NCBI RefSeq assembly: GCF_026341515.1
Contig: NZ_JAPEOK010000001.1
Span: 7,750,001 to 7,814,000, forward strand
Reading direction: 5' to 3'
From: Streptomyces sp. NBC_00878
GTDB lineage: Bacteria; Actinomycetota; Actinomycetes; Streptomycetales; Streptomycetaceae
DNA length: 64,000 bases
A model generated the notes under the pieces. It ran no database searches and was not told the DNA's origin. It was given only the letters and a program-made list of their open reading frames with translations. The position numbers were made by a program, and so were the translations under genes. Positions 1 to 64,000 of this stretch are shown one piece after another (position 1 is the stretch's first letter; every line of letters starts with the position of its first letter).

Positions 1-80
1 TCAACTGCCGTTCGCCGTGAGGCGGTTCGGCGGTAAGCGCGGTCACCGACGATCCTGCCCCACGCTAGGGGGAGACGCCG

Positions 81-1298
81 ATGTCCGCGAGCAGAGTTGT
101 TGCAGAGGAACCCCGTTTAGTCGTCAACAGACCTGAGCGCGGTCGCCTGCGCCGCGCACTCACCCTCACGCTCCCGGTCCCCGTGATCGGCCTCGTCCTG
201 TTGCTCTCCCACGGCCATCTGCTGATGCCGCTCGACCGCATCGTCACGATCGAGGCCAAGATGGCCTCCAAGCGGGACTTCTTCGAGGATCCCGAAGTCC
301 AGCGCATCCTGATGAAGCGCGGCTTCCGGGTGCACATCACGAGCATGGGCTCCCGGGGCATCGCCACCCAGGACGTCGAGGGATACGACGTCGTCTTCCC
401 CTCCGGGCAGCCCGCCGCCGACCTGATCACCGACAGGCGGGCAGCGGCAGGCCGACCGGCCCTCACCTACCGGCCGTTCGTCAGCCCCATCGTCCTCGGC
501 ACCTACCGGGAGTACGCCGAGACGCTGCGGGACGTGAAGATCGCGAGCCCGCAGCCGGGCCAGGGCGCCGATCCGCTGTACTACACGCTCGACATGGCCA
601 AGTTCCTTCAGCTGGCCGAGGACGGGACGAGGTGGGACGGTCTCCGCCCCGAGGGGCGCCGCCGCGTGCAGAACGGCAACAAGGTCCTCGCCCAGACCTC
701 GGACATCTGCGAGTCCAACTCCGGCGGCACCTACCTCGGCCTCGTCTCCTTCGTCTGGCACAAGAACGAGGCCCCGAGCACCGCCAAGGAGGCCGACAAG
801 TACGCCAGTGACATCAAGAAGCTGCTCATCGCACAGGGTCTGCCGGGCTCCGAGCGGGCCGAGACGTATCTGTCCGTGGACGGCAAGGGCATCGCACCGA
901 TCTCGGTCATCTACGAGCACCAGTTCCTGGCCCACCAGATCCAGTACGAGGCCACGCACGGCAAGCCGGACAACGAGCGCGTGCTGCTCTACCCGTCGAC
1001 CCGCTTCGTCACCGAACCCCAGCTCGTGGCGCTCACCGACGACGGTGAACGGCTCGGTGAACTGGTCCTGAAGGACCCCGGACTCCAGGAGAGGGCAATG
1101 GAGTTGGGCTTTCGCGTACGGGACGCCACCAGTGACTCGACCAGTGAGCAGCTGGCGGCCTTCCTGAAGGACCGCGGCATCCAGGCGCCCGTCACCTCCG
1201 CCGACGACACCAAGGCGGTCCTCCCCAGCCTGCCCCTCCTGGAACGCATGATCAAGGCCGTCGGCGACTGCCCGGAGCTGCCCCGGGAACCCAAGTGA
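81..1298 (+). CDS. membrane-anchored extracytoplasmic protein of binding-protein type, function unknown
   Basis: A 405-residue protein. A basic N-terminus is followed by one hydrophobic segment at about residues 26-50, and the remainder is soluble, so it is probably held to the outer face of the membrane. The body reads like a periplasmic-binding fold, with a stretch around residue 85-110 (YDVVFPSGQPAADLITD) of the kind that contacts ligand in such proteins, but I cannot assign a substrate. The ATG follows a strong GGGGGAGA ribosome site. The stop overlaps the GTG of the next gene, a lipoprotein that combines a binding-protein region with a von Willebrand A domain, and a third membrane protein overlaps that one. 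The three are therefore almost certainly one operon and may act as an envelope complex. Family assignment is weak; existence of the gene is secure. Confidence 0.85.
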   Translation: MSASRVVAEEPRLVVNRPERGRLRRALTLTLPVPVIGLVLLLSHGHLLMPLDRIVTIEAKMASKRDFFEDPEVQRILMKRGFRVHITSMGSRGIATQDVEGYDVVFPSGQPAADLITDRRAAAGRPALTYRPFVSPIVLGTYREYAETLRDVKIASPQPGQGADPLYYTLDMAKFLQLAEDGTRWDGLRPEGRRRVQNGNKVLAQTSDICESNSGGTYLGLVSFVWHKNEAPSTAKEADKYASDIKKLLIAQGLPGSERAETYLSVDGKGIAPISVIYEHQFLAHQIQYEATHGKPDNERVLLYPSTRFVTEPQLVALTDDGERLGELVLKDPGLQERAMELGFRVRDATSDSTSEQLAAFLKDRGIQAPVTSADDTKAVLPSLPLLERMIKAVGDCPELPREPK

Positions 1299-2878
1299 GG
1301 CGCGCGCTCGGCATTCTGACGCTGTGTCTGACACTGACGCTGACGGTCACCGTCGGCTGCTCAGGCGGCGACGAGGACCGGACCACGCTCCGCGTGCTCG
1401 CCGGTCCCGACCTTGCCGTACTGGAGCCGCTGCTCGACGAGTTGAAGGAGGAGACCGGCGTCGAGCTCGACATGGACTACGAGGCCGACGCGGACACCGG
1501 TGACGCGCTGGCCGCCGAGAAGGGGAGCGGGCACGACCTGGCGTGGCTCTCCACCGACCGTTCCTTCCGGCTGCGCCACAAGGACTCCGCCCAGGGGCTG
1601 CCGCGTACGCCGACCATGCTCTCGCCGGTCGTCGTCGGCCTGCGGCCGGACGTCGCGCGCGAGCTGCGCGCCAAGTCGCCGGGCGGGCGGCTCAGTTGGG
1701 CCGACATCGCCGATGCCGCCGCCACCGGGACCGTACGCTTCGGGATGGCCGATCCCCGGCAGACGGGCAGCGGGCTCGCCGCGCTCGTCGGCGTCGCGAC
1801 CGCCGCGGCGGGCACCGGCGGCGCCCTGCGCGAGGCGGACGTCTCCTGCGACCGGCTGCGCGGCTTCCGCTCCGGCCAGAAGCTCACCGCCGACTCCACC
1901 CGCGACCTGCTCGACGACTTCGTCGACCACCCCGGCACGGCCAACGCGCTCATCACCTACGAGTCCGACCTGCTCGCGCTCAACGCCGGTGGCCGGCTGA
2001 AGGAGAAACTGGAGATCGTCCGCCCCGAGGACGGCATGGTCCTCGCCGACTTCCCGCTGCTGCTCCTCGACCCGGACGACCCGGACCGGCGGGCCGCGTA
2101 CGACAAGGTCGTGGAGTGGCTCCAGCGGGACTCCGTACAGGAGAAGATCATGCGGACGGCTCTGCGGCGGCCGGTGAGTCCGTCGGTCCCGCGGGACGGA
2201 CAACTGCGTGCCCCGGTCGGCAACGCGCTCTACTTCCCCGACCAACAGGGTGTCGTGGAGAGTCTGTTGGCCGACTACGGCGATCCCCGCCGGCGCGTCC
2301 CGGACCAGGTGATCTTCCTGCTCGACTTCTCCGGGTCGATGCGCGGCGCGCGCATGGCGGCCCTGCGCGAGGCGTTCGCGGACCTCAGCGGCGCGGACGA
2401 CTCGGCGACGGGCAAGTTCGCGCGGTTCTACCTGGGCGAGCGGCTGACCGTCGTACGGTTCGGCGGCCGCGTACTGGAGGAGCGGACCGTCGCCGTCGAC
2501 GGGCCGAAGGACCTCAGCACACTCGCCGACATCGTCGCGCGCGGCGGCTACGGCGACGCGACCGCCGTATGGACCGCGCTCGACCACGGCTACCGCACGG
2601 CCTCGGCCGTGGTGGCCGACGACCCCGAACGGGCCGTGTCCATCGTGCTGATGACGGACGGCGAGAACAACGCCGGTATCGCGTACGAGGAGTTCGTACG
2701 CCGCTACGAGGCGCGGGCGGCCCAGACCCGTGCCGCGGTCCACACCTACCCCGTGCACTTCGGGGAGGCGGACGCCGACGCACTGCGGCGCGCTGCCGAG
2801 AAGACGGGCGGGCGCATGGTGGACGCGCGAGGTTCATCCCTTTCCGAGTCGTTCAAGGAGATCCGTGGCTGTCGTTGA
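1295..2878 (+). CDS. VWA-domain lipoprotein with substrate-binding-like N-terminal region
   Basis: A 527-residue lipoprotein starting at a GTG that overlaps the preceding stop by 4 nt. The N-terminal hydrophobic run ends in a lipobox (VTVGC, Cys22), so the mature protein should be lipid-anchored outside the cell. Residues about 28-310 resemble an extracellular solute-binding domain (phrases such as LRVLAGPDLAVLEPLLDEL). A von Willebrand type A domain begins near residue 340 with an intact metal-ion-dependent adhesion motif DFSGSM and a later MTDGENN segment. VWA domains bind a divalent metal and mediate protein-protein contact. The combination of binding-protein and VWA regions is seen in several actinobacterial envelope proteins. 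Ligand and partner are unknown; the overlapping genes on both sides are the obvious partners. Confidence 0.88.
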   Translation: MRRALGILTLCLTLTLTVTVGCSGGDEDRTTLRVLAGPDLAVLEPLLDELKEETGVELDMDYEADADTGDALAAEKGSGHDLAWLSTDRSFRLRHKDSAQGLPRTPTMLSPVVVGLRPDVARELRAKSPGGRLSWADIADAAATGTVRFGMADPRQTGSGLAALVGVATAAAGTGGALREADVSCDRLRGFRSGQKLTADSTRDLLDDFVDHPGTANALITYESDLLALNAGGRLKEKLEIVRPEDGMVLADFPLLLLDPDDPDRRAAYDKVVEWLQRDSVQEKIMRTALRRPVSPSVPRDGQLRAPVGNALYFPDQQGVVESLLADYGDPRRRVPDQVIFLLDFSGSMRGARMAALREAFADLSGADDSATGKFARFYLGERLTVVRFGGRVLEERTVAVDGPKDLSTLADIVARGGYGDATAVWTALDHGYRTASAVVADDPERAVSIVLMTDGENNAGIAYEEFVRRYEARAAQTRAAVHTYPVHFGEADADALRRAAEKTGGRMVDARGSSLSESFKEIRGCR

Positions 2879-3626
2879 CGCGCAGTGGTGGGGTGTGTGG
2901 TGGCCTTGGATGACGGTGTGGCTGGTCACCGCGGTCGGTCTGGTGGTGCTCGGTGTCGTGCTGGTGCGGGACGTCCGCGAGCGACGACGACGGACCCTCG
3001 ACCGGCGGTCCGCGTACAGCATCTGCTTCTACCTCGACGACAAGTCCGTCATGGACCTCTTCCAGATCGGCAACTACAGCGCGGCACTCGAACAGGCCGT
3101 CGAGCACCGGACCAACGTCAATACGAGCGTGGGGTTCTGGGGCCGTTTCCTTGCCTGGATGTTCCGGGCGAAGCGGGATGTCACCCAGGAGACGTTCAGC
3201 AGCTATGTGCGCAAGAGCGAGCCGATCAGTGTGATCGGCATGCTCATGGACGCCTTCGAGCGGGCCGACCTCATCGTCCACGCCGATCTGCGCGCCGGCA
3301 GCGTCACCCCGAACCGGGCGCTCGCCGCCACCCTGGACGACGAGGGCGGGGCCACCCTGAGCGACATAGAGGAGTTCGTGTCGGTCAAGGGCCGCTTCCT
3401 GATGGAGTCGGACACCTCGGAGGGCATCGTCCTGCGTGCCCCGTACGGAGGACGTGCCCCGTACAGCGAACCGGCGGCGTACGTCCGCGTCGTCGGCGCC
3501 CCCGGCGGCCTGCGCCGCGACAAACTGCCCGAGGGCACCTTCCCGGCGCGCTGCCTGGGCAAGATGACGGGCTGGCGGGAGGAGACGGGCGAGGTGACGT
3601 TGGAGGCGCTCGCGATCTTCCGTTAG
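2865..3626 (+). CDS. single-span membrane protein of unknown function
   Basis: A 253-residue protein. The GTG at 2865 is chosen because AAGGAG lies at 2855-2860 and because the same frame further upstream is only a shadow of the previous gene. It overlaps the VWA lipoprotein by 14 nt. A Trp-rich N-terminus (WWGVWWPWMTVWL) leads into one membrane span to about residue 32, then a basic stop-transfer stretch RERRRR, so the bulk of the protein should lie in the cytoplasm. The soluble part has no motif I recognise. It could couple the two extracellular products of the operon to the cell interior, but that is inference from position only. Confidence 0.85.
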   Translation: MAVVDAQWWGVWWPWMTVWLVTAVGLVVLGVVLVRDVRERRRRTLDRRSAYSICFYLDDKSVMDLFQIGNYSAALEQAVEHRTNVNTSVGFWGRFLAWMFRAKRDVTQETFSSYVRKSEPISVIGMLMDAFERADLIVHADLRAGSVTPNRALAATLDDEGGATLSDIEEFVSVKGRFLMESDTSEGIVLRAPYGGRAPYSEPAAYVRVVGAPGGLRRDKLPEGTFPARCLGKMTGWREETGEVTLEALAIFR

Positions 3627-3694
3627 GGCCCCGACGGGCAGCGAGGTGCGGCGACGCGCGGCGGCCTGTCCGGCACGGTCCGCCGTAGAGGGGG

Positions 3695-4705
3695 CTATGC
3701 GTTGAGCTCGGCCAGGACTCGGAGGGTGTGCGGGTCGGGGGACAGGAGCAGCAGGTCGGTCACCGGTCCCTTGCGCCACAACTCCAGCCGTTCCGCGATC
3801 CGTTCGCGCGGGCCGACGAGGGAGATCTCGTCGGCGAAGGCGTCGGGCACGGCGAGTACGGCCTCCTCGCGGCGGCCCGCCAGGAACAGTTCCTGGATGC
3901 GGCGGGCCTCCTCCTCGAAGCCCATCCGCGCCATCAGGTCGGCGTGGAAGTTGCGTGCCGCGTGGCCCATGCCGCCGATGTAGAAGCCGAGCATCGCCTT
4001 CACGGGCAGCAGCCCTTCGGCGATGTCGTCGCAGACCTTGGCCCGGGCCATGGGCGCGATGAGGAAGCCCTCGGGAGCGGCGTCGAGGGAGGCCTCGTAC
4101 ACCTCGGTCCGCAGCGGCGACCAGTACAGGGGCAGCCAGCCGTCCGCGATCCGGGTGGTCTGCGCGATGTTCTTCGGGCCCTCGGCGCCCAGCAGGACGG
4201 GCAGTTCGGCGCGGAGGGGATGCGTGATCGGCTTGAGAGCCTTGCCGAGTCCCGTCCCGTCCGCGCCCCGGTACGGATGCGTGTGGAACCGTCCGTCCAG
4301 CTCAACGGGGGCCTCGCGCCTGAGGACTTGGCGGACGACGTCGACGTACTCGCGGGTCGCGGTGAGCGGCGACTTGGGGAACGGGCGCCCGTACCAGCCC
4401 TCGACGACCTGTGGCCCCGACAGGCCGAGGCCGAGCAGCACGCGTCCGCCCGAGAGATGGTCGAGGGTGAGCGCGTGCATCGCGGTCGTGGTGGGGGACC
4501 GGGCGGCCATCTGGGCGATCGCCGTACCCAGCTTGATCCTTGAGGTCTGCGCGGCGATCCAGGTGAGCGGGGTGAAGACGTCGGAGCCCCAGGACTCGGC
4601 GGTCCACACGGAGTCGTAACCGAGCCGCTCCGCCTCCTGCGCGAGAGGCACATGGTCCGCCGAAGGGCCGCGTCCCCAGTAACCGAGAGCCAGTCCGAGC
4701 CGCAT
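3695..4705 (-). CDS. LLM-class F420-dependent oxidoreductase
   Basis: A 336-residue luciferase-like monooxygenase-fold protein of the kind that uses reduced coenzyme F420 or flavin. The N-terminus MRLGLALGYWG and the segments YDSVWTAESWG, KLGTAIAQMAARSP and GRVLLGLGLSGPQV are typical of the TIM-barrel LLM family, and the C-terminal GPRERIAERLELWR helix is standard. The ATG at 4705 gives the usual family N-terminus; a GTG nine bases further upstream is possible. A copy of the TATCTGAC-N5-GTCAG palindrome lies just upstream, which ties it to the CoA-catabolic genes at 10211 and 19640. The substrate cannot be read from sequence; relatives are often found with lipid or steroid catabolism. Confidence 0.9.
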   Translation of the reverse strand: MRLGLALGYWGRGPSADHVPLAQEAERLGYDSVWTAESWGSDVFTPLTWIAAQTSRIKLGTAIAQMAARSPTTTAMHALTLDHLSGGRVLLGLGLSGPQVVEGWYGRPFPKSPLTATREYVDVVRQVLRREAPVELDGRFHTHPYRGADGTGLGKALKPITHPLRAELPVLLGAEGPKNIAQTTRIADGWLPLYWSPLRTEVYEASLDAAPEGFLIAPMARAKVCDDIAEGLLPVKAMLGFYIGGMGHAARNFHADLMARMGFEEEARRIQELFLAGRREEAVLAVPDAFADEISLVGPRERIAERLELWRKGPVTDLLLLSPDPHTLRVLAELNA

Positions 4706-4719
4706 GCACACCACTCCAC

Positions 4720-4739
4720 TCCTGACGATGCGTCAGATA
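4720..4739 (-). promoter_or_regulatory. palindromic operator candidate TATCTGAC-N5-GTCAGGA
   Basis: On the minus strand the sequence reads TATCTGAC, five bases, GTCAGGA, ending 14 nt before the ATG of the luciferase-like oxidoreductase gene. The same arms occur before the acyl-CoA dehydrogenase (10165-10184) and before the MaoC operon (19465-19484). The spacing of the arms suits a TetR-type dimer. The regulator is not identified. Confidence 0.6.
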
Positions 4740-4872
4740 TGGGATACCCCGGCGACTGTACGTCGAACGGCCCCCCACCCGGAAGAGCTCCCGAAGAGCT
4801 CGTGAGGGTGGAGGGCCGTGACAGAACCCGGCGGTGGCGGTGTGCGTCAGTCGCAGTCGACGGCGGTATGCC

Positions 4873-5766
4873 TCAGCCGCGCTGTATCCCCGACGTGTCC
4901 TGCAGCACGCCGCGGCGGCCGTCCTGCGTCTGCGCCACCAGGCTCGGGCCGCGCTGCTCGACGGCCAGGTACCAGGTGCCCGGCGCCAGTTCGGCGATCG
5001 GCGTCGGCGAACCGTCCTCCGCGAACAGCGGACGCGGCACCGGCACGGCGAACCAGAACGGCGAGAAGTCCCCACCGGGCGGCTGCGCCTGCGGGGCCTG
5101 CGCCTGCTGCGGCTGGGGCTGACCGGGCTGGGTACCGAACGGCTGGCCCTGCTGCGGCTGACCACCGTAGGGCTGGCCCGGCTGCGGGGCACCGGCGCCC
5201 GGGTAGCCGTAACCACCCTGCGGCTGGCCGCCGTACGGCTGGGGGGCGGCGGGCTTGGGGGCGGGGAGGAGGGCGCCCTTGAGGGCCGGGACGAGAGGGG
5301 AGGCGACCGCGCCGGCGGCGAGGACCAGGGAGCCGATGAGGAGCAGGATGAGGCCGGTGCCCGCGTCCGGGCCGGGCGAACCGTCGCCGACGTTGTTGAC
5401 GCCGCCCGACGGGTCGAAGATGTTCGCGAGCGCGCTCCACGCGGAGAAGATGCTGAGCGCGATGCCGAACTGACCGAGGTCGAGACCGGCGACCTTGGGT
5501 ACCTGCGGCAGACTGTGGGCGACGACGATGAGTGCGGCGCCCGCGATGCCCGTCAGGACGACTCCCAGCAGGAGCGGCGCGCTCGACCAGGCGTTGGGCA
5601 TCTCTACGGCTCCGGCGCCGTCGTACGAGTAGATGTCGAGGAACGACGCGATCAACAGCAGAACCGCTGCTCCGATCACCACGCCGTCGCCTCGAGTGAG
5701 GGAGCGGATATTCACTTCAGGTCCTTCGTCAGTCGTCTCGTCATCGGTGGAGGCGTCGCTGTTCAC
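4873..5766 (-). CDS. DUF5336-type membrane protein with Gln/Pro/Gly-rich tail
   Basis: A 297-residue protein with four hydrophobic spans (about residues 27-48, 62-86, 100-118 and 138-162). A low-complexity region rich in Gln, Pro and Gly (about 170-235, repeated PYGGQPQ units) follows, then a soluble end of about 60 residues. The four-span N-terminal region matches the actinobacterial DUF5336 family, related to the mycobacterial 34 kDa antigenic protein; its function is unknown. The extreme N-terminus is acidic and may be longer than the native one, as a GTG at 5715 (VNIRSLTRGDG) is a reasonable alternative. It is monocistronic between two minus-strand genes with wide gaps. Confidence 0.85.
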   Translation of the reverse strand: MNSDASTDDETTDEGPEVNIRSLTRGDGVVIGAAVLLLIASFLDIYSYDGAGAVEMPNAWSSAPLLLGVVLTGIAGAALIVVAHSLPQVPKVAGLDLGQFGIALSIFSAWSALANIFDPSGGVNNVGDGSPGPDAGTGLILLLIGSLVLAAGAVASPLVPALKGALLPAPKPAAPQPYGGQPQGGYGYPGAGAPQPGQPYGGQPQQGQPFGTQPGQPQPQQAQAPQAQPPGGDFSPFWFAVPVPRPLFAEDGSPTPIAELAPGTWYLAVEQRGPSLVAQTQDGRRGVLQDTSGIQRG

Positions 5767-5891
5767 CCTGTCGCCGTCAGACCGATGTCGCCGTCAGGCC
5801 GTGGTGTGTAGCGCGGGGGTGGCCCCTCATCGTAGGGACGACACTATCGCCCGTCCCACACGGGTGTCCGCCCGGATGTATGGGCTGATCA

Positions 5892-6875
5892 CTACCCGTG
5901 CAGGAAACTCACGATTCCCTCAGAGATCCCCTGCGCCGCCTTCTGCCGCCACGCGCCGCTGGTCAACTGCGCGGCGTCCGTGCTGTCGCGCATGTTGCCG
6001 CACTCGATGAACACCTTGGGAACCGTTGACAGATTGAGACCGCCGAGGTCGGTGCGTACGTCGAGGCCGGTGCCGTCGCCGATGTAGTTGGAGGGCGCGC
6101 TGCCGGTGACGCGCAGGAAGCGGCCGGCGACGTGCTCGCCGAGATCGCGGGAAGAGGCCACGATGGGACGGGTGTCGGCGGCGCCGGAGTGCACCGGGCC
6201 GGGCAGGATCACATGGAAGCCGCGGTTGCCCGCCCCCGAACCGTCCGCGTGGATCGACACCACGGCGTCTGCCTTCGCCTTGTTCCCGATCTCGGCCCGC
6301 TCGTCCACACACGGACCCCAGGCGCGGTCGCCGTCCTGCGTGAACTTCACCGTGGCGCCCTCCTCTTCGAGGATCGCGCGCATGCGACGGGCGACGTCGA
6401 GGGTGAACTTGGCTTCCGTGTAGCCGTCGTTGGTGGAGGTACCCGTTGTGTCGCACTCCTTCCAGTTCGTCCCGATGTTCACCTTCTGGTTGATCTCGGA
6501 CGTGTGCTGGAAGTTGCCGGAGTTGTGGCCGGGGTCGATGACGACGACCTTGCCCTTGAGCGGGCCGGAGGCGGCGGGGGCCGAGGCGGAGGGCGACCCG
6601 CCGGGCTCGTCGCCGTCACCCGTACGGTCGGTGCCGCCGCCCGGTTGCTCCTTGCCGTCGTCCGAGGAGCCGAGCGTGGCGGACCGGCCCGACGAGGAGG
6701 ACGAGGACGACGTCTGCGCCGCCGACTCGTCCCCGCCGGAGTCGCCCACCGTCTGCCACGCCAGCCAGCCCACCAGCGCCCCCGGCACGAGCGCGGCGAC
6801 GGCGACGGTCAGGGGGCCGCGCAGGGGGCGGCGCGGAGGGCGGGGAGGTTCGAAGTCAGGACCTACGTACGACAC
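5892..6875 (-). CDS. N-acetylmuramoyl-L-alanine amidase, membrane anchored (Amidase_3)
   Basis: A 327-residue cell-wall hydrolase that should cut the bond between N-acetylmuramic acid and the stem peptide. One membrane span lies at about residues 20-42, then a Ser/Gly/Asp-rich linker to about 105, then the zinc amidase domain. The metal ligands are visible as DPGHNSG, the glutamate in TEAKFTLDVA and the histidine in VVSIHADG, and the catalytic glutamate is in VFIECGNM. The GTG at 6875 is chosen because it starts SYVGPDFEPP, a usual beginning for this family, after a GGCAGG site. The catalytic domain should face the wall. It appears to be a single-gene unit, with the next gene upstream on the same strand ending in a strong hairpin. 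Confidence 0.93.
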   Translation of the reverse strand: MSYVGPDFEPPRPPRRPLRGPLTVAVAALVPGALVGWLAWQTVGDSGGDESAAQTSSSSSSSGRSATLGSSDDGKEQPGGGTDRTGDGDEPGGSPSASAPAASGPLKGKVVVIDPGHNSGNFQHTSEINQKVNIGTNWKECDTTGTSTNDGYTEAKFTLDVARRMRAILEEEGATVKFTQDGDRAWGPCVDERAEIGNKAKADAVVSIHADGSGAGNRGFHVILPGPVHSGAADTRPIVASSRDLGEHVAGRFLRVTGSAPSNYIGDGTGLDVRTDLGGLNLSTVPKVFIECGNMRDSTDAAQLTSGAWRQKAAQGISEGIVSFLHG

Positions 6876-6934
6876 GCCTGCCACCTTACGGGGAGGCCCT
6901 GAGGTCCGCTGGATTCCAGCCGTCGAGCGGGTGA

Positions 6935-6982
6935 ACGGGGTGCGCCCCTCCGGCAAGGTCAGGGCGGAGGGGCGCACCCCGT
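6935..6982 (-). terminator. hairpin terminator downstream of the secreted protein gene
   Basis: A perfect 18-bp stem (6935-6952 with 6965-6982) closes a 12-nt loop. It begins 25 nt after the stop of the gene at 7008-7397 and lies between that gene and the amidase. No U-tract follows, as is common in Streptomyces. Confidence 0.8.
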
Positions 6983-7007
6983 GGGCGCATCGTGTGTGGG
7001 TTCGGGC

Positions 7008-7397
7008 CTACGGGCAGGCGGACGCCGTGTCGATCCTGATGCCGGTCACGGTCTGCGACGCGTTGAAGGAGACACCCGAGTTGGGGTTGATGCAGTAGTA
7101 GTACGTGCCGCCGTTCTGGGTGTAGCGGAGGTACGCCCGGTCGTCGTTACGGGTGTTCCACACGTGGTTGGCGCCTTGGCTGTTGGGGCCGAGGTTCTGG
7201 TAGGCGGTGGTGACGTCCTGGTACGCGGCATTGGGCGCCGCGGCGTTCCAGTCGGTGAGGGTCTGGTAGAAGCAGACGCGGGGGTACACGCATCCGTTGT
7301 AGGTCGTGGCGGACGCGGGAGGAGCCGTGATGGCCATGACGCCGGCGAAGGCGGCTGCGACGACACCGACGGTGGTGACCTTTTTGGGCATCTTCAT
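7008..7397 (-). CDS. small secreted protein, peptidase-inhibitor I36-like
   Basis: A 129-residue protein with a clear Sec signal peptide: basic start, hydrophobic core and cleavage after ASA at residue 30. The mature part of about 100 residues has four cysteines and a run of aromatic and Asp/Asn residues (YNGCVYPRVCFYQ, then RNDDRAYLRYTQNGG). This pattern resembles the Streptomyces I36-like/crystallin-type small secreted proteins, where a Cys-x-Phe-Tyr core is followed by an NDD repeat. It may inhibit an extracellular protease, but that role is inferred from weak similarity. It is followed by an excellent terminator, so it is expressed alone. Confidence 0.88.
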   Translation of the reverse strand: MKMPKKVTTVGVVAAAFAGVMAITAPPASATTYNGCVYPRVCFYQTLTDWNAAAPNAAYQDVTTAYQNLGPNSQGANHVWNTRNDDRAYLRYTQNGGTYYYCINPNSGVSFNASQTVTGIRIDTASACP

Positions 7398-7585
7398 GAC
7401 CCCTGAGCCTGATGGCGGAGCACCAGCCTCAGGAGGGGACTTCCGGACAAGACGGCGACGGAAGACGAACCAACTGGCTGGAATGTGCGGCGAGTCGGGA
7501 CGAGCTGAAGTGGGTTGGAGCGAGTCGGGGTGATTGGACGCCGCAGGTGATCAGACTCCGGAGGTGATCAGACTCTGCGGGTGAG

Positions 7586-8239
7586 TCAGACCCCCGCGCC
7601 CGTCCGCCGCAGCACCCGCAGTGAATCCGTAGCCGAGACTTCCGTGAACGCGCCCGACTCCAGCGCCCGCAGATACACGCGGTACGGCGCCTGCCCGGTG
7701 AACTCGTCCACCGGGTCGGGAAACACGTCGTGGATGAGCAGCAGCCCGCCCTCGGCGACATGGGGCGCCCAGCCCTCGTAGTCACCGGTCGCGTGTTCGT
7801 CGGTGTGGCCGCCGTCGATGAAGACGAGGCCGAGGGGGGAGTTCCAGAAGGCGGCGATCTGCGGCGAGCGCCCGACGACGGCGACCACGTGGTCTTCGAG
7901 GCGCGCCTGGTGGAGCGTACGGCGGAAGGTCGGGAGCGTGTCCATGAGGCCGAGCTCCGGGTCGACCGTCGCGGGGTCGTGGTAGTCCCAGCCGGGCTGC
8001 TGCTCCTCGCTGCCGCGGTGGTGGTCGACGGTGATCGCCGTGACACCGGCCGCGCGCGCCGCGTCGGCGAGCAGGATCGTGGAACGCCCGCAGTAGGTCC
8101 CGACCTCCAGCAACGGCAACCCCAACCGCCCCGCCTCAACGGCAGCTTCATACAAGGCGAGCCCTTCACCCACGGGCATGAACCCCTTGGCAGCCTCGAA
8201 GGCGGCCAGGACATCCGGCTTGGGTGCGACGGCGGGCAT
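7586..8239 (-). CDS. class I SAM-dependent methyltransferase (Methyltransf_24 type)
   Basis: A 217-residue Rossmann-fold enzyme. The SAM-binding motif I is LLEVGTYCGRSTILLA (about residues 43-58), an acidic ribose-binding position is in AITVDHH, and the later LVFIDGGHTDE and LLLIHDVF segments are typical of the O-methyltransferase-like family that acts on small molecules. The ATG follows GGAGG at good spacing. The substrate cannot be predicted; nothing nearby points to a pathway. The 3-prime side leads to a short gap before the secreted protein gene, with no hairpin as strong as its neighbours. Confidence 0.9.
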   Translation of the reverse strand: MPAVAPKPDVLAAFEAAKGFMPVGEGLALYEAAVEAGRLGLPLLEVGTYCGRSTILLADAARAAGVTAITVDHHRGSEEQQPGWDYHDPATVDPELGLMDTLPTFRRTLHQARLEDHVVAVVGRSPQIAAFWNSPLGLVFIDGGHTDEHATGDYEGWAPHVAEGGLLLIHDVFPDPVDEFTGQAPYRVYLRALESGAFTEVSATDSLRVLRRTGAGV

Positions 8240-8311
8240 GGGGTTCCTCCAGGTCGTACGTATGCGTTATGCGTTGGCTGGCCGCCTCATGGTGCACCAC
8301 ACCCCGGCCCG

Positions 8312-8345
8312 CTGAGATGGCAGGGGCGCAGCCCTGCCATCTCAG
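8312..8345. terminator. bidirectional stem-loop between methyltransferase and MFS gene
   Basis: A perfect 14-bp stem, CTGAGATGGCAGGG at 8312-8325 paired with 8332-8345 across a 6-nt loop. It lies downstream of the MFS gene at 8452-10020 (minus strand) and can end its transcript. It is the left part of a longer Streptomyces-type intergenic repeat. Confidence 0.65.
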
Positions 8346-8446
8346 GGGCGCGGGGCTGTGACACATGCGGCTCCTCCCCCACTCTCGGCTTCGCTCGAGC
8401 GGGGGGACCCCCATCGCGGGCGCGACCAGCCCCCACCGCCCCGCAG
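8346..8446. repeat. Streptomyces-type intergenic repeat, copy 1
   Basis: About 100 bp containing the words CGGGGCTGTGACA, CCCCCACTCTCGGCTTCGCT and GGACCCCCATCGCGGG. The same words in the same order recur inside the coding region of the RNase H/phosphatase gene (27604-27734), and a partial copy lies at the start of the gene ending at 23164 (25070-25118). Confidence 0.75.
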
Positions 8447-8451
8447 ACGAA

Positions 8452-10020
8452 TCACGACGTGACCCGGGCGACCGGCTCGCCGTCGGCGCTGAGGACACGG
8501 CCACGGAAACCGGCCCCGTCGGCCCAGGCGACCCCGGCGGCATCGGGCAGCTCGGGCGCGTCCTCACTGGACGCCACCAGATGCGGCTTCGCCGCACGCG
8601 CTGCCACTCGCGCCGCCGCCCGCCGCCCCGGCAAGAGCACCGCGAACACCAGCCCCACCAACACCGCACCCGTGGCGATCAGGAACGACACCCGGAACCC
8701 CTGCATCGTCGGCACCGCGACACCGCCCACCTGGTCAGCCGTGTTCGCCAGCACCATGCCGATCACGGCACTCGACACGGACGTACCGATCGAGCGCATC
8801 AACGTGTTGAGACCGTTCGCCGCGCCCGTCTCCGACGCCGGTACGGCCCCGATGATCAGCGCGGGCAGCGAGGAGTACGCGAGACCGATGCCCGCGCCCA
8901 GGACCACCGCGATGACGACGGTCTGCCAGGCGGCGCTCATCAGGCCGAGCCCGGCGCCGTACCCGACCGCGATGATCAGCATGCCCATCATCAGGGTGAC
9001 CTTGGGGCCGTACTTGGCGGAGATACGGGCGTACACCGGCGCCGTGAACATCATCGTCAGGCCGAGCGGCGCCACGCACAGACCCGCGACGACCATGGAC
9101 TGGCCGAGGCCGTAACCGGTCGACGTGGGCAGCTGGAGGAGCTGGGGCAGGACGAGCGAGACGGCGTAGAAGGCGACGCCGACCATGATCGAGGCGAGGT
9201 TGGTGAAGAGCACCGCAGGGCGGGCCGTGGTGCGCAGGTCGACCAGCGGCGCCTTCACCCGCAGCTCCATCACGCCCCAGAGGAAGAGGACGACGGCCGC
9301 CGCGCCGAACAGGCCGAGCGTGGTGCCGGACGTCCAGCCCCAGTCGCTGCCCTTGGTGATCGGCAGGAGGAAGAGGACCAGGCCGGCGGAGAGGCCGAGC
9401 GCGCCCCAGACGTCGAAGGTGCCCTCGGCGCGCATCGGGGACTCCGGTACGAAGACGAGGGTGAGCAGGATCGAGAGGGTGCCGAGGCCCGCCGAACCGA
9501 AGAACAGCGCGTGCCAGTCGGTGTGCTGCGCGATCAGGGCGGCGACAGGCAGTGCCAGTCCGCCGCCGACGCCGATCGAGGAGCTCATCAGGGCCATCGC
9601 CGAGCCGAGCTTCTCGCGCGGCAGCTCGTCGCGCATCAGGCCGATGCCGAGCGGGATGGCGCCCATCGCGACACCCTGTAGGGCACGGCCGACGATCATC
9701 ACGAGCAGTTCGCTGGTGAAACCGGCTGTCAGTGAGCCCACGACCATCACGGCCAGGCTCGCGATCAGCATGCGCCGCTTGCCGTACAGGTCGCCGAGGC
9801 GCCCCATGATCGGCGTGGCCACGGCGCCCGCGAGCAGGGTCGAGGTCATCACCCAGGTGGCGTTGCTGGGCGAGGTGCCCAGCAGCTCCGGCAGGTCCTT
9901 GATGACCGGCACCAGCAGGGTCTGCATCACCGCGACAACGATGCCCGCGAAGGCCAGCACCGGAACGATTCCGCTGCCGCTGGGCCTCCGTGTGCGCGGT
10001 TCCGTCGTTGTCCGGGTCAT
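8452..10020 (-). CDS. MFS multidrug efflux transporter
   Basis: A 522-residue membrane protein with about 14 hydrophobic segments, as in the DHA2 drug:proton antiporters. The loop motif GRLGDLYGKRRML between spans 2 and 3 is the MFS signature, and a conserved VGRALQGVAMGAIP segment follows. The C-terminal 55 residues after the last span are hydrophilic and of unknown role. The ATG at 10020 is chosen for the GGAGG eight to nine bases upstream; an upstream in-frame ATG would add 21 residues unlike the family. It is divergent from the acyl-CoA dehydrogenase gene at 10211, so the two could share control, but the operators seen lie closer to the dehydrogenase. The pumped substrate is unknown. Confidence 0.92.
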   Translation of the reverse strand: MTRTTTEPRTRRPSGSGIVPVLAFAGIVVAVMQTLLVPVIKDLPELLGTSPSNATWVMTSTLLAGAVATPIMGRLGDLYGKRRMLIASLAVMVVGSLTAGFTSELLVMIVGRALQGVAMGAIPLGIGLMRDELPREKLGSAMALMSSSIGVGGGLALPVAALIAQHTDWHALFFGSAGLGTLSILLTLVFVPESPMRAEGTFDVWGALGLSAGLVLFLLPITKGSDWGWTSGTTLGLFGAAAVVLFLWGVMELRVKAPLVDLRTTARPAVLFTNLASIMVGVAFYAVSLVLPQLLQLPTSTGYGLGQSMVVAGLCVAPLGLTMMFTAPVYARISAKYGPKVTLMMGMLIIAVGYGAGLGLMSAAWQTVVIAVVLGAGIGLAYSSLPALIIGAVPASETGAANGLNTLMRSIGTSVSSAVIGMVLANTADQVGGVAVPTMQGFRVSFLIATGAVLVGLVFAVLLPGRRAAARVAARAAKPHLVASSEDAPELPDAAGVAWADGAGFRGRVLSADGEPVARVTS

Positions 10021-10164
10021 TACGTGCTGCCTCCAGAGGCGTGAGCGGGGTAGGTGCAGTGTGAACCCCGTGCGCCCAGGCAACTATTCCGTTGCTTCGA
10101 GCCGCTAACGAATTCTTGACCTTCTCATTACGTGGAGAAGTGGAGTCGGGGGCGGATCGGCCCG

Positions 10165-10184
10165 TATCTGACCTTCCGTCAGAT
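10165..10184 (+). promoter_or_regulatory. palindromic operator candidate TATCTGAC-N5-GTCAGAT
   Basis: Perfect 7-bp arms (ATCTGAC and GTCAGAT) with a 5-nt spacer, 26 nt before the ATG of the acyl-CoA dehydrogenase. It is the same element as at 4720-4739 and 19465-19484. Confidence 0.65.
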
Positions 10185-10198
10185 TGGAACGTGTTCTA
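10185..10198 (+). promoter_or_regulatory. KstR-type operator TGGAACGTGTTCTA
   Basis: Fits the mycobacterial KstR consensus TnnAACnnGTTnnA at every fixed position and abuts the TATCTGAC palindrome. A second exact match stands at 19531-19544 before the MaoC operon. KstR is a TetR-family repressor of sterol and related lipid catabolism; whether a KstR orthologue acts here is inference. Confidence 0.65.
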
Positions 10199-10210
10199 GT
10201 CTTGCGCCGC

Positions 10211-12463
10211 ATGGGGATCGCGATCACGCGGGAACAGCGGGACCTGGCCGAGGCCGTACGCGGCTGGATCGCCCGGACGGTGCCACCCGAGGAAACGCGC
10301 AAGCTGCTCGACGCACCCGGCGGCCAGGGCGGACGGCCCGCGTACTGGGACGCGCTCGCCGCGCAGGGATTCCTCGGGGCGCACCTCCCGGAGGAGCACG
10401 GGGGCGGCGGCGGGACGGTGCTCGACCTCGCCGTCGTACTGGAGGAGGCCGCACGGGCGGCACTGCCGGGGCCGTACGCGGCGAACGCGCTCGCCTCGCT
10501 GGTGCTCGCGCGGGCGGGCGTCCCGGCCGAGGGCCTGGTACGGGCCGTGGTGGCGGGCGAGCGGATCGGGGCGGTCGCCTTCGGGGCGGGGACGCTGACC
10601 GCCGTGGCCGACACGGAGGGCGGGGAGGACGGGGAGGGCAGGGAAGGTGGGGAGGTCGGGGGCGGGTACGTGCTCGACGGGACGGCCCCGCCCGTACTGT
10701 CCGGCGGTGACGCGGACCTGCTGATCCTGGAGGCGGCGGAGGCGGGGGCGGGGGCGGGGGCGTCGGGCGGTCGCACGCTCTGGATGGTGGTGGACGCCGC
10801 GCAGTTGTGCGTCCGCGTCCATGAGAGCGTCGACCCGACGCGCGCGACCGCGGAGGTCGTGGCCACGGCGGTACGTGTCCCGCGCGACCGCGTTCTCGAC
10901 ATCGACTCCGGACTCGTACGGGACCTCGCCGCGACCGTGTTCGCCGCCGACGCGTGCGGAACCGCCGCCTGGGCGCTGGAGACCGCGACCGCGTACGCGA
11001 AGGTGCGGGAACAGTTCGGGCGGCCCATCGGGCAGTTCCAGGGGATCAAGCACCTGTGCGCCGACATGCTGGTGCGCGTCGAGCGGGCCGGTGCGCTGGC
11101 GTGGGACGCCGCCCGCGCCGTACAAGAACCCGACGGCCAAGAACCTCACGACATACGGGAGTTGGTGAGCGCCCTCGCCGCCGGTGTCGCGCTCGACGTG
11201 GCCCTCTCGTGTGCCAAGGACTGCGTCCAGGTGCTGGGCGGCATCGGCTTCACCTGGGAACACGACGCGCATCTGTACCTCCGACGGGCCCTGGTGGCAC
11301 GGCAGTTGCTCGGGAACGGGCACCTGCTACGGGCGGTCGCGGCGGCGGAGAGCGGGGCGAGACGCGAGCTCCGCACCGAGCTTCCCGAGGCGGAGGCCGC
11401 ACCGCACCGGGTGGCGGCCCGCGCCGCGATCGCGCGCGTACGAGGCCTCGAACCGGCTGCGGTGCGGAGGGAGTTGGCGCCGACCGGGTATGCCGCGCCC
11501 CATCTGCCCCCGCCGTACGGACTCGGTGCGGGAGCCGTCCAGCAGATCGCCGTACAGGAGGAGTTGGCGACCGCCGGAGTGCGCGTCGGTGAACTGGGGA
11601 TCGCCACCTGGGTCGTACCGTCGCTCATCGCGTACGGGACCCCGGAACAGCAGGAGCGGTATCTGCTGCCGACGCTGTGCGGGGACGTGCTGTGGTGCCA
11701 GCTCTTCTCGGAACCCGGGGCCGGGTCCGACCTGGCCTCGCTCCGGACCCGCGCCGAGCGGACGGCGGACGGGCGCTGGCGCGTCAACGGGCAGAAGGTG
11801 TGGACGAGTTCGGCGCAGTGGGCGGACTACGGGATCCTGCTCGCCCGGACGAACCCGGACGCGCCCAAGCACAAGGGGCTCACGTACTTCGTCGTCGACA
11901 TGAAGGAGACGGACGGCATCGAGATCCGTCCCCTGAAGGAGATCACCGGCGAATCCCTCTTCAACGAGGTCTACTTCGACGACGTGGTGCTGCCCGCCGA
12001 CGCCGTGATCGGTTCGGTCGACGACGGCTGGCGGGTCGCGCGCAACACTCTCGGCAACGAACGCGTCCACATGGCCGACCAGTTGACCTTCGGCACGGGC
12101 CTCGAAGCGATCGTCGCCCGCTCCGCCGACCTCGACGACACCGTACGGGCCCGGGTCGGGACCCTGATCGCGGAGGCGCACGCGCTGGGCTGCATCGGAC
12201 TCCGTACGACCATGCGGCAGGTCTCGGGCGTGGACCCGGGCGCCGGTGCCTCCGTACGCAAGCTCGTCCAGACCGCGCACCAGCAGAAGGTCGCCGACCT
12301 CGCACTCGAACTCCTCGGCCCGGCCGGTGCGTTGCGCGAGGGCGCCGGGGAGCGGGCCGTGCACGGATTCCTGCTCTCCCGGTGTCTGACCATCGCCGGC
12401 GGGACGACACAGGTGCAGCTGAACGTGGTCGCGGAGCGCATCCTCGGCCTGCCGAGGGATTGA
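10211..12463 (+). CDS. fused tandem acyl-CoA dehydrogenase (FadE-type)
   Basis: A 750-residue flavoprotein made of two consecutive acyl-CoA dehydrogenase domains (about residues 1-385 and 395-750). The first has an AKVREQFGRPIGQFQ segment and VLGGIGFTWEHD. The second carries the FAD and substrate motifs WCQLFSEPGAGSDLAS, QKVWTSSAQWADY and the terminal GGTTQVQLNVVAERILGLP. Such fused enzymes insert an alpha-beta double bond into CoA thioesters, often of branched or steroid-side-chain acids. The ATG at 10211 starts the normal family N-terminus and stands 13 nt from a KstR-like site. The thiolase gene follows 12 nt after the stop, making a two-gene operon. The substrate is inferred from context only. 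Confidence 0.93.
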   Translation: MGIAITREQRDLAEAVRGWIARTVPPEETRKLLDAPGGQGGRPAYWDALAAQGFLGAHLPEEHGGGGGTVLDLAVVLEEAARAALPGPYAANALASLVLARAGVPAEGLVRAVVAGERIGAVAFGAGTLTAVADTEGGEDGEGREGGEVGGGYVLDGTAPPVLSGGDADLLILEAAEAGAGAGASGGRTLWMVVDAAQLCVRVHESVDPTRATAEVVATAVRVPRDRVLDIDSGLVRDLAATVFAADACGTAAWALETATAYAKVREQFGRPIGQFQGIKHLCADMLVRVERAGALAWDAARAVQEPDGQEPHDIRELVSALAAGVALDVALSCAKDCVQVLGGIGFTWEHDAHLYLRRALVARQLLGNGHLLRAVAAAESGARRELRTELPEAEAAPHRVAARAAIARVRGLEPAAVRRELAPTGYAAPHLPPPYGLGAGAVQQIAVQEELATAGVRVGELGIATWVVPSLIAYGTPEQQERYLLPTLCGDVLWCQLFSEPGAGSDLASLRTRAERTADGRWRVNGQKVWTSSAQWADYGILLARTNPDAPKHKGLTYFVVDMKETDGIEIRPLKEITGESLFNEVYFDDVVLPADAVIGSVDDGWRVARNTLGNERVHMADQLTFGTGLEAIVARSADLDDTVRARVGTLIAEAHALGCIGLRTTMRQVSGVDPGAGASVRKLVQTAHQQKVADLALELLGPAGALREGAGERAVHGFLLSRCLTIAGGTTQVQLNVVAERILGLPRD

Positions 12464-12475
12464 GGGAGCGAGCAG

Positions 12476-13666
12476 ATGACGGCGTACGTCGCCGGTGTGG
12501 GCATGACCAAGTTCGAGAAGCCGGAGACCCGGGACTGGCAGTACTGGGACATGGTCCGGGAGGCGGGCACCAACGCCCTTGCCGACGCCGGGATTTCGTA
12601 CGAAGCCGTGGAGCAGGTGCCCGTCGGCTACTGCTTCCAGGCCTCCACGGCCGGACAGCGGGCCGTGTACGAACTCGGCCTGAGCGGTGTGCCCGTCTAC
12701 AACGTGAACAACAACTGCGCGACCGGCGCGACCGCGTTGCTGCTCGCCCGGCAGTTCGTCGAGGCCGGTGCGAGCGACTGCGTACTGGCGGTGGGGTTCG
12801 AGAAGATGGCGCGGGGCGCGCTCGGGGGCGGGGCCGACGGCGGTGACTTCAAGACGTCACCGGTTGCGCGTCATTACGCCGTGATGGCGGCGCGGCACGG
12901 CTTCGAGATGACGCCGCCCACCGCCCAGATCTTCGGCAACGCGGCGCGCGAGCACATGGAGAAGTACGGCACGACTCAGGCGCAGCTCGCGGCCGTGGGC
13001 GCCAAGAACCACCGGCACTCGGCGAACAATCCGTACGCGCAGTTCCAGGATGTCTACTCGGTCGACGAGATCCTCGCCGCGCGTACCGTGCACGCGCCGC
13101 TGACCAAACTCCAGTGCTCGCCCACCTCGGACGGGGCCGCCGCGGCCGTCGTCGTGTCGGAACGGTTCGTGGAGCGGAACGGGCTGGGGGAGCGGGCCGT
13201 GGAGATCGTCGCGCAGGCGATGGCCACGGACACGGAGGAGTCGTTCGCGTCCGGGTCGTGCGTCGACGTCGTCGGGCAGCCGATGTCGCGGGCCGCCGCC
13301 CGGCAGGTGTACGAGAGGGCAGGGCTCGGCATCGAGGACGTCGACGTCGTGGAACTCCACGACTGCTTCTCCATCAATGAACTGCTGACGTACGAGGCGC
13401 TCGGCATGTGCGAGGAGGGCGAGTCCGGGAAGCTCGTGGAGTCGGGCGCGACGACGTACGGCGGACGGTGGGTGGTGAACCCCTCGGGTGGGCTCATCTC
13501 CAAAGGGCATCCCCTGGGAGCCACCGGAATCGCGCAAGTGGCCGAACTGGTATGGCAGTTGAGGGGCGAGGCGGCGGCCCGACAGGTGACGGGCGCGCGG
13601 GTGGGGCTCGCGCACAACATCGGGCTCGGGGGCGCGGCGGTGGTGACCCTGTTGAGGCGGGGCTGA
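12476..13666 (+). CDS. SCP-x-type thiolase / lipid-transfer protein
   Basis: A 396-residue thiolase-fold protein. The nucleophilic cysteine is seen in VNNNCATGATALL (about residue 81), the catalytic histidine region in VELHDCFSINELL, and the C-terminal GGLISKGHPLGATG with LAHNIGLGG completes the active site. This is the sterol-carrier-protein-x subgroup, which in actinobacteria cleaves or retro-aldols beta-keto or beta-hydroxy acyl-CoAs from sterol side chains. It starts 12 nt after the acyl-CoA dehydrogenase with GAGGGAG as ribosome site, so the two act in sequence. Because the cysteine is present it should be a true thiolase rather than one of the cysteine-lacking aldolase relatives. Confidence 0.92.
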   Translation: MTAYVAGVGMTKFEKPETRDWQYWDMVREAGTNALADAGISYEAVEQVPVGYCFQASTAGQRAVYELGLSGVPVYNVNNNCATGATALLLARQFVEAGASDCVLAVGFEKMARGALGGGADGGDFKTSPVARHYAVMAARHGFEMTPPTAQIFGNAAREHMEKYGTTQAQLAAVGAKNHRHSANNPYAQFQDVYSVDEILAARTVHAPLTKLQCSPTSDGAAAAVVVSERFVERNGLGERAVEIVAQAMATDTEESFASGSCVDVVGQPMSRAAARQVYERAGLGIEDVDVVELHDCFSINELLTYEALGMCEEGESGKLVESGATTYGGRWVVNPSGGLISKGHPLGATGIAQVAELVWQLRGEAAARQVTGARVGLAHNIGLGGAAVVTLLRRG

Positions 13667-13856
13667 GCGGGGCTGAGCGGGGCTGAGCGGGGCTTCCGGG
13701 CGGGGCCAGGCGGCTTGGCGCGTGAGAAGGGGCGGGGTCGGGGTCCTCGGGGTCCTCGGGGTCCACGGGGTCCTCGGGGTCCACGGGTCCTAGGTCTCGC
13801 GGCCGACGGATCGTGCAGCGAAATTCCGATGTACGGGGCACGGGACCGCTGCGACC
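13667..13856. repeat. short tandem repeats in a 190-bp gap
   Basis: The thiolase stop is followed by four copies of a GCGGGGCTGA 10-mer (13659-13690) and then by several GGGGTCC(A/T)C repeats (13738-13790). No convincing terminator or gene is seen. The right end serves as leader for the MFS gene at 13857. Confidence 0.7.
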
Positions 13857-15296
13857 ATGACACCCATGCCGACGCTCAGAACCGCCGCAGAGACACCCGT
13901 GTCCGGTCGTGCCGCGCCGCCCACCTGGGTGGTGGTCGCACTCGCCTGCGCGGGGCAGTTCCTCGTCGTCCTCGATGTGTCCGTGGTCAATACGGCGTTG
14001 CCGTCGATGCGGGCCGACCTGGGGCTGAGCGCTTCAGGGCTGCAGTGGGTCGTCAACGCGTACACGATCGCCTTCGCCGGTTTCATGCTGCTCGGCGGGC
14101 GGGCCGGTGACCTGTACGGCCGCAAGCGGATGTTCCTGATCGGGCTCGCGCTGTTCACGCTGGCCTCGCTCGCGGGCGGACTCGCCCAGGAGGGCTGGCA
14201 GTTGCTGGCCGCGCGCGCCGCGCAGGGGCTGGGGGCGGCGGTGCTCGCGCCCTCGACGCTGACGATCCTGACCTCGGCCGTGCCCGAGGGCGCGGCACGC
14301 GCGCGAGCCATCGCGACCTGGACCGCGGTCGGCGGGGGCGGCGGCGCGGCGGGCGGCCTCGTCGGCGGGGTCCTGGTCGACGGGCTGTCGTGGCGGTGGG
14401 TCCTGCTGATCAATGTGCCCATCGGCGCGGTGGTCCTGGCCGGCGCCCTGCTCCGGCTCGCCGAGAGCCGGGCCGGTGACGGACGGCGGATCGACCTGCC
14501 GGGAGCCCTGCTGGTGACGGCGGGCCTCGCGACCCTCGCGTACGGGATCGTGCAGACCGAGGCGGAGGGGTGGGCCTCGGCCGCGACCCTGGTGCCGCTG
14601 GCCGCCGGGGCTGCCCTGATCGGGCTGTTCGTGCTCGTCGAGGCGCGGACGAAGGTGCCGTTGATGCCGCTGAAGCTGTTCCGGCTGCGGTCCGTGTCGT
14701 CGGCGAACGTGGCGATGTTCCTGTGCGGTTCGGCGATGTTCTGCATGTGGTTCTTCATGACGCTGTACGCGCAGAACGTGCTCGGCTACTCGCCGCTGGA
14801 CGCCGGACTCGCGCTCGTGCCCAGCTCGCTGGCGGTCGTGCTCGGCTCGAAGGCGGCGCCGCGGTTGATGCGGGTGGTGGGGGCGCGCAACGTCGCCGTG
14901 CTGGGCGCGCTGGTGGCCGCCGTCGGGTTCGGCTGGCAGTCCACGATGACCGCCGACGGCTCGTATCTCACCGCGATCATGTTCCCCGGGATCCTGATGA
15001 TGCTCGGCGCCGGGTTGTCGGCGACGCCGCTCGCCGCGTTGGCCACCTCCGGGGCGGAGGCGGGGGAGGCCGGGTTGGTGTCGGGGCTGATCAACACCTC
15101 CCGCACGATGGGTGGTGCGATCGGGCTCTCGGTGATGTCGACGATCGCCGCGGCGCGGACGGGGGGTGGGGTGTCCTCGCCGGAGGCGTTGACGGAGGGG
15201 TATGCGTTGGTGTTCCGGACGGGTGGAGGTGTGTTGCTGGTGGGGGTGGTGCTGATGGTGGTGTGGCTCCCGCGTGGGGTGGTGGGGCGGGGTTGA
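13857..15296 (+). CDS. MFS drug-efflux transporter, EmrB/QacA (DHA2) family
   Basis: A 479-residue transporter with about 14 spans. Span 1 ends in FLVVLDVSVVNTALPSM, the DHA2 motif D1; the loop GGRAGDLYGRKRMFL is motif A; and GGGGGAAGGLVGGVLVDGLSW contains the antiporter motif C. It should exchange protons for a toxic hydrophobic compound. The ATG at 13857 has an in-frame ATG three codons later (MTPMPT), and both have weak ribosome sites. No regulator lies beside it on the same strand; the two-component genes downstream are convergent and belong to the ABC operon. Confidence 0.92.
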   Translation: MTPMPTLRTAAETPVSGRAAPPTWVVVALACAGQFLVVLDVSVVNTALPSMRADLGLSASGLQWVVNAYTIAFAGFMLLGGRAGDLYGRKRMFLIGLALFTLASLAGGLAQEGWQLLAARAAQGLGAAVLAPSTLTILTSAVPEGAARARAIATWTAVGGGGGAAGGLVGGVLVDGLSWRWVLLINVPIGAVVLAGALLRLAESRAGDGRRIDLPGALLVTAGLATLAYGIVQTEAEGWASAATLVPLAAGAALIGLFVLVEARTKVPLMPLKLFRLRSVSSANVAMFLCGSAMFCMWFFMTLYAQNVLGYSPLDAGLALVPSSLAVVLGSKAAPRLMRVVGARNVAVLGALVAAVGFGWQSTMTADGSYLTAIMFPGILMMLGAGLSATPLAALATSGAEAGEAGLVSGLINTSRTMGGAIGLSVMSTIAAARTGGGVSSPEALTEGYALVFRTGGGVLLVGVVLMVVWLPRGVVGRG

Positions 15297-15490
15297 GGTT
15301 CGCAGCGGTTGCGCTCCGCTGGGGGTGCGTTATGTGGCTGCGGGTCCGTTGTGGCTTGTCGCGCAGTTCCCCGCGCCCCTGAAAACAGGCGGTACGCGCA
15401 ACGCCCTGCTTTTAAGGGGCGCTGGGCTGTTCCGATTTGCGGCTCCGCCGCGGGGCGCGACCAGCCCCCACCCACCCGCAGACAAAGAAC
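15297..15490. repeat. intergenic repeat, left flank of the response-regulator gene
   Basis: Contains GCGGTTGCGCTCCGCTGGGGG, GGCTGCGGGTCCGTTGTGGC and CGCAGTTCCCCGCGCCCCT, the same words in the same order as at 16150-16233 on the other side of the response-regulator gene. It lies between convergent genes and includes GC-rich stems that may act as a terminator. Confidence 0.75.
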
Positions 15491-15495
15491 CCCTC

Positions 15496-16137
15496 TTACA
15501 GCCAACCCTGTTGGCGAGCCTCCCGCATGGCCTCCATGCGATTGCGCGTGGCCGTCTTGCCGATCGCCGACGAGAGGTAGTTGCGGACGGTCGACTCGGA
15601 GAGGTGGAGCTTGGACGCGATGTCGGCGACCGTCGCACCGTCCGCCGACGCCTTCAGTACGTCGCACTCCCGGGCGGTGAGCGGATTGGGCCCGGCGCTC
15701 AGCGCAGCCGCGGCCAGCGCCGGATCGATGACGGTCTCGCCGGTCAGCGCCCGGCGGATCGCCTCGGCCAACTCCTCCACCGGCCCGTCCTTGACGAGGA
15801 ACCCCGCGGCGCCCGCTTCCATGGCCCGCCGCAGATAGCCCGGCCGGCCGAAGGTGGTGAGGATCAGCACCCGGCAGTCGGGCGCCTCGTCCCGGAGCAG
15901 CGCGGCGGCGTCCAGGCCGCTGATACCGGGCAGTTCGATGTCCAGCAGCGCCACGTCCGGCCGCGACTCCAGGGCCGCACCCACGATCGCGTCCCCCGTC
16001 CCGACCTGCGCCACCACCTCGATGTCCGCCTCCAGACCGAGCAGGAGGGCGAGGGCGCCCCGCATCATCCCCTGATCCTCGGCGAGAAGAACGCGGATGG
16101 ATTTGGCGGGCCGATGGTCTCGGGGCATCTCGTTCAC
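15496..16137 (-). CDS. NarL/LuxR-family response regulator (DesR-like)
   Basis: A 213-residue two-domain regulator. The receiver domain has the acidic pair ED at residues 20-21, the phospho-acceptor Asp66 in VALLDIELPG and the Lys in FLVKDGPV. The LuxR-type helix-turn-helix is LTARECDVLKASADGATVA followed by LHLSESTVRNYLSSAIGK. It is the last gene of a minus-strand group with a histidine kinase, an ABC permease and an ABC ATPase, an arrangement in which the pair usually controls the transporter. It is separated from the kinase gene by a 211-bp repeat-rich gap, so it may have its own transcript. Confidence 0.94.
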   Translation of the reverse strand: MNEMPRDHRPAKSIRVLLAEDQGMMRGALALLLGLEADIEVVAQVGTGDAIVGAALESRPDVALLDIELPGISGLDAAALLRDEAPDCRVLILTTFGRPGYLRRAMEAGAAGFLVKDGPVEELAEAIRRALTGETVIDPALAAAALSAGPNPLTARECDVLKASADGATVADIASKLHLSESTVRNYLSSAIGKTATRNRMEAMREARQQGWL

Positions 16138-16142
16138 GGGCT

Positions 16143-16345
16143 CAGAGTAGGCGGCGGTTGCGCTCCGCTGGGGGCGCGTTGTTTGGCTGCGGGTCCGTTG
16201 TGGCTGGTGGCGCAGTTCCCCGCGCCCCTAAAGACAAAAGCAGGGGCGCAACCGCCTGCCTAGGGGCGTGGGGAACTGCGCGACCAACCCCCACCCACCC
16301 GCAGCCAAACAACACACCCCCCGGCCCCCCGGCGGAGCCGACCCG
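16143..16345. repeat. intergenic repeat in direct and inverted orientation
   Basis: The left part (16150-16233) repeats the element found at 15300-15380. The right part (16255-16320) is an inverted partner (GGGGCGTGGGGAACTGCGCG, then CCCACCCGCAGCCAAACAAC), so the block folds into a long imperfect stem. It may end the kinase transcript and isolate the response-regulator gene. Confidence 0.7.
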
Positions 16346-16348
16346 CAC

Positions 16349-17587
16349 CTATAGAACGGCCTCCGCCGGTTCCACCGGAAGCTCCGCCATCACCGTGAAC
16401 CCGTTCCGCACACCGGGCCCCGCCTCCAACGAGCCCCCGGCCGCCGCGAGCCGCTCGGTCAGCCCTTTCAGCCCGGTGCCGCCGATGCCGGGCATGGGCG
16501 TGTCCGGCGCGGTCGGCGTGTCCGGCGCGGCCGGCGGCGCCGCCCCCCGGCCGTCGTCCGTGACGCGCAGCCGGACATGCTCAGCCGAACCATCCACCGT
16601 GATCTCGCAACGCGTCGCGCCGCTGTGGCGTACCGCGTTGGTGACGGCCTCGCGGACGACCCAACCGAGCAGCGCCTCGGTCTGGGCGGCCAGCGGCGGA
16701 CCCGACTGACGCACCACGGCGTCGATGCCCGCGGCCCCGAGAGCCGAGCGCGCCCGGTCGAGGTCGGTGGCGAGGCTGCCGTCGCGGTAGCCGGTGACCG
16801 CCTCACGGATCTCCGTGAGCGCCTGGCGGCCCACCGACTCGATGTCGGAGACCTGGACCAGCGCCGCGTCCATGTCGCGGGGCGCGAGCCGACGGGCCGC
16901 CTCCGACTTCACGACGATGACGGAGAGCGTGTGGCCGAGGAGGTCGTGCAGGTCACGGGAGAACCGAAGGCGTTCCTTCTCGACGGCCTGGCGGGCCAAC
17001 TCCTCGCGGGCCGCGCGCAGTTCACGTACGGCGTCCGACAAGGACAGGATCGCCGCCGTCACCATGGTGGACAGGAACGTGCCGTACGCGACGTTCACCG
17101 CGCCCCAGCCGTCCCGCAGCCCGGCCACGACACCCGCGAGCAGGCTCAGTCCGATGCCGGTCCTGCCGAGCCACGGTCCCCGGACGATCGCGCCCGCGGC
17201 CAGGCCGAGCAGCGGGAAGAAGAGCAGCCAGCTGCCGCCGTACAGGCCGCCGAGGAGGCAGGTCACCACGCCGAGCGCGATCAGCGCGCCCCGGGTGGAG
17301 CGGGCCTCGCGGGCCTCCTTGGTGAAGGCACGGAACACCACATGGATGTAGAGGGAGTTGAAGACGAGGAGGCCGATGCCGCCGATCCACGGGTTCGGGG
17401 TCTTGCCCTGGAAGAGGTTGGAGAAGGCGCCCATGCCCATCAGGAGCCAGGGGAGGAGCGCGAAACCGCTGGGCGGCGGGCCCAGACGTTCCGGCAGCTT
17501 CCCGGTCTTCCGTACGGCCTTCTGGTCGGCCACGAACGCGTCCCGGTCGGCCTTCCAGTCCGGCCGCGACATCTGCCACTCAGCCAT
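16349..17587 (-). CDS. sensor histidine kinase, DesK-like
   Basis: A 412-residue membrane kinase. About five to six hydrophobic spans occupy residues 45-175 and probably form the sensor. The dimerisation and phospho-acceptor domain of HisKA_3 type has its histidine in FSRDLHDLLGHTLS, and the GHKL ATPase domain shows VVREAVTNAVRHSGAT and VTDDGRGAAP. The ATG at 17587 (MAEWQMSRPDW) has AAGGA upstream; an ATG ten codons earlier is possible. It is 45 nt from the ABC permease gene. Kinases of this group often sense membrane state or envelope-active antibiotics. Confidence 0.93.
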   Translation of the reverse strand: MAEWQMSRPDWKADRDAFVADQKAVRKTGKLPERLGPPPSGFALLPWLLMGMGAFSNLFQGKTPNPWIGGIGLLVFNSLYIHVVFRAFTKEAREARSTRGALIALGVVTCLLGGLYGGSWLLFFPLLGLAAGAIVRGPWLGRTGIGLSLLAGVVAGLRDGWGAVNVAYGTFLSTMVTAAILSLSDAVRELRAAREELARQAVEKERLRFSRDLHDLLGHTLSVIVVKSEAARRLAPRDMDAALVQVSDIESVGRQALTEIREAVTGYRDGSLATDLDRARSALGAAGIDAVVRQSGPPLAAQTEALLGWVVREAVTNAVRHSGATRCEITVDGSAEHVRLRVTDDGRGAAPPAAPDTPTAPDTPMPGIGGTGLKGLTERLAAAGGSLEAGPGVRNGFTVMAELPVEPAEAVL

Positions 17588-17632
17588 CCGGCAGCTGGTC
17601 CTTCGCAACCAGGACATGTCTTCAGCCCCCGT

Positions 17633-18352
17633 TCAGGCGGTCCGTGCGGCCCTGCGGTACGAGACCACAGCGTACGAGCCGAAGGCCAGCAGCCACCCGG
17701 TCAGCACCAGCACCGCCCCGAGGGCGGGCGCGTGCCCGTCGGCGACCGACGTGCCGAGCTGTGCGAACCGGTTCGTGGGCGTGTAGGCGGACAGCGACCG
17801 GAGCCAGGAGGGGAAGAGGCTCAGCGGGAACCACAGGCCGCCGACCACCGCGAGCCCAAGATTGCACACCATGTTCAGCACGCCCGTGGCCTGCGCGGTC
17901 AGCCGATAGCCGTTGCCCAGGCCGAGCAGCGTGAAGGGGATCGAGCCGAGCCACAGCAGCAGCGCGATCGCCGCCCACTTCCAGGCGTCGAGCCGTACGC
18001 CGTTGACCAGGCCGCCCGCCACCAGGACCGCGACGATCGCGGGCAGTACCGTCACCGCGCCCGTGAGCGCCCGGCCCGTCACGACCTGGCGCGGGCTCAT
18101 CGGTGTGATCCGCAGCTGCCGCAGCCAGCCGATGGTCCGGTCCTCGGCCACCCCGCCGCCGGTGTTCAGGGCCGCGCCCATCGCGCCGTACGCCGCCATG
18201 CCGATCATCGAGACGGTCCGCCAGTCGCCGTCGGCGCCGTCACCGAGGTTCGTGAACAGCAGATACATCACCACCGGCATCACGACACCGCCGATCACGA
18301 AGCCGGTGTCGCGCAGCGTCCGGCGCACTTCGAGTCGCAGGTAGTCGACCAT
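17633..18352 (-). CDS. ABC-2-type transporter permease
   Basis: A 239-residue membrane protein with about six spans (for example VIGGVVMPVVMYLLF, VLPAIVAVLVAGGL and LVLTGWLLAFGSYAVV). It has the conserved loop RTIGWLRQLRITPMSP between the first spans, typical of DrrB/YhhJ-like permeases. Its ATG overlaps the stop of the ATPase gene by one base (TGATG), which implies coupled translation and a two-component exporter. The longer open frame upstream is only a shadow of the ATPase gene. Confidence 0.92.
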   Translation of the reverse strand: MVDYLRLEVRRTLRDTGFVIGGVVMPVVMYLLFTNLGDGADGDWRTVSMIGMAAYGAMGAALNTGGGVAEDRTIGWLRQLRITPMSPRQVVTGRALTGAVTVLPAIVAVLVAGGLVNGVRLDAWKWAAIALLLWLGSIPFTLLGLGNGYRLTAQATGVLNMVCNLGLAVVGGLWFPLSLFPSWLRSLSAYTPTNRFAQLGTSVADGHAPALGAVLVLTGWLLAFGSYAVVSYRRAARTA

Positions 18353-19371
18353 CACACCGTCTCCAGAGAGGTACGCGTAGAACCGGGAGTGGAAGTGGAA
18401 GTGGGAGCGGAGGCGGGCGGGGAGGTCAGCGTCAGGAACGCGTCGTCCAGCGAGGCCGGTGCGACCTCCAGGCCGCGTATCGCGCCGCGCTCGGCGAGCG
18501 CGATCACCGTCGCGTCCGAGTCGTCGGTCCGCAGCCGAGCCCGGCCCCCGCGCACCTCCACGGAGACCACACCGGGCAGGTCCGCCAGCCCGTCCGTGCC
18601 CATGCCCGTGCCCATGCCCGTGCCCGCGTCGGCGAGGTCGAAGGCGACCAGGCTGCCGCCCGCGGCCCGCTTCAACTGCTCGCCGGTGCCGTCGGCGACG
18701 ATCCGCCCGTGGTCGATGACGACGATCCGGTCGGCGTTGGCGTCCGCCTCCTCCAGGTAGTGGGTGGAGAAGAGGACGGTGTGACCGCGCCGCGTGTACG
18801 CCCGCATCGAGTCCCAGAAGGCGTACCGCGCCTCCACGTCCAGCGCCGCGGTCGGCTCGTCGAGCACGATCAGCGCGGGGTTCCCGACGAGCGCGACCGC
18901 GAACCGCACCCGCTGCGCCTGGCCCCCGGACAGCCGGTCCACGCGCCGCCCGGCCAGCTCGGCGATCCCCGCGAGCTCCAGCGCCTCGGCGACGGGCATC
19001 GGCGCGGGATACGTACCGGCCACGAACCCGACCAGTTCGCCCACCGTCACCCGTGGCACCGGCCGGGTGTCCTGGAGCATCGCGCCCACGCGCCCCGCCC
19101 GTACGGACTGCTCCGGGGCGGCGCCGAAGAGGCGTACGACGCCCTCGTCGGGCTCGTTCAGGCCCAGCAGGAGCGAGATCGTGCTGGACTTGCCGGCGCC
19201 GTTGCGGCCCAGCAGCGCGACCGTCTCGCCGCGCGCGATCTCCAGGTCGACGCCGTCCACGGCCCGCACCGCACCGAAGGCCTTGACCGCCCCCCTGAAG
19301 CACACGGCCTGGTCCTCCCCACTCGCCCGCGTCCCCGCCCGCTTGCCCGTCTTCGTCCCCGTCTTCGTCAT
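18352..19371 (-). CDS. ABC transporter ATP-binding protein, DrrA-like
   Basis: A 339-residue ATPase. Walker A is LLGRNGAGKSSTIS, the signature is LSGGQAQRV, Walker B is ALIVLDEPTAALD, and the H-loop is in VLFSTHYLEEAD. The first 22 residues are a Lys/Thr/Gly-rich tail and the last 100 form the usual DrrA C-terminal domain, interrupted by a short GMGTGMGTD repeat. It energises export with the permease encoded next to it. The exported compound is unknown; the downstream kinase and regulator suggest induction by an envelope stress or drug. Confidence 0.93.
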   Translation of the reverse strand: MTKTGTKTGKRAGTRASGEDQAVCFRGAVKAFGAVRAVDGVDLEIARGETVALLGRNGAGKSSTISLLLGLNEPDEGVVRLFGAAPEQSVRAGRVGAMLQDTRPVPRVTVGELVGFVAGTYPAPMPVAEALELAGIAELAGRRVDRLSGGQAQRVRFAVALVGNPALIVLDEPTAALDVEARYAFWDSMRAYTRRGHTVLFSTHYLEEADANADRIVVIDHGRIVADGTGEQLKRAAGGSLVAFDLADAGTGMGTGMGTDGLADLPGVVSVEVRGGRARLRTDDSDATVIALAERGAIRGLEVAPASLDDAFLTLTSPPASAPTSTSTPGSTRTSLETV

Positions 19372-19464
19372 GGGTACGACGCTACGAATCCGGGGTGTCG
19401 TCGGGGCAGATGCGCATGTACGGACTCGGGCAGGACAAATGTCACGGCCGCGTCCGTGCGAACG

Positions 19465-19484
19465 TATCTGACATGCCGTCAGGA
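19465..19484 (+). promoter_or_regulatory. palindromic operator candidate TATCTGAC-N5-GTCAGGA
   Basis: Third copy of the TATCTGAC-N5-GTCAG element, 155 nt before the MaoC start and 46 nt before the KstR-type site. The pair of elements occurs in the same order as upstream of the acyl-CoA dehydrogenase. Confidence 0.62.
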
Positions 19485-19530
19485 GTCTTCACATGTGCCG
19501 GGCCCTGGGCTATACAGGGGGTCGCCGTAC

Positions 19531-19544
19531 TGGAACGCGTTCTA
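19531..19544 (+). promoter_or_regulatory. KstR-type operator TGGAACGCGTTCTA
   Basis: Exact fit to TnnAACnnGTTnnA and nearly identical to the site at 10185-10198 (two central bases and symmetry conserved). It lies 95 nt before the MaoC start, where a promoter would be expected. Confidence 0.65.
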
Positions 19545-19639
19545 GAACAGGCGGGTTCCTCGGCTCAGTGTCGACCTCGGTGCGGCCGACGGTGCGGACG
19601 GCCGCACCGGGGTCTTCTTCACCGGCAGTCAGGAGCCCC

Positions 19640-20515
19640 ATGCCCATCGACGTTGCCCAGGCCCTCGCGGCCGAGCCCCGGTCCGCCGGGATCGCCTGGG
19701 GTCCCAAGGACGTCCAGCTCTACCACCTCGGCCTCGGCGCCGGAGCGAACCCCGACAAGGTCAGTCCGGCGACCGACCCCGACGAACTGCGCTACACCCT
19801 GGAGTCCAGGCTGCACGTGCTGCCGAGCTTCGCCACCGTCGCGGGCGCGGGCTCACCGGGCGTGATCAACGGCCTCTCCATGCCGGGCATCGACGTCGAC
19901 CTCGCGCACGTCCTGCACGGCGGCCAGGCCATCACGCTGCACCGCCCGATCCCCGTCGAGGGCGCGGCGGTCGCCACCGCGCGGATCGCCGCCGTCCACG
20001 ACAAGGGCAAGGCCGCCATCATCGTCGTACGCACCGATGTCGCCGACGAAGAGGGCCCGTTGTGGACCAACGACGCCCAGATCTTCGTACGAGGCGAAGG
20101 GGGCTTCGGCGGCGACCGCGGCCCCTCCAGCCGCCCCGAACCGCCAACAGGCGATCCGGACAGGACGGTTGAGCGCCCGACCCGCGAGGACCAGGCGCTG
20201 CTGTACCGGCTCTCCGGCGACTGGAACCCACTGCACGCCGACCCCGAGTTCGCCAAGCTCGCCGGGTTCGACCGGCCGATCCTGCACGGGCTGTGCACGT
20301 ACGGGATGACGCTGAAGGCCGTCGTGGACACGGCACTCGGCGGCGACGTCGGCCGGGTCCGCTCCTACGCCACGCGCTTCGCCGGGGTCGTGTACCCGGG
20401 CGAGACCCTGCGCATCCGCATGTGGCAGGGGGACGGCAGGGTCCGCGTGACGGTGGGCGCGGCCGACCGGGACGACGCACCGGTCCTCGCCGACACCGTC
20501 GTGGAGCACACCTGA
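19640..20515 (+). CDS. MaoC-family enoyl-CoA hydratase (double hot-dog)
   Basis: A 291-residue two-hot-dog hydratase that adds water to trans-2-enoyl-CoA. The hydratase-2 motif is intact in the C-terminal half: YRLSGDWNPLHADPEFA followed by PILHGLCTYGM, with the catalytic Asp and His. The N-terminal half lacks the catalytic pair, as in eukaryotic and mycobacterial double hot-dog enzymes. The ATG at 19640 has CAGGAG just upstream and gives the family N-terminus; the frame is open further upstream but runs across the operators. It heads an operon-like row with the alcohol dehydrogenase and SDR genes, which together would carry out hydration and oxidation steps of beta-oxidation. Confidence 0.92.
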   Translation: MPIDVAQALAAEPRSAGIAWGPKDVQLYHLGLGAGANPDKVSPATDPDELRYTLESRLHVLPSFATVAGAGSPGVINGLSMPGIDVDLAHVLHGGQAITLHRPIPVEGAAVATARIAAVHDKGKAAIIVVRTDVADEEGPLWTNDAQIFVRGEGGFGGDRGPSSRPEPPTGDPDRTVERPTREDQALLYRLSGDWNPLHADPEFAKLAGFDRPILHGLCTYGMTLKAVVDTALGGDVGRVRSYATRFAGVVYPGETLRIRMWQGDGRVRVTVGAADRDDAPVLADTVVEHT

Positions 20516-20640
20516 GCCCCGCACCTGAACCGGAGTAAGTCCCGCACCTGAGCCGTAGCAAGTCCCGCACCTGAGCCCCGCACCTGAGCCGTAGCAAGTC
20601 CCGCACCCGAGTGTCGGCACACCTGAGTGTCGTACGTAAT
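20516..20640. repeat. tandem repeat of AAGTCCCGCACCTGAGCC units
   Basis: The gap between the MaoC and alcohol-dehydrogenase genes holds repeated CCCGCACCTGAGCC words (starts near 20518, 20539, 20563, 20576 and 20599) alternating with GTAGCAAGT or GGAGTAAGT. No open frame or stem-loop of note is seen. Confidence 0.75.
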
Positions 20641-20659
20641 TTCCGAGGGGAGCCGCACC

Positions 20660-21745
20660 ATGCGCGCAGCCGTACTGCACGAGATAGGCCAGGACAAGCT
20701 GGAGATACTCGACGACGTCGAGGCGACGGGCTTCGGGCCCGGCCGGGTGCGGATCCGGGTGCGGGCCACCGGCCTGTGCCACTCGGACCTCTCCGCGATG
20801 GCCGGGGTGCTGCCGCAGCCCGGGCCGTTCGTCCCCGGCCACGAAGGGGCGGGCGAGATCCTGGAGGTCGGCGAGGGCGTCACCAACGTCAGGCCCGGCG
20901 ACCGGGTCGTCGTCTGCTGGCTGCCCGCCTGCGGCGCCTGTCCCGCCTGCAAGCGCGGCCAGACCGAGCTGTGTCTCGCCGGGTTCATGAACGCGGGCAC
21001 GCCCAACTTCAAGCGGACCGGCGGCAGTTCTTCCGACGTGTTCGGCTTCGCGGGCACCGGGACCTTCGCCGAGGAGGTCGTCGTCGACGCGGGCTGCGCC
21101 GTGCCGATCCCGGACGACGTGCCCTTCGACATCGCCGCCCTCATCGGCTGCGGGGTCACCACGGGACTCGGCGCCGCCCTCAACACCGCCGACGTGGAGG
21201 CCGGTTCGTCGGTCGCCGTCATCGGCTGCGGAGGCGTCGGCATCTCCGCGATACAGGGCGCACGGCTCAAGGGCGCCGCCGAGATCGTCGCCGTCGACCC
21301 GGTGCGCTCGCGCCGCGAGGCCGCGCTGAAATTCGGCGCCACCAAGGCCGTCTCGCCCGACGAACTCCCCGACGCCAAGCAGTCGGTGACCGCGGGCGAG
21401 GGCTTCGACTACGTCTTCGAGGTCGTCGGCCGCTCGGCCACCGCCCGCACCGCGTACGAGAACACCCGCCGCGGCGGCACGCTGGTCGTCGTCGGCGCGG
21501 GCGCCATGGACGACTTCCTCCAGCTCAACATGTTCGAGCTGTTCTTCGACGAGAAGCGGATCCTGCCGTCCATGTACGGCGGCGGGGACGTCCTGCGGTC
21601 GTACGAGCGGACCATCGCGCTCTGGCGCGCCGGACGCATCGACCTGGAGGGGCTGATCACCCACCGGGTGCCGCTGAGCGAGATCAACGAGGCGCTCGAC
21701 CAGATGCGTACGGGTGTGGCGCTGCGAACGTGCATCGAGATCTGA
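20660..21745 (+). CDS. zinc-dependent alcohol dehydrogenase (MDR family)
   Basis: A 361-residue medium-chain dehydrogenase. The catalytic zinc ligands are in LCHSDLSAM and GHEGAGEI, and the structural zinc loop is CGACPACKRGQTELC with four cysteines. The NAD-binding Rossmann motif is VAVIGCGGVGISAIQ. It should oxidise an alcohol, likely the hydroxyl product of a CoA-linked pathway, since it lies between a MaoC hydratase and an SDR. The ATG at 20660 follows GAGGGGAG. Similar genes are found in actinobacterial steroid and fatty-acid clusters. Confidence 0.93.
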   Translation: MRAAVLHEIGQDKLEILDDVEATGFGPGRVRIRVRATGLCHSDLSAMAGVLPQPGPFVPGHEGAGEILEVGEGVTNVRPGDRVVVCWLPACGACPACKRGQTELCLAGFMNAGTPNFKRTGGSSSDVFGFAGTGTFAEEVVVDAGCAVPIPDDVPFDIAALIGCGVTTGLGAALNTADVEAGSSVAVIGCGGVGISAIQGARLKGAAEIVAVDPVRSRREAALKFGATKAVSPDELPDAKQSVTAGEGFDYVFEVVGRSATARTAYENTRRGGTLVVVGAGAMDDFLQLNMFELFFDEKRILPSMYGGGDVLRSYERTIALWRAGRIDLEGLITHRVPLSEINEALDQMRTGVALRTCIEI

Positions 21746-21800
21746 CGCCCCGATCCTCTCGTCTCCTCTCCTCTCCTCTCCTCTCGTCTCCTCTCGTCAC
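21746..21800. repeat. CTCTC polypyrimidine microsatellite
   Basis: Positions 21757-21797 are almost purely C and T on this strand, built from CTCTC and TCGTCTC units. It lies in the 75-bp gap before the SDR gene. A length-variable tract in this place could tune spacing to the next ribosome site. Confidence 0.8.
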
Positions 21801-21820
21801 CGTCGGATGGAAGGACCTTG

Positions 21821-22774
21821 ATGTCACTGCCACTTGAGGGCCGGTCCGCGATCGTCACGGGTGCGGGCCGCGGCCTGGGCCGGGCGGAGGCGCTGGAGCT
21901 CACCCGGCTCGGCGCCGCCGTCGTCGTCAACGACTTCGGACAGCCCGGCCGGGACGGCTCAGGCGCCGCGTCCGCCGCGCCCGCCGAGGAGGTCGCCGCC
22001 GAGATCCGTACGGTGGGCGGCCGTGCCGTCGCGCACACCGGGGACGTGTCCGACCACCAACAGGCCCGGGAACTCGTCGAGTTGGCGGTCGCCGAGTTCG
22101 GGCAGCTGGACATCCTCGTCAACAACGCGGGCATCCTGCGCGACCGGATGGTCTTCTCGATGTCCGAGGACGAGTGGGACTCGGTGATCCGGGTCCATCT
22201 GAAAGGCCACTTCAACACCACCCACTTCGCCGCCGCGCACTGGCGGGCCCGGTCCAAGGCGGCGGACGCGCCGGTGTACGGGCGGATCGTCAACACCTCC
22301 TCGGAGGCGTTCCTCGCGGGCTCCGCGGGACAGCCCAACTACGCCGCCGCGAAAGGCGGAATCGTCGGACTGACCACCTCGACGGCACTGGCACTCGCGA
22401 AGTACGGCGTCACGGCGAACGTGATCTGCCCGCGCGCCCGGACCCGGATGACGGCGGACGTCTTCGCGGGCTTCCAGGAGCCGGCCGGCGACGGGTCCGG
22501 GAACCGCCTCGACCCGCTCGCTCCCGAGCATGTCGCCCCGCTCGTCGGCTACTTGGCCTCGCCCGCCGCCGCACACGTCAACGGCCAGCTCCTCGTCGTG
22601 CACGGCGGAATGGTCGCGATCGTCGAACGGCCGCGCGTGGCCGCCAAGTTCGACACCAAGCAGGACGCCTTCACGTACGACGAACTCGACGCGCTGCTCA
22701 CGCCGCACTACGCGGACCGGCCGGCGGGGGAGACGTTCGCGGCGGCGGAGGTGCTGGGACTCAAGCACGGGTGA
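21821..22774 (+). CDS. SDR-family 3-hydroxyacyl-CoA dehydrogenase-like
   Basis: A 317-residue short-chain dehydrogenase. The cofactor motif is VTGAGRGLGRAEALEL, the NNAG motif is ILVNNAGILRDRMVF, and the active site has Ser in VNTSSEAFL and the YxxxK pair in NYAAAKGG. The sequence VVVNDFGQPGRDGSG after the first helix is typical of the HSD17B4/FabG-like enzymes that oxidise 3-hydroxyacyl-CoA. A C-terminal stretch of about 50 residues (from AIVERPRVA) extends beyond the usual SDR core. The ATG follows AAGGA; a TTG directly before it is less likely. It completes the operon with the MaoC and alcohol dehydrogenase genes. Confidence 0.93.
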   Translation: MSLPLEGRSAIVTGAGRGLGRAEALELTRLGAAVVVNDFGQPGRDGSGAASAAPAEEVAAEIRTVGGRAVAHTGDVSDHQQARELVELAVAEFGQLDILVNNAGILRDRMVFSMSEDEWDSVIRVHLKGHFNTTHFAAAHWRARSKAADAPVYGRIVNTSSEAFLAGSAGQPNYAAAKGGIVGLTTSTALALAKYGVTANVICPRARTRMTADVFAGFQEPAGDGSGNRLDPLAPEHVAPLVGYLASPAAAHVNGQLLVVHGGMVAIVERPRVAAKFDTKQDAFTYDELDALLTPHYADRPAGETFAAAEVLGLKHG

Positions 22775-22896
22775 CCAGCTACGGTGACCAGCTACGGTGA
22801 CCAGCCATGGGTGACCGGCTGTGGCGCCGCTCGCACGGAACGGCCCCGCCCGGCGAGTGCCGGGCGGGGCCGTGTGACGATCCGGACCTGAGGTCG
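22775..22896. terminator. strong bidirectional terminator after the SDR gene
   Basis: A perfect 14-bp stem, CGGCCCCGCCCGGC at 22841-22854 paired with 22859-22872 around a GAGT loop. It stands between the SDR gene and the convergent small gene at 22897. The first 35 bp of the gap hold three copies of GGTGACCAGCTAC-like words. Confidence 0.85.
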
Positions 22897-23073
22897 TCAG
22901 GCCGTCGTGTCGCCGTGCTCGGCGGGCTTGCGATGCCGGCCGCGAGGGGTCGCCTCGCTCTCCTGCGCGGAGACGGGCCCCCGGTGCCGGCCGTGGCCAC
23001 CGTCGTCTGCTGCCTGGGCCACCGTCGCCCGCGGGTCGGTGGCCGTCGTCTCCATGGTGTTCGTGTCGCGCAT
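22897..23073 (-). CDS. small hydrophilic protein, unknown
   Basis: A 58-residue polar protein rich in Thr, Arg, His and Glu (for example GRHRGPVSAQE, later repeated in form as RGRHRKPAEHG), without signal or membrane segment. Third positions are strongly GC-rich and it ends right at a strong terminator. Both points favour a real gene over chance. The start is unsure: an ATG at 23073 is used here, and a GTG four codons earlier is also possible. No function can be proposed. Confidence 0.5.
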   Translation of the reverse strand: MRDTNTMETTATDPRATVAQAADDGGHGRHRGPVSAQESEATPRGRHRKPAEHGDTTA

Positions 23074-23163
23074 GTGGAAAATCACCCCGTGTCAACATGA
23101 TCCTTCTGTACAGCGCGGGCGAGTCTAACGGGCGGGTGTGACAGTGCTGAGGGGTGGTTGGGG

Positions 23164-25131
23164 CTACTCGGTAGTCACTTTGCGGGGGGTCGGAGGGGGC
23201 GTCTCAAGGGGGGTGGCAAAGGGGGTGGCAAGGGGGGTGGCAAGGGGTGGCGTTTCGGCGGTCACCTGGAAGGCGCGGAGGGCACGGAGGGCCGGCGGAC
23301 CCTCGGTGCTCACCTGCTCCACATGGAGCGGCTGCACCTGGGCCGGGGCCAGGGCCGGAGGCGGGGTTGGGGCTGGTGGCGGTGTCGGGTCGGGGGCGGG
23401 CCCGGCCACCTCATGGGCGGCTGTCGGGTCGGGGGTGGGCCCGGCCACCTCATGGGCGGCTGTCGGGGTCCCCGTCCGGACTTCTGGGCGAATGCTTTCA
23501 GCGGCGGCCAGGCCGGTCACCTCGGCGGCCATGAGGCAGATGGTTTCCGTGTCCGCCGGGACCATGTGAAGGGGGCTTCCGGCAGGCGCACCCGCACCAC
23601 TGGAGCCTTCGACGGCCGCCCCCGCCGCCGCACCACGGGCGCCTTCGCCTTCGGCGGTCGCCCGGTCCCAGCCCTCGGTGCTCGTACGGCCCCCGCCTTC
23701 GGCGGTCGACCGGTCCCAGCCCTCGGTGCTCGCACGGCCCCCGCCCCCGGTGCCCGCCGTGTTCGTGCCTCCAACGGCCGTCCAGCCCCTGCCGTCCGTG
23801 TCAACTCGCCCGGCACCCCGGCCAGTTGACGATCCCGCCCTCGCTCCCATTCCTTGCGCCCCCGCTTCCTGCGCCCTGCGGCGCCCCGCGAACGCGCTTG
23901 CCATCCCTCGTCCCCTCAGCGGGGCCTGCTGGAGCGGTACCGGGCGGGCCGCCGTGGGCTCCAAGGGCTCCAAGGGCTCCGGGGGACCCGTGACCGACGG
24001 CCCCCGTGACGCGTCCCCCCGCGCCTCAGCCGTACGGTCCGGATCCCCCGGCCCCCCGTCCCCCGCCCCCGTGGGTGCGCCCATCCGCGATACTCCGCAC
24101 GCCACCGCCCCCGTCGCGTACGGCAGATGGAGCACCCCGTCCCTGGTCCACCGGCCCGAGCCCGTCAACCACCCGACGGGCCCCGGCAGTTGGTGGAGGT
24201 GCCGCTCGGCGGGACGCCACACGCCGAGCCAGCTGCCGGAGGGGCCGCCGATCCGCAGGGCCACCGCGCAGCTCTCCGGCGTCAGCACCTGGCCCGGCTG
24301 GATCGCGAACGGCGTGACCGAACGGCCGGGCAGTTGCAGGTACTCCGGGAAGCGCACCGGGAGCGTGCTGCCCAACACGCCCCAGCCGAGCCGCTCCTGA
24401 CCGGGAGAGGGCGCGTCCGAGCGGATCAGGAGCAGCCCGCTGTCGGCGTCCGCGAGCAGCAGCCGGTCGTTGCTCTCCTCGGAGATCTGCAACAGCGGCG
24501 ACACCTCGCCCCCGCGCTCCAGATCGACCACCACGGTCTTGGTCCGGCCGCCCAACTCCCGGTCCAGCGCGAGCAGTCGGTCCCCGCCGCCCAGCCACAC
24601 CCCGCCCGAGCAGCGGCCCGGTACCTCCGCGAGGTGCTCGGGCCCGAAGGCGCCGCCCGTGACCAGCCACACGGCGGTCGAACTCCGGCCCACGGCAAGG
24701 GCGTACGCACGGGTTCCCGCCGGAGCGGGCGGCAGCAGTCGCAATTCCGTTCCCGTGTCCGGGCATTCCACCGCGCCGAGCAGTACCTCGCCCGTCCCCG
24801 GGCCCGTCGGGTACAGCAGCGAGAACGCGTGCCGTCCGCCGGTGACGCGGTGGATGAGCACCCGCCCGTCCGCCATCGGCAGCACTTCCGTGCCGGGCTC
24901 CTCCGGCTGGTGGCCGGGCAGTGGCACGGCGTACGGCTCGGGGCCGTCCAGTGTCCAGCGCTCCGGGAACCAGGAGTCGCCGCTTCGGGCCAGGCGGGCC
25001 GCGTACGACCCGTCGACGGTGATCACGCATCCTGCCCGCGCGGCCCACTCGTTCTCGTTCACCGCCGCGGACGATGGGGTTCCCCCCTGCTCGAGCGAAG
25101 TCGAGACCTCGGGGGAGGCACAGGCCGTCAT
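23164..25131 (-). CDS. large protein with beta-propeller-like N-terminal half and Pro/Ala-rich repetitive C-terminal half
   Basis: A 655-residue protein not assigned to a known family. Residues about 30-360 are made of short beta-rich blocks with repeated W, G and D (WLGGGDRLLALD, LLLADADSGLLLI), which suggests a propeller or sheet-repeat fold. Residues 360-655 are low complexity: Pro/Gly/Ala stretches and direct repeats such as TSTEGWDR(A/S)TAEG and PTAAHEVAGP(T/A)PDP. The ATG at 25131 is chosen because a perfect GGAGGTGA lies eight bases before it; an ATG seven codons upstream would have that ribosome site inside the gene. Residues 5-18 are encoded by part of a genomic repeat (see findings). 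It is divergent from the nif3-like gene. Confidence 0.8.
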   Translation of the reverse strand: MTACASPEVSTSLEQGGTPSSAAVNENEWAARAGCVITVDGSYAARLARSGDSWFPERWTLDGPEPYAVPLPGHQPEEPGTEVLPMADGRVLIHRVTGGRHAFSLLYPTGPGTGEVLLGAVECPDTGTELRLLPPAPAGTRAYALAVGRSSTAVWLVTGGAFGPEHLAEVPGRCSGGVWLGGGDRLLALDRELGGRTKTVVVDLERGGEVSPLLQISEESNDRLLLADADSGLLLIRSDAPSPGQERLGWGVLGSTLPVRFPEYLQLPGRSVTPFAIQPGQVLTPESCAVALRIGGPSGSWLGVWRPAERHLHQLPGPVGWLTGSGRWTRDGVLHLPYATGAVACGVSRMGAPTGAGDGGPGDPDRTAEARGDASRGPSVTGPPEPLEPLEPTAARPVPLQQAPLRGRGMASAFAGRRRAQEAGAQGMGARAGSSTGRGAGRVDTDGRGWTAVGGTNTAGTGGGGRASTEGWDRSTAEGGGRTSTEGWDRATAEGEGARGAAAGAAVEGSSGAGAPAGSPLHMVPADTETICLMAAEVTGLAAAESIRPEVRTGTPTAAHEVAGPTPDPTAAHEVAGPAPDPTPPPAPTPPPALAPAQVQPLHVEQVSTEGPPALRALRAFQVTAETPPLATPLATPFATPLETPPPTPRKVTTE

Positions 25132-25456
25132 CGTTCGGTCACCTCCGGCCATGAAGCTAGTTTTCGCACGCACAGTCGTGGGACCGGCTGGTGACCGCTT
25201 CACACATAAGAGTGGCCCGTTTTCGATTCGCCTGAGGGAACGGGGGCGGGTGTGCTGGGCGGGGAGTGAGGTGGTCGGCCGGACGGCGAGACGGCCAGCC
25301 GACCAGATGGCCGGACGGTCAGTCGATCAGATGGCCGGACGGCCGGTCCGACGCACGGGCGGCCGTCGGCCCGTCGGAGCGGGGTCGCGCGGTCACGGCT
25401 GGTCAACTAGCCCGCGACCGGTGGGGCACGGACACAAGGCAGGTAGCCTTTTGCTC
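25132..25456. other. 325-bp divergent gap with short repeats
   Basis: Separates two divergent genes and should hold both promoters. Positions 25270-25360 carry repeated GATGGCCGGACGG words and related GGCCGGACGG units. I see no open frame or stem-loop that I would call a gene or terminator. Confidence 0.6.
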
Positions 25457-26296
25457 GTGCCCCGTCTGTCTGAAGTCATCGCCGCGCTCGACGCCCTCTG
25501 GCCCCCCGGCCGGGCGGAGGACTGGGACGCGGTCGGGACGGTCTGCGGCGACCCCGACCAGGAGGTCTCCCGCGTACTCTTCGCCGTCGACCCGGTCCAG
25601 GAGATCGTGGACGAGGCGGTGAAGCTGGACGCCGACCTGCTGGTCACCCACCACCCGCTCTATCTGCGCGGTACGACGACGGTCGCGGCCTCGACCTTCA
25701 AGGGCCGCGTCGTGCACACCCTCATCAAGAGCGACATCGCGCTGCACGTCGCCCACACGAACGCCGACCGCGCCGACCCGGGCGTGAGCGACGCCCTCGC
25801 CGGAGCGCTGGACCTCCGCGTCGTACGCCCCCTCGTGCCCGACCCGACCGACGCCGAGGGCCGCCGGGGCCTCGGCCGCGTCTGCGAGCTGGACCGTCCG
25901 GTGACCGTCCGCGAGTTCGCCGCCCGCGCCGCCGAACGGCTGCCCGCCACCGCGCAGGGCATCCGCGTCGCGGGTGACCCCGAGTCGCTCGTACGGACCG
26001 TCGCGGTCAGTGGCGGCTCGGGCGACAGCCTCTTCGCCGACGTACGCGCCGCCGGCGTGGACGCCTTCCTCACCGCGGACCTGCGCCACCACCCGGCGTC
26101 CGAAGCCCGCGCCCACAGTCCCCTCGCGCTGCTCGACGCGGCGCACTGGGCCACCGAGTGGCCCTGGTGCGAGCTGGCCGCCGCCCAGCTCGACGAGATT
26201 TCCGACCGTCACGGCTGGGACCTGCGGGTCCATGTCTCGAAGACGGTCACCGACCCGTGGAACTCCCACTCCCCTTCACCTGGAGCCCCCAACTGA
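25457..26296 (+). CDS. Nif3-like dinuclear metal center protein
   Basis: A 279-residue member of the Nif3/YbgI (GTP cyclohydrolase I type 2-like) family. Metal-binding histidines are visible in LLVTHHPLYLRG, HVAHTNAD and DAAHWATEW. The biochemical role of the family is unsettled. A GTG at 25457 is used, as it begins PRLSEVIAALDALWPP, the family N-terminus; no strong ribosome site is seen. The stop overlaps the probable start of the zinc-ribbon gene. This gene, the zinc-ribbon gene and the RNase H/phosphatase gene stand in the same order as in the S. coelicolor SCO2301-SCO2299 region, as far as I recall it. Confidence 0.92.
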   Translation: MPRLSEVIAALDALWPPGRAEDWDAVGTVCGDPDQEVSRVLFAVDPVQEIVDEAVKLDADLLVTHHPLYLRGTTTVAASTFKGRVVHTLIKSDIALHVAHTNADRADPGVSDALAGALDLRVVRPLVPDPTDAEGRRGLGRVCELDRPVTVREFAARAAERLPATAQGIRVAGDPESLVRTVAVSGGSGDSLFADVRAAGVDAFLTADLRHHPASEARAHSPLALLDAAHWATEWPWCELAAAQLDEISDRHGWDLRVHVSKTVTDPWNSHSPSPGAPN

Positions 26297-27036
26297 ACGC
26301 CGCGCCCGCCGACCAGATCCGACTTCTCGACGTCCAGTCCCTCGACGCCCGCCTGCAGCAGCTCGCGCACAAGCGCAGGTCGCTGCCCGAGCACGCCGAG
26401 ATCGAGTCTCTGACCAAGGACCTCACGCAACTGCGCGACCTGCTGGTCGCCTCGCAGACCGAGGAGAGCGACTGCTCCCGCGAGCAGACCAAGGCGGAGC
26501 AGGACGTCGACCAGGTGCGCCAGCGCGCCTCGCGCGACCAGCAGCGCCTCGACTCCGGCGCCGTCACGTCCCCCAAGGACCTGGAGAACCTCCAGCGCGA
26601 GATCGCCTCCCTCGCCAAGCGCCAGGGTGACCTGGAGGACGTCGTACTGGAGATCATGGAGCGCCGCGAGTCCGCGCAGGAGCGGGTCGCCGAACTGACC
26701 GAGCGCGTCTCGTCCGTCCAGTCCAAGATCGACGACGCGACGGCTCGCCGGGACGCGGCACAGGACTCCCTCGACGGCGAGGCCGCGTCCGCGACCAAGG
26801 AGCGTGAGGTCATCGCGGGCTCCGTCCCCGCCGACCTCCTCAAGCTCTACGAGAAGCTCCGCGAGCAGCAGGGCGGCGTCGGCGCGGCCCGCCTCTACCA
26901 GCGCCGCTGCGAGGGCTGCCGCCTGGAGCTCAACATCACCGAGGTGAACGACGTGAAGGCGGCCGCCCCGGACGCGGTCCTGCGCTGCGAGAACTGCCGC
27001 CGCATCCTGATCCGTACGTCAGAGTCGGGTCTGTAG
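26293..27036 (+). CDS. coiled-coil protein with C-terminal C4 zinc ribbon
   Basis: About 247 residues. Most of the chain (residues 10-185) is a long charged coiled coil rich in Glu, Gln, Arg and Leu, and the C-terminus has a four-cysteine zinc ribbon, CEGCRLEL then CENCRRIL. This is the actinobacterial and general-bacterial 'C4-type zinc ribbon' family (COG1579), of unknown role though often suspected to bind nucleic acid. Start choice is difficult. The family N-terminus NAAPADQIRLLDVQSLD follows a CTG at 26293 that overlaps the nif3 stop, with GGAG nearby. A GTG at 26257 is the nearest standard start and would add 12 residues. Confidence 0.88.
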   Translation: MNAAPADQIRLLDVQSLDARLQQLAHKRRSLPEHAEIESLTKDLTQLRDLLVASQTEESDCSREQTKAEQDVDQVRQRASRDQQRLDSGAVTSPKDLENLQREIASLAKRQGDLEDVVLEIMERRESAQERVAELTERVSSVQSKIDDATARRDAAQDSLDGEAASATKEREVIAGSVPADLLKLYEKLREQQGGVGAARLYQRRCEGCRLELNITEVNDVKAAAPDAVLRCENCRRILIRTSESGL

Positions 27037-27180
27037 GTCTGTAGGTCTGTGGGTCTGTGGGTCTGTGGGTCTGTGGGTCTGTAGGCCGGGTAGGGCCTCT
27101 GGGCCTCTGGGCCGGTGGGCCCGTGGATCGGTGGATCGGTGGATTGGTGGGTCGATGGGGCGGTGGGTCTGTAGGGGCGG
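27037..27180. repeat. GGTCTGT(A/G) octamer array and degenerate continuation
   Basis: From 27029 to 27084 the unit GGTCTGTG or GGTCTGTA is repeated seven times without gaps. A degenerate GGGCCTCT, GGATCGGT and GGGTCGAT tail follows to 27175. It fills the gap between the zinc-ribbon stop and the next ribosome site AAGGAG (27182-27187). Confidence 0.9.
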
Positions 27181-27195
27181 TAAGGAGCTTTCGGC

Positions 27196-28470
27196 TTGCG
27201 TGAGTTGATCGTCGAGGCCGACGGGGGTTCCCGGGGAAACCCGGGGCCCGCGGGCTACGGCGCCGCCGTCATCGACGCGGCGACGGGGGAGACACTGGCC
27301 GAGGCCGCGGAGTACATCGGCGTCGCGACGAACAACGTCGCCGAGTACCGCGGCCTGATCGCGGGCCTGCGCGCGGCCCGCGAACTGGACCCGACGGCCA
27401 CCGTGCGGGTCCGCATGGACTCCAAGCTCGTCGTCGAGCAGATGTCGGGCCGCTGGCAGATCAAACACCCCGCCATGCGCCCCCTGGCGGCCAAGGCCCG
27501 CGCGGTACTCCCCGCTGACCAGGTCACCTACGAGTGGATCCCCCGAGCCCAGAACCAGCACGCGGACCGCCTGGCGAACGAGGCGATGGACGCGGGAGCA
27601 GCGCCCCCTAAGGGGCGCGGGGCTGTGACAGACGCGGCTCCTCCTCCACTCTCGGCTCCTCCTCCACTCTCGGCTTCTCCCCCACTCTCGGCTTCGCTCG
27701 AACGGGGGGACCCCCATCGCGGGCGCGACCAGCCAAGGACGGCCCGCAGCCAGGCGACTCCCGCCAGGTCCCCCGACGCTGATGACGTAAGGGCCGCACG
27801 GAACCTGGCCTCGGCGGCACCGGCCCCGCCCCCAGACCTCGGCCCGCCGACCACCTTCGTCCTGCTGCGCCACGGCGAGACCCCCCTGACCCCCCAGAAG
27901 CGGTTCTCGGGAAGCGGCGGCAGCGACCCCGCGCTGTCGGACACGGGCCGCCACCAGGCCGAGCGCGTCGCAACCGCACTGGCCGCCCGCGGGACCGTAC
28001 AGGACATCGTGTCGTCCCCCCTGGCCCGCTGCCGCGAGACCGCGGGTACCGTGGCCGCCCGGCTCGGACTCGACGTACGGATCGAGGACGGGCTGCGGGA
28101 GACGGACTTCGGGGCGTGGGAGGGGCTGACCTTCGCCGAGGTGCGGGAGCGGTACCCGGACGACATGAGCGCGTGGCTGAGTTCCCCAGACGCCGAACCC
28201 ACCGGCGGCGGCGAGAGTTTCGAGGCGGTGGCCCGGCGCGTGGCCGCGGCCCGCGACAAACTGCTCGCGGCGCACACCGGCCGCACCGTCCTCGTCGTCT
28301 CCCACGTCACGCCCATCAAGACCCTCGTACGGCTGGCCCTGGGCGCCCCGCCGGAGGCCCTGTTCCGGATGGAACTGTCGGCGGCCTCGCTCTCGGTGGT
28401 GGCGTACTACGCCGACGGCAACGCGAGCGTACGGCTTCTCAACGGAACGTCACCGCTGCGCTCGGCTTGA
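27196..28470 (+). CDS. bifunctional RNase HI / acid phosphatase
   Basis: A 424-residue fusion. Residues 1-135 are an RNase HI domain that cuts RNA in RNA-DNA hybrids, with catalytic Asp9 (EADGGSRGNPG), Glu50 (NNVAEYRGL), Asp75 (RMDSKLV) and Asp124 (QHADRLAN). Residues about 218-424 are a histidine phosphatase domain with LLRHGET (His226), a second arginine in SSPLARCRETA and a late His in VVSHVTPI. The homologous S. coelicolor SCO2299 is a characterised fusion of these two activities. The TTG start at 27196 has AAGGAG at ideal spacing and no better alternative. The interdomain linker (about 136-215) is unusual: residues 137-182 are encoded by a copy of a repeat otherwise intergenic (see findings). 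Confidence 0.95.
   Translation: MRELIVEADGGSRGNPGPAGYGAAVIDAATGETLAEAAEYIGVATNNVAEYRGLIAGLRAARELDPTATVRVRMDSKLVVEQMSGRWQIKHPAMRPLAAKARAVLPADQVTYEWIPRAQNQHADRLANEAMDAGAAPPKGRGAVTDAAPPPLSAPPPLSASPPLSASLERGDPHRGRDQPRTARSQATPARSPDADDVRAARNLASAAPAPPPDLGPPTTFVLLRHGETPLTPQKRFSGSGGSDPALSDTGRHQAERVATALAARGTVQDIVSSPLARCRETAGTVAARLGLDVRIEDGLRETDFGAWEGLTFAEVRERYPDDMSAWLSSPDAEPTGGGESFEAVARRVAAARDKLLAAHTGRTVLVVSHVTPIKTLVRLALGAPPEALFRMELSAASLSVVAYYADGNASVRLLNGTSPLRSA
27604..27734. repeat. Streptomyces-type repeat, copy 2, inside a coding region
   Basis: Shares CGCGGGGCTGTGACA, CCCCCACTCTCGGCTTCGCT and GGACCCCCATCGCGGG, in order, with the intergenic copy at 8346-8446. An internal unit CTCCTCCACTCTCGGCT is present three times rather than once. 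Translated in frame as a Pro/Ser-rich linker of the RNase H/phosphatase. Confidence 0.85.
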
Positions 28471-28514
28471 GCGGAGGGGGGCTCGCATTCGGGTCGTGGA
28501 TGAGTTGCCGGCCG

Positions 28515-28560
28515 GTGGGGGCTGGGCGCGCAGTTCCCCGCGCCCCTAAAGGCAAAGACA
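28515..28560. repeat. fragment of the CGCAGTTCCCCGCGCCCCT intergenic repeat
   Basis: The word CGCAGTTCCCCGCGCCCCT with flanking GTGGGGGCTGGGCG and AAAGGCAAAG matches parts of the repeats beside the response-regulator gene (15360-15380 and 16211-16233). It lies between the convergent RNase H/phosphatase and KDPG aldolase genes. Confidence 0.65.
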
Positions 28561-28581
28561 CCGGGCGCCTTGAGGGACGCC

Positions 28582-29268
28582 TCAGTGTGAGCCGGGTCCC
28601 AGGCTCGCGGCATCTCGGGCCAGCTTCTCCACCCGTGCCCAGTCGCGCGTCGCTATCGCGTCCGGCGGGAGCATCCAACTCCCGCCCACGCACAGGACGT
28701 TGGGCAGTGCCAGGTATTCCGGCGCGACGCCGGGACCGACGCCCCCGGTCGGGCAGAAGCGGGCCTGCGGCAGCGGCCCCGCCAGCGCCTCCAGATACGC
28801 CGTGCCGCCCGACGCCTGGGCCGGGAAGAACTTCATGTCGCGCACCCCCCGCTCCAGCAGCGCCACGACCTCCGACGTCGTCGAGACCCCCGGCAGGAAC
28901 GGCACCCCGGACGCCTTCATGGCATCGAGCAGTACGTCCGTCCAGCCCGGGCTCACCAGAAAGCGCGCCCCGGCGGCCACCGACTGCGCCACCTGCTCCG
29001 GCGAGATGACCGTGCCCGCCCCGACCACCGCCGCCGGGACCGCGTCGGCGACCGCCCGGATCGCGTCGAGCGCCACCGGCGTCCGCAGCGTCACCTCGAT
29101 CGCGGGCAGCCCGCCCGCGACGAGCGCGCGGGCCAGCGGCACGGCGTCCGCGACGTCGTCGACGACGACCACGGGGATGACGGGCGCCAGTTCGAGTACG
29201 GACAAGGACGGCGGCGCTGTGGACAGCGGCGAAGAGGGCTGCGGCGATGAGGGCGGGGACGAGGCCAT
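28582..29268 (-). CDS. eda: KDPG/KHG aldolase (2-dehydro-3-deoxyphosphogluconate aldolase)
   Basis: A 228-residue class I aldolase. It cleaves 2-keto-3-deoxy-6-phosphogluconate to pyruvate and glyceraldehyde 3-phosphate. The catalytic glutamate is in AIEVTLRTP, the Schiff-base lysine in DMKFFPAQ, and the phosphate/pyruvate-binding turn in FCPTGGVGP. The N-terminal 20 residues are Ser/Pro-rich and not conserved. The ATG at 29268 is the natural start. No Entner-Doudoroff dehydratase gene is seen nearby, so it may serve sugar-acid catabolism. A CGTTGC-N7-GCAACG palindrome lies 40 nt upstream and probably controls it. Confidence 0.93.
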   Translation of the reverse strand: MASSPPSSPQPSSPLSTAPPSLSVLELAPVIPVVVVDDVADAVPLARALVAGGLPAIEVTLRTPVALDAIRAVADAVPAAVVGAGTVISPEQVAQSVAAGARFLVSPGWTDVLLDAMKASGVPFLPGVSTTSEVVALLERGVRDMKFFPAQASGGTAYLEALAGPLPQARFCPTGGVGPGVAPEYLALPNVLCVGGSWMLPPDAIATRDWARVEKLARDAASLGPGSH

Positions 29269-29307
29269 GCCGTCATCCTGCCCGCACCACACAACATGCG
29301 CAAAGGC

Positions 29308-29326
29308 CGTTGCGTACACTGCAACG
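29308..29326 (-). promoter_or_regulatory. operator candidate CGTTGC-N7-GCAACG upstream of the KDPG aldolase
   Basis: A perfect 6-bp inverted repeat with 7-nt spacer, 40 nt before the aldolase ATG, where a repressor could block the promoter. The symmetry and spacing suit a GntR- or IclR-type dimer; no regulator gene is adjacent. Confidence 0.5.
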
Positions 29327-29340
29327 ACCGCCTCGCAGGC

Positions 29341-29503
29341 TCAGCGCTCCCGCCTGCTCAGTGAATCCCGCCTGCCCGGTGAATGCGGCGCGCCCGGTGA
29401 ATGCGGCGCGCTCGGCGAATGCGGCGCGCTCGGCAAAATAGGGCGCCTCGGTGAGTACGGCGCGCTCGGCGAAATGCGGCGTGCTCGGCGAAATGCGGCG
29501 TGC
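29341..29503. repeat. period-18 minisatellite GAATGCGGCGCGCTCGGC
   Basis: About nine degenerate copies of an 18-bp unit (GAATGCGGCGCGCTCGGC and variants such as GAAATGCGGCGTGCTCGGC) fill the gap between the KDPG aldolase upstream region and the stop codon of the yaaA-like gene. The array abuts that stop exactly. No separate gene is seen. Confidence 0.88.
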
Positions 29504-30286
29504 TCAGTGAATCTCGTCCACCAGCACGTCCAGTGTCCACGCGCGCCCCGCGCCCGCCGGAGCCGTCGCCTCCACCACGTACCCCAGATCCCGCAGCGCC
29601 TCCACCAGCTCCGCCGGCCCCGAAGGAACCGCACCGGACTGCATGAGCCTGCGCACGATGCGGCCCTTGGTCGCCTTGTTGAAGTGGCTGACCACCTTCC
29701 GGGTGGGCGCGTGCAGCACCCGTACGCTCGCCGTGCGCTCCGCGACCTCCCCCTTCGGCTTCCACGCGGTCGCGTACGAGGAGGACCGCAGGTCGAGCAC
29801 GAGCCCCTTCCCGGCCGTCTCGGGCAGCACGGAGGCCATCGCCGTACGCCAGTGCGCGCCCAACGGTCCGAGGCCCGGCAGCTTCACCCCCATCGAGCAG
29901 CGGTACGAGGGAATCCGGTCCGTCACCCGGACCGCGCCCCACAGCCCCGAGAAGACGAGCAGCGAGCGCGTCGCCCGCCGCTTCGCGGCCGTGTCGAGCG
30001 AGGCCAGGTCGAGGGCGTCGTACAACACCCCCGTGTAGATCTCCCCGGCGGGCCGCGTCCCCGCGGTCCGCAGCTCCGTGTTCTTGGCGATCTCGCCGCG
30101 CAGGCCCTCGCTCAGCCCGAGCACCTCGCGCGCCTTCTCCTCGTCGCCCAGGCACAGTTCGACCAGTTCGTCGAGGACCGCCTGCCGCGCCCCGGCGAGC
30201 CCCGGCGACGACAGCGACTCCGGCTTCAACGGCGCGCCCCGCCCGGAGGGAGCCTTTCCTTCGGACGGCGGCAGCAGCACAAGCAC
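29504..30286 (-). CDS. yaaA: YaaA-family peroxide stress protein
   Basis: A 260-residue protein of the YaaA/DUF328 family. In E. coli YaaA lowers free intracellular iron during hydrogen peroxide stress and binds DNA. The N-terminus VLVLLPPSEGKA is diagnostic, and RSLLVFSGLWGAV, DLRSSSYAT and VVSHFNKATKGRIVR are conserved family segments. The GTG at 30286 follows GGGAG and gives exactly the family start; the open frame upstream is non-coding. It is divergent from the RNB ribonuclease gene. The C-terminus ends where an 18-bp minisatellite begins. Confidence 0.93.
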   Translation of the reverse strand: MLVLLPPSEGKAPSGRGAPLKPESLSSPGLAGARQAVLDELVELCLGDEEKAREVLGLSEGLRGEIAKNTELRTAGTRPAGEIYTGVLYDALDLASLDTAAKRRATRSLLVFSGLWGAVRVTDRIPSYRCSMGVKLPGLGPLGAHWRTAMASVLPETAGKGLVLDLRSSSYATAWKPKGEVAERTASVRVLHAPTRKVVSHFNKATKGRIVRRLMQSGAVPSGPAELVEALRDLGYVVEATAPAGAGRAWTLDVLVDEIH

Positions 30287-30407
30287 GGCGGTTCTCCCTG
30301 GAGCATTCGGTACGGGATCGGTAGGTGTTCGGTACGTGAGATACGTGAGAGGGGTGCGCGCAAGCCTACGGGGTGCCGCTCGCCCCGCCCCGCCATACGC
30401 TCGCCCT

Positions 30408-31853
30408 ATGCCCCGCCGCCAGATCCGTGTGACCGGCGCAGCCGAGGCGCCCCTGCGGGCCGCGCTGCGCGCACTGCGTACCGAACTCGGTGTGCCCGAG
30501 GCGTTCGAGCCGGAGGTGCTCGCCGAGGCGGAGAGAGCCGCGCGCGAACCGAGGCTGCCGGCCCACGACGCGACGGACATCCCCCTCTTCACGATCGACC
30601 CGCCGGCATCCACCGACCTAGACCAGGCGATGCACCTTTCCCGCCGCCCGGACGGCTACCGCGTGCGGTACGCCATCGCCGACGTCGCCGCCTTCGTCGT
30701 ACCCGGCGGAACCCTGGACGCGTCCGCCCACCGCCGGGTGTCCACGCTCTACTTCCCGGACGGGAAGATTCCCCTCCACCCGCCGGTGCTGAGCGAGGGG
30801 GCCGCAAGCCTGCTCCCCGACCAGACCTCCCCAGCCGTCCTGTGGACGATCGACCTGGACGCGGACGGCCGCCCCACGGCCACCGACGTCCGCCGCGCCC
30901 TCGTCCGCAGCCGTGCCAAGCTCGACTACGAGTCCGTGCAGAAGCGGCTCGACGCGGGCACCGCCGAGGAACCCCTCGCCCTCCTCAAGGACATCGGGCT
31001 CCTCCGAGAACAGCGGGAAGTGGCCCGCGGCGGCATCTCCCTCAACGTCCCCGAGCAGGAGATCGCCGAGCGCGACGGCGCGTACGAACTCGCCTACCGC
31101 GCCCCGCTGCCCGCCGACGGCTGGAACGCGCAGATCTCCCTGCTCACGGGCATGGCCGCGGCCGAGCTGATGCTCGCGTACGGCACGGGCGTGCTGCGGA
31201 CGCTCCCGGCGGCCCCGGGCGGCGCAGTGGGCCGGCTGCGGCGTACCGCGCGGGCACTGCGCATCGACTGGCCGCACCACGTCTCGTACGCGCAGCTGAT
31301 CCGTACCCTCGACCCGCACCTGCCCCGCCATGCGGCGTTCCTCCAGGAGTGCACGACGTTGCTGCGCGGCGCGGGCTACACGGTCTTCCGGGACGGCGTC
31401 ACTCCGGACATCACCACCCACGCCGCCGTGGCCGCGCCCTACACCCACTGCACGGCCCCGCTCCGCCGCCTGGTCGACCGCTACGCCTCGGAACTGTGCC
31501 TGGCGGCGGCAGCCGGGCAGGAGCCGCCGGAGTGGGTGCTCGCCGCCCTCGACGACCTGCCGAAGCGGATGGCCGAGGGCACCCGCCGGGCCGCTACGGT
31601 CGAGCGCGAGTGCGTCGACATCGTCGAGGCGGCGCTGCTCAAGGACCGCGTGGGCGAGCTCTTCGACGGCACCGTCGTGGACGTACAGGAACGCGAACCC
31701 ACCGTGGGAACCGTCCAGTTGGAGTCCCCGGCCGTCGTCGCCCGCATCAAGGGCGAGGGGGCCGCCGGGCCGCTGCCGCTGGGGGAGCGGCTGCGGGTAC
31801 GGCTCATGCAGGCCGAACCGGGCTCGGCGAAGGTGCTGTTCGCTCCCGCGTGA
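30408..31853 (+). CDS. RNB-domain ribonuclease (RNase II/R type)
   Basis: A 481-residue protein containing the RNB catalytic domain of processive 3-prime to 5-prime exoribonucleases. The metal-binding motif DPPASTDLDQAMHL (about residues 64-77) holds the conserved aspartates, and TAPLRRLVDRYASEL is the C-terminal RNB signature. It is shorter than RNase R and lacks clear cold-shock and S1 domains at the N-terminus; a short beta-rich tail (about 415-481) may substitute. The ATG at 30408 gives MPRRQIRV, the usual start of the actinobacterial subgroup. The last 50 nt overlap the convergent gene at 31804. Confidence 0.93.
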   Translation: MPRRQIRVTGAAEAPLRAALRALRTELGVPEAFEPEVLAEAERAAREPRLPAHDATDIPLFTIDPPASTDLDQAMHLSRRPDGYRVRYAIADVAAFVVPGGTLDASAHRRVSTLYFPDGKIPLHPPVLSEGAASLLPDQTSPAVLWTIDLDADGRPTATDVRRALVRSRAKLDYESVQKRLDAGTAEEPLALLKDIGLLREQREVARGGISLNVPEQEIAERDGAYELAYRAPLPADGWNAQISLLTGMAAAELMLAYGTGVLRTLPAAPGGAVGRLRRTARALRIDWPHHVSYAQLIRTLDPHLPRHAAFLQECTTLLRGAGYTVFRDGVTPDITTHAAVAAPYTHCTAPLRRLVDRYASELCLAAAAGQEPPEWVLAALDDLPKRMAEGTRRAATVERECVDIVEAALLKDRVGELFDGTVVDVQEREPTVGTVQLESPAVVARIKGEGAAGPLPLGERLRVRLMQAEPGSAKVLFAPA

Positions 31854-32490
31854 GTTCAGCGGTGATTTCGGTGGTGGGTTCCTGCCCGAGTTCTCGTACG
31901 CGCGCCAGAGCCGCGCGTATCTCCCGTACCAGCGCCTCGGGTTCGTCGGCGTGGAAGCGGATCAGGTGTACGTCCTTGGGGCGGCCCAGGAAGGTGAAGT
32001 GCCGTACGAGGGTGGAGAGTTCGAGTGTGATCGTGGTCTGCGCGCCGATGGCCAGGTCGAGCCGGCCGTCGCGCTTCTCGTGCGTGGTGACCAACTCGCG
32101 GCGTACGGAGGCGATCGCCGCGAGTGGGACGCGCAGGTCGATGTGGGCGGCCCGGCGGATGCGCAGGACGGTGTCGTCCAGCACGTGCGGGCGGGTCACG
32201 GAGGCCGCGTGCATGCCGACGATCAGGAGCAGTGTGTAGACGTCGAGCATGAACACGACCCGGTGCACGGCGGGATGGTTCCGCAGGAGCACCGCCATGC
32301 AGACGCTTTCGAGGACGGACACGAAGCCGAAGCCGAACATCATCGCGCCCTGGCCGCGACCGTACGCGAAGGCATGCCCCCGCTCGACGCCGTGCGGCCG
32401 CCGGGCCACCCACCGGCCGATGCTCGCCAGCAGCCGCACCTCATGGGCGACGAGCCGCCGTGCGGCCCTGACCACCCCTGCCGCGCTCAT
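31804..32490 (-). CDS. membrane protein of unknown function, coupled to MerR regulator
   Basis: A 228-residue protein with two or three hydrophobic stretches between about residues 48 and 97 (MMFGFGFVSVLESVCMAVLL, VVFMLDVYTLLLIVGMHAAS), followed by a soluble beta-rich domain (IASVRRELVTT, TITLELSTLVRHFTF) like a small PH-type fold. The ATG overlaps the stop of the MerR gene by 4 nt (ATGA), so the pair is translationally coupled and is probably the target of that regulator. The 3-prime end runs 50 nt into the end of the RNB gene on the other strand. Confidence 0.83.
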   Translation of the reverse strand: MSAAGVVRAARRLVAHEVRLLASIGRWVARRPHGVERGHAFAYGRGQGAMMFGFGFVSVLESVCMAVLLRNHPAVHRVVFMLDVYTLLLIVGMHAASVTRPHVLDDTVLRIRRAAHIDLRVPLAAIASVRRELVTTHEKRDGRLDLAIGAQTTITLELSTLVRHFTFLGRPKDVHLIRFHADEPEALVREIRAALARVRELGQEPTTEITAELTRERTAPSPSPVRPA

Positions 32491-33266
32491 CCCGCACGCT
32501 CCACGAGCAGCTGGATCGTCCGGCGGACCGCAGCGGCCTGCGCGGGAGCGAAGTCGTCGAGGAAAGCGCGGAAGAAGCTGCCGGAGTCGGTCATCTCGGG
32601 GCTGCCCAGGTCGAGTTGGCCGAGACCCATGCCCTCCAGGGCCTCGTCGGGGAGGCAGCCGGCGAGGGCGCGGGCGGCCTGCTCGACGCGCGGGTCGGCC
32701 GGGTCGACGCCGACCAGCGCGTCGAGCTGGGCGTACGCCTCGTGCGTCCGCTCCAGGGCGCCGGGCACGTCCGCGGTGGCGCGCAGCGCGGACAGCAGGC
32801 GATCACGGTCCGCCGGCGCCGCGACCGTTTCGAGGAAGGCGATCATCTCGCGGTCCTTCGCGGCCATCGCCGGTTCCGGATGCCGGGTCAACTCGCCGAA
32901 GAGGGCGGCCAGTTCGGGGGAGACGGGCCCCTCGGCGGGCAGGTCGCCCCCCTCCAGCAGGCTGCGCAGCCGCAGCCGCCGCTCCCGGATCGCCGCTTCC
33001 TGTCGCGCGAGGTCGTCGTCGAGTTCCGCGAGCACCTCGGCGAGATCGCGTCCCGCGTCGTCCGCGAGGGCGTCCCGCACCTCGGCGAGACCGAGCCCCA
33101 GCTCGGTCAGCCGTTTGATCCGGGCGAGCACGACGGCGTGCCGCAGCTCGTAGTCGCGGTAGCCGTTGGAGCGCCGCTCGGGTTCGGGCAGCAGCCCGAG
33201 GTGGTGGTAGTGCCGGACGGTCCGCGTCGTGACGCCGACGGCCGCGGCGAGTTCTCCGATCCGCAT
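32487..33266 (-). CDS. MerR-family transcriptional regulator
   Basis: A 259-residue regulator. The N-terminal winged helix MRIGELAAAVGVTTRTVRHY and YELRHAVVLARIKRLTELG are typical of MerR, followed by a coiled-coil dimerisation helix (about 85-125). A C-terminal domain of about 130 residues, probably ligand-binding, lacks a metal-binding cysteine pair, so the signal is more likely an organic compound. A near-perfect 21-bp palindrome of MerR type sits just upstream and should be its own operator. The gene is coupled to a downstream membrane protein. Confidence 0.94.
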   Translation of the reverse strand: MRIGELAAAVGVTTRTVRHYHHLGLLPEPERRSNGYRDYELRHAVVLARIKRLTELGLGLAEVRDALADDAGRDLAEVLAELDDDLARQEAAIRERRLRLRSLLEGGDLPAEGPVSPELAALFGELTRHPEPAMAAKDREMIAFLETVAAPADRDRLLSALRATADVPGALERTHEAYAQLDALVGVDPADPRVEQAARALAGCLPDEALEGMGLGQLDLGSPEMTDSGSFFRAFLDDFAPAQAAAVRRTIQLLVERAG

Positions 33267-33282
33267 GCCCCCAGTAGAAACG

Positions 33283-33303
33283 TTGACGCTGCGGCAGGGT
33301 CAA
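33283..33303 (-). promoter_or_regulatory. MerR-type operator within its own promoter
   Basis: On the minus strand the sequence reads TTGACCCTGCCGCAGCGTCAA, a 21-bp palindrome with 5-bp TTGAC arms and inner CTGC/GCAG symmetry. It begins 17 nt before the MerR start. Long, dyad-symmetric spacers of this kind are the standard binding site of MerR proteins. Confidence 0.7.
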
Positions 33304-33349
33304 GCGAGGGCTTTCCCGGCGGGTCGCCGGCATCGGCGACGCGCCTCGG

Positions 33350-33562
33350 ATGGCGAAGGGACGGCTCCAGCCGCGCGCGGTCCCGTCCTACAACACCGCC
33401 CACCGAGCCCTCGTCCCGCTTGCCCTCATGGCTCCCTACGCCTTCGGGCTCGTGACCTGGGCCCCGGGCTTCGCGGCCCTGTGCGGCTGGCTCGCCCACA
33501 TCTCGTACGATCGCGCCCTCGGCTACGGGCTGCGGACGAAGGAGGGCTTCCAGCGTGACTGA
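33350..33562 (+). CDS. short DUF4260-like membrane protein, probably 5-prime truncated
   Basis: A 70-residue protein with one or two spans (ALVPLALMAPYAFGLVTWAPGFAALCGWLAH) and the ending HISYDRALGYGLRTKEGFQ, which is the characteristic C-terminus of DUF4260 family proteins. Full members are usually well over 100 residues, so the first spans appear to be missing. The upstream frame is open only to 33287 and has no start or ribosome site. It overlaps the TetR gene start by 8 nt, which suggests that it once led, or still leads, a small operon with that regulator. Confidence 0.6.
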   Translation: MAKGRLQPRAVPSYNTAHRALVPLALMAPYAFGLVTWAPGFAALCGWLAHISYDRALGYGLRTKEGFQRD

Positions 33563-34226
33563 CCGGCAAGGCAGCCAAGGCGCGGACCGGCAAGGGGCCA
33601 AGGGCGCTGCCCGGCAAGGCGCCAAAGCCGATGTCCGACAAGACGCCCAAGGCGCTGTCCGACAGGGTGCCGCGAACGGTGGGCTGCCGCCGCGGGCCCG
33701 TTCGCTGGACGGTGGGCTGTCGCCGCGGGCCCGTTCGATCGTCGCGGCGGCCCGTGCGCTTCTGGAGGAGTCCGGCCCCGCCGCGCTGACCATGCGTGCA
33801 CTCGCCGCCCACCTGGGTATCAAGGCCCCGTCCCTCTACAAGCACTTCCCCGACAAGTCGGCCGTCGAGGTCGAGTTGATCGCGCAGATGCTCGCCGAGT
33901 CCGCCACGGCCCTGGAGGAGGCCGAGGCCCACGCCCCCGGCTCGATCCCGGCCCTCGCCGAGGCGTATCGCGCGTACGCCCTCGAACACCCCCACCTCTA
34001 CTGCCTGGCCACCGAGCGCCCCCTGCCCCGCGCCTCCCTCCCGCCCGGCCTGGAGGACCGCGCCGCCGCGCCCCTCGTCCGGGCCTGCGGCGGCGACATG
34101 GAGCTGGCCCGGGCGGCCTGGGCGTTCGCCCACGGGATGGTGGTCCTGGAGATCCACGGCCGGTTTCCGGACGACGCCGACCTGACCGGGGCATGGAAGA
34201 GGGGCACGCGGGCGTTGCTCCCGTGA
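33555..34226 (+). CDS. TetR-family regulator with repetitive N-terminal extension
   Basis: A 223-residue regulator. The TetR DNA-binding domain starts only at about residue 56: RARSIVAAARALLEESGPAA, then ALAAHLGIKAPSLYKHFPDK with the helix-turn-helix. A TetR_C-type ligand domain follows (TATALEEAEAH to GRFPDDADL). The first 55 residues are low complexity, with degenerate GADRQGAKGAARQGAK repeats and a duplicated NGGLPPRARS / DGGLSPRARS. The GTG at 33555 is used, but a start near residue 44 or 55 cannot be excluded; none has a clear ribosome site. Target genes are unknown; the overlapping DUF4260-like gene is the nearest candidate. Confidence 0.88.
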   Translation: MTDRQGSQGADRQGAKGAARQGAKADVRQDAQGAVRQGAANGGLPPRARSLDGGLSPRARSIVAAARALLEESGPAALTMRALAAHLGIKAPSLYKHFPDKSAVEVELIAQMLAESATALEEAEAHAPGSIPALAEAYRAYALEHPHLYCLATERPLPRASLPPGLEDRAAAPLVRACGGDMELARAAWAFAHGMVVLEIHGRFPDDADLTGAWKRGTRALLP

Positions 34227-34240
34227 GGAGGTGCGGTGCC

Positions 34241-35206
34241 ATGGGGGCAAGGGGTGATCACGAGCGGGTGGGTGGGAGCGGCGGGACAGTCGGGCCCGGA
34301 GAGGTAGCCGTGCCCACAGCAGGGCTCGGAGAGACAGCCAGGTCGATAGCCGGGCCAAGAAGGACCGGTTCCGTCGGCCGGACGGGTGGGCGCGAGCAGG
34401 CGATCTGGACCAGGGCGACCCTCGGCCGCCGTGGCCGTCCGCTCGACCTCCTGACCGCCCGCTTCGACCGCCACCGCTTCGCGCCGCACGCCCACGACGA
34501 GTACACCATCGGCGTCTGCGTCGGCGGCTCCGAGGTCATCGACTACCGCGGCGGCCGGATCGAGGCGAACCCCGGCTCGATCGTCGTACTCGGCCCGGGG
34601 GAGACGCACACAGGCGGCCCGGCCACGTCCGACGGCTACGCCTACCGCGCCCTGTACGCCGAGATCTCCTTGCTCTCCGAAGGCACGTACGACATCCCGC
34701 ACTTCCGCGACCCCGTCCTCGACGACCCCGAACTGGCCGCGGCCCTACGCCTCACCCACACCGAACTGAGCGCCTGCCCCGACCCGTTGGAGACGGAATC
34801 CCGCATACCGTGGCTGCTCACGGCCCTGGCCCGCCGCCACTCCTCGGCCCGCCCGGTGTGCGACACGATCCCGGGCGCGAACCGCATAGCCGCAACGGTC
34901 CGAGCCCGCCTGACGGACGAACTCCTCTCCCCACCCTCCCTCGCGACTCTGGCCGCAGACCTGGACCTGTCCCGCTACCAGCTCCTCCGAGCCTTCCGTA
35001 CGAGCACGGGGATGCCGCCGTACGCCTGGCTGGCCCAGCACCGCGTGAACCGGGCTCGCTGCCTCCTGGAGAAGGGCCACCGCCCCGCCGAGACGGCCGC
35101 ACTGGTCGGCTTCGCGGACCAGGCGCACCTGACGCGCTGGTTCCGGCGGGTACTGGGCGTGACTCCGGCGGCGTACCGCAACAGCGTTCAAGACACCCGC
35201 CGCTGA
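34241..35206 (+). CDS. AraC-family transcriptional regulator
   Basis: A 321-residue regulator. Residues about 60-160 form an AraC ligand-binding cupin (FAPHAHDEYTIGVCVGG, GSIVVLGPGETHTGG). The C-terminal 100 residues contain two helix-turn-helix motifs, LATLAADLDLSRYQLLRAF and AALVGFADQAHLTRWFRRVL, ending in GVTPAAYR. The ATG at 34241 has GGAGG ten bases upstream. The first 45 residues are Gly/Arg-rich and not conserved. A DMT-family transporter gene follows after 19 nt, and this pair (AraC regulator with EamA exporter) is common in actinobacteria, so the regulator probably controls the exporter. Confidence 0.93.
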   Translation: MGARGDHERVGGSGGTVGPGEVAVPTAGLGETARSIAGPRRTGSVGRTGGREQAIWTRATLGRRGRPLDLLTARFDRHRFAPHAHDEYTIGVCVGGSEVIDYRGGRIEANPGSIVVLGPGETHTGGPATSDGYAYRALYAEISLLSEGTYDIPHFRDPVLDDPELAAALRLTHTELSACPDPLETESRIPWLLTALARRHSSARPVCDTIPGANRIAATVRARLTDELLSPPSLATLAADLDLSRYQLLRAFRTSTGMPPYAWLAQHRVNRARCLLEKGHRPAETAALVGFADQAHLTRWFRRVLGVTPAAYRNSVQDTRR

Positions 35207-35225
35207 CCGGGCCGAGACTGCGCGA

Positions 35226-36365
35226 ATGACTGCACGCGGCTGGTTTCTCTTCTCCCTGATGGGAGTGCTCTGGGGCGTCCCCTACCTGATGATCAAAGTG
35301 GCGGTGGACGGCGACATGTCCCCGTCCATGGTGGTCTTCGCGCGATGCGCGCTGGGCGCGGCCCTGCTGCTGCCCTTCGCCATCCGCCAGGGAAACCTGG
35401 CCGGAGTCGTACGCGGGCACTGGCGCCCCATGCTGGCCTTCTCCTGCATCGAGATCATCGGCCCCTGGTGGACCCTGACCGACGCCGAGCGCCACCTCTC
35501 CAGCTCGACGGCGGGCCTGCTGATCGCGGGCGTACCCATCGTGGGCGTCCTCCTGGCCCGCTTCTTCGGCGACACGGAACGCATGAGCGCCCGCCGCCTG
35601 GCGGGCCTGGCGCTGGGCCTGGGCGGAGTAGCGGTCCTCACGGCCCCGCACCTGAACGGCGGCAACGCCCGCGCCCTGACGGAGATGCTGGTGACGGTGG
35701 TGGGCTACGCGACGGCCCCACTCATCATGGCCCGCTACCTGAAGCCGGTCCCGACCCTGCAGCTCATAGCCCCCTGCCTGCTCCTGGCGGCGCTGGTGTA
35801 CGCCCCGGCAGCGGCGCTGACCCGGCCGACATCGCTCCCGTCCGCCTCGGTCCTGGCCTCGCTCGCGGGCCTGGGCGTGATCTGCACGGCGCTCGCCTTC
35901 GTCGTCTTCCTGGAACTGATCCGGGAGGCCGGGCCGACCCGGGCGGTGGTCTTCACGTACGTCAACCCGGCGGTGGCGGTGGCGGCGGGCGTGGCGTTCC
36001 TGGACGAGGAACTGACAGCGGGGGTGGTGGCGGCGTTCACCCTGATCCTGCTGGGCTCGTTCCTGGCGACGGCGACCCCGAAGGCTCCGGCGTCCCCGGC
36101 GTCCCCGGCGTCCCCGGCGTCCCCGCCCGGCTCCGGCGGCTCCGGTGCCGGGCGGGGCCGCGGGCCCGGTACCATGGTCGACACGGCAGACGAGCCGGGC
36201 GGACGGCCGCGTGGAGTCCCCTTCGGGGGTGCTTCCCGAGGAACGTCCGGGCTCCACAGGGCAGGGTGGTGGCTAACGGCCACCCGGGGTGACCCGCGGG
36301 ACAGTGCCACAGAAAGCAAACCGCCCGGGACCTCGGTCCCAGGTAAGGGTGAAACGGTGGTGTAA
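35226..36365 (+). CDS. EamA/DMT-family transporter whose frame runs into rnpB
   Basis: A drug/metabolite transporter with ten spans in two EamA repeats (residues about 5-140 and 150-285). A typical member would end near residue 290-300, after LGSFLATATPK. Here the frame continues through a (CCGGCGTCC)n repeat giving PASPASPASP, across the probable rnpB promoter, and about 180 nt into rnpB itself before the first stop at 36365, giving 379 residues. The last 60 residues are therefore the chance translation of RNase P RNA. There is no in-frame stop before rnpB, so either the tail is made or the true 3-prime end has been lost. The substrate is unknown. Confidence 0.85.
   Translation: MTARGWFLFSLMGVLWGVPYLMIKVAVDGDMSPSMVVFARCALGAALLLPFAIRQGNLAGVVRGHWRPMLAFSCIEIIGPWWTLTDAERHLSSSTAGLLIAGVPIVGVLLARFFGDTERMSARRLAGLALGLGGVAVLTAPHLNGGNARALTEMLVTVVGYATAPLIMARYLKPVPTLQLIAPCLLLAALVYAPAAALTRPTSLPSASVLASLAGLGVICTALAFVVFLELIREAGPTRAVVFTYVNPAVAVAAGVAFLDEELTAGVVAAFTLILLGSFLATATPKAPASPASPASPASPPGSGGSGAGRGRGPGTMVDTADEPGGRPRGVPFGGASRGTSGLHRAGWWLTATRGDPRDSATESKPPGTSVPGKGETVV
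36170..36175 (+). promoter_or_regulatory. possible -10 element for rnpB
   Basis: TACCAT fits the TAnnnT pattern of main-sigma promoters and ends 11 nt before the first paired base of rnpB. No clear -35 element is seen in the GC-rich upstream. The element lies inside the EamA reading frame. Confidence 0.35.
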
Positions 36366-36606
36366 GAGACCACCAGCGCCTGAGGTGACTCAGGCGGCTA
36401 GGTAAACCCCACCCGGAGCAAGGTCAAGAGGAGCCGCCTCTTCGCAAGAAGGACGGCTCTGCGCGGACGTTCGAGGGCTGCCCGCCCGAGTCCGCGGGTA
36501 GACCGCACGAGGCCGACGGCAACGCCGGCCCTAGATGGATGGCCGTCTCCCGGCCGACCGCGAGGTCGACCGGCGACAGAACCCGGCGTACAGCCTGACT
36601 CGTCTG
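36187..36606 (+). ncRNA. rnpB: RNase P RNA (bacterial type A)
   Basis: About 420 nt, the catalytic RNA that removes the 5-prime leader from tRNA precursors. The terminal helix P1 is visible as CAGACGAG (36187-36194) paired perfectly with CTCGTCTG (36599-36606). Conserved core blocks are present: GAGGAACGTCCGGGCTCCAC near 36238, GGTGGCTAACGGCCACCC near 36268, ACAGAAAGCAAACCGCC near 36309, and GCGACAGAACCCGGCGTACA near 36573 at the 3-prime end. The length matches actinobacterial rnpB. Exact ends are predicted from P1; real transcripts may be a few bases longer. The 5-prime 180 nt are also open in the EamA frame. Confidence 0.97.
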
Positions 36607-36620
36607 CCGCTCTAAGTTTC

Positions 36621-36659
36621 CGCAGGTAAGGGCATAGCTTTTGCGTACCCTTACCTGCG
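36621..36659. terminator. 12-bp perfect stem-loop just after rnpB
   Basis: CGCAGGTAAGGG at 36621-36632 pairs perfectly with 36648-36659 around a 15-nt A/T-containing loop, 14 nt after rnpB. It may be the rnpB terminator. The unusually A/T-rich loop and the shift to lower GC right after it also mark the border of the accessory region. Confidence 0.6.
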
Positions 36660-36828
36660 TGGGTCGATTCTAGGTCGAATTTATGTGTGTCTCCGAATCG
36701 CGACGGGCCGATGTACTCCGAGTACTGTCGTCTGCGTCTCAGTCGTAGGGTGCGTGTGGGGCATATCGGGCGCTCCGTGAAAGCGTTGACTGCAGCCAGT
36801 GCTGCCGCGTACGGACAAAAACGCATCG

Positions 36829-36906
36829 GACGCCCTCGCGGTATTGTCCGGCGTGGCCGGAGTCGATGACGATGACCTCGCGTATACCGTCCTTCGCGGT
36901 CACGGT
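36829..36906 (-). pseudogene. thioredoxin reductase 5-prime fragment
   Basis: On the minus strand GIREVIVIDSGHAG resembles the FAD-binding start of TrxB (REVIVIGSGPAGY), with Gly to Asp and Pro to His changes, and then loses the frame. Only about 26 codons are recognisable. It follows an arsC-like fragment on the same strand, the usual order of arsenic-resistance genes in Streptomyces. Confidence 0.45.
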
Positions 36907-36929
36907 GTTCGAGCCTCCTGCTTGGCGTC

Positions 36930-37058
36930 GATCCCGGTGATCACGGCCTCGATACGGATCTTGATCTCGTCGCGGATCGGGCGTGCGGACTCGATGCCCT
37001 TGCCGGCTGGGTCTTCGAGGTCCCAGTCGAAGTACCTCTTGCCGGGGAAGGTCGGCGA
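36930..37058 (-). pseudogene. arsenate reductase (low-molecular-weight phosphatase type) 3-prime fragment
   Basis: The segment FPGKRYFDWDLEDPAGKGIE followed by ARPIRDEIKIRIE matches the C-terminal third of ArsC-type phosphatase-fold arsenate reductases. The catalytic N-terminal part is absent. In frame immediately upstream is a transposase N-terminal piece, so an insertion or deletion joined the two at about 37058. Confidence 0.55.
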
Positions 37059-37157
37059 GTCCTGCGTTCCGCCGCCCTGCGGCCGCACCCTCGACGGCGA
37101 GATCAACGGCTTCGCGATCTCCCACAGCCCGTCCGGAACAATCCAGCCATTGGCAAG
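37059..37157 (-). mobile_element. IS5-type transposase N-terminal fragment
   Basis: About 33 codons, WIVPDGLWEIAKPLISPSRV then RPQGGGTQD, match the N-terminus of IS5-family transposases. No catalytic part follows; the frame continues directly into the arsC fragment. Confidence 0.6.
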
Positions 37158-37229
37158 GCGGTTGCCCAGGAAACAGCTATACCTGTGGGTCTGGCCAGCA
37201 GCGATGCCATCCGCGTGGTCACCGACGCC

Positions 37230-37525
37230 TGTCCTGACGCGTCCTTCATCGCCACCACCGGCTACACCGGCCGGCAACTTCTACATGCAGGGCTCCATGG
37301 GCCACGTCTCCTCACCGGCCTGGGCGTCGCGCTGGCCCCCCGAGCGCCGTCGTCGTCCTGGACGGCGACGGCGCCGCACTGATGCACCTCGGCGCCCTGC
37401 CGATGATCGGACACGAGGCACTCGCCAACCTGATCCACGAGTCCATTGGAAGCCAGTCGACGACCTCGGGCAGCACCTCATTCCCGGCCGTAGCCCTCGC
37501 AGCCGGCTACCGCACCGCGGAGGGC
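37230..37525 (+). pseudogene. phosphonopyruvate decarboxylase C-terminal fragment with frameshifts
   Basis: Read over three frames this stretch gives FIATTGYTGRQL, then GNFYMQGSMGHVSS, then VVLDGDGAALMHLGALPMIG and GGQSTTSGS-like text. That is the TPP-binding C-terminal region of phosphonopyruvate decarboxylase, an enzyme of phosphonate biosynthesis. At least two frameshifts and the loss of the N-terminal half make it inactive. No other phosphonate gene is in the window. Confidence 0.65.
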
Positions 37526-37638
37526 TGCGACAACTCAAGATCACTTCCGCCTTGCTCCGCCCGTGTTGGTAGGCATTGAGCTCGCGCGCAGCACCTCGCG
37601 CGGGGCCCGCCCCGTACGAAGGTGACAGCTGGGATGTT

Positions 37639-38119
37639 GTTCGGGGCGCCTCTGCGGGAGATCACTGGCAGGATCCGGCGGCGCCGAAGTTCACGGCGCA
37701 CAGCGCATGAGTCGTACGCCTTGTCGCCCAGGACGGAGTCGGGTCGTCTTCGTGGGCGGCCGGTCCGTCCGGCGACGGGCGGGATGCCGTCGACCAGGTT
37801 GAGGGTTTGGGTGATGCCATTGACGTTGGCGGCAGTTGTGATGGCCAGGAGCGGGGTGCCGCGCCCGTCGCAGATCAAGTGGTGTTTGCTGCCTGTCTCG
37901 CGCCGGTCGACCGGCGACGGACCGGTTGCGGCACCCCCTTTTTTTCGCGCGGACGTGAGAGCCGTCCGCGCACGCGCGCGTCCAGTCGAGTTCGCCGGCC
38001 GCGTGCAGTTCGGCGAGCAGGATGTGGTGCAGCTACTCGAAGACTCCGGTCTTCTGCCAGCGGCCCAGGCGTCGCCAACAGGTCTGTCCGGAGCCGAACC
38101 CGAGCTCCAGCGGCAGGAG
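37639..38119 (-). mobile_element. IS5-family transposase remnant, frameshifted and truncated
   Basis: Reads LGFGSGQTCWRRLGRWQKTG, an in-frame TAG, LHHILLAELHAAGELDW, then a frame change at a run of seven A and five G, then GGAATGPSPVDRRETGSKHH, a DKAYDS segment and LPVISRRGAPN. The first two catalytic aspartates are visible. The C-terminal glutamate region and the ends of the element are missing. With a stop, a frameshift and a truncation it cannot transpose. Confidence 0.75.
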
Positions 38120-38137
38120 TTGCCCGGCGATGCTCTT

Positions 38138-38473
38138 CGCCGCCTGCTCAGGCAGGGTGAGATCGTCCACATCGGTACGGCCTTCGACGGGCTCGGCCAC
38201 GAGACGGAGTTCGCCCGCACGCCCACTGAGCGGTGCGTCCGACGAGCGGGGAAGGTTCCCGTGGCGGAGCGGCAGCTCGTGCTCAGAAGCGTGGTTAACG
38301 AAGGACCGGGCGTGCATCGTGAGGACCTGCTGCGGGAGGTCGCTCGCTTCTTCGGGTGGGCGCGGCTCGGAGCCGATATTCGGGACGCGCTGACTGGCGA
38401 CATCGACGCGTTGATCGCCGCCGGGTACTTGATCGAGTCGGAGGGCGGCCTGATGTATGCGGAGGGTTCTTGA
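38138..38473 (+). pseudogene. 3-prime fragment of a DUF3320-type helicase-related protein
   Basis: About 111 codons without a start: LVLRSVVNEGPGVHREDLLR and RLGADIRDALTGDIDALIAA look like the C-terminal winged-helix (DUF3320) module of very large AAA/helicase proteins (DUF4011-type) found in defence loci. The N-terminal bulk is gone, cut off by the transposase remnant on its left. It suggests that an older defence gene stood here. Confidence 0.55.
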
Positions 38474-38999
38474 TCCGTTGCGGTGGGCTCTCCTCGTATC
38501 GCACGGAGCGCCGCTGAGCTGGCAGGATGAGGTAAGCGCCACGCGATGTTTCGTTGGCGACGCGAGTGATCGAGGGTGGGACGCTCGCGTGGGCAGGGCC
38601 ATTTCTGAAGGATTCGTATTGCTCCCGGACCGGGACCCGCCGTACACAGGCGTGGCCCTTGTCCTAGACCACGTAGAGCAGCGGTCCGATGTCCAGGTCG
38701 GGCGGTGTAGGGGGGCGACGGGGGCCTGGCCGCCGTTGCGTTGGCCAGGCTCGCTTGCGGCCGGTACGCCCCCACGTCGGCCGCAGCCGCTGAGATGACG
38801 CGGACGCCACCGAGGCGGACAGCGTAGGCTCCAGAGGTCCGAGGTCATGCACTCCGGTATCGGGATATCGGGCACGGTGTCCGCTGCCGCCACTGGTGAC
38901 CACCCGTACGACTGTGAGTACCGCCAGGTACCCTCAGACACATCGTCAACGCGGCCCGACGGGCTTCCGTTCCACTCCGGTGGAGTCTCGAAGGACATG
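38474..38999. other. 526-bp region without a convincing gene
   Basis: A plus-strand frame from ATG 38457 to 38798 (113 codons) starts inside the end of the DUF3320 fragment. It has more A/T in third positions than its neighbours and matches nothing I know, so it is left uncalled. The last 120 bp contain the promoter region and leader of the first DUF2075 gene; TACCCT near 38928 is a possible -10. Confidence 0.5.
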
Positions 39000-39036
39000 C
39001 CCCCACCCGCACGAGTCTCTTCGTGCTGCCTGGGGG
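39000..39036 (+). promoter_or_regulatory. leader hairpin sequestering the Shine-Dalgarno of the first DUF2075 gene
   Basis: CCCCCA (39000-39005) pairs with TGGGGG (39031-39036), and inside it GCACGA (39009-39014) pairs with TCGTGC (39021-39026). The GGGGG of the outer stem is the ribosome-binding site of the gene starting at 39043. Nearly the same structure precedes the second paralogue at 41082-41115. Confidence 0.6.
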
Positions 39037-39042
39037 AAGTCC

Positions 39043-40953
39043 TTGCTGTTCCGCGCGTCCGCGAAAACGGTCGCCGTCATGGCACTCGACGGTTCGCTGT
39101 TCCTGCACCTCACCGAGCAGTTCGTCCACATGCACGGCTATCGGCCCGGAGCCTCGGAGATGCGTTCCTGGGAGCGCAGCATCCCGCTTCTGACCGCCGC
39201 GCTCAACGACGCCGGCCTGGGCGACGTCGAGGTCATGCTGGAGTACGCGCTACCACTGAACAGCAAGCGTGCCGATGTCGTCCTCGCCGGCTTGCACCCG
39301 GTCACGCAGGAGCCGTCCTACGTTGTGGTGGAGCTGAAGCAGTGGAGCCAGGCGGCTCCGCACGAGGACGACCCCAGCCTGTGCCTTGTCGACGCCTACG
39401 CGCACCCCGTGCTCAACCCGATCGAGCAGGTGCGGCGGTACTGCGACTACCTGGTCAACTTCAACGGCGCGGTGGCCGAGCACGGCGAGCGGATCCACGG
39501 AGTGGCCTTCCTGCACAACGCCACCGAGTTCGGGGTGACGGGGCTGCGGGAGATCGAGCGCGACGGGCAGGGACGGCTCTTCACGGGGGAGCGTCGCGGT
39601 GCGTTCCTGGATCACCTCCGGTCGAGGCTGAGCGACAAGCACCCGGGTGCCCGTGCGGCGGACGAATTGCTCGCGGGCGCCACCGTGCCGTCGAAGCAGT
39701 TGATGTCCGTGGCAGCCCAGGAAGTGCGGGAGCGCCAGCAGTTCGTCCTCCTCGACGAGCAGCAGGTCGCCTACCGCATGGTGCTCAACGCGGTGGAGCG
39801 GGCGAAGCGCGCCGACCACAAGGAAGTCGTCATCGTCACCGGCGGCCCCGGTACCGGGAAGAGCGTGATCGCGCTCCAACTGCTCGGCGAGCTCTACCGG
39901 AGGGGCGTGGCCGCGGTCCACGCGACCGGCTCGCAGTCGTTTACCAAGACGATGCGCAAGGTGGCCGGCTCCCGGAAACGGGAAGTCCAGGATCTGTTCA
40001 AGTACTTCAACAGCTTCATGACCACGGAGAAGAACAGCCTGGGTGCTCTGATCTGCGACGAGGCGCACCGCATCCGGGAGACGTCCGCCAACCGCTACAC
40101 CCGCGCGGCACTGCGGACCGGCAGGGCACAGATCGACGAACTCATCGACGTCGCCCACGTACCGGTCTTCTTCCTCGACGAGCACCAAGTGGTGCGTCCC
40201 GGTGAGATGGGCACCGTGGACGAAATCCGTGAGGCCGCGGCCAGACGGGGCATCGACTGCCATGTCGTCCCCCTGGACAGCCAGTTCCGCTGCGGAGGCA
40301 GCGACGCCTACCTGCGCTGGGTGGTCCGGCTCCTCGGCCTTGAGCCCGGCGGGCCGGTCGTGTGGGAGCCCGACGATCGCATGCAGTTGCTGGTCGCCGA
40401 CAGTCCTGAAGAGCTTGAGGCGTTTCTCGATGCCCGCCGCGCCGAGAAGTACGGTGCCCGGATGTCCGCGGGCTACTGCTGGCGGTGGTCCCCCGAACCC
40501 AAGCCCGGCGATCCACTGCCTCCCGACGTCGTCATCGGGGGCTGGGCCCGGCCTTGGAACCTGCGCGGGGACCGGTCGGTCTCCGGCGCGCCCCCTTCCG
40601 CGCTGTGGGCCACCGACCCTGCGGGCTTCGGGCAGATCGGCTGCGTCTACACAGCCCAGGGATTCGAGTACGACTGGTCCGGCGTCATCGTCGGTCCGGA
40701 CCTGGTCTGGCGTGGCGACCGCTGGGTCACCGACCGCACCGCGTCCAAGGACCCGGTGTTCAAGAAGTCCACACCGGACACCGATGTGGACCGTCTCATT
40801 CGGAACACGTACAAGGTGCTGCTGACGCGGGGGATGGTCGGCACGATCGTGTACTCGACCGATCCGGAGACCCGGGAGAAGCTGCGGGAACTGGTGTCCG
40901 GCCGACCGGAGCCACGGCCTGCCGCGATTGAGGAGCCCCTTCTGCGGCGGTGA
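39043..40953 (+). CDS. PD-(D/E)xK-like nuclease motif plus DUF2075/Schlafen-type helicase ATPase, paralogue A
   Basis: A 636-residue protein. The N-terminal part contains Asp78 (KRADVVLAG) and Glu97-x-Lys99 (VVVELKQW), the spacing of a PD-(D/E)xK nuclease core. The DUF2075 domain follows, with Walker A GGPGTGKS (Lys273), Walker B LICDEAHR (Asp339) and late helicase motifs QFRCGGSDAY, IGCVYTAQGFEYDW and NTYKVLLTRG. This domain is related to superfamily 1 helicases and to the Schlafen ATPase region. The TTG at 39043 gives the family-like start LLFRASAKTV just after GGGGGAAG; an ATG at 39079 would remove 12 residues. The second paralogue lies 171 nt downstream. Role in phage defence is inferred from domain content and from the mobile-element surroundings. 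Confidence 0.85.
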   Translation: MLFRASAKTVAVMALDGSLFLHLTEQFVHMHGYRPGASEMRSWERSIPLLTAALNDAGLGDVEVMLEYALPLNSKRADVVLAGLHPVTQEPSYVVVELKQWSQAAPHEDDPSLCLVDAYAHPVLNPIEQVRRYCDYLVNFNGAVAEHGERIHGVAFLHNATEFGVTGLREIERDGQGRLFTGERRGAFLDHLRSRLSDKHPGARAADELLAGATVPSKQLMSVAAQEVRERQQFVLLDEQQVAYRMVLNAVERAKRADHKEVVIVTGGPGTGKSVIALQLLGELYRRGVAAVHATGSQSFTKTMRKVAGSRKREVQDLFKYFNSFMTTEKNSLGALICDEAHRIRETSANRYTRAALRTGRAQIDELIDVAHVPVFFLDEHQVVRPGEMGTVDEIREAAARRGIDCHVVPLDSQFRCGGSDAYLRWVVRLLGLEPGGPVVWEPDDRMQLLVADSPEELEAFLDARRAEKYGARMSAGYCWRWSPEPKPGDPLPPDVVIGGWARPWNLRGDRSVSGAPPSALWATDPAGFGQIGCVYTAQGFEYDWSGVIVGPDLVWRGDRWVTDRTASKDPVFKKSTPDTDVDRLIRNTYKVLLTRGMVGTIVYSTDPETREKLRELVSGRPEPRPAAIEEPLLRR

Positions 40954-41081
40954 GCGCGCGATATCCGGCCATGATGTCTGTGCTTCCAGCCGACCGATGT
41001 GTCATATGCGTCGGGAGGGTGGTCACTTCCCTAAGATCCCAGGCGTCATTGCGGCCCGACGGGCTTCCCCACGTGGACATG

Positions 41082-41115
41082 CCCCCATCCGCACGAGTCA
41101 CTCGTGCCCTGGGGG
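41082..41115 (+). promoter_or_regulatory. leader hairpin sequestering the Shine-Dalgarno of the second DUF2075 gene
   Basis: CCCCCA (41082-41087) pairs with TGGGGG (41110-41115), and GCACGAG (41091-41097) pairs with CTCGTGC (41101-41107) across a 3-nt loop. GGGGGA is the ribosome site for the GTG at 41125. A conserved word GCGGCCCGACGGGCTTCC lies upstream of both hairpins. Confidence 0.6.
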
Positions 41116-41124
41116 ATCCACCTC

Positions 41125-43248
41125 GTGTCCATGCTCCTGCTGAAACTGGCAGCGCGGGATCTGCTGAACCTGAACTCGCGACGCCGGATGGTGCCCCATC
41201 TCGCCGCGAGGTGGAAGCACTTCCTCAGCACCGACGCTTCGTTGACCGAACGTTCCGCCTGGGCAGAGAGCCTGGTGCATCTTGCCGAAGATCTGGTCGC
41301 CGCCGACCGTGGGAACGTCGAGATGGTCGTCGAGTGTGCGGCCACACTCGACGAGGCCGACCGCGCCGGGGACTCGCGGCTCATAGACGTCGTCCTCGTG
41401 GGTCATCATCCCGAGGAGAACGGGCTGTCCGTCCAACTCGTCGAGCTGAAACGGTGGTCGACGGTGACCCGGGTGGAGCGAGCCACCGCGGAACTGGTGC
41501 ATGTCCCCGGTGTGGGGGAGAAGAAGCATCCGGCGCTGCAACTGCGCGAGTACTACGAGGCGTTCACGGGTGACAGAGGTCCGCTGCACGGACTGGACTA
41601 CGAGTGCGGCGGCTTCGCCTATCTGCACAACGCCACCGACGCCTCGGTGCTCCCGCTGGTCGGCGTGGACGCGCCGACCGGTTCCTACGCCCGTGTCTAC
41701 ACGAATGACCGCCGTGCCCAACTGCTGTCGGACCTGCGGAGCAGCTTCGCCGCCGACGGTGCCGACTCTGCGGCCGAGATTCTTTTGCGGAGCATGGGCC
41801 TGCGCAACACCCCGCTGCTCGACGCCATGATCCGCTCCAGCGGCGAGGACACGGTCTTCACCTTGCGCGGTCGTCAGAAGAAGGTCGCGGACCAGATCCT
41901 CGACACGGCCGCCAAGGTGCTTCCTGATCCCCGGCGGCCCGCGCTCCTCCCCGACGAGCGACGGGTGGTGTTCCTCGTCACGGGCGGTGCCGGCACGGGC
42001 AAGAGCGCCATCGGTCTCCAGCTCAAGGCTGAACTGGAGGCCGATGGCCGCACGGTCAAGTACGCGAGCGGTAGCAGGGCCTTCAACGGCGCGCTGCAGG
42101 AGCATGTCGGCTTCGGTGACCGGGAGTTCAAGGAGACCTTCACCTACTTCAGCAACTTCGTCACCCCGCCCGACCCGCCGCTGGACGTGCTGATCTGCGA
42201 CGAGGCCCACCGCCTGCGCGACCGCTCCACCAACCGCTTCTGGAAACCCGAGGACTGGGGCACCAAGCCTCAGGTGGACGAGCTCCTCGACGCCTCCCGG
42301 TTGACGGTGTTCTTCCTCGACGAGGGTCAGTCCGTGCGCCCGCAGGAGGTCGGCACCGCCGCTCTCGTGGAGGACGCGGCACGGCGCTACGACGCCCACC
42401 TGGTCCGTAGCTGCCTGCGGGAACAGTTCCGGTGCGGCGGCAGCGACGCCTACATCCGCTGGGTGCGCGGCGCGCTGGGGGTGTCCGACGCGGAGCCGGA
42501 GCTGTGGACCCCGGACGGACTGATGCACGTCGAGGTCGTGGACAGCCCGGAGGAACTCGAGCGGATCATCCGTTCCGAGGCCGGGGCGGGAGCATCAGCG
42601 CGCATGGTCGCCGGATACTGCTGGCCCTGGACGAAACCCCTGGGCAAGGAGAAGCGACTTGAACCCGACGTCCGGATCGGTGCCTGGCACCGGCCGTGGA
42701 ACGCGGACAGCGAATCCTTCTGCGAGAACAAGACCGTCCCGCCCTCCAAGATCTGGTCCGTACACGAGAACGGCCTCGGCCAGATCGGCTGTGTGTACAC
42801 CGCGCAGGGCCTGGAGTGGGACTGGTGCGGCGTGATCATGGGCGAGGACATGGTGCGCCGAGGTGATCGCTGGGAGTTCCGTCGGGGCAAGGAGAGGGCG
42901 GACAAGGAGGCGGGCGTCAAGCGGGTAGCCGTTCCCGGGTCGTTCGATCCCAAGGTGAAGCCGAAGAGCGTGGACGATGACGAGTTCGCCCGCCTCGTCC
43001 GGCACGCCTACCACGTGCTGATGACCCGGGCGAGCCGGGCGACCGTGCTCTACTCCACGGACGAGGAGACCCGGGACTACCTGAAGGGGCTCGTCGGCGG
43101 CGTCGAGATCCACGGTCTGCGACCCACCTGGGAGAACCTGCCGGAGCAGGCGCGACAGCCACACCTGCCCCGTCCCGGCCGAGGTCGGCGCCGCCGCAGG
43201 AAGCGTCAGAAGAAGGACACTCCGCCCGGGGAGATGCGTCTTTTCTGA
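41125..43248 (+). CDS. PD-(D/E)xK-like nuclease motif plus DUF2075/Schlafen-type helicase ATPase, paralogue B
   Basis: A 707-residue paralogue of the preceding gene. It keeps Asp88 (LIDVVLVG), Glu107-x-Lys109 (VELKRW), Walker A GGAGTGKS (Lys293), Walker B LICDEAHR (Asp359), FFLDEGQSVRP, QFRCGGSDAYIRWV, IGCVYTAQGLEWDW and YHVLMTRASR. The sequence between motifs is well diverged from paralogue A, so the duplication is old and both copies appear selected. A basic, Arg/Lys-rich tail (about residues 680-702) may bind nucleic acid. The GTG at 41125 is chosen for its distance from GGGGGA; an ATG at 41131 is two codons later. A 9-bp stem terminator follows. Confidence 0.87.
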   Translation: MSMLLLKLAARDLLNLNSRRRMVPHLAARWKHFLSTDASLTERSAWAESLVHLAEDLVAADRGNVEMVVECAATLDEADRAGDSRLIDVVLVGHHPEENGLSVQLVELKRWSTVTRVERATAELVHVPGVGEKKHPALQLREYYEAFTGDRGPLHGLDYECGGFAYLHNATDASVLPLVGVDAPTGSYARVYTNDRRAQLLSDLRSSFAADGADSAAEILLRSMGLRNTPLLDAMIRSSGEDTVFTLRGRQKKVADQILDTAAKVLPDPRRPALLPDERRVVFLVTGGAGTGKSAIGLQLKAELEADGRTVKYASGSRAFNGALQEHVGFGDREFKETFTYFSNFVTPPDPPLDVLICDEAHRLRDRSTNRFWKPEDWGTKPQVDELLDASRLTVFFLDEGQSVRPQEVGTAALVEDAARRYDAHLVRSCLREQFRCGGSDAYIRWVRGALGVSDAEPELWTPDGLMHVEVVDSPEELERIIRSEAGAGASARMVAGYCWPWTKPLGKEKRLEPDVRIGAWHRPWNADSESFCENKTVPPSKIWSVHENGLGQIGCVYTAQGLEWDWCGVIMGEDMVRRGDRWEFRRGKERADKEAGVKRVAVPGSFDPKVKPKSVDDDEFARLVRHAYHVLMTRASRATVLYSTDEETRDYLKGLVGGVEIHGLRPTWENLPEQARQPHLPRPGRGRRRRRKRQKKDTPPGEMRLF

Positions 43249-43269
43249 AACGGTGGACCGGTACGTGGA

Positions 43270-43293
43270 GTGGCGGGCTCCCGGGCCCGCCAC
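43270..43293. terminator. stem-loop after the DUF2075 pair
   Basis: GTGGCGGG (43270-43277) pairs with CCCGCCAC (43286-43293), extended inward by one C-G pair, 22 nt after the second DUF2075 stop. It may also serve the convergent small gene at 43301. Confidence 0.7.
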
Positions 43294-43300
43294 CTGCCGG

Positions 43301-43429
43301 TCAGAAGACCAGGCGCGCTACCACGGTAAGGACCGTCACCAACAGATTGGTGATGACTCCCACCGTGACGTCGACCAGAATCTGACGAATCCGGTCACGA
43401 CGTGCAAGCGTGTACTCAACGGGGTTCAT
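43301..43429 (-). CDS. 42-residue single-span membrane peptide
   Basis: The predicted peptide has a charged N-terminal half (NPVEYTLARRDRIRQILVD) and one hydrophobic segment (TVGVITNLLVTVLTVVARLVF). The ATG at 43429 has CAGGAG ten bases upstream. It ends against the terminator of the DUF2075 gene. Size and shape resemble small membrane toxins or regulators, but no family is recognised. Confidence 0.5.
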   Translation of the reverse strand: MNPVEYTLARRDRIRQILVDVTVGVITNLLVTVLTVVARLVF

Positions 43430-43774
43430 CGGTTTCCACTCCTGAGCGTGAGCTGGGAATGGCAGGGATCGCCCTACCGGGCATCCGCAGTCACACCGCG
43501 TGTGGCACGCGGTGGAGACCACTCATCGCTCATCGCCGAGGACCGGCACCTGGAACACCGCCGACGTACCCTCCGGGAAGGTGCGCAGCGGGTAACCACG
43601 TTAGTGCACGCGCCAGTTGGCGCAGATCGATTTTGGAAGCCGCGGTGTCTCCACCCGGGCGCCGGACGCTATGGCGCCGGGCTGGACGTCGTCGATCGCG
43701 ATGACATCGGCTGTGTGGAGCACAGCCAGGGCCCGGCGGCCCAGCGTCGTGCGGCAACGCCCGTGGTAGCGTCG
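43430..43774. other. 345-bp gap with no recognisable gene
   Basis: Moderate GC, no long frame with actinobacterial codon bias and no strong stem-loop. The right end must contain the promoter of the GntR gene; the left end the promoter of the small membrane gene. Confidence 0.5.
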
Positions 43775-43791
43775 GTATACAAACTGTATGC
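43775..43791 (+). promoter_or_regulatory. GntR operator GTATAC-N5-GTATGC
   Basis: GTATACAAACTGTATGC ends 17 nt before the GntR start. The same half-sites and spacing recur at 47095-47111 in front of the MHS transporter gene, so the regulator probably controls itself and that operon. Confidence 0.7.
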
Positions 43792-43808
43792 GATGTCTGG
43801 GGGTTGCC

Positions 43809-44435
43809 GTGGCGTCCGGTCGGGAGAAGGCCTACGCGTATCTCAAGGACACGGTGCTGACGGACCCCGAGATGCAGGGGGCCTTCGTGTCGGAGCAGGA
43901 GCTCGCCGATCGTATCGGTGTCTCTCGCACCCCCATCCGCGAGGCGCTGCTGCTGCTTGCCGCGGAGGACCTGGTCGAGCTCGTGCCCAAGCGCGGTGCC
44001 CGGGTGGCGCCGCTGACGGGGCGCGAGGTGCGGGAGTTGATGGAGCTGCGTGGCCTCGTCGAGCGGTACGCGGCCGAGCGGCTCGTCGCGGCCGGGCGGG
44101 TCCCCCTGGAAGAGATGCGCTCCCTGCTGGAACAGCAGCGCGCGCTCACCGGTGCCGAGGAGACCCGGGAGTTCATCGCCGTGGACCACCGGTTCCACGC
44201 AACCCTGGTTTCGGCCGTCGGCAACACCCTTCTGGACCGGCACTACGACGGCCTGCGCAGCCGCCAGGTCCGTGCCGGGGTGGTCGCCGTCTTCAACCAG
44301 CAGGGACGGCAGAAGGCGGTGCTCGACGAGCACGAGGCCATCGTGGACGCCCTCGCCGCCGGTGACGCGCGGGCCGCGTGCGCGGCCATCGACCACCACC
44401 TGGGGTCGACCCTCAAGGTTCTTCTCGACGGCTGA
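43809..44435 (+). CDS. GntR-family regulator, FCD subgroup (FadR-like)
   Basis: A 208-residue regulator. The winged helix-turn-helix is FVSEQELADRIGVSRTPIRE followed by LLLLAAEDLVELVPKRGARV. The all-helical FCD domain follows, with metal-ligand positions around DHRFHATLVSA and the later DEHEAIVDAL and AACAAIDHHL. The GTG at 43809 is preferred because GGGGG lies upstream and because an ATG at 43788 would begin inside the operator. It is convergent with the catabolic operon it likely represses; matching operators are seen before both. Confidence 0.92.
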   Translation: MASGREKAYAYLKDTVLTDPEMQGAFVSEQELADRIGVSRTPIREALLLLAAEDLVELVPKRGARVAPLTGREVRELMELRGLVERYAAERLVAAGRVPLEEMRSLLEQQRALTGAEETREFIAVDHRFHATLVSAVGNTLLDRHYDGLRSRQVRAGVVAVFNQQGRQKAVLDEHEAIVDALAAGDARAACAAIDHHLGSTLKVLLDG

Positions 44436-44472
44436 GACCCCGTCACTGAGGGACGCTCCCGTGCCCCCGATA

Positions 44473-44817
44473 TCAGGCGTACGTGATCACGAGCATCGTC
44501 ACGCCCTCCGGTGAATTCCACGGTCCGTGTGGCATGCCCGGAGGGCGACAGGCGTACATGCCCGCCCTGAAGGTGCGGTCCAGTGTTTGGTCGTGCAGCG
44601 TGCCGTCGACCAGGTACACCTCCTCCCATACGTCGTGCCTGGTCACGCCCGCAGCCGACGTGTCGGTGCCCGGTGCCCAGCGGACCAGCGCGGTGCGTCG
44701 GCCGCTTTCCGGGTCCTCGGACAGGACGCACTCCTCGATGCCTGGGCCGGCGCCGGCCGGGGCGCGCCAGGGTCCGTCGGGGCGGTGGAACTCCAGCTCG
44801 GGTCCGCTCAACGCCAT
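44473..44817 (-). CDS. small cupin-domain protein
   Basis: A 114-residue cupin. The fold is read from VWEEVYLVDGTLHD, DRTFRAGMYACRPPGMPHGP and VTMLVITYA; metal-ligand histidine and glutamate positions are partly present (EEVY, PHGPW). It starts inside the last 10 nt of the nitrilase gene, with GGAGG very close to the ATG, so translation is probably coupled. It is the last gene of the transporter-nitrilase-cupin row. Such small cupins may be dioxygenases, isomerases or sensors; the role here is unknown. Confidence 0.85.
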   Translation of the reverse strand: MALSGPELEFHRPDGPWRAPAGAGPGIEECVLSEDPESGRRTALVRWAPGTDTSAAGVTRHDVWEEVYLVDGTLHDQTLDRTFRAGMYACRPPGMPHGPWNSPEGVTMLVITYA

Positions 44818-45599
44818 ACCTCCGGCCGCCGGTTCGCCAGTACGGATGTCTTCTCGCGGACCGTGTCGACCTCGTCGACGTCCAGGTCCGTCACCAGTAG
44901 TTCCGGCTCGGCGCCGAGGGAGGCCCGTACCGTTCCGTCCGGGCCCGCCACCAGGCTGTGCCCTATGCCGGTCGGCACCGGGCCCGGGCCGGTGCCGGGG
45001 TCGGCCTGGCCGACGGCGGCGATCCAGACGGTGGCGTCCAGCGCTCGGGCCCGCACCAGCAGTTCCCACTGGTCGAGCTTGCCGGGGCCCGCTCCCCAGG
45101 AGGCCGCCAGGAGCGTGCCCACCGCTCCGGCGTCGGCGTGGGCGCGGAACAGTTCGGGGAAGCGGACGTCGTAGCAGGTGGCCAGGCCCAGGCGGACGCC
45201 GTCCACGTCGATCACGGCGGGGCGGGAGCCGGGGGCGACGGTCTCGGACTCGCGGAAGCCGAAGGCGTCGTAGAGGTGGATCTTGTCGTACGACGCCTCG
45301 ACGCCGGGGCCGGTGGCCAGCAGGGTGTTGGCCACCCGACCCTCGTCGGCCGGGGTGAACATGCCGGCCACGACGACCGTGCCGGTCGCCCGGGCGATCT
45401 CGCGGACCCCGTCGGCCCACGGCCCGTCGAGGGGCTGGGCGAGCGGGGCCAGCGGCGTGCCGAAGCAGGCCATCGACGCCTCCGGGAAGACGACGGCACG
45501 GGCTCCGGCGTCCGCGGCGCGGCGCGTCCACTCCTCGACGAGGCGCAGGTTCTTGTCGGGGTCGGGGCCGGTGGTGAGCTGGCTCAGGGCGATCCGCAC
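44808..45599 (-). CDS. carbon-nitrogen hydrolase (nitrilase superfamily)
   Basis: A 263-residue hydrolase of the nitrilase/omega-amidase type. The catalytic triad is clear: Glu in VVFPEASMA, Lys in SYDKIHLYDAFG, and Cys in GLATCYDVRFPEL. These enzymes cleave amides or related C-N bonds, releasing ammonia or an amine. The GTG at 45599 follows GGAGG and gives the normal N-terminus VRIALSQLT. It lies 41 nt from the MHS transporter stop and overlaps the cupin gene, consistent with a row that imports and breaks down an amide-type compound. Confidence 0.94.
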   Translation of the reverse strand: MRIALSQLTTGPDPDKNLRLVEEWTRRAADAGARAVVFPEASMACFGTPLAPLAQPLDGPWADGVREIARATGTVVVAGMFTPADEGRVANTLLATGPGVEASYDKIHLYDAFGFRESETVAPGSRPAVIDVDGVRLGLATCYDVRFPELFRAHADAGAVGTLLAASWGAGPGKLDQWELLVRARALDATVWIAAVGQADPGTGPGPVPTGIGHSLVAGPDGTVRASLGAEPELLVTDLDVDEVDTVREKTSVLANRRPEVWR

Positions 45600-45640
45600 G
45601 GGCGGTGCCTCCCTCTGGGAGTCGGGGTCGGTGGCCGTTG

Positions 45641-47056
45641 TCAGTGGGGGAGAGGGGCGTCCGCCGGGGTCCCGGGCTTCGGTGCGGCCAGCTGTGCGTC
45701 CTCCTCTACGGCGGCGTCGGGGTCGCGGCCCAGGAGGACGCCCACCACGGAGACCGCCGCGGCGAGGGCGATGTAGACGGCCAGCGGCACCCAGCTGTCG
45801 TAGGCGCTCAGCAGGGTGGTGAACAGGAGCGGGGCGATGGCGCCGCCGATGATCCCGGCCAGGGTGTAGGCCAGCGAGGAGCCGGTGTAGCGCAGCCGGG
45901 GCGAGAACTGCTCGGCGATGAAGGCGGCCTGCGGTCCGTAGAGACAGCAGTGGATCACCAGGGCGACGACGACTCCGGTGGCGAGCAGCGGCCAGGAACC
46001 GCCGGCTGCCATCGGGAAGAACACGAACGGCCACACTGCGGCGGCGATCGCTGAAACGCCGTAGAGCAGGCGGCGGTTGACGCGGTCGGAGAGCGCGCCG
46101 GCCAGCGGCATCAGGAAGACCTGGACCGAGGAGCCGATGAGGACGGCCGTGAGGGCCGAGCCGCGCGACATGTCGAGTTCCTGGGTGGCGTAGGTCAGCA
46201 CGAAGACGGTGAACATGGCGTACAGCACGTCGGGGCCGACCCGGCACAGGATCGCGGCGGTGAGGGCGCGGGGCTGGGTGGTGAAGACCTCGCGGATGGG
46301 GGCCTCGGGCCGGGACTTCTCGGCTTCCATCGCCTTGAAGACCGGGGTCTCCTCCAGCTTGGCCCGGATCCACAGCCCGAAGGCGACCAGTACGCCGGAC
46401 AGGAGGAACGCCACACGCCAGCCCCACGACTCGAACTGCGCCTCGGTCAGCAGTGCGCCGAGGGCGGCGAGCACACCGTTGGCGAGCAGGTTGCCCGCGG
46501 GCGGGCCCACCTGGGCGGCCGAGGCGTAGAAGCCCCGGCGGCGCGGGTCGCCGAACTCGCTGGACAGCAGTACGGCGCCGCCCCACTCGCCGCCGACGCC
46601 GACGCCCTGGGCGAAGCGCAGCACGACCAGCGCGATCGGCGCGGCCACGCCGATCGTCCCGTAGGCGGGCAGCAGGCCGATCAGGAAGGTGGCCACGCCG
46701 ATCAGGACGAGTGTGGCGATCAGCACCTTCTTGCGGCCGATCACGTCGCCGAGCCGGCCGAAGACGAATCCGCCGAGCGGGCGGGAGAGGTAGCCGACCG
46801 CGTACGTGGAGAACGCCAGAAGCGTGCCGGTGAGCGGGTCTTCCGAGGGGAAGAACAGATCACCGAACACCAGGGCCGCGGCGGCTGAGTAGACGGCGAA
46901 GTCGTACCACTCCAGGGCCGTGCCGGTGAGGCTCGCGACGAAGGCACGGCGGACGCCGGAGCGCTTCTCCGCGGCTCCGGCGTCGCTCGCCGCGGCTCCG
47001 ACGTGGCTCTTCGGGGCTCCGGCGTCGCTCTTCGGGGTGTCGTGCATGGGGCCCAT
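45641..47056 (-). CDS. MHS-family MFS transporter (metabolite:proton symporter)
   Basis: A 471-residue transporter with 12 spans of the metabolite:H+ symporter subgroup. Typical are GTALEWYDFAVYSAAAALVF at the first span, SRPLGGFVFGRLGDVIGRKK in the 2-3 loop, and RFAQGVGVGGEWGGAVLLSSE. These proteins import organic acids or small osmolytes. The ATG at 47056 has GGAG close by; another ATG is three codons later. The N-terminus carries a short degenerate repeat (SDAGAPKSHVGAAASDAGA). Upstream are three half-sites of the GntR operator, shared with the divergent DUF2848 gene. Confidence 0.93.
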   Translation of the reverse strand: MGPMHDTPKSDAGAPKSHVGAAASDAGAAEKRSGVRRAFVASLTGTALEWYDFAVYSAAAALVFGDLFFPSEDPLTGTLLAFSTYAVGYLSRPLGGFVFGRLGDVIGRKKVLIATLVLIGVATFLIGLLPAYGTIGVAAPIALVVLRFAQGVGVGGEWGGAVLLSSEFGDPRRRGFYASAAQVGPPAGNLLANGVLAALGALLTEAQFESWGWRVAFLLSGVLVAFGLWIRAKLEETPVFKAMEAEKSRPEAPIREVFTTQPRALTAAILCRVGPDVLYAMFTVFVLTYATQELDMSRGSALTAVLIGSSVQVFLMPLAGALSDRVNRRLLYGVSAIAAAVWPFVFFPMAAGGSWPLLATGVVVALVIHCCLYGPQAAFIAEQFSPRLRYTGSSLAYTLAGIIGGAIAPLLFTTLLSAYDSWVPLAVYIALAAAVSVVGVLLGRDPDAAVEEDAQLAAPKPGTPADAPLPH

Positions 47057-47083
47057 CCTTGCTCCGGGGACATCGACCTTCCG

Positions 47084-47111
47084 GCATACTTCTTGTATAC
47101 AGGTCGTATGC
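47084..47111. promoter_or_regulatory. GntR operator cluster GCATAC-N5-GTATAC-N5-GTATGC
   Basis: Three half-sites spaced 11 bp apart lie between the divergent MHS transporter and DUF2848 genes. The right-hand pair is identical in arms and spacing to the site before the GntR gene (43775-43791). Confidence 0.72.
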
Positions 47112-47209
47112 GCAAGCCCTGCGCCGGAAGTTAACCGCGGAGAAATCAGGATCCGCGGGGCCCCTTCCCGATCCCTGTTGCCTGTTCCCCGATCCCTGGG
47201 AGTGCCCTC

Positions 47210-47896
47210 ATGGCCGTGCTGACCTTCGAACTGCCCGACGGATCGACGCGCGAGGTCGATGTCGTCCGGGTCCTCAACGCCGGGTACGCCGGGCGCAGCC
47301 AGGAGGACGTCGCCGCGCACGTCGCGGAGCTCGCCGAGCTGGGCGTACCGGGCCCGTCCGTGACGCCGGCGCTCTACCCCGTCTCCCCGTACCTCGCCCA
47401 GCAGACCGGCCGCGTCGCGGTCCAGCACGGCCGCACCTCCGGCGAGGCCGAGTGGGCGCTGGTCGTCGCGGAGGGCGGTGAACTGCTGCTGACCGCCGCC
47501 TGCGACCACACCGACCGCGACCTGGAGGTGCACGGGGTCGCGTGGAGCAAGAACGCCGGCCCCGATGTCCTGGCCCGCCGTGCCTGGCGCCTGGCCGACG
47601 TGGAGACCCGCCTCGACGAGCTCACCCTGCGTGCCTGGGTCAGCCACGACGGCACCGAGACCGAGATCCAGGCCGGGACGCTGGCCGAACTCCTCGCCCC
47701 GGCCTACTGGGTCGACGTCCTGAGGTCTCGCGGCGAGCTGACGCCCGGGACCGTGCTGATCTCCGGCACCATCCCGATGGCTCCCGGCGTCGACCAGTTC
47801 GCCGACGGCTGGCGCGTCGAACTGGGCGACCCGGCCGGCGGCGACACCATCAGCCTCGCCTACGACGTCCGGCCCATGCCGGAGCCGATCGGCTGA
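47210..47896 (+). CDS. DUF2848 protein (fumarylacetoacetate-hydrolase-like)
   Basis: A 228-residue protein of the DUF2848 family, which looks like a member of the FAH-fold hydrolases. Recognisable parts are VLNAGYAGRSQEDVAAHV near the start, DHTDRDLEVHGVAWSKN in the middle with likely metal ligands, and LISGTIPMAPG near the end. Such proteins occur beside transporters and amidases in catabolic operons. The divergent start with shared operators places it in the same regulon as the MHS transporter, nitrilase and cupin. The exact reaction is unknown. Confidence 0.88.
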   Translation: MAVLTFELPDGSTREVDVVRVLNAGYAGRSQEDVAAHVAELAELGVPGPSVTPALYPVSPYLAQQTGRVAVQHGRTSGEAEWALVVAEGGELLLTAACDHTDRDLEVHGVAWSKNAGPDVLARRAWRLADVETRLDELTLRAWVSHDGTETEIQAGTLAELLAPAYWVDVLRSRGELTPGTVLISGTIPMAPGVDQFADGWRVELGDPAGGDTISLAYDVRPMPEPIG

Positions 47897-47980
47897 CACG
47901 CCTGAGTTTGTCTCCCAACTGAATCGTCCCGCTACGAAAGTCGCTTGTGGGTGCCTCCGTCCGGATGATGGGGTCGCACG

Positions 47981-48943
47981 GTGACCGACCACGAAGAGGC
48001 TGCGACTGTCCGGCCGTTGACCCTGGCTTGGGTGAACCGGCACCTGGAAGTCGGCGAACGGATCGTCAGAATCGAGGCGCTGCACGGCGGTGCCACCGCC
48101 GAAATGCGGCGGCTGACCATCGGCACGCGGGACGGAGGCACCCGCGACCTGGTGCTGCGGAGCTTCGTCGACCCGTTCTTCGTGGAGCACGCCGAGGACG
48201 GTCTGAACAGGGAGACTGGCGCCCTGACCCAGCTCCCGGGGACCGGCGTGCCGGCTCCCGGACTGGTCGCGGTCGATCCGACCGCCGCGCAGTGCGAGTA
48301 TCCGTCGCTCCTGATGACCCATCTGGCGGGCCGGACGGTCCTCGACGACGAGGGACTGGAGACGCGCGTCCCTCTGCTGGCCCGCCAACTCGTCGCGATC
48401 CACGGGGTGCGGCCCGCCGAGCGGCCCCGGAAGTATGTGACGTTGACGACCGCCGACACCGTCGTGACCCCGAAGGGCGCCGACGCCGCGGCATGGGCCG
48501 CGGCGATCGACGTGATCCGGGGGCCCGTGCCGCCCTATGAAGGGCGCTTCCTGCACCGGGACTTCCACCCCGGCAACGTGCTGTTCGAGGTGCCGCCCTC
48601 AAGGCCGGCAGGTGCCCGGATCACCGGAGTCGTCGACTGGGCAGCGACCTCCTGGGGTCCGGTGGATCTCGATGTGGCGCACTGCTCCACCAATCTCGCG
48701 CTGCTGCACGGCCCGGCGTGGGGTCTGCGGTTCGCCGAGGCGTACGAGGAGGCCGGCGGCGTGCTCGCCGCGGCGGCGAGCGAGCGGCTGTACTGGCGGG
48801 TGCGGGACGGGCTGGCGTTCTCGGAAGAGGTGCGGTTGGTGGCGCGGCCATGGCGGGAGGCGGGGAGGACGGAGCTGACGACGCGGGTCGTGGAGGAGCG
48901 GCTGGATGCCTATGTCACCGGCTTGATGGACGGGCTGGGCTGA
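47981..48943 (+). CDS. aminoglycoside phosphotransferase (APH)-family kinase-like protein
   Basis: A 320-residue kinase-fold protein. The catalytic loop is LHRDFHPGNVLFE with Asp and Asn, and the metal-binding Asp is in VVDWAATSWGPVDLDVA. The N-lobe has LHGGATAEMRRLTIG. The family phosphorylates small alcohols including antibiotics, choline and sugars, so resistance should not be assumed. The GTG at 47981 is used. A very strong terminator follows after 50 nt, so the gene is alone. Confidence 0.9.
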   Translation: MTDHEEAATVRPLTLAWVNRHLEVGERIVRIEALHGGATAEMRRLTIGTRDGGTRDLVLRSFVDPFFVEHAEDGLNRETGALTQLPGTGVPAPGLVAVDPTAAQCEYPSLLMTHLAGRTVLDDEGLETRVPLLARQLVAIHGVRPAERPRKYVTLTTADTVVTPKGADAAAWAAAIDVIRGPVPPYEGRFLHRDFHPGNVLFEVPPSRPAGARITGVVDWAATSWGPVDLDVAHCSTNLALLHGPAWGLRFAEAYEEAGGVLAAAASERLYWRVRDGLAFSEEVRLVARPWREAGRTELTTRVVEERLDAYVTGLMDGLG

Positions 48944-48993
48944 GCCGAGGCGACCGCACTCCCAACTCGGGCACCTCTCGCTGACCGCACTCC

Positions 48994-49051
48994 CAACTCG
49001 GCACCCCTCGCTGCCAGGACCCGAGCCTGGCGGCGAGGGGTGCCCGAGTTG
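48994..49051. terminator. long stem-loop terminator after the APH gene
   Basis: About 24 base pairs: CAACTCGG pairs with CCGAGTTG, then CACCCCTCGC with GCGAGGGGTG, then GCCAGG with CCTGGC, with one bulged C and one G-U pair. A partial copy of the left arm lies just upstream (48961-48981). Confidence 0.85.
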
Positions 49052-49231
49052 CTGTTCGCTACGCGAGGAGGAAGATGGAATATCAAGGCTGACGATCTCG
49101 ATGAAGGCGCGCCGACAGAACACGGAAGCCTCTACTGAATTCGCCACTGTATCGCCATGTGCGGGCCCGCGATCGCTATGTGCAGGCCCGCGCGAGGCCA
49201 CGGCGTGCAGCTTCTTTCAGGGGTGACGGTG

Positions 49232-49534
49232 ATGACAGAAGCGCAAGAGAGCGGTCTGCAGCTTTCCCAGATGATCTCGGCGCTCCGTGACGAACTTGAA
49301 CAGGCCCAGCTGAATGCAGAAGGGGAAAATCTGCGATTCGGCATTTCTGGCGTCGAAGTCGAAGCCACTGTCCAGGTCTCCAAGGAGTGGGAAGGCAAGG
49401 GCGGTGTGAGGTTTTGGGTCATCGAGGCGGGTGGCGGCCGAACGAAAGGTAATTCCACGAGCCAGCGGATCAAGTTGGATCTGACTGTGCCCGACGGTAT
49501 GCGAATTGCCGATCCCAAGGGGAACGTGCAATGA
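49232..49534 (+). CDS. Trypco2-domain protein
   Basis: A 100-residue protein matching the trypsin-co-occurring domain 2 (Trypco2): LSQMISALRDELEQAQ helix, then ENLRFGISGVEVEATVQV and a beta-hairpin RFWVIEAGGG, ending in SQRIKLDLTVP. The domain was named because it is regularly encoded beside trypsin-like proteases coupled to NTPases in bacterial conflict systems. Here its stop overlaps the ATG of exactly such a protein by 4 nt. It may be the adaptor or proteolytic target that links sensor and protease. The ATG at 49232 has AGGGGTGA upstream; no promoter motif is evident. Confidence 0.88.
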   Translation: MTEAQESGLQLSQMISALRDELEQAQLNAEGENLRFGISGVEVEATVQVSKEWEGKGGVRFWVIEAGGGRTKGNSTSQRIKLDLTVPDGMRIADPKGNVQ

Positions 49535-52500
49535 CGCGTTTGAACGCCGAGTCTCTTGTCTGTGTCGAGACAACCGAGAAACGCGGCTCCGGTTACTTGC
49601 TGGCACCCAACCTCGTACTGACGGCAGGGCATTGTGTCGAGCCGAAGGGCACCCTGGTCGATGTCAAGAGGTTCAAGCGCAACGCGGACGGTCGATACGA
49701 CCTGACGGACCCGCACACCTTCGAGGTCAAGGTGCACGGCGGGAACAGCGGGAACAGCGGGAACGGCGGGAACGGCGCTTCGGGCGAACAGGAAATCGAT
49801 TTCGCGCTGCTGGTCAGTGCCGACGAAGACCCGTTCACGGTAGGTGAGAGCGCTTCGTCCGAAGAAGTGCGGCTCGGCCGTCTCGTCGGCACGGACGCCG
49901 TTCCGGCGCAGGCCCTCGGTTTCCCCAAGGCTCAGATCGGCTCCGGCCGCATGAACGTCGAGGACGCCCGCGGCACCGTGCGTCCGCTGACCGGCTCTCG
50001 CTCGGCGAACGATGCCGGTGTCCTGATCGAGAGGCTGAACTTCCAGGTCGAGAGCGGGGTGCCGACGAGCCGTCCGGGACCGTCGCTGTGGAGTGGCATG
50101 TCCGGCTCGGCCCTGTTCAGCGGCGATCACCTGGTGGGTGTCGTCGTGGAAGACCGCGCATCCATCAACGGTCGACTGCACGTCGTCCCCGTCAGTCGAA
50201 TATTCGGCAGGCAGGGACGGCCGGACGCGAACCAGTGTCTCGACCGGGCACGCGGGCTCGACCCGGCGACACGGGTGCAACTGGACCCGGTGTGGGCGGG
50301 CGGTGATGTGCTGCGACCGGCCTACGAGCCCATGCCGATCCGGTACCAGTGGTCGGAGGCGGACCTCCTGCGAGCCCGCCACGACGTCGTACCTTTCCGA
50401 GGCCGGAAGGAACAGCTCGGGGAGCTGACCGACTGGTGCGAGCGGAACACCGAGCGGCCCGTGCACGTGCGGCTTCTGTTCGGGGACGGTGCCGTGGGCA
50501 AGACCCGCCTCGCACGGGAGTTGTGCCGCCGGATGGGCGACAGAGGCTGGATCGCAGGAATCATCGATCCCGTCGATCTTTTGCGCTTCGGATTCTCCCA
50601 ACTCCTCGACCTGGCGGAAAGTCGGCTGGTGGTCGTCGATGACGCCGACGCGTACGCCGGCCAGCTGAACGCTCTCCTCGACGAGGCCGTAAAGGATCGG
50701 AGCGGTTTTCCGCTGCGCATACTGGCCATTGCCCACAGTGATGGCCAGTGGTGGCAGGCGCTCAGGCGGCGATATGAGGCACTCCTGGAGGAACGCGACC
50801 CCCCACTCCGCCTTACCGCTCCGAAGCTCGAAGGACGCAAAGCCGTCTACGACGCCGCCCTGAAATCCTTCACCTCCTGGTACCAGCACAAGGAATCAAA
50901 ACAGAATTCGGACGCCGGTCGGAAGAACGGCGATTCCCCGTCGGCGCAGGAGCGGCTGGACCGAGAGGGGGACGGACCGGATCTCGAAGAACCTGACTTC
51001 GCCAGCTATCTGCTCGTCCTCATACAGGCTCTGGTGGACGCGCGCGCACGTATCGGCATCGAGGAGAGCAGCGCGGTCGTAGGCGGTCCCCGGCCGATCT
51101 CCCTGCGAGCGGCACTGCTGGACTACGCCATTGACGTGGAGCGGGAAGCGTGGCGGAAAACGGCCGGCCAAGCAGGGCTCTACAGCGATCCGGTGCTTCT
51201 CGAACGGGTCGTCGCCATCTCCAGCCTGGCAGCGGCTGACGGCACCGAAGAAGGCGCCGGTGAGACCGAGGCCGCGCGCCGGCTGCGGCTGGTTCCCGAT
51301 CTCGCCGACGAACCGGAGTGGCGCAGGCGCGCGTTCGCCCGCTGGCAGCACACGCAGCTCAGCGGGGAAGGCTATCTGCGTACGCTCCAGCCGCTGCGAC
51401 TCGCCGATCGCCTGGGAAGCAAGGTGATCGCGGCGTTCCCGGACCTGGCCATGCAACTGCTCGATGTCGAGGGGACCGGCGACGGCACGCCCCAGGAACC
51501 CGCCGCACAGTCACGCCAGGTGCTCAACGTGCTGCAACTGCTGCAGTTCACCATGGCCGACGACGGCATGGCCGCGGACGGGCCCGGCACGGAGAAGGAC
51601 GGGACTCAGCCGGCATCGCAGCCCGACGCGGAGCAGCACAAGGCGCGCGAGGCCCTGGCCGGGGCGCTCCATGAGCATGCGGCCGCCCTGGTCCGGCTGG
51701 TCAAACGCGTCGCGGTCACGGATCAGGACGACTCCGCGCATGCCATCGGCACGTCCCTGGCCGCCGCACTGAATTGCACGCTCCCCAAGGAGTCGGCGCA
51801 GGAGGTCTCCGCCCAGGTACTGCGGGAGTTCGACGTGTCCTGCCCCGATGCCCTGCTGGAGCTGGCGACGGCCGTGGCGGAACGCGCGGTGCAGTACCAC
51901 CGGCGCGCCGCCGCCGGACCGCCCACGCGCGAGAGCCGCAGAGGACTGGCCCAGGCCCTGCAACGGTGGTCGCTGTACCTGGCCAGTTCGGGCCTGCGCA
52001 TCCGGGCGCACAGTGTCGCCGGGCAGGCCGTCGACACCTACCACGCGCTGCAACAGCTCAGTCCGTCCGAGGAACACGAGTTCTACCTGGCCGAGGCACT
52101 CAAAGACCTGGCGGACCGGCTGGTCGACGTCGGGCGGTTCGAGGACGCCGACAACTGCGCCCGCGATGCCATACGGCGCCTGGAGCCGGTGTTCCAGCGC
52201 AACCCCACCCGCGGGCACTCCTTCGGTCTCGTGAAGGCCCTGTGCACCCTGGCCACGGCGGCTCACGGCACCGGGCGCCAGCGCGAGGCGTTGCAGGCGG
52301 CGACCGAGGCATGTGACCTGATCGGGCAGTTGCCGGAGGAACGCGAAGGCGACGCCGAGCACGGGCCGGACGAGATCCAGGGCATGAAGGCGTTCGCGTT
52401 GCGCGGCCTCGCCTGGCAGCTCGGCGCGAGCGGACGCGTCGACCAGGCGGTGGCGAAGGCCACCGAGAGCGTCAAGGCGTACGAAGCACTGCGCGAGAGG

Positions 52501-53304
52501 TGTCCCGGCCTGTGGAAGCGGGACATCGCCGAAGCCCTGTCCGTCCTCGGCGTCCAGCACGCCGCCAGGGAGGAGTGGGACGACTGCGTCGCCCGGCACA
52601 GCGAGGCCGTGAACGACTACTACAACGCGCTGGAGCGGGAGTACCGCGAGGCCGTACGTCCTCAACACGCCCTCGCGCTGGTCCGGTTGGCGGACGCGTA
52701 CCTGGGCAGAGCGCGTTCCCGGTCGTCCGAAGGCCAGCACGAAGGCCAACACGAAGGCCACCACGAAGACCTGCGGGAGGCGCAGGACCACGTGGAGCAG
52801 GCGTTGGACCAGTACGACCGGATGCGCAAAGAGGACAGATGGGCCAACCGCGTCCACGAGGCGTGGACCAGCCGCCTGCAAGCGGAAGTACTGCTGGAAC
52901 TCGGCACCACGGACCGCCGGGCCGAGGCCGCGGCCCGGAAGGCGCTGTCCCTGTACGACGAGATGGACGTACGCGCCTGGAAGCTCAGGTTCGACAGAGC
53001 ACGCGCACAGGCGGTGCTGGCCGAAACGTACGGGGGCCGGGGGCGCCCCCGGGGCAAGGTCCTGCGCGCGCACGAGCAGGCCAAGGACGCGTTCGCCCGG
53101 CTCGACGCCGAGGAGCCGGGGCGGGCCGAGGCCGCGGTGCGGAAGGTCGAGAACGCGATCGAGGACCTCAAGCAAGCGGGTCCGCCCGTCCGGCCCCGTG
53201 CGGAGTCCGCGGCGAACCGGTCGGGCAAGCGGCGCAAGCGCCACCAGCCGAAGCCCCGCCTCCGCAGCCGTCAGCGCACTCATACGCGTCGGAGACACCG
53301 GTGA
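49531..53304 (+). CDS. trypsin-like protease / P-loop NTPase (STAND-like) / TPR fusion protein
   Basis: A 1257-residue multidomain protein. Residues 1-240 are a trypsin-like serine protease with an intact triad: His34 (TAGHC), Asp90 (EIDFALL) and Ser191 (GMSGSALF). Residues about 285-480 are a P-loop NTPase with FGDGAVGKTRLA (Lys324) and VVVDDADAY (Asp370-371). A helical region and TPR-like repeats run from about 640 to 1215 (for example EALKDLADRLVDVGRFEDAD and HALALVRLADAYLGRA). The C-terminus is strongly basic. The architecture is that of NLR/STAND proteins: TPR senses, NTPase switches, protease acts. Short coding repeats (GNSGNSGNGGNG and QHEGQHEGHHE) are present. It is cytoplasmic, as there is no signal peptide. 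Confidence 0.92.
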   Translation: MTRLNAESLVCVETTEKRGSGYLLAPNLVLTAGHCVEPKGTLVDVKRFKRNADGRYDLTDPHTFEVKVHGGNSGNSGNGGNGASGEQEIDFALLVSADEDPFTVGESASSEEVRLGRLVGTDAVPAQALGFPKAQIGSGRMNVEDARGTVRPLTGSRSANDAGVLIERLNFQVESGVPTSRPGPSLWSGMSGSALFSGDHLVGVVVEDRASINGRLHVVPVSRIFGRQGRPDANQCLDRARGLDPATRVQLDPVWAGGDVLRPAYEPMPIRYQWSEADLLRARHDVVPFRGRKEQLGELTDWCERNTERPVHVRLLFGDGAVGKTRLARELCRRMGDRGWIAGIIDPVDLLRFGFSQLLDLAESRLVVVDDADAYAGQLNALLDEAVKDRSGFPLRILAIAHSDGQWWQALRRRYEALLEERDPPLRLTAPKLEGRKAVYDAALKSFTSWYQHKESKQNSDAGRKNGDSPSAQERLDREGDGPDLEEPDFASYLLVLIQALVDARARIGIEESSAVVGGPRPISLRAALLDYAIDVEREAWRKTAGQAGLYSDPVLLERVVAISSLAAADGTEEGAGETEAARRLRLVPDLADEPEWRRRAFARWQHTQLSGEGYLRTLQPLRLADRLGSKVIAAFPDLAMQLLDVEGTGDGTPQEPAAQSRQVLNVLQLLQFTMADDGMAADGPGTEKDGTQPASQPDAEQHKAREALAGALHEHAAALVRLVKRVAVTDQDDSAHAIGTSLAAALNCTLPKESAQEVSAQVLREFDVSCPDALLELATAVAERAVQYHRRAAAGPPTRESRRGLAQALQRWSLYLASSGLRIRAHSVAGQAVDTYHALQQLSPSEEHEFYLAEALKDLADRLVDVGRFEDADNCARDAIRRLEPVFQRNPTRGHSFGLVKALCTLATAAHGTGRQREALQAATEACDLIGQLPEEREGDAEHGPDEIQGMKAFALRGLAWQLGASGRVDQAVAKATESVKAYEALRERCPGLWKRDIAEALSVLGVQHAAREEWDDCVARHSEAVNDYYNALEREYREAVRPQHALALVRLADAYLGRARSRSSEGQHEGQHEGHHEDLREAQDHVEQALDQYDRMRKEDRWANRVHEAWTSRLQAEVLLELGTTDRRAEAAARKALSLYDEMDVRAWKLRFDRARAQAVLAETYGGRGRPRGKVLRAHEQAKDAFARLDAEEPGRAEAAVRKVENAIEDLKQAGPPVRPRAESAANRSGKRRKRHQPKPRLRSRQRTHTRRRHR

Positions 53305-53438
53305 AGCCCCGGGGCCGAGGTGCGGGGGAGCGGCTACGGCCCGCTACTGGATCGAACGGCACTGGATCGGACGCCACTGGATCGGACGGCCTCGCCGTCG
53401 CCGACGCAACGACCGGGAGCTAGCCAAGGAGTACCGCG

Positions 53439-55292
53439 ATGAACAAGCAACGACCCGCCGCACCACGTTCCACAGCCGCGTACCGTACGTCACTGCCCTG
53501 GCGGATCGTCACCGCCGGCGCCGAATACGTGGACCGGCGCATCGGCTGGGACAGACTGCCCGTCCTGCCGGGCCTGTTGACGCTCCTCGGACTGCGCGTC
53601 AAGCTCCGGCAGAAGAACCTCCACGACACCGGCCACCTGCCCTCGGTCGATCCGCCCGATCCCGCGCCCCCCTCCGGGACCCACAAGGTCAACCGGACCG
53701 TCGACGGCAGCCACAACGATCTCGACGAGCCGCGGATGGGCATGGCGGGCACCCGCTTCGGCCGGAACATCCCGCTGGACCGGATCGCACCGGCCACCCC
53801 CGAGGACGTACTGTCCACGCCGAGCCCGCGCGAGGTCAGCCGCGCCCTGCTCACCCGCGACGAGCTCACCCCCGCCGAATCGGTCAACTCCCTGGTCGCC
53901 GCCTGGCTTCAGTTCATGGTCCGTGACTGGTTCAGTCACGGGACCAGCCCCACGGAACAGCCCTGGGAAGTACCTCTCATGGACGACGACCCGTGGCCGG
54001 AACACCCCATGCGGATCATGCGGACACCGGACGACCCGACCCGCGACCCGCAGGCACCCGCGGGGACGCCCGACACCCGCGTCAACGTGTCCTCCCACTG
54101 GTGGGACGCCTCGCAGATCTACGGGACGAACGAGACCGAGCAGCGCCTGATGCGCGCCGGCGAGCTGGGCAAGCTGCACCTGTGGGACGACGAGCAGTCC
54201 CCGGTCCCCTCGGACCCCTCCCGGGACCCCTCGCACATCCCCGGCTTCTGGCTGGGCCTCGCCATGATGCACGACCTGTTCGCCCGTGAGCACAACGCGA
54301 TCTGCGATCACCTGCACGGCGCGTACCCGTCCTGGAACGACGAGGAACTCTTCCAGCGCGCCCGGCTCGTCAACGCCGCGCTCCTCGCCAAGATCCACAC
54401 CGTGGAGTGGACACCGGCCGTGATCAGCCACCCCACCACCGTCACGGCACTGCGCGCCAACTGGTGGGGCCTCGCGGGCGAGCGCGTCCACCACCTCTTC
54501 GGCCGGATCAGCGACAGCGAGGTCGTCAGCGGCATCCCCGGCGGGGAAACGGACCACTACGGCGTCCCGTACTCCCTCACCGAGGAATTCGTGGCCGTCT
54601 ACCGCATGCACCCGCTCATCCGTGACGAGTGGCATCTGCGCGCCGCCGCCGACGACGCCAGCCTGCGCCACTGCACCCTCCGCGACATCTCGGGCCCCGG
54701 GGCACTGAAGGCCCTGGAGACCACCGAGATGGCCGATCTGCTCTACAGCTTCGGCACGCTCCACCCCGGACTGGTCACCCTGCACAACTTCCCCAGGTTC
54801 CTCCAGGAGTTCGAGCGCCCGGACGGACATCTGCAGGACCTCGCCGCCACCGACATCCTGCGCTCCCGGGAGCTGGGCGTCCCCCGCTACAACGAGTTCC
54901 GGCGGCTGCTGCGGCTGAAGCCCGCGGCGGACTTCGCGGAGCTGACGGAGAACCGGGCGTGGGCCGAGCAGATCCAGCGGCTCTACGACGGCGACATCGA
55001 GAAGGTCGACCTCATGGTCGGGCTGTACGCGGAGAAGCTGCCGACCGGATTCGCCTTCAGCGACACGGCGTTCCGCATCTTCATCCTGATGGCTTCACGC
55101 CGGCTGAACAGCGACCGCTTCTTCACCGAGTACTACACCCCCGAGGTGTACTCCAAGGCCGGTATGGCCTGGATCGACGACAACTCCATGATCACGGTGC
55201 TGCTGCGCCACCACCCGGAGCTGCGTACGGCTCTCGCGGGGCTGACGAACGCCTTCGTGCCGTGGCACAACGCCGGAAGGACGGTGGACTGA
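53439..55292 (+). CDS. heme peroxidase / alpha-dioxygenase-like protein
   Basis: A 617-residue member of the animal-type peroxidase-cyclooxygenase superfamily, closest in feel to fatty-acid alpha-dioxygenases. A distal-side motif is HDLFAREHNAICD (His278, His285), the proximal heme ligand is probably His449 in VTLHNFPRF, and SSHWWDASQIYG is a family block. Such enzymes oxygenate fatty acids using a tyrosyl radical. The ATG follows AAGGAG. It lies 134 nt after the trypsin-NTPase-TPR gene (the gap has a repeated CACTGGATCGGACG word) and 1 nt before the next gene, so it belongs to the same group. A lipid-oxidising enzyme here could be an effector that damages membranes or makes a lipid signal. 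Confidence 0.9.
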   Translation: MNKQRPAAPRSTAAYRTSLPWRIVTAGAEYVDRRIGWDRLPVLPGLLTLLGLRVKLRQKNLHDTGHLPSVDPPDPAPPSGTHKVNRTVDGSHNDLDEPRMGMAGTRFGRNIPLDRIAPATPEDVLSTPSPREVSRALLTRDELTPAESVNSLVAAWLQFMVRDWFSHGTSPTEQPWEVPLMDDDPWPEHPMRIMRTPDDPTRDPQAPAGTPDTRVNVSSHWWDASQIYGTNETEQRLMRAGELGKLHLWDDEQSPVPSDPSRDPSHIPGFWLGLAMMHDLFAREHNAICDHLHGAYPSWNDEELFQRARLVNAALLAKIHTVEWTPAVISHPTTVTALRANWWGLAGERVHHLFGRISDSEVVSGIPGGETDHYGVPYSLTEEFVAVYRMHPLIRDEWHLRAAADDASLRHCTLRDISGPGALKALETTEMADLLYSFGTLHPGLVTLHNFPRFLQEFERPDGHLQDLAATDILRSRELGVPRYNEFRRLLRLKPAADFAELTENRAWAEQIQRLYDGDIEKVDLMVGLYAEKLPTGFAFSDTAFRIFILMASRRLNSDRFFTEYYTPEVYSKAGMAWIDDNSMITVLLRHHPELRTALAGLTNAFVPWHNAGRTVD

Positions 55293-55293
55293 C

Positions 55294-57345
55294 ATGGCAG
55301 CGATTGACAGGTCCCGCGAGGAACGGGAGCACCAGGTCGCGGCGGCTGCCGCGCGGTACGACGAGACCGGTGACGAACGGCGGGCGGTCGAGCGTCAGCA
55401 GGACGCCGGGGTCGCCTTCCCCGATTCGCAGGAGGCGCTCGCGGCGCGCGCGGCCCGCCTGCTCGACCGGCACGCGGTGCCCGCCGCCATGGTGGTGGAG
55501 GCCGTCCGGGCGGAACCACTGGCCGAGTCCGCAGCGTACGAACGCATCCTCGGGGTGTCCAAGGATCTGCAGGCATGGAGCTTCCTGCCGCGCGGCGCCC
55601 GGGCGGCCCGCACCGTCGCCCGGATCTCGGCGCGGGAGAACGGCCGTGAGCTGCCTGTCGGAACCGGCTTCCTGGTGTCGCCGAGCCTGCTGCTGACCAA
55701 CCATCACGTGCTCCCCGACGCGGAGGCCGCCCGGCAGAGCTTCGTGGAGTTCGAGGCCCAGGTCAGTGTCGACAACACACCTCAGCCACTGACGCGGCTG
55801 GAACTCGACCCCGACGGCTTCTTCGTGGCGGACGCGAGGCTCGACTTCGCCCTGGTGCAGGTCGCCCCGGGCCCGGACCAGCGGCCCCCGGGCGAGACGT
55901 TCGGCTGGAACCGGCTCAGCGTCCAGACCGGAAAGCTGGTGATCGGTGAGCCGGTCAACGTCATCGGCCATCCGATGGGGCGCCTGAAGGAGATCGCCGT
56001 ACGCGACAACCTGCTCCAGGTGCGCCTCGACGACTTCATCCACTACAAGACGGACACCGAGCCCGGCAACTCGGGCTCTCCCGTCTTCAACGACCAGTGG
56101 GAGGTCGTCGCTCTCCATCACAGCGGTGTGCCCAGGACCGACGAACAGGGCCGCGTCCTGCGCAGTGAGGGAGAGGTCTGGCAGCCCAATGACGGCGATG
56201 ACGCCATCGACTGGGTGTCCAACGAGGGCGTACGCATCAGCTCCCTCCTGAAGCACCTCGCGGCCCTGCCCCTCACCTCCCGGCAGCAGGCGCTGCTGGC
56301 CGAGATGGGCCCGGAGTCGGGGCTGGGTGTCGCGGAGACCGCCGTCGGTCCGATGGCGGCTCCCGCTCCCGCTCCGACGCCCACTCCCACCGCCGCAGCG
56401 CCACGCCCGTCTGTCGAGAGGGTCCCTGTGCTCAGGGGCCTGCGTGCCCGGGACGGCGCGTTCGGCGGCAGACGGCACCTGGTCTTCCTGCACGGCCGCT
56501 CCCAAGAAGAAACGAACCCGGAGGATTCGCGCCGGGAATGGACGGCCGGACTCAACCAGGGGCTCGTCCGCGCCGGGCTCGCTCCGGTCGACCCGGCGGA
56601 CGTCTGGTACCCCTACTACGGCGACAGGCTGGTGCAGGCCCTGGCCGCACACGAGGCCGTCCCCCACTTCACCGAGGCGCCGACCGCCAGGGCCGCGGAG
56701 GCGGTCGCACCCGCCACCCCCACCGCCCGCGCGGTGTACGAGGAGATCATCGGCGAGGCGGCCACGAAGTGGGACATGCCGCAGGAGGGCCCGATGGCCA
56801 CCGAACGGTTCGGCCTGGACGGCGTGGTCGGGGCCCTGCAGAAGCGGCTGAGCTGGCTGGCCGCCAGGAGCGACCTCGATGCCTGGGCCATCGCCCTGGT
56901 CTTCCGTGACGTGGCCGCGTACCTCGACGACCGCCGGATCCGGGACGAGGTCCTGGACTGCGTACTCGAGACGATGCCGGACTCTGGGGACGTGGTGCTC
57001 GTCAGTCACAGCCTCGGCACGGTCGTCGCCCTGGATCTCGTCACGCGGCTGTCTCCCGGAGTGAACCTCGTCCATCTGACCACGGCGGGCAGTCCCCTCG
57101 GCATGGACAGCGTGTACGGCAGGCTGCTCGTCGGCGGGCCCAAGCGCCCGGACATCGTGGCGGACTGGCTCAACGTCTGGTGCCCGACCGACGCGGTGGC
57201 CATCGGCTGCCCGCTGCGCGACGACTGGGCGGACGGACTGTCCGACCTCGCTGTCGTCAACGCCCGCGACCGGGCGCACAAAATCGTCGAGTACCTCGCC
57301 CACGCCGAGGTCGCCCGGTCGATCGGCAGCCACCTCGTCGGCTGA
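55294..57345 (+). CDS. trypsin-like serine protease fused to alpha/beta hydrolase
   Basis: A 683-residue fusion starting 1 nt after the peroxidase stop. Residues about 100-330 are a trypsin-like protease with His138 (TNHHVL), Asp184 (RLDFALV) and Ser260 (GNSGSPVF). A Pro/Ala/Thr linker (about 348-375) follows. Residues about 390-683 form an alpha/beta hydrolase: LVFLHGRSQEE near its start and the nucleophile Ser573 in VSHSLGTVVALDLV, with a later Asp/His pair in CPTDAVAIG and NARDRAHKIVEYL. The first 95 residues are helical and may be an interaction domain. No signal peptide, so it acts in the cytoplasm. Protease control of a lipase/esterase is the simplest reading; the real substrates are unknown. 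Confidence 0.9.
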   Translation: MAAIDRSREEREHQVAAAAARYDETGDERRAVERQQDAGVAFPDSQEALAARAARLLDRHAVPAAMVVEAVRAEPLAESAAYERILGVSKDLQAWSFLPRGARAARTVARISARENGRELPVGTGFLVSPSLLLTNHHVLPDAEAARQSFVEFEAQVSVDNTPQPLTRLELDPDGFFVADARLDFALVQVAPGPDQRPPGETFGWNRLSVQTGKLVIGEPVNVIGHPMGRLKEIAVRDNLLQVRLDDFIHYKTDTEPGNSGSPVFNDQWEVVALHHSGVPRTDEQGRVLRSEGEVWQPNDGDDAIDWVSNEGVRISSLLKHLAALPLTSRQQALLAEMGPESGLGVAETAVGPMAAPAPAPTPTPTAAAPRPSVERVPVLRGLRARDGAFGGRRHLVFLHGRSQEETNPEDSRREWTAGLNQGLVRAGLAPVDPADVWYPYYGDRLVQALAAHEAVPHFTEAPTARAAEAVAPATPTARAVYEEIIGEAATKWDMPQEGPMATERFGLDGVVGALQKRLSWLAARSDLDAWAIALVFRDVAAYLDDRRIRDEVLDCVLETMPDSGDVVLVSHSLGTVVALDLVTRLSPGVNLVHLTTAGSPLGMDSVYGRLLVGGPKRPDIVADWLNVWCPTDAVAIGCPLRDDWADGLSDLAVVNARDRAHKIVEYLAHAEVARSIGSHLVG

Positions 57346-57365
57346 ACCCGAACCGCCCGGTCCTG

Positions 57366-57396
57366 ATGGAGGCTCAGGCCTGTCCCGAGCCTCCAT
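57366..57396. terminator. terminator closing the protease-peroxidase block
   Basis: ATGGAGGCTC (57366-57375) pairs perfectly with GAGCCTCCAT (57387-57396) around an 11-nt loop, 20 nt after the protease/hydrolase stop. Confidence 0.8.
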
Positions 57397-57537
57397 GTGG
57401 AGTCGCGAGCAGCGACGGCGTGCCGCCCAACTCGCCTGCACGGCGGAAGGGTTCCGCAATTCAAATTAGGAATATTCAACGAATGGAGTCCGTTTCTCCC
57501 TGTCGCACTGTTCTCGGCTCCGCATTAGGATGGCGGT

Positions 57538-57969
57538 ATGAAGACAACCGAGTTCTATGAAGTAAGGGAGGGCGATGCGCTCTCCGTAATCGCGAAAAGG
57601 TTCCATGTGACGCTGGCTCAGATCCTGGAGTGGAACCCTCAGATCACCAATCCGAATCTCATACACCCGGGACAGCGGGTCCGTGTGGCCCCACCGGGCG
57701 GAGAGCCTGACGGCGAGTACGAGCCCTACCCGGGAAAGGACTTCTTCCAGTCTTCCGTGAGTAGCCCGGTAATCGAGGCCATGGGCTATCGCCTCATCGA
57801 GGAGGGTTGCTCGGCATACTCCGGCGGACCCGACTACCAATGGAGCGAGGCGGACCAGAAGTCCTACGCCAAGTGGCAGCGCAAGCTCGGCTTCTCAGGT
57901 GCGGACGCGGACGGAACTCCCGGTAAGCAGTCGTGGGACAGGCTCCATGTGCCCGCCATCTACGAGTGA
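57538..57969 (+). CDS. LysM and peptidoglycan-binding domain protein
   Basis: A 143-residue protein. Residues 6-53 are a LysM domain (YEVREGDALSVIAKRF, QILEWNPQITNPNLIHPGQR), which binds N-acetylglucosamine polymers. The C-terminal half (PVIEAMGYRLIEEGCSAYSG, then YAKWQRKLGFSGADADGTPG) is the peptidoglycan-binding module usually found at the end of actinobacterial and phage-like muralytic enzymes. There is no catalytic domain and no signal peptide. It has AGGATGG upstream and a membrane-protein gene 33 nt downstream, which may be its partner. Confidence 0.9.
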   Translation: MKTTEFYEVREGDALSVIAKRFHVTLAQILEWNPQITNPNLIHPGQRVRVAPPGGEPDGEYEPYPGKDFFQSSVSSPVIEAMGYRLIEEGCSAYSGGPDYQWSEADQKSYAKWQRKLGFSGADADGTPGKQSWDRLHVPAIYE

Positions 57970-58002
57970 ACAACTCGTCCCGGGCACCAACGGAGACTGG
58001 CA

Positions 58003-59235
58003 ATGGACCATTCTGTGGCGGGCCCGGAGGGCCATTCGGATCGCACGCGCCGACGGGTCGCGACCGGGTTGCATTTCCGACCCCCGCGATCGGCATGGCG
58101 TGCACGGGCCAAGACCCGTATCGCCTATCTCGAGGCGCAGCTGAATCATGAGAATGCCGAGCCGTGTTCCGACGATCGTAAGGCCTTTATCGACGGAGCA
58201 AAAAGCCATCTGGGAAAGGCCCGCTTCGCGGCCGACGAAACATTCGGATGGCGGCGGCCATGGTCGGGTTCAACCGCCCGCGAAGGCGTTTGGTCGAATG
58301 TGCGCAGCGCCGAGGTGCTCCTGCTCCAACTGGCTTCCAAAGCGGAAGCCGTCGGCCGCGCAAGCGAGGTCATGGCGCTGGCCAAGCTCCATCTGGACAA
58401 GGACGACCCACTGCGCGTCAGACTCGCCCAGCGGATCCGATTCATCGTTTCCGGCAAGCTGACGGCGAGCGACAGGGATCTCCTGGCCCGGGCGCTCGAC
58501 GGCGCGAACAACGCTCTGGACAGCGAACTCGCCCGAGTCCACAGCCTGCGCAACATGCTCTGGACCGCCACGTTCGTCGTTCTTCTCGGCGTTATGGGCA
58601 TCGCCCTCTACGGCTGGTTCTCCCCCAGCTCGCTGAGCTTGTGCTTCACACCCAAGGTCAGCCCGGGCGGCGTGAACCAGATGGACGTCGTGTGCCCCAG
58701 CATGGAGTATTCCGACGTGTCGACAAGCACGGCTCCCAGCAGCAAGGCTCTGCCGAGGGACATCCTCACCGTCGAGATCGCTGGGCTGGCCGGCGCGGCG
58801 CTCACGGTCATCGCCTCGCTGCGTCGGATACGGGGTACCAGTGCCCCCTATATGTTGCCCCTGGCGTCGGCGGTCCTGAAGTTCCCCACCGGCGCGCTGT
58901 CGGCCTTCCTCGGAGTGCTGCTGATCAGGGGCGCCTTCGTCCCCGGACTGAGCGACCTGGACAGCAGGGCGCAGGTTCTCGCCTGGGCCGCGGTCTTCGG
59001 CGCCGCGCAGCACCTGGTGACCCGCCTGGTCGACGATCGTGCCCAGATGACCTTGTCGGAGGTAAGCATGCCCACCGACGCGGCGGTCGACCCGGAGAAC
59101 GCCGCCGTCAAGGAGGACCGCGAGGTGGAGGAGGCCGACACTCCCGCGTCGCGGACCGCCGTCTGGGCCGACGGTGGGCAGGCCCCAGGCCCGGACGGCG
59201 AACGTGCCCGGGAAGCACCGGCGGACCAACCTTGA
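58003..59235 (+). CDS. multispanning membrane protein of unknown function
   Basis: A 410-residue protein. Residues 1-180 are soluble and helical. Three or four spans follow (MLWTATFVVLLGVMGIALYG at about 187-206, then about 256-275, 290-312 and 325-345), with a short extracellular loop containing two cysteines (LCFTPKVS and VVCPSMEYS). An acidic Pro/Ala-rich tail ends the chain. The ATG has GGAG eight bases upstream. It lies 33 nt after the LysM gene. The layout of a helical cytoplasmic domain on a small membrane bundle is seen among membrane effectors of conflict systems, but no family is recognised. Confidence 0.83.
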   Translation: MDHSVAGPEGHSDRTRRRVATGLHFRPPRSAWRARAKTRIAYLEAQLNHENAEPCSDDRKAFIDGAKSHLGKARFAADETFGWRRPWSGSTAREGVWSNVRSAEVLLLQLASKAEAVGRASEVMALAKLHLDKDDPLRVRLAQRIRFIVSGKLTASDRDLLARALDGANNALDSELARVHSLRNMLWTATFVVLLGVMGIALYGWFSPSSLSLCFTPKVSPGGVNQMDVVCPSMEYSDVSTSTAPSSKALPRDILTVEIAGLAGAALTVIASLRRIRGTSAPYMLPLASAVLKFPTGALSAFLGVLLIRGAFVPGLSDLDSRAQVLAWAAVFGAAQHLVTRLVDDRAQMTLSEVSMPTDAAVDPENAAVKEDREVEEADTPASRTAVWADGGQAPGPDGERAREAPADQP

Positions 59236-59359
59236 CGGCATGCCTCGCAGTAGCCTGCGGCAGGATCAGCCGACAGGCGCACTGGCGGCGCGGCCCGCGG
59301 TGTGGTCGAGCGGGCGCGGACAGAGACGGGTCGCGTGAAGGCCGTACGGGCGGGCCGGG

Positions 59360-59515
59360 TCAGACCGATCCGGCGGGCTGCTGTCCGGCCGCCGCCTTCA
59401 GCCGCTTGCCCGAGTGTCGGCCCGCCCGTGTGTCATTGCGCTTGCGGTGACTTCCTTGCGGGCGGCCGTGGGTCCCGGTGCTTCGGCCGTACACCTCGGT
59501 GTTGTCCGGGTTCAC
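59360..59515 (-). CDS. possible 51-residue basic protein
   Basis: In the 371-bp gap 59236-59606 the minus strand has one frame with GC-rich third positions, starting at a GTG (59515) after GAGGG. The product is small and basic (YGRSTGTHGRPQGSHRKRND, then KRLKAAAGQQ). It could be a real small gene divergent from the nucleoside operon, or chance. The rest of the gap holds the LacI-type operator and promoter region of the amidohydrolase. Confidence 0.3.
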   Translation of the reverse strand: MNPDNTEVYGRSTGTHGRPQGSHRKRNDTRAGRHSGKRLKAAAGQQPAGSV

Positions 59516-59556
59516 GAAGCCCTGGCCCTCGTTGTCCCTGACCAGAAAGGGTTGTG

Positions 59557-59568
59557 CAAAACGTTTTG
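59557..59568 (+). promoter_or_regulatory. LacI-type operator CAAAACGTTTTG upstream of the amidohydrolase
   Basis: A perfect 12-bp palindrome with central CG, the standard form of LacI/GalR operators, 38 nt before the ATG. An identical palindrome lies at 63696-63707. The LacI gene of this group (60967-62025) is the obvious regulator. Confidence 0.8.
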
Positions 59569-59606
59569 GATCCTTAGCGTCCGGTTCGGACGGAAGGATC
59601 CGCATC

Positions 59607-60977
59607 ATGCGCCGACTGATCGTGACCTCCTGCTCGGTGCTCGTCGTGCCCGAGTCGGGCCCCTGCCGGGTGGAGCCGGACCAGGACATCGTGGTCGAGG
59701 ACGGAGTCATCGCCTGGCTGGGCCCGGCGGGCTCCCGACCGGACGCCGTTGGACCGGACGCCGCCGGGGCCGTCACCGCCGGCGCGGAGATCGTCGACGG
59801 TACGGGACTCGTCGCCGTACCCGGCCTGGTGAACGCCCACACGCACGGCCCCATGACGCTGATGCGCGGCGCCGCCGAGGACGTGAGTGTCGAGGACTGG
59901 TTCAACGAGCGGGTGTGGCCCATGGAGGTCAACCTCACCCCTGCCGACGTCGGGCTCGGTGCGGAGTTGGCGTGTGCGGAGATGCTGCTCAGCGGGGTCA
60001 CCACGTTCGCCGACCACTACTTCCACGCCGAGCGGATCGCCGACGCCGTCGTACGTACCGGAATCCGCGCCGACATCGCGCCGACCTACTTCAGCAGCCG
60101 GGGCCGGGCCGCCCTGGAGGAGAGCGCCGAGGTCGCCGCCGCCCTGCACGGTGCCGGTGGCGGGCGGGTCACCGCGTCGCTCGGCCCGCACGCGCCGTAC
60201 ACCGTCGACGACGCGGATCTGGTCCGGATCGCCGAGCTGGCCCGGGAGTTGGGCCTGCGGGTCCATATCCACGCCGCCGAGCATCTGGAGCAGACCGAGT
60301 CGAGTCTCGCGCGGCGTGGGATCACCCCCGTCACGGTGCTGGAGCGGACCGGTGTGCTGGACGCGGGCGCGCTGATCGCGCACGGGTGCGGCATCGTCCC
60401 GGACGACCTGCCGACGCTGGCGGCGCACCGGGACCGTACCGGCGTGGCCTGCTGTCCGAAGGTCTATCTGAAGCACGCGCTGCATCCGCTCACTCCGGTA
60501 CGGAGCCTGCTGGGCACGGGAGTTGCCGTCGGGGCCGGGACCGACGGGGCGGCAGGGCACAACACGCTGGACGTGTGGGAGGCGATGCGGCTGGTCGCGC
60601 TGACCCAGAAGCAGGCGGAGCGTGACGCCACCTGGATGACGGTCTCCGACACCGTCCGGCTGGCCACCCGCGGCGGCGCCCGGGCGCTCGGACTCGGCGA
60701 CCGGATCGGCGCGCTGGAGCCGGGCAGGGCCGGAGACATCGTGCTGGTCGACCTGGGCGGACCGCACTGCCGGCCGGTGCACGACCCGGTGGCGGCCCTC
60801 GTCTACAGCGCGCGGGCGAGCGATGTGCGCACGGTCGTGGTGGACGGGCGGGTCGTCGTGCAGGGCGGGCGGCTGCTGACGGTGGACCTGCCGGAGCTGC
60901 TCGCCGAGATCGAGGCCCGCGTGCCCGCGCTCCTTGACACCTCGCACGGCAGGGCGGTGCAGCACTATGACCCGTGA
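59607..60977 (+). CDS. Atz/Trz-family amidohydrolase (adenosine/guanine-type deaminase)
   Basis: A 456-residue metal-dependent hydrolase. Metal ligands are His78 and His80 (NAHTHGPMTLM), a third His in VHIHAAEHLEQTES, and the Asp in GAGTDGAAGHN; SLGPHAPYTVDD contains another active-site His. The family deaminates purine bases, nucleosides or S-adenosylhomocysteine-like compounds, or dechlorinates triazines. Next to a DeoD-type phosphorylase and a BMP/PnrA-type binding protein a nucleoside deaminase is most likely. The ATG at 59607 has GAAGGA upstream. The end overlaps the LacI start by 11 nt. Confidence 0.92.
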   Translation: MRRLIVTSCSVLVVPESGPCRVEPDQDIVVEDGVIAWLGPAGSRPDAVGPDAAGAVTAGAEIVDGTGLVAVPGLVNAHTHGPMTLMRGAAEDVSVEDWFNERVWPMEVNLTPADVGLGAELACAEMLLSGVTTFADHYFHAERIADAVVRTGIRADIAPTYFSSRGRAALEESAEVAAALHGAGGGRVTASLGPHAPYTVDDADLVRIAELARELGLRVHIHAAEHLEQTESSLARRGITPVTVLERTGVLDAGALIAHGCGIVPDDLPTLAAHRDRTGVACCPKVYLKHALHPLTPVRSLLGTGVAVGAGTDGAAGHNTLDVWEAMRLVALTQKQAERDATWMTVSDTVRLATRGGARALGLGDRIGALEPGRAGDIVLVDLGGPHCRPVHDPVAALVYSARASDVRTVVVDGRVVVQGGRLLTVDLPELLAEIEARVPALLDTSHGRAVQHYDP

Positions 60978-62025
60978 TCCTGACGAGGAGGCGGGCCGCC
61001 GACGGGTGCGGCGGCCCGCGTCGATCAAGGACGTGGCCGCCGCCGCCCGGGTCAGCCCGACCACCGTGTCGCACGTGCTCAGCGGCAACCGGCCGGTCGC
61101 GGAGGAGACCGCCGAGCGGGTCCGTGCGGTCGTCAGCCGGCTCGGCTACGTACCGGCCTCGACGGCCCGCAATCTGCAGGCCGGTTCGACCAGCGTCATA
61201 GGGCTGCTGGTGCCCGACATCACCAACCAGTTCTTCGCCGAACTCGCCAAGGGCGTCGACGACGCCGCCCACGACCTGGGCTACGGCGTCATCCTCTGCA
61301 ACACCGAGTTCGACCCCGACCGCGAGGACCGCTATCTGGAGATGCTCCGCGGCCGGTTCATCGACGGCATGGTGTACGCGTCCGGCTCGCCGCCCTCCCG
61401 CGGCCGACTGGCCTCACTGCTCGGCCGGTTCCCCATCGCCCTCGCCGACGAGGTCGTCCCCGGTCTGCTGGAGCAGACCATCCTGGTCACCGCCGACCAC
61501 CGCGCGGGCGGCCGGCTGATCGGGCAGCACCTGCGGGAGCTGGGCCATCGCCGGGTGCTGGCGATCAGCGGCCCGGTGGACCTGGTCAGCAGCCTGGAGC
61601 GGATCGCCGGTTTCCGGGAGGCGTTCGGCGACGCGGGCGTCACCGAGGTCGAGGGCGCCTTCGTCGAGCGGTCCGGCTACGACCTGGTCGCCGCGGCCCT
61701 GGAGAACGGCCGCCCGCGTCGCTTCACCGCGGTGTTCGCCGCCAACGACCTGATGGCACTCGGCGCGGTCGCCGCCCTGGAGGACGCGGGCCTGCGCGTC
61801 CCCGACGACGTCTCGGTGGCGGGCTTCGACGACATCATGCTCGCCTCCCGCGTCCACCCCCGCCTCACCACCGTCCACCAGCCCGCCTACGACGTCGGCC
61901 GCACGGCAGGCGCCCAACTCCTCAGCTACGTCCACCGCGACGAGGTGCCCCCCGCCTCCCGGCACATCCTGCCGGTCCGGCTGAAGGTCCGCGCCAGCAC
62001 GGCTCCCGTGCGACCGCCTCTCTGA
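60967..62025 (+). CDS. LacI-family transcriptional regulator
   Basis: A 352-residue repressor. The helix-turn-helix is [20 protein letters not shown] followed by the hinge helix [15 protein letters not shown]. The periplasmic-binding-like effector domain starts at [14 protein letters not shown] and contains [13 protein letters not shown] and [13 protein letters not shown]. The gene starts within the amidohydrolase end and so lies inside the operon it probably controls. The effector is likely a nucleoside or base. Two matching palindromes, before the amidohydrolase and before the lipoprotein, define a compact regulon. Confidence 0.94.
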
Positions 62026-62120
62026 CCCACCCGTGCCCCGCGCCTCACGCCTCCGGCTGGGGCGCCGACGCTCCGCCACCGCACCCCCACCACACACACC
62101 ACTTGAAAGGCCGTGCCGCG

Positions 62121-62930
62121 ATGCCCCATGTCCTCGTCGTGGGTGAGTCCTGGTTCACCCACTCCGTCCACCAGAAGGGGTTCGACTCCTTCTTCACCTC
62201 CGAGTACGTCGAGGGCGCCCAGGTCTTCCTCGGCGCGCTGCGCGACCGCGGCCACACGGTGACGTACGTACCGGCGCACGAGATAGCGAGCAGGCTGCCC
62301 GCCACGGTCGAGGGCCTGGAGTCCTACGACGTCGTCGTGATCAGTGACGTCGGCGCCAACAGCTTCCAGCTCACGCCGGAGACCTTCGTCCGCTCGGTCC
62401 CCGTACCGGACCGGACGGAAGTGTTGCGGGCCTACGTCGAGCGTGGCGGGGGCCTGCTGATGGTGGGCGGCTACCTGACCTTCACCGGCATCGACGCCAA
62501 GGCCCGTTGGGGGCGCACCCCGCTGGCGAGCGCGCTGCCGGTCGCTCTGCACGACCGGGACGACCGCGTGGAACTGCCCGCCGGGGCCGCGCCACGGGTC
62601 GTCGCCCGGCACGAGGTGGTCGACGGGCTGCACGGGACCTGGCCGGATCTGCTCGGGCTCAACGAAGTGGCGGTACGGGACGGGGCGGAGCTGCTCGTCG
62701 AGTGCGCGGGCCATCCGCTGCTGGCGGTCGGCGGTTACGGCGCGGGAAGGTCGGCGGCCTTCACGTCCGATCTGGCGCCGCACTGGGCCCCGCCCGCGTT
62801 TCTGGACTGGAAGGGCTATCCCGAGCTGTGGGACCGGCTGGTCCGCTGGCTGGCCCGGACCCCGGTGGGGGAACTGGCCCAGGCCCCGGTGGGGGAGCCC
62901 GCCCAGGCCCCGGTGGGGGAGGACGTCTGA
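62121..62930 (+). CDS. glutamine-amidotransferase-like protein (COG5426/ThuA-like)
   Basis: A 269-residue class I amidotransferase-fold protein. MPHVLVVGESWFTHSVHQKG, YDVVVISDVGANSF, VERGGGLLMVGGYLTFTG and VGGYGAGRSAAFTSDLAPHW are typical of the uncharacterised family that occurs with sugar or nucleoside hydrolases. A nucleophilic cysteine at the usual elbow is not present (LMVGGYL), so true glutaminase activity is doubtful. The C-terminus has three copies of an 8-residue repeat (TPVGELAQ, APVGEPAQ, APVGEDV) from a 24-bp tandem repeat. Its stop overlaps the phosphorylase ATG by one base. Confidence 0.88.
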   Translation: MPHVLVVGESWFTHSVHQKGFDSFFTSEYVEGAQVFLGALRDRGHTVTYVPAHEIASRLPATVEGLESYDVVVISDVGANSFQLTPETFVRSVPVPDRTEVLRAYVERGGGLLMVGGYLTFTGIDAKARWGRTPLASALPVALHDRDDRVELPAGAAPRVVARHEVVDGLHGTWPDLLGLNEVAVRDGAELLVECAGHPLLAVGGYGAGRSAAFTSDLAPHWAPPAFLDWKGYPELWDRLVRWLARTPVGELAQAPVGEPAQAPVGEDV

Positions 62931-63679
62931 TGGGCACCCCGCACATCTCCGCCGCCCCCGGTGACTTCGCCCAGGGCGTGCTGATGCCGGGCGACCCGCG
63001 CCGTGCGCGCCGGATCGCCGAAACGGTTCTCGAGGACGCCCGGCTGGTCACCGACGTGCGCGGCATCGAGGGATACACCGGAACGTACCGAGGCGTGCCC
63101 CTGTCCGTCCTGGCCTCCGGCATGGGGATGCCGTCGGTCACGATCTACGCCACCGAGCTCTTCCGCTTCTACGGCGTGCGCAGCATCGTGCGGGTGGGAA
63201 CCGCGGGCGGCATACCCGCCTCGGTGGGTCTGCGCGACGTCGTCGTGGCCACCGCCGCCCACACCGACTCCGCGATGAGCGGCCGCCGTATCGACGGGGT
63301 GCAGCTGAGCCACGCCGCCGCCTTCGGCCTGGCCACGGCCGCCGCACAGGCCGCCGGGACCGGGACCGGGGACGTGACCGGAGGGGGCGGCGCCGGACCG
63401 CGCGTACACGTAGGGCCCGTGTTCACCAGCGACCACTTCTACCTGGAGCGTCCCGCACTGTTCGAGCGGCTGGAGGCGCACGGCACCCTGGCCGTGGAGA
63501 TGGAGGCCGCGGGCCTGTACGCGACCGCCGCCGCCGAGGGCGGTCACGCGCTCGCCGTCCTGACCGTCAGCGATCACGTGCGCCGCGCGGAGGCGCTCAC
63601 CGCGGCCGAGCGCGAGACGGACTTCGACCGGGCCGCCACCATCGCCGCCACCGCGCTGCTCGCGGAAACAATTTACTAA
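62930..63679 (+). CDS. purine-nucleoside phosphorylase (DeoD type)
   Basis: A 249-residue phosphorylase. The phosphate-binding start is MPGDPRRARRIAETVLED, followed by GMGMPSVTIYATELF, VRVGTAGGIP, and the nucleoside-binding block AVEMEAAGLYATAA with LTVSDHV. It converts purine nucleosides and phosphate into base and ribose 1-phosphate. The ATG overlaps the stop of the preceding gene (TGATG). A Gly/Thr-rich insertion lies at about residues 143-156. Placed after a deaminase and before a nucleoside-binding lipoprotein, it completes a salvage route. Confidence 0.94.
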   Translation: MGTPHISAAPGDFAQGVLMPGDPRRARRIAETVLEDARLVTDVRGIEGYTGTYRGVPLSVLASGMGMPSVTIYATELFRFYGVRSIVRVGTAGGIPASVGLRDVVVATAAHTDSAMSGRRIDGVQLSHAAAFGLATAAAQAAGTGTGDVTGGGGAGPRVHVGPVFTSDHFYLERPALFERLEAHGTLAVEMEAAGLYATAAAEGGHALAVLTVSDHVRRAEALTAAERETDFDRAATIAATALLAETIY

Positions 63680-63695
63680 CACACGACCCCATAGC

Positions 63696-63707
63696 CAAAA
63701 CGTTTTG
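63696..63707 (+). promoter_or_regulatory. LacI-type operator CAAAACGTTTTG upstream of the lipoprotein gene
   Basis: Same perfect 12-bp palindrome as at 59557-59568, 61 nt before the BMP lipoprotein start and 16 nt after the phosphorylase stop. It gives the transporter genes their own regulated promoter inside the cluster. Confidence 0.8.
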
Positions 63708-63768
63708 CATTGCATAGCTTTCGGCCAACACCAGAGAACGGCCCCGTCAGAGAAAGAGAATCCAGACG

Positions 63769-64000
63769 ATGAACAAGATCAGAATTCTGGGGGCCGTCGC
63801 GGCGTTCTCCCTCGCACTCGCCGGATGCGGTGCCTCGACCGCCTCGGACTCCGATCAGTCCGGGAAATCCGGGAAGCTGAGAATCAAGTTCGTCATCAAC
63901 GGAAACCTCGGCGACCGGTCCTTCTTCGACTCGGCGTACGCGGGCCTGGAGAGGACCGAGAAGGACCTCGGCTACAGCCTGAAGGTCGTCGAGCTGGGCG
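63769..64000 (+). CDS. BMP/PnrA-type nucleoside-binding lipoprotein, cut by window end
   Basis: The first 77 codons of an ABC-transporter binding protein. A signal peptide with lipobox LALAGC (Cys20) is followed by a short Ser/Asp-rich linker and FVINGNLGDRSFFDSAYAGL, the conserved N-terminal block of the basic membrane protein (BMP) family, whose members bind purine nucleosides (for example PnrA). The remainder and presumably the ABC ATPase and permeases lie beyond the window. A LacI-type operator stands upstream. Confidence 0.9.
   Translation, partial: MNKIRILGAVAAFSLALAGCGASTASDSDQSGKSGKLRIKFVINGNLGDRSFFDSAYAGLERTEKDLGYSLKVVELG

Follow-up and report, generated by a model that had tools for sequence, protein, structure and literature searches.

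The window (the whole 64,000-nt stretch of Streptomyces sp. NBC_00878 DNA that was analysed) carries a row of four genes, T2, NTP, PX and TH, in which the link between PX, encoding an alpha-dioxygenase-like haem oxygenase, and TH, encoding a trypsin-alpha/beta-hydrolase, is firmer than the link to NTP. We read the row as a modular, turning-over locus of conflict type, in which PX-TH would form the firmer, two-gene effector arm and T2-NTP a separable switch, and give this reading a probability of about 0.45. The features concerned are as follows.

49232-49534, plus strand: T2, a Trypco2 gene (about 100 aa) with an ATG start and a PF19631 match
49531-53304, plus strand: NTP, a trypsin-NTPase-TPR gene
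53305-53438, no strand: gap between NTP and PX, an apparent deletion junction; c3 and a GMC oxidoreductase gene lie here in relatives
53439-55292, plus strand: PX, an alpha-dioxygenase-like haem oxygenase gene (PF03098, E 6.1e-106)
55294-57345, plus strand: TH, a trypsin-alpha/beta-hydrolase gene (Trypsin_2, E 8.1e-26)
57538-57969, plus strand: gene for a LysM/peptidoglycan-binding protein, a possible associate
58003-59235, plus strand: gene for a membrane protein without a Pfam family, a possible associate

Gene calls and Pfam placed the four genes where the original prediction had put them, and the spacing was also as predicted, T2 and NTP overlapping by 4 nt and a single nucleotide separating the PX stop from the TH start (TGA-C-ATG). 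NTP and PX are 134 nt apart. When read as the longer frame from 49157, T2 matches PF19631 at E 3.3e-24. T2, NTP, PX and TH contain no internal stops and gave NG86 dN/dS values of 0.24-0.41 against relatives in 12 pairwise comparisons over the four genes, and are thus under purifying selection. Outside the window, genes were called with a home-made ORF caller that missed some of them, such as the GMC gene of L035, which was recovered by tblastn.

Recurrent proximity of PX and TH

An alignment of TH was scanned against 84,980 species genomes, which gave at least 80 loci; with genus and class loci added, 115 TH loci were examined (103 with the hydrolase part, 97 distinct). PX-family genes were detected with a profile made from PX together with a second haem peroxidase, and were present in the fetched stretch, usually 7 kb on each side of TH, of 25 of the 97 distinct TH loci among the matches listed. 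About 0.04 would be expected from 39 copies per 150 genus genomes and 8.7 Mb per genome (a guess), a density that is based on this genus and not on Nocardia or Nonomuraea; ten times that density would give 0.4. Of all that had been predicted for the locus, it is this pairing of an oxygenase with a protease-hydrolase that the survey supports best.

PX lies directly upstream of TH in 10 of these 25 loci, an arrangement of Streptomyces, another haem peroxidase is directly beside TH in 2 (upstream with an 18-nt gap in L118, downstream in L193), and the gene is further off in the remaining 13, which come from Nonomuraea-type, Nocardia, Smaragdicoccus and Streptomyces records. PX-family genes are divergent from TH in L177 and L183, downstream on the opposite strand in four Nonomuraea-type records and on the same strand as TH in Nocardia; given the intervening genes and opposite strands, a functional tie is less sure for some of the further-off loci. 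The stop-start string TGACATG was found in 7 of 10 PX-TH loci compared. On the TH tree the PX-adjacent copies fall into one clade of 12 (SH-aLRT 85), enclosed by a clade of 15 (SH-aLRT 100), and the members of the smaller clade that lack PX, L136 and L140, retain 3' remnants of it, the one in L136 being weak (E 5e-04). The class with non-adjacent PX needs 6 changes on this tree, at least 5 of them forced by starred branches. Among 12 trypsin-only TH loci, a PX-family gene was present in 2, one of them L207, where TH is truncated by the end of the record. In a class survey of 182 genomes, 5 held both PF03098 and a TH-type gene, and the two were neighbours in the query genome itself (G000) and in G444, where the TH match is limited to aa 12-372; the class-wide evidence for co-location is weak. 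No description of a PX-TH or T2-NTP-PX-TH pairing was found in the open PMC literature.

A conserved TH neighbourhood that lacks PX recurs in about 20 Streptomyces loci, and PX is therefore one TH partner among several. Further genes adjacent to TH encode Amidase_3, PG_binding_1, Peptidase_M43, Astacin and Exo_endo_phos domains, and the 4-nt overlap with the TH stop seen in two Nocardia involves a gene with weak, below cut-off matches to STAND/NACHT-like NTPases. Homologues of the LysM gene lie directly upstream of TH in 4 (L143-L146) of the at least 80 TH loci listed, and homologues of the membrane-protein gene were seen in the fetched stretch of 6 of these (L143, L144, L145, L154, L163 and L206).

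T2-NTP and the traces of a probable older gene row

The genus was searched in two draws, of 150 and 392 genomes. The first gave PX-family matches at E 1e-20 or better in 35 genomes, at 39 places. In the second, NTP orthologues were present in 9 genomes, PX genes at 79% identity or more in 17, and the N-terminal 360 aa of TH, at 53% or better, at 19 places, with an additional 147-residue fragment in G198. The query genome was the only one of the 392 with all four genes together. PX adjoins NTP in 2 of 17 genomes (the query genome and G062), TH adjoins NTP in 2 of 19 (the query genome and G317, locus L140, taken as S. curacoi), and PX adjoins TH in the query genome, G108 and G388, while in G260 the two are on different contigs. 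In 6 of the 9 NTP loci neither an intact PX nor an intact TH is nearby, and one of these six bears scars of both. On these co-occurrence counts we rejected the four-gene block as a single system, which is what the original prediction had proposed. It had also held that the link would be accidental if PX and TH homologues occurred mostly away from T2-NTP. They do, but a purely accidental link is opposed by the scars described below and by the adjacency of NTP to PX in both genomes that hold these two and to TH in both that hold those two, the query genome being counted each time. The predicted variable location was borne out, in that more than 200 bp of flank outside the block is common to just 9 of 91 pairs of 14 loci.

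T2 is the constant neighbour of NTP, adjoining it in all 9 NTP loci of the 392 genomes, with the T2 match of L130 split over two frames. The source genome has three Trypco2 genes; the other two adjoin different trypsin-NTPase genes, and neither PX nor TH was found in the 18-kb stretches around them.

Scars of lost genes, 35-148 bp long, were read by DNA comparison with the modules of the window. In G108 (L035), intact c3, GMC, PX and TH follow a 75-bp remnant of the NTP 3' end (83%), and L207 has the same four genes with a 77-bp NTP 3' remnant at 90%; as 3.3 kb of flank is common to both, they are counted as one event. G062 has kept T2-NTP and PX, with broken pieces of c3 and GMC between them and no TH, and the window is homologous to G062 up to about 53331 and again from about 53424, the interval being where c3 and GMC, both absent from the window locus, would sit. 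In S. curacoi, T2-NTP and TH are kept with two PX 3' pieces between them (76 bp at 76% and 41 bp at 93%), and in G242, short pieces of PX (42 bp, 95%) and TH (148 bp, 86%) come after T2-NTP. GMC pieces lie ahead of PX in L132-L134. Among the 17 PX orthologues, an intact GMC adjoins PX in 7 (G108, G016, G388, G054, G227, G269 and G258), GMC remnants are left in G062, only c3 in G194 and a c3 remnant in G013, and 7 have none. The PX of G194 (L218), which c3 adjoins and GMC does not, has one in-frame TGA and may be decaying, unless this is a sequencing slip.

The simplest reading of these remnants suggests an older row, T2-NTP-c3-GMC-PX-TH, from which different parts would have been lost in each lineage. 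The NTP link is thus an old neighbourhood and not an obligate system. Since five loci (L135, L137, L138, L185 and L217) have c3-GMC-PX-TH without a trace of NTP, T2-NTP may have joined the row later.

Domains and residues of the encoded proteins

NTP has a trypsin domain (aa 1-225), a STAND-like NTPase (about aa 285-640) and a TPR-like C-terminal part (about aa 750-1200). The NTPase matches are slightly below the Pfam cut-offs (AAA_16, 5.1e-07; nSTAND_NTPase5, 7.6e-06), and a TPR match by Pfam came solely from the homologue L131 (TPR_12, 1.6e-06). The trypsin residues His34, Asp90 and Ser191 and the P-loop Lys324 are there, and all 9 aligned NTPs share them. To L128, L129, L140, L213 and L214, NTP is mostly 38-71% identical in aa 1-750 and mostly 69-89% in aa 750-1200, with a break near window position 51780, while these relatives compared with one another are evenly identical along their length. 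NTP thus looks chimeric at the sequence level, and its protease-NTPase core may have been replaced while the TPR part was retained.

TH consists of an N-terminus (aa 1-107) that is helical in the AlphaFold2 model, a trypsin domain (aa 108-345), a P/A-rich linker of low model confidence (about 346-385) and an alpha/beta hydrolase (about 386-683). Its trypsin residues His138, Asp184 and Ser260 and hydrolase residues Ser573, Asp633 and His662 do not vary across the 38 TH proteins aligned; together with the NTP alignment, this upholds the claim that the protease and hydrolase catalytic residues are intact. The hydrolase part of the window TH had no Pfam match, and Abhydrolase_6 matches occur in 13 of 39 aligned relatives. 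It was folded alone because the fold search with the full model was filled by the trypsin domain, and its AlphaFold2 model is an alpha/beta hydrolase with the Ser-Asp-His residues of that fold. Foldseek gave no match at E 0.001 or better for this part; its matches to thioesterases, lipases and DDHD domains are of about the same quality, and a lipid substrate is putative. An SHSLG motif in TH presumably resembles that of intracellular phospholipase A1.

TH-type proteins form a large family whose database names are merely serine peptidases. In some members the trypsin is instead fused to Endonuclease_1 (PF04231), by Pfam in L120 and L123 and by alignment in L121, L124 and L125, and the trypsin half thus behaves like a carrier of a putatively swappable effector. 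Such trypsin-nuclease fusions are themselves a family in Streptomyces. In L126 and L127 the TH type is split into two genes after a caspase gene.

PX has the animal-haem-peroxidase fold over its full length (PF03098, aa 86-596; 4hhr_A, E 5e-103, aa 18-611). Its best solved relatives are the plant alpha-dioxygenases 4hhr and 4kvj, and a classical peroxidase was rejected because alpha-dioxygenases match best. Residues were assigned by alignment to these solved enzymes and from those named in the available part of PMC8720084. The alignment gives Tyr388 as the catalytic (radical) Tyr, His320 and Arg555 as the carboxylate-binding pair and His391 as the proximal haem His; His449, which had been predicted to be the haem ligand, is therefore not that residue. 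PX thus resembles the plant and cyanobacterial fatty-acid alpha-dioxygenases (PMC8720084, in its available part) in its whole-length match and in these four residues. In contrast to them, the distal His position is taken by Arg162 (codon 53922-53924). Among PX loci of at least 61% identity, that of the window being one, Arg is fixed here in 14 of 14, while 23 of the other 24 PX loci have the distal His and L071 has neither His nor Arg. As the distal His is described as just partially conserved in the family (PMC8720084, available text), Arg162 is unusual but not unheard of, and the fixed-Arg clade raises the question of what role such an enzyme has without a distal His. We call PX alpha-dioxygenase-like and not a member of the family, its fatty-acid alpha-oxygenation being putative.

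Relatives of PX at 61-65% identity adjoin a patatin-like protein in 4 loci (Patatin, E 5.7e-04, below cut-off), and PX therefore has two unrelated lipase-like partners. Other arrangements were seen around PX relatives. L042-L046 (PX 62-64%) share a row of an unknown protein, a DyP-type peroxidase, a protein of about 390 aa without a Pfam family, c3 and PX, and the rows of L042-L045 end with a patatin-like membrane protein after PX. In 18 genus loci (L054-L071), matches to the 390-aa protein family immediately precede a more distant PX (35-43% identity), in open frames of about 970-1300 aa, suggesting that the two are fused. A conserved protein near PX, labelled catalase-like by eye, had no Pfam match.

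Alternative readings and known systems

In our best reading, T2-NTP is a protease-NTPase switch, separable from the rest, that came to be placed upstream, and TH, as modelled, is a protease that a flexible linker joins to an alpha/beta hydrolase. We consider a protease-gated hydrolase feeding a fatty-acid oxygenase the most likely mechanism, one that agrees with published protease-activated effectors (PMC12799240 and PMC13236601, available parts). On a trigger NTP would oligomerise, and the NTP protease, the TH protease or both would cut the TH linker. The freed hydrolase could then strip lipids or thioesters of acyl chains, and PX could oxidise the free fatty acids to 2-hydroperoxy acids or aldehydes, which would harm the membrane or signal damage. 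We infer the trigger, cleavage and substrates, as well as phage defence or cell death as the outcome.

That two independent units, a T2-NTP conflict pair and an unrelated PX-TH pair, share one variable site without a common mechanism is possible, if less probable. The low adjacency counts (2 of 17, 2 of 19, and 6 of 9 NTPs without intact PX or TH) fit such independence, as do the meeting of NTP and PX across a deletion and the survival of every part without the others. It sits poorly with NTP neighbouring PX or TH in every genome that holds both, and the remnants of NTP in G108 and L207, of PX in S. curacoi and of PX and TH in G242 suggest a row inherited by several lineages. An unlikely alternative in our view makes the locus the remnant of a fatty-acid oxidation (oxylipin or aldehyde) pathway, with c3, the GMC oxidoreductase and PX as a metabolic unit from which the window has lost c3-GMC, TH as a supplier of fatty acids or a stress protease, and T2-NTP as incidental. 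The GMC gene beside 7 of 17 PX, and its remnants or c3 alone beside 3 others, would be expected of such a unit, as would the DyP-type peroxidase and patatin-like protein beside related PX, and alpha-dioxygenases do produce fatty aldehydes (PMC8720084, available text). However, several lineages in which c3-GMC is lost or damaged retain an intact PX under purifying selection, and the pathway leaves unexplained both the protease-hydrolase fusion and the endonuclease-fused relatives of that protease.

Returning to the modular conflict-type locus, its boldest version is more doubtful still: an immune-type NTPase-protease switch would fire a lipid-destroying arm, in which the released hydrolase feeds the Arg162 oxygenase and oxidised lipids are the effector of death or alarm, all in exchangeable actinobacterial cassettes. 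To our knowledge, the immune effectors with which bacteria attack membranes are pores and phospholipases. Oxylipin chemistry is known from plants and animals. If the bold version were true, an oxygenase of the cyclooxygenase/alpha-dioxygenase family acting as the second step would join bacterial cell death to that chemistry. Should the defence reading prove wrong, haem oxygenases and trypsin-hydrolases would still lie near each other repeatedly, which gives a large family an association that can be tested.

PADLOC returned weak partial matches only, and a known defence system was rejected on this basis. Nuclease-protease pairs of AVAST, Lamassu, Hachiman and DRT systems, in which trypsin-like proteases activate partner pro-nucleases (PMC12799240, in the portion available), have a likeness in the trypsins here, which weakly match the defence models Avs1b (NTP, 3.1e-05), LmuA and RT-Protease_XI (TH, 4.1e-09). 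In contrast to those pairs, the effector candidates are a hydrolase and an oxygenase, and a scan of the 8 neighbouring proteins revealed no MBL-fold nuclease of the AVAST/Lamassu kind. In CARD-NLR systems such as LypABC, phospholipases or endonucleases can take the place of gasdermins (PMC13236601, available part). They resemble TH, with its helical N-terminus (aa 3-107 in the AlphaFold2 model, possibly a CARD-like death fold), trypsin and NTPase partner, and the trypsin-endonuclease fusions of the TH family recall their effectors, phospholipases being among those reported. They differ in that a haem oxygenase partner goes unmentioned in the available text of that paper.

A further likeness is to the conflict systems in which Trypco2 is named as a neighbour of trypsin (PMC7159879, in the part available). 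Here too a Trypco2 domain stands beside a trypsin domain, that of the trypsin-NTPase protein, and this supports the prediction that T2-NTP is of conflict-system type. In contrast to those systems, no MoxR ATPase, vWA domain or VMAP ternary system accompanies the two-gene T2-NTP in the 8 window proteins scanned (47210-59235), and the words peroxidase and lipase are absent from the available text on Trypco2 systems. The same text lists alpha/beta hydrolases and trypsins among the effectors and places the systems in multicellular bacteria, as is the case here.
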